Below are positions 1 through 5,389 of a DNA stretch of 5,389 bases, piece by piece. Source of the stretch: Candidatus Omnitrophota bacterium (GTDB lineage Bacteria > Omnitrophota > Gorgyraeia > JACOVV01); NCBI GenBank assembly GCA_016177145.1, contig JACOVV010000093.1, positions 1 to 5,389 on the forward strand. The letters run 5' to 3'. Each line of letters starts with the position of its first letter. Position 1 is the first letter of the stretch. The position numbers were made by a program, and so were the translations under genes. The notes under the pieces are model-generated. The model was not told where the DNA came from. It did no database searches and saw nothing but the letters and a program-made list of their open reading frames with translations.

Positions 1-7
1 ACCCTAA

Positions 8-33
8 CCCTCTCCCCCTAAAGGGGGAGAGGG
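8..33. repeat. C/G-rich hairpin repeat downstream of nrfA
   Basis: CCCTCTCCCCC (8-18) pairs exactly with 23-33 around a TAAA loop. It lies about 97 nt beyond the nrfA stop. CCCTAACCCTCTCCC-type sequences occur as dispersed intergenic repeats in many genomes. It has no T-run on the minus strand, so it is a poor intrinsic terminator but could protect the 3' end of the message. The rest of 1-129 shows no gene. Confidence 0.65.
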
Positions 34-129
34 GATTGTGTGACAACCCCGGCAAACTTAACTTACCAACAATCTTAAAAGATCTATGTAAAAATCTAAT
101 GAACGGGTCGTAAATTCCATGTAAATTGG

Positions 130-1467
130 TTACTGACTTTGTTTACCAGCCGGCCGCAATGCCGTAGCCGCGACTTCCCCTTGCCTGGCGTAATCAATCG
201 CCTCCGCCAGGATCCGCGCCGCTTCCTGGGGCGCGTGGAATCCCATGGAGTTTTCCGCCGAGACAAAATCGAGCCGCCACTGCGCTTTTCGCTGCAAGTC
301 CAGCGCTGTTTTCAATTCCTCCTCACCAGCTCCTCTCTGCTTTGCCGCCAAAATCGCGTCTATTAAAGAAACAAGCGCGGTTTCGGCCCGATCCAGAAGC
401 TTTCGATTCCGTTCCTGAATCGTTTCGGCCCGCGCCAGCATTTCGGCCTCGGAAAAATGATGGCATTGCAGACAGGCCCGTTGAATATTCAGGAGCGGAC
501 TGCGGATATGGTGATCGGTCACCTTGACCGCCCCTTCCCGTTTGTAAGGCATATGGCAGTCGGCACAGGCAACCCCACTGCGGGAATGAACTCCCTGGCT
601 CCACATTTCAAATTCCGGGTGCTGGGCTTTCAGCACCGGCGCTCCGGTTTCCGCGTGAGTCCAGTCTTTGTATCCGGCGCTGTCATAATAGGCCTCGATC
701 TCCTCTACCTTCAGACCATTATGCCAGGGATAGGTCAGTATTTTCCCTTCCCCTTTAAAGTAATACTCGACGTGGCACTGAGCGCAGACAAAAGTCCGCA
801 TCTCCTGACGGCTTGCCATGGTGTTGGGATCGTAGTTGGGGATTCCTTCCTTTTCCTTAACGAGTTTGATTCCATTTAAAAATCCGGGCCGAGTCACTCG
901 CAGCTGCATTGTTTTGGGATCATGACAATCGGTGCACGTCACGGGATGCCGCACATGGTTCCACGCCTCTTTTAACGGCATCGCGTTGACCTTGGCAAAC
1001 CCGGCTTGAAGATCACCATTACCCACTTTCTCATAAACCTGTTTCATCCCGCCGCCGTGACAATGCAGGCAGGCCCCCGGCTGTTTGAATTGCTGAGTAC
1101 GGAGAGTCTCTTTTTGGTCGGACAGTGAATACGCGTGCCCCCGCTCTTCCCGGTAATCCACGCCAAACGCGTAGCCGGCGAAGATTCTTTTCCAGTCGGG
1201 GTCAGCGTCCAGCTTGGAGAACGCCTCGCTCCCGCCATAGCGGGTCCGTTGCGTATCCACTGTTTTTTTATAACCATCGTACTCCCGCGGAAAATTCTTC
1301 CCCCACTCCGCGGGATCGATCGTCTCCTCCGTCAGATCGGCCACCTTGATATACTGTTGTTTCGCTTCCTGCTTGCGCTGTTGGATATTCAATAAAAGCG
1401 CGGCAACGGCCGCGGTGGCCACCGCGCTTAATAGAATAATCAGAACATAAAGGAATTTTTTGCGCAT
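130..1467 (-). CDS. nrfA: Ammonia-forming cytochrome c nitrite reductase, pentahaem, CxxCH-type active-site haem
   Basis: Reduces nitrite to ammonium with six electrons in the periplasm, as a complex with NrfH. The 445-aa protein has an N-terminal hydrophobic segment (about 5-27) that may be an uncleaved anchor. Five haem motifs are seen: CLHCH (133-137), CTDCH (178-182), CAQCH (228-232), CADCH (301-305) and CLQCH (332-336). The first is the catalytic haem, and its axial Lys motif CxxCK is replaced by CxxCH. Active-site residues match the family: Arg109 (RGHAY), Tyr235 (CHVEYYF) and His283 (KAQHPE). The usual calcium ligands Glu234, Tyr235, Lys280 and Gln282 are kept. HAP at 411-413 matches a conserved C-terminal segment with a haem-ligand His. 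The C-terminus is short compared with E. coli NrfA (about 478 aa). TAAGGAG (1474-1480) lies 6 nt before the ATG and supports the start. The known CxxCH subgroup does not need the dedicated NrfEFG haem lyase, and none is seen here. Confidence 0.97.
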   Translation of the reverse strand: MRKKFLYVLIILLSAVATAAVAALLLNIQQRKQEAKQQYIKVADLTEETIDPAEWGKNFPREYDGYKKTVDTQRTRYGGSEAFSKLDADPDWKRIFAGYAFGVDYREERGHAYSLSDQKETLRTQQFKQPGACLHCHGGGMKQVYEKVGNGDLQAGFAKVNAMPLKEAWNHVRHPVTCTDCHDPKTMQLRVTRPGFLNGIKLVKEKEGIPNYDPNTMASRQEMRTFVCAQCHVEYYFKGEGKILTYPWHNGLKVEEIEAYYDSAGYKDWTHAETGAPVLKAQHPEFEMWSQGVHSRSGVACADCHMPYKREGAVKVTDHHIRSPLLNIQRACLQCHHFSEAEMLARAETIQERNRKLLDRAETALVSLIDAILAAKQRGAGEEELKTALDLQRKAQWRLDFVSAENSMGFHAPQEAARILAEAIDYARQGEVAATALRPAGKQSQ

Positions 1468-1473
1468 GGTCGT

Positions 1474-1480
1474 CTCCTTA
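1474..1480 (-). promoter_or_regulatory. nrfA: Ribosome-binding site of nrfA
   Basis: TAAGGAG fills the 13-nt gap between the nrfH stop and the nrfA ATG, 6 nt before the start. It is a much better site than that of nrfH. Confidence 0.8.
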
Positions 1481-1945
1481 TTAATCTAGCGCCATATGCC
1501 CCACCGACCGATGACAATCGGTGCAACGCGTATCCGGCCCTTGTTTCGCGTGGGGCCCCAACACTTCCCCGACAATCGTTTCATGACAATGGATGCAGTT
1601 ATTTTGCAAAACAACCAGATTAGAATGGCGGATCCGGATCGGTTCTTTGAAATTTTGCAGCGTAAACGCTTTGGAGTGATGCCAGCCGTTGTCAAACTTG
1701 ACCCAATACTTGGCCGGTAAAACATGCGGGACATGGCAATCGTTGCAGGAAGCGGCCGCGTGATGGCTCGCCTTGACCCAGGAATCGTAATGCTCTTTCA
1801 TGATGTGACAATTCATGCAGGCACTGGGATCATTACTGAGATAGGAATATCCTTTCGCGTCAATAAAGGTGTATCCTCCAAGTCCTAGAAAAACCCCCAC
1901 AACAACGCAGGCAATGATGACTAACCACGGTATGGATTTGTGCAT
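1481..1945 (-). CDS. nrfH: Cytochrome c nitrite reductase small subunit, tetrahaem quinol dehydrogenase
   Basis: NapC/NirT-family membrane cytochrome that oxidises menaquinol and passes electrons to NrfA at the periplasmic face. The 154-aa protein has one N-terminal membrane helix (about 7-28) and four haem motifs: CMNCH (43-47), CNDCH (67-71), CIHCH (117-121) and CTDCH (141-145). Met49 follows the first motif as CxxCHxM, matching the unusual Met ligand of haem 1 in Desulfovibrio NrfH. WVKFDNGWHH (81-90) lies where the quinol-site and distal-ligand residues are expected. Length and layout are normal for NrfH rather than for the longer NapC. It starts 13 nt after the radical SAM stop and ends 13 nt before nrfA, so these genes form one transcript. 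An in-frame TAA lies two codons upstream, so the ATG at 1945 is the earliest possible start, although its only AAGGA touches the ATG with no spacer. Confidence 0.95.
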   Translation of the reverse strand: MHKSIPWLVIIACVVVGVFLGLGGYTFIDAKGYSYLSNDPSACMNCHIMKEHYDSWVKASHHAAASCNDCHVPHVLPAKYWVKFDNGWHHSKAFTLQNFKEPIRIRHSNLVVLQNNCIHCHETIVGEVLGPHAKQGPDTRCTDCHRSVGHMALD

Positions 1946-1950
1946 TCCTT
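1946..1950 (-). promoter_or_regulatory. nrfH: AAGGA touching the nrfH start codon
   Basis: The only purine-rich site before nrfH is AAGGA with zero spacing to the ATG, where 5-9 nt is usual. An in-frame TAA overlaps it and rules out a longer protein. Initiation probably depends on coupling to the radical SAM stop 13 nt upstream. Confidence 0.5.
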
Positions 1951-1958
1951 AGTTCACA

Positions 1959-3047
1959 TTATACAACTTCTCTTTGCGGTTGGTACACACAAGAAGGGTC
2001 TTCCGCTAAAATATCCTGCGTTTGCGCCCAAGAGCGGGCGCGGCATCCCCCGCAGATCGTCCGGTAGGAACAAACACCGCATTTTCCTTCCAGGAGCGAT
2101 GGATCGCGGAGCTGTTTTAGCACAAGCGATTCCTGCCAGATTTCATCAAATGGCGTTTCTTTGACATTGCCGACCTTTGTCGGTAGATAGCCACAGGGAA
2201 AGACATCGCCCAATGAAGAGACAAAACCGATACCAGTGCCGGCAAGACACCCTTTGGTCCAGCGGTGCATTGAAGGGACCGGTTCTCTTTTTTCCGTAGT
2301 CTCTTTGGTAGAAAAAAGAGAACCGGTCCCTATTTTCCGTTTCTGCAACAGAATCCTGAAGAACTGCGGCGCGCAGGTCGGTTTCGCGATGACTCCATCG
2401 GCGTCTCCCTGCCGGTAAATCCACTCCAGCGCCTCCTCAATCTCCTGCGCCGAGAGAAATTGTTCCGGCCTCATTCCAAGCCCACACCCCACCGGAATCA
2501 CGACAAAAAAATGAATCGCGTCGGCTTCCATCCTCAGCGCCATCTGGTAAAGCTGGGAAAGCTGATGGAGATTGTTCTTTGAGATCGTCGTGTTGACCTG
2601 TAAGCTGAGGCCGTTCTTCTGTAAATATTTCCAGCCGCGCAGAGCTGATCGAAACGCCCCCTTTTGCCCACGAAATGAATCATGAGTTTTCGAATCGGTC
2701 CCGTCAAAGCTGATGGAAACTCTCTTAATGGGTGAATCAGCAATCCGCCGAGCCATTGTTTGATCAATGCTGGTGCCGTTAGTCGCCAGCGCCGTCTGCA
2801 TCCCAAGCCGGCTGGCGTGGTCAACTAATTCAAACAAGTCTTTTCGCATCGTCGGTTCGCCGCCGCTAAAAACAATGATCGGCTTGGCGATTTTGGAGAC
2901 GTCCTCCAGAAATCGTTTCCCTTGCTCGGTGGTCATTTCTCCAGGCAAAGGTTGATCTACTTCATCCAGGCGTCGGCAATGCTGACAGCGGAGGTTACAA
3001 GCGGCGGTGATTTCCCAAAACAATAAATGGAGTGAGGGCTGATTCAT
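1959..3047 (-). CDS. Radical SAM/SPASM protein, NirJ/AhbC/AhbD haem-biosynthesis family (most AhbD-like)
   Basis: Likely acts on a tetrapyrrole side chain; AhbD decarboxylates Fe-coproporphyrin III to haem b in the sirohaem-dependent pathway, and NirJ acts in haem d1 synthesis. The 362-aa cytoplasmic protein has the radical SAM cluster motif CNLRCQHC (Cys17, Cys21, Cys24) and GGEPT (62-66, SAM binding). KPTCAPQF carries Cys225, and the C-terminal SPASM/twitch region has Cys267, Cys285, Cys323, Cys326, Cys332, Cys335 and Cys353 (CGVCSYRTICGGCRARSWA). This C-terminus and TCAPQF are characteristic of the family; choosing between AhbC, AhbD and NirJ needs a profile search. There is no NirS here to need haem d1, and NrfHA needs nine haems, so haem supply is the better inference. 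I chose the ATG at 3047 because it overlaps the upstream stop as ATGA; a TTG at 3059 would add four residues but has no better ribosome site. Residues 239-258 are encoded by an in-frame palindromic element between the TCAPQF motif and the GCLAG segment. Confidence 0.85.
   Translation of the reverse strand: MNQPSLHLLFWEITAACNLRCQHCRRLDEVDQPLPGEMTTEQGKRFLEDVSKIAKPIIVFSGGEPTMRKDLFELVDHASRLGMQTALATNGTSIDQTMARRIADSPIKRVSISFDGTDSKTHDSFRGQKGAFRSALRGWKYLQKNGLSLQVNTTISKNNLHQLSQLYQMALRMEADAIHFFVVIPVGCGLGMRPEQFLSAQEIEEALEWIYRQGDADGVIAKPTCAPQFFRILLQKRKIGTGSLFSTKETTEKREPVPSMHRWTKGCLAGTGIGFVSSLGDVFPCGYLPTKVGNVKETPFDEIWQESLVLKQLRDPSLLEGKCGVCSYRTICGGCRARSWAQTQDILAEDPSCVYQPQREVV
2274..2331. repeat. 58-nt palindromic element with 21-bp perfect arms inside the radical SAM gene
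   Basis: Arms 2274-2294 and 2311-2331 are exact reverse complements (each includes GGGACCGGTTCTC or its complement plus a run of six T or A), around a 16-nt loop. The element encodes residues 239-258 of the radical SAM protein without breaking the frame. No other copy is in the window. A stem this long and perfect in coding DNA is very unlikely by chance. Confidence 0.85.
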
Positions 3048-3442
3048 CGAAAAGGACAAATGTTAGGGGCGATAATTTTTCCGTTGCCGCAGAGTCCTTC
3101 GACTCCAAGGCAATTAGTGACACCGCAAGGACGGATTTCAATGACTCGCAGGAGATCCATGGCTGAAACCACAAATGGGGCTTCGAGCATCTCCTGAGGA
3201 GGTCCGTCTTTGACAACCACCGCGCTCTCCGCTTCCCCTTTTTTCAACGCTTCCAACATGACCATGAGAATGGGCCGCTGTTCCAAACTGACGGAAGGAT
3301 GCGTCTCCACGAAAACACCGACTAAATCCAAATGGTTCTTCTGACAGTAGTCCTGGATCGCCCCCTCCTGGCACTCCCGCCAGTGCTGGCGCACTGACTG
3401 GCGAGCATGTTCTAACCCTTTGACATAACCAAAAACCCGCAT
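3044..3442 (-). CDS. Small protein resembling a catalytically degenerate serine-recombinase N-terminal domain, with Cys-rich tail
   Basis: Function unknown. Residues 1-80 follow the layout of resolvase/invertase catalytic domains: an opening MRVFGYV strand, a helix with AIQDYCQKNHLDLVGVFVE (28-46), then SLEQRP (52-57), MLEALKKGEAE (62-72) and the strand SAVVVK (73-78). The residues that catalyse DNA cleavage are not there. The usual YVRVS is YVKGL, so the nucleophilic Ser and following Arg are missing, and the usual KLDRLSR after the last strand is KDGPPQE. No DNA-binding helix-turn-helix follows. Residues 91-132 instead form a tail with Cys106, Cys111, Cys118 and Cys129, spaced as a metal site might be; I do not recognise this part. 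AAGGAG (3449-3454) lies 6 nt before the ATG. The stop overlaps the ATG of the radical SAM gene as ATGA, so the two are likely coupled and may work together. A regulator, scaffold or metal chaperone is possible; recombination activity is unlikely. The homology claim comes from reading the pattern and needs a profile search. Confidence 0.6.
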   Translation of the reverse strand: MRVFGYVKGLEHARQSVRQHWRECQEGAIQDYCQKNHLDLVGVFVETHPSVSLEQRPILMVMLEALKKGEAESAVVVKDGPPQEMLEAPFVVSAMDLLRVIEIRPCGVTNCLGVEGLCGNGKIIAPNICPFR

Positions 3443-3447
3443 GGATT

Positions 3448-3454
3448 CTCCTTT
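3448..3454 (-). promoter_or_regulatory. Ribosome-binding site of the recombinase-like gene
   Basis: AAAGGAG lies 5 nt before the ATG at 3442. A proper ribosome site, in contrast to the coupled gene that follows, supports this reading frame as real and as the first gene after the gap. Confidence 0.75.
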
Positions 3455-3469
3455 TACCCCTTACTGATG

Positions 3470-3512
3470 AGTTTACCACATGCTTTAAGCACGGAACTAT
3501 GATTCATGTCAC
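3470..3512 (-). promoter_or_regulatory. Candidate second FNR/DNR-type promoter, upstream of the recombinase-like gene
   Basis: On the minus strand GTGAC-N4-ATCAT (3499-3512) matches 8 of 10 positions of a DNR/NNR-like box (TTGAC-N4-ATCAA). A TAAACT (3470-3475, 4 of 6 matches to TATAAT) follows at the same centre-to--10 distance (30.5 nt) as at nirK. The 97-nt gap 3443-3539 holds no gene and no clear intrinsic terminator. This promoter could drive the radical SAM-nrfHA half separately, but each element is weak. Confidence 0.4.
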
Positions 3513-3539
3513 AAGTTAGCCGTTTTTAAAGCAGTAAAT

Positions 3540-4238
3540 TTATTCCTCTTTCAGCACCAGGGTCACTGGTTCAGCGGCTCCCTCGCTTACTACCAGCGGC
3601 TGGCGTTTGGCGCCCAGCCATTCCTGCCAGATTTCTAATTCATAGTTGCCTGGCGGCACCCCTTCCAGCGCGAAATTCCCGTCCGCATCCGTCAACGTCG
3701 CGTGAGCTGAATCCGTCACGATAATGTAGGCGCTCATCCAGGTATGCCCCGCGTCGCATCGTAACCTAATGATTCCCGGCTGATCCAATTTCTTAGTCAC
3801 TTCCATGCCGGGGATCGGCACCGCGATGTTAAACGCGGTGGAGCCGTCTTCAAAGAAGCCATGAGCGTTGTGCAATACCGAGTCACTGCTGGTGATCGCC
3901 AGAGTCGAGCCGTCCGGAACCACCTGGACATGCGGGACAAACTCGCAATTAAGCTGATCGAGCGTCCCTTTTTTAGGCGTAGGGGCGAACGGCCGTTCGC
4001 CCCTACCTTCATCTCCAATGATGGTTACCACGGCGTTAGTAACCCCCTGATCGGCGCCCAAAAGAATCTTTGGAGTTTGTTTATGAGTACCGCAGGTGGA
4101 GATATCGCTTTTGACCTCGATGGTCTCCACCGCCGGCGGCGTTCCTTCAAAAATCACCCGGCCTTTGATGGTTTGAGCGTAACTCGAATTAGCGAAAATC
4201 ACTGCCAGAAACAGCACCGAAAAAAATTTCCTTCCCAT
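3540..4238 (-). CDS. Exported cupredoxin-like protein with CarboxypepD_reg-like C-terminal domain
   Basis: Probably a periplasmic blue-copper electron carrier, plausibly serving NirK; the partnership is inferred from position. The 232-aa form has a signal peptide (1-21, cleavage after SYA before QT). A cupredoxin-like domain follows, with candidate T1 ligands His123 (LHNAH), Cys161, His165 and Met168 (CDAGHTWM). The features CG at 49-50, LDQLNCEFVPHV (93-104) and WMSAYIIV (167-174) are typical of the 'plastocyanin/carboxypeptidase regulatory-like' proteins often seen near multihaem and nitrogen-cycle genes. A beta-sandwich tail (about 180-230; DADGNFALEGVPPGNYEL) looks like CarboxypepD_reg. 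A longer start at 4256 gives an ATGA overlap with nirK but places MRREIT before the signal peptide. I prefer the ATG at 4238 because AGGAGG lies 9 nt upstream and the signal peptide then begins normally. Residues 78-87 (GRGERPFAPT) are encoded by a palindromic repeat and probably are not ancestral. Copper binding is likely; a purely structural role is possible. Confidence 0.8.
   Translation of the reverse strand: MGRKFFSVLFLAVIFANSSYAQTIKGRVIFEGTPPAVETIEVKSDISTCGTHKQTPKILLGADQGVTNAVVTIIGDEGRGERPFAPTPKKGTLDQLNCEFVPHVQVVPDGSTLAITSSDSVLHNAHGFFEDGSTAFNIAVPIPGMEVTKKLDQPGIIRLRCDAGHTWMSAYIIVTDSAHATLTDADGNFALEGVPPGNYELEIWQEWLGAKRQPLVVSEGAAEPVTLVLKEE
3979..4006. repeat. 28-nt perfect palindrome inside the cupredoxin gene (copy 1)
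   Basis: The half GTAGGGGCGAACGG is followed at once by its exact reverse complement, with no loop. It lies in frame and encodes most of GRGERPFAPT (residues 78-87). Because it is a palindrome, both strands give the same three frames; two are open (VGANGRSPL and RGERPFAPT) and one has a stop. A second copy begins at 5373. Similar GTAGGGGCGA palindromes are known as dispersed repeats in several bacterial groups. Confidence 0.85.
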
Positions 4239-4247
4239 TGTTATTTC

Positions 4248-4253
4248 CCTCCT
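4248..4253 (-). promoter_or_regulatory. Ribosome-binding site deciding the cupredoxin start
   Basis: AGGAGG begins on the last base of the nirK stop codon and lies 9 nt before the ATG at 4238. It favours that ATG over the one at 4256, which overlaps the nirK stop. Ribosomes finishing nirK would cover or open this site, which implies translational coupling. Confidence 0.75.
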
Positions 4254-5278
4254 CATTTTTCTGTCTCGTTCACTGAAATTCTCTTTAAAACTTCAGGATT
4301 CTCCGGTCCTTCCACATGAAGAATGCCAACGGCCCCTTTATTGATCCGGAAGATACTGTGATCCACCAGCGTGAAATCTCCAGGCACTTCTACTTTAAAC
4401 TCAACAACGGCCACTCCTCCAGCAGGGACTAAAGTTGTCTGGACGTTGGTCAACGGCGCCGATGTCAGCGATCCCTCCTGGTAAACGCGATCAAATATTT
4501 CCCCAATCACGTGGAAAGAAGAAATCAGGTTCGGCCCGATGTTCCCCACATAGAGCCGGACAGTCTCATTGGTTTGCGCTGAAAGCGCCCCTTCTCCCAT
4601 CAAAGCTCCAACCTTGCCGTTAAAAACGACATAAGTGGGCCGTTCCTCCATTCCTTTCTGAGAAGAAAAAGGAACCAGCCCCTTGGTTCCGGCCGCCCCT
4701 TCTGTGTAAAACTCGCTCTGCATGACATAATATTCCCGATCCGCTTTGGAGAGCCCTTCTTTGGGTTCGACCAGAACCAAACCGTAAAGCCCATTAGCGA
4801 TGTGGACGGGAATTGGCGGCGCCGCGCAGTGATACACAAAGAGTCCGGGGTTAATCGCTTTTGCCTGCACAACCGTTTCCTTTCCCGGCTCCGTCAGCAA
4901 AAGGCAGGCCGCCCCGCAAGGGCCGGTCATCGCGTGAAAATCAATCGTGTGGGTATTCTTGGCGTCCTGGGCATTCTTGAAATGAAACTCGACGGTGTCC
5001 CCTTCCCTGATCCGGATAAACGGCCCCGGCACATGGCCGTTATAACCCCAAAATTCATACTCGACCCCTTTGGATAATTCTCCTTTATACTCTTGAGATT
5101 CCAGCCGCACGATGACTCTGGCAGGATAATCCCTAGCGACCGGCGGCGGGACATTCGGAGCGAAGGTTAACTCCGCCTCGATGACCGGCAGTTCTTTTGT
5201 CTGGGCCCCCAGCGGCATCATCCACGCACCCCACAAGCAGAATAAAATTCCATACTGGAAAATTTGTTTTATCATCAT
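4253..5278 (-). CDS. nirK: Copper-containing nitrite reductase (NO-forming), AniA-like
   Basis: Reduces nitrite to nitric oxide in the periplasm; known NirKs are trimers with a type 1 (T1) electron-entry copper and a type 2 (T2) catalytic copper. The 341-aa protein has two cupredoxin domains behind a Sec signal peptide (hydrophobic 9-23, likely cleavage after PLGA, residue 25). Visible ligands are T1 His110, Cys151 and His159, and T2 His115, His150 and His307. The catalytic pair Asp113 (IDFH) and His256 (SSFHVIGEIFD) is present. HIANGLYGLVLVEPKEGL closely matches the Neisseria AniA type, except that the T1 axial Met is Leu164 (codon CTT at 4787-4789). Cys121 and Cys125 (GPCGAAC) lie in a loop that is Gly-rich in AniA. 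An AGGAGG precedes two adjacent ATGs (5278 and 5275); either could be the start. The stop overlaps the ATG at 4256 as ATGA, and the next gene's ribosome site lies across it, so the two are probably cotranslated. Identity is secure; the electronic effect of Leu164 is inferred. Confidence 0.95.
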   Translation of the reverse strand: MMIKQIFQYGILFCLWGAWMMPLGAQTKELPVIEAELTFAPNVPPPVARDYPARVIVRLESQEYKGELSKGVEYEFWGYNGHVPGPFIRIREGDTVEFHFKNAQDAKNTHTIDFHAMTGPCGAACLLLTEPGKETVVQAKAINPGLFVYHCAAPPIPVHIANGLYGLVLVEPKEGLSKADREYYVMQSEFYTEGAAGTKGLVPFSSQKGMEERPTYVVFNGKVGALMGEGALSAQTNETVRLYVGNIGPNLISSFHVIGEIFDRVYQEGSLTSAPLTNVQTTLVPAGGVAVVEFKVEVPGDFTLVDHSIFRINKGAVGILHVEGPENPEVLKRISVNETEK

Positions 5279-5283
5279 AGCTC

Positions 5284-5289
5284 CCTCCT
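5284..5289 (-). promoter_or_regulatory. nirK: Ribosome-binding site of nirK
   Basis: A full AGGAGG lies 5 nt before the ATG at 5278 and 8 nt before the ATG at 5275. Both spacings work, so the site does not settle which of the two adjacent ATGs is used. Confidence 0.8.
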
Positions 5290-5297
5290 GTTAAATA

Positions 5298-5312
5298 GGA
5301 GTTTTTAACTCC
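5298..5312 (-). promoter_or_regulatory. Small leader hairpin before nirK
   Basis: GGAGTT and AACTCC form a perfect 6-bp stem with a 3-nt loop in the predicted 5' untranslated region. It lies downstream of the -10 element and 8 nt upstream of the AGGAGG. It could stabilise the message or tune access to the ribosome site. It is short enough to be chance. Confidence 0.3.
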
Positions 5313-5326
5313 GATTTCTATCAATA

Positions 5327-5370
5327 AGTATACCTCACCCCTTCTGAATATAAATATGATTTATATCATA
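5327..5370 (-). promoter_or_regulatory. FNR/DNR-type promoter for nirK
   Basis: On the minus strand, TATGAT-N4-ATCATA (5355-5370) is a perfect dyad. Its core ATGAT-N4-ATCAT (5356-5369) matches 8 of 10 positions of the CRP/FNR-family box TTGAT-N4-ATCAA. A TATACT (5327-5332) fits a -10 element, and no -35-like hexamer is seen. The box centre is about 30.5 nt upstream of the -10 hexamer, near the geometry of class II FNR activation. An oxygen- or NO-sensing activator is the likely regulator; the start point is inferred. Confidence 0.6.
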
Positions 5371-5372
5371 CA

Positions 5373-5389
5373 GTAGGGGCGAACGGCCG
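5373..5389. repeat. Partial second copy of the GTAGGGGCGAACGG palindrome, cut by the window edge
   Basis: Seventeen nucleotides identical to the first 17 of the palindrome at 3979-4006, running to the end of the window. It starts 2 nt beyond the FNR-like dyad of the nirK promoter. The rest of the element is presumably just outside. Confidence 0.75.

Follow-up and report, generated by a model that had tools for sequence, protein, structure and literature searches.

The palindromic element at 2274-2331 is very likely a copy of a dispersed repeat that lies in frame in an AhbD-like radical SAM gene, where it was probably placed by a transposase acting in trans. Its predicted product in the protein is a disordered loop that joins the radical SAM core to the SPASM domain. 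The in-frame dispersed palindrome itself is real and well supported, and the possible fast turnover of such elements at fixed protein sites merits follow-up. Intragenic REPs have already been published (PMC3733652, in the parts of that paper available here); the new part is the differences in the AhbD spacer among five relatives, together with the concerted arm differences in the DnaX linker. The window analysed is one whole contig of 5389 bp (C16) of the MAG G000, which comprises 1.23 Mb in 237 contigs and is 60% complete. The features of the window are collected in Table 1.

Table 1. Repeat elements and their host genes in the 5389-bp window.
Feature	Position	Strand	Details
Palindromic element, 58 nt	2274-2331	.	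Arms 2274-2294 and 2311-2331, loop 2295-2310
Radical SAM/SPASM protein, AhbD-like, 366 aa	1959-3059	-	Host of the 2274-2331 element; Radical_SAM and SPASM domains
GTAG-tagged REP, second palindrome, GTAGGGGCGAACGG/CCGTTCGCCCCTAC	3979-4006	.	14-bp arms, no loop, in frame in ORF2
ORF2, protein with carboxypeptidase-regulatory-like domain	3540-4256	-	Host gene of the GTAG REP
GTAG REP fragment, 17 bases	5373-5389	.	Contig end, outside long ORFs
Third repeat family, CCCTCTCCC..GGGAGAGGG palindrome	8-33	.	Outside ORFs in the window

The arms of the 58-nt element are 100% complementary over 21 bp and enclose a loop of 16 nt, and the host frame stays open across them, just as the sequence-only reading had described. 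The encoded peptide, GTGSLFSTKETTEKREPVP, is read as GTGSLFS in the first arm and EKREPVP in the second, whereas the alternative frames of the first arm would give GPVLFF or RDRFSFF. It corresponds to residues 243-262 of the 366-aa protein numbered from its TTG start, and to residues 239-258, the numbering given earlier, when counted from an ATG four codons later. That the 58-nt core is not a multiple of three was also correct; no target duplication was seen at the element. Folded as single-stranded DNA, the element reached -23 kcal/mol against a mean of -6.67 kcal/mol for shuffled sequences (0 of 200 shuffles equal), and the gene-strand RNA reached -36.3 against -14.3 kcal/mol for shuffles (z = -7.7, no shuffle equal). 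The element begins with AGGGACC and thus lacks a GTAG tag, and a search of the window against Rfam returned no family at gathering scores.

The host protein had its best match, among the profiles listed, to TIGR04545 (heme b synthase) at 388.2 bits; since this is below the curated cut-off of 500, the protein is named AhbD-like only. A structure model built from the window protein with 68 of 119 listed relatives had a mean pLDDT of 84, with residues 250-265 below 50, and PqqE was its best PDB match. The low-confidence residues were interpreted as a disordered loop linking the radical SAM core to SPASM, the location that had been proposed for the element.

Searches of G000 with the arm pattern, allowing up to 3 mismatches, revealed that the arm recurs; the reversed control gave 0 matches in the genome. 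Full palindromes of this type were found at three sites, and all three lie in frame inside ORFs of this 60% complete genome. Besides the AhbD-like gene on C16, these are the linker of a DnaX-like ORF on C121 (peptide GTGSVFSQQQPREKTEPVP) and, as a related palindrome, an ORF on C144 in which the element precedes a DUF309 domain (peptide DGSIFSKILKNEKNRTVP). In all three, GGTTCT of the first arm is read as Gly-Ser. Several single arms were also present in other ORFs of the genome, and those at C106, C118, C127 and C230 may be decayed copies. With a shorter 17-base pattern, 18 matches were forward and 9 reverse, but the control pattern already had 8 of each; from that search, use was restricted to matches that had no more than 2 mismatches or that formed a pair of arms. 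Pattern-free counting in a 112-kb sample of G000 (20 of the 237 contigs, the window's contig excluded) yielded 6 palindromes with arms of at least 11 bp and loops of at most 30 nt, compared with 1 in the shuffled sample. With its three full palindromes and its single arms, the 2274-2331 type is a multi-copy, hairpin-forming repeat of G000, as is expected of the REP/TIR type.

Two further, unrelated families in G000 share the in-frame habit, and both have copies in the window. The GTAG REP occupies 10 sites, of which 5 are in frame (ORF2 on C16, GatB, a SAM hydroxide adenosyltransferase, a NuoL-like and an LplA-like protein), 1 is in frame with a stop codon inside the element and 4 are outside ORFs; each of these 4 is at a contig end or no more than about 50 bases away from one, and the end of the window is among them. 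The CCCTCTCCC family occupies 9 sites, 4 in frame (dihydroorotate dehydrogenase, squalene-hopene cyclase, a cytochrome c assembly protein and a DUF4912 ORF) and 5 counted as outside, including a copy on C223 in a 96-aa open frame taken as spurious and one on C210 that touches the ends of both flanking ORFs. Together, the three families account for 22 sites, of which 12 are in frame in ORFs, 1 is in frame with a stop and 9 are outside; "in ORF" here means an open frame, so that frame-breaking copies inside genes could be counted as outside. With 4 GTAG and 5 CCCTCTCCC copies outside long ORFs, the claim that every repeat of the genome sits in genes was dropped, and contig breaks at repeats may conceal further intergenic copies.

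Family profiles or homologues cover both sides of the element in 8 of the 12 ORFs (AhbD, ORF2, GatB, SAM_HAT, LplA, PyrD, the cyclase and DnaX), and the Pfam domain match itself contains the element in GatB, LplA, dihydroorotate dehydrogenase and squalene-hopene cyclase. The in-gene status of the NuoL-like, DUF309, DUF4912 and cytochrome c assembly ORFs is less certain, as the element there precedes the domain matches. In ORF2, the GTAG REP encodes RGERPFAPT, a net gain of 6 residues that is absent from 9 of 9 aligned relatives, the closest of which is 83% identical; in the ORF2 structure model, which used 59 of 119 listed relatives, the insert is located in residues 81-90, the least confident block (pLDDT 63). 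The in-frame GTAG element with a stop codon lies on C93 (L117) between two pieces of one reading frame, the second of which has a D-alanyl-D-alanine carboxypeptidase domain match. Another GTAG family, GTAGGGGCGGG..CCCGCCCCTAC, contributed 5 palindromes to the 112-kb sample (L235, L244, L246; C45, C105, C117), one copy being inside a 661-codon open frame.

This recurrence in frame, across three families, leads us to class the 2274-2331 element as an intragenic REP/TIR-type palindrome, comparable to but not established as a Rickettsia palindromic element (RPE). The sequence-only reading had drawn the RPE comparison for a comparable, unrelated element. In-frame placement in a protein gene is indeed shared with RPEs, the two being compared by description rather than by sequence; the presumed class-level kin of the element, however, are mostly intergenic REP/TIR-type repeats, and the element does not stand alone, with at least three repeat families in frame in the genome, the other two of which are also represented in the window.

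The spacer of the AhbD-like protein was compared in an alignment of 15 of the 119 listed relatives. The five closest, P0002-P0006, are 71.4-90.5% identical to the window protein outside the spacer (87.1-90.5% for P0002-P0004), and their spacers, known as protein only, all differ from one another and from that of the window between two conserved blocks; none of the five has the 20 residues encoded by the element. The P0005 spacer, KKDPGSFLGGVGNGKKEPGSF, is compatible with a palindrome stem of 23 bp (0 of 1000 shuffles equal) and is apparently another palindrome of the 2274-2331 type; its stem score of 24.5, like the 23.3 of the window, exceeds the maximum of 18.0 in 113 outgroup spacers. For the remaining four the stem test was weak or not significant, with 14 (P0002), 47 (P0003), 57 (P0004) and 634 (P0006) of 1000 shuffles equal. 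The long P0004 spacer resembles, by eye, translations of the CCCTCTCCC copies of G000, from which we infer that it derives from that repeat; the long spacer of P0002 may be a CAGAG-type repeat, that of P0003, GTVP only, could be a fused stem base, and REPSP of P0006 could be one arm. The different peptides at this spot were thus probably also left by such repeats.

In G000, repeats of the P0005 type gave 3 single-arm matches with 2 mismatches, inside ORFs, against 1 for the reversed control, and repeats of the P0002 type gave 0 matches against 1 for the control, neither of which lends support. A tree calculated free of the spacer did not group the spacers by type, with 3 of the 4 nodes within the group supported at only 40-66. 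The sister genome, the only other one in the order, contained no AhbD orthologue at E 1e-40. AhbD-type spacers range from 15 to 70 residues (parsed in 119 of the 120 listed proteins, the window's included) and vary also where they hold no palindrome. The element was therefore taken to occupy a variable spacer and not to be a clean insertion into conserved sequence; the earlier description of an in-frame element in a variable stretch stood.

A second site was followed in the DnaX linker, with an alignment of 8 listed relatives in which the linkers of P0242-P0247 are represented by protein only. Outside the linker, P0242 is 96.4% identical to P0243 and 97.2% to P0244, while the linkers read GTGSFFS..KKEPVP in P0242 and DGSDF..KKSEPSL in P0243 and P0244. 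The stems compatible with these three linkers measure 21, 19 and 21 bp, equalled by 0, 0 and 3 of 1000 shuffles. Back-translation gives a GGGACCGG-type palindrome for P0242 and a GGGACGG-type palindrome, with different inner arms, for P0243 and P0244. DnaX proteins that are 96-97% identical would hence imply palindromes whose arms differ in concert. For P0245, P0246 and P0247 the stem test was not significant (479, 212 and 139 of 1000 shuffles equal), and their linkers seem to keep remnants.

DNA was available for the linker of the sister genome G001, which is 81% identical to G000 over 900 coding bases upstream. It has kept AGAAAAAGTAGAACCG of the second (3') arm, with the 5' arm and the loop absent and the frame kept. 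The retained arm and the linkers of the relatives make it likely that an element was in the DnaX linker before the species split; since then, both arms have likely changed together or been replaced in some species, to judge from the proteins. DnaX was the sole match when 16 G000 proteins were compared with a 137-kb sample of G001. Other palindromes lie in open frames of G001 (L211, L214), including GGTAGGGGC..GCCCCTACC in a 405-codon frame.

At the level of the class, an inverted pair of the shorter core GGGAC(C/G)GTTCT was found in 45 of 384 genomes, with up to 83 copies in one. The core of the window element, GGGACCGGTTCT, is one base longer, and kinship with the class palindrome is to that extent presumed; the exact longer core occurred as an inverted pair in 3 stretches of a genome-contig collection that may exclude the window's own genome, in MAGs named Omnitrophota, Blautia and Proteobacteria. 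Within 60 regions of six genomes, 75 of 91 class copies were intergenic, 11 inside ORFs and 5 partly so, against 84% of random positions inside ORFs; the class palindrome thus behaves as an extragenic repeat in those genomes. The first position inside the core is Watson-Crick paired in 78 of the 91 copies (60 A-T, 10 C-G, 8 G-C) and not in the other 13, and in 174 of 182 flanks the base before GGGAC is G. In G376, a Y1 transposase gene has a palindrome on either side, at distances of 105 and 181 bases from the domain match of the gene; the second palindrome overlaps the end of the transposase ORF. No Y1 transposase was found in the 60% complete G000, and across the class the occurrence of the transposase did not follow that of the palindrome (present in 35 of the 45 genomes with the palindrome and in 297 of all 384).

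Comparison with known systems was based on the available portions of the respective papers. Short palindromes of dispersed families, the GTAG- and CGTC-tagged REPs, lie in ORFs of known proteins (Di Nocera and co-workers 2013, PMC3733652). The second palindrome of the window starts and ends as a GTAG REP, whereas the 2274-2331 element carries neither tag, and in G000 the intragenic habit is shared by three families. In the same account, recB of two Xanthomonas species has different REPs at about one site; here, re-occupation of a site is suggested among relatives that are about 90% identical. TIRtrons, inverted repeats other than GTAG REPs, are there linked to Y1-type transposases and have the TIR motif GGGGWSAS. 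The outer bases of the class copies, GGGGACGG, fit this motif at 7 of 8 positions, short of the full motif, and two copies flank a Y1 transposase gene in G376; AGGGACCG of the window fits at only 6 of 8, has one C/G more in its core, with A preceding GGGAC, and comes from a genome in which, at 60% completeness, the transposase was not found.

Rickettsia palindromic elements are likewise palindromic insertions in the genes of several unrelated proteins; they belong to another host lineage, and RPE-1 is said to be longer than the G000 repeats. In that source RPE-4 and RPE-6 are filed under intragenic repeats, and proteins with an N-terminal RPE-1 are reported as expressed (PMC3733652). Nematomorph mitochondrial genes keep perfect inverted repeats inside translated genes, with both arms coding for conserved protein (PMC6649704), unlike the AhbD peptide, which is an added, variable loop. 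Judged by title and the start of the abstract, the literature matches listed held no description of the 2274-2331 repeat or of palindromes in Omnitrophota; sequences given in figures would be missed by this search.

A palindrome could also arise without a mobile element, if the polymerase copied an ordinary coding arm inversely by local template switching, which has been described as a maker and keeper of hairpins (PMC8794818, as far as available). The lone 3' arm in the G001 DnaX, which looks as if the 5' arm were a later copy, and the concerted arm differences among near-identical DnaX proteins would fit such an origin. Template switching alone, however, does not spread one sequence over many loci, and the same arm is present in unrelated genes, with close variants in 45 of the 384 class genomes at up to 83 copies, mostly intergenic in the six genomes examined; as the origin of the element we consider it improbable. 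It is likely, instead, to be the mechanism that keeps the arms paired.

Less probable still is a function at the RNA level: the hairpin would then serve as a pause or regulatory element, or the ribosome would bypass it during translation and leave out the peptide. Translational bypass elements occur in yeast mitochondria. The RNA hairpin of -36.3 kcal/mol is very stable, and the in-frame stop inside one element would be harmless if skipped. Openness in the gene frame, by contrast, is not needed in a skipped element, yet 12 of the 13 in-ORF elements have it, although openness also defined those 12 as in-ORF; a sequence-specific function is made less likely by the repeats, apparently unrelated, that share the AhbD site, and the window has no Rfam match. 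That the stretch is an ordinary variable spacer, palindromic by chance, would accord with the 15-70 residues spanned by AhbD spacers and is nevertheless extremely unlikely, given that 0 of 200 shuffles fold equally well, that the arm occurs elsewhere in the genome while the reversed control has 0 matches, that 0 of 113 outgroup spacers reach the stem score of the window, and that the full palindrome has already been seen in other genes.

For the preferred reading, a dispersed repeat copy in frame in a translated gene, we propose the following course. Repeats of the REP/TIR type would jump, probably mobilised by an IS200-like (Y1) transposase. Copies landing in genes would persist only if they leave the frame open and their peptide comes to lie in a tolerant loop or linker, a pattern displayed by the copies described above and presumably due to selection. 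An occupied site would then turn over quickly, decaying through loss of one arm or being overwritten by other families, and re-insertion, or template switching across the hairpin, may alter both arms at once, as suggested largely by protein sequences.

The palindrome in frame and the differing inserts of the relatives mean that repeats may be rewriting protein loops. Taken further, the AhbD spacer and the DnaX linker might be recurrent landing pads at which unrelated families alternate and paired-arm change creates new loop peptides, free of stops, at a higher rate than the flanking protein evolves. Mobile hairpins and template switching would then be a continual supply of new protein sequence to the lineage; this wider proposal is tentative, and we would sooner doubt than adopt it. 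"Extragenic" palindromes can in any case sit in frame in many proteins of a barely studied lineage, including the core enzymes GatB, DnaX and dihydroorotate dehydrogenase, and relatives with different inserts at one site offer a direct test of coding-palindrome origin, arm perfection, replacement and loop tolerance.

The assembly seems to have broken at repeats, as each end of the contig (1-33 and 5373-5389) coincides with or adjoins a repeat palindrome. The AhbD-like gene has NrfA/NrfH-like cytochrome genes on one side and a copper nitrite reductase gene (TIGR02376 above cut-off) on the other, at 130-1945 and 4253-5278, placing two different nitrite reductases near each other in a likely Omnitrophota genome. 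An ORF of 132 aa at 3044-3442, with a weak match to a resolvase N-terminal domain, shares 16 bases with the beginning of the AhbD-like gene if the latter is read from its TTG start, and 4 bases if it is read from the later ATG.
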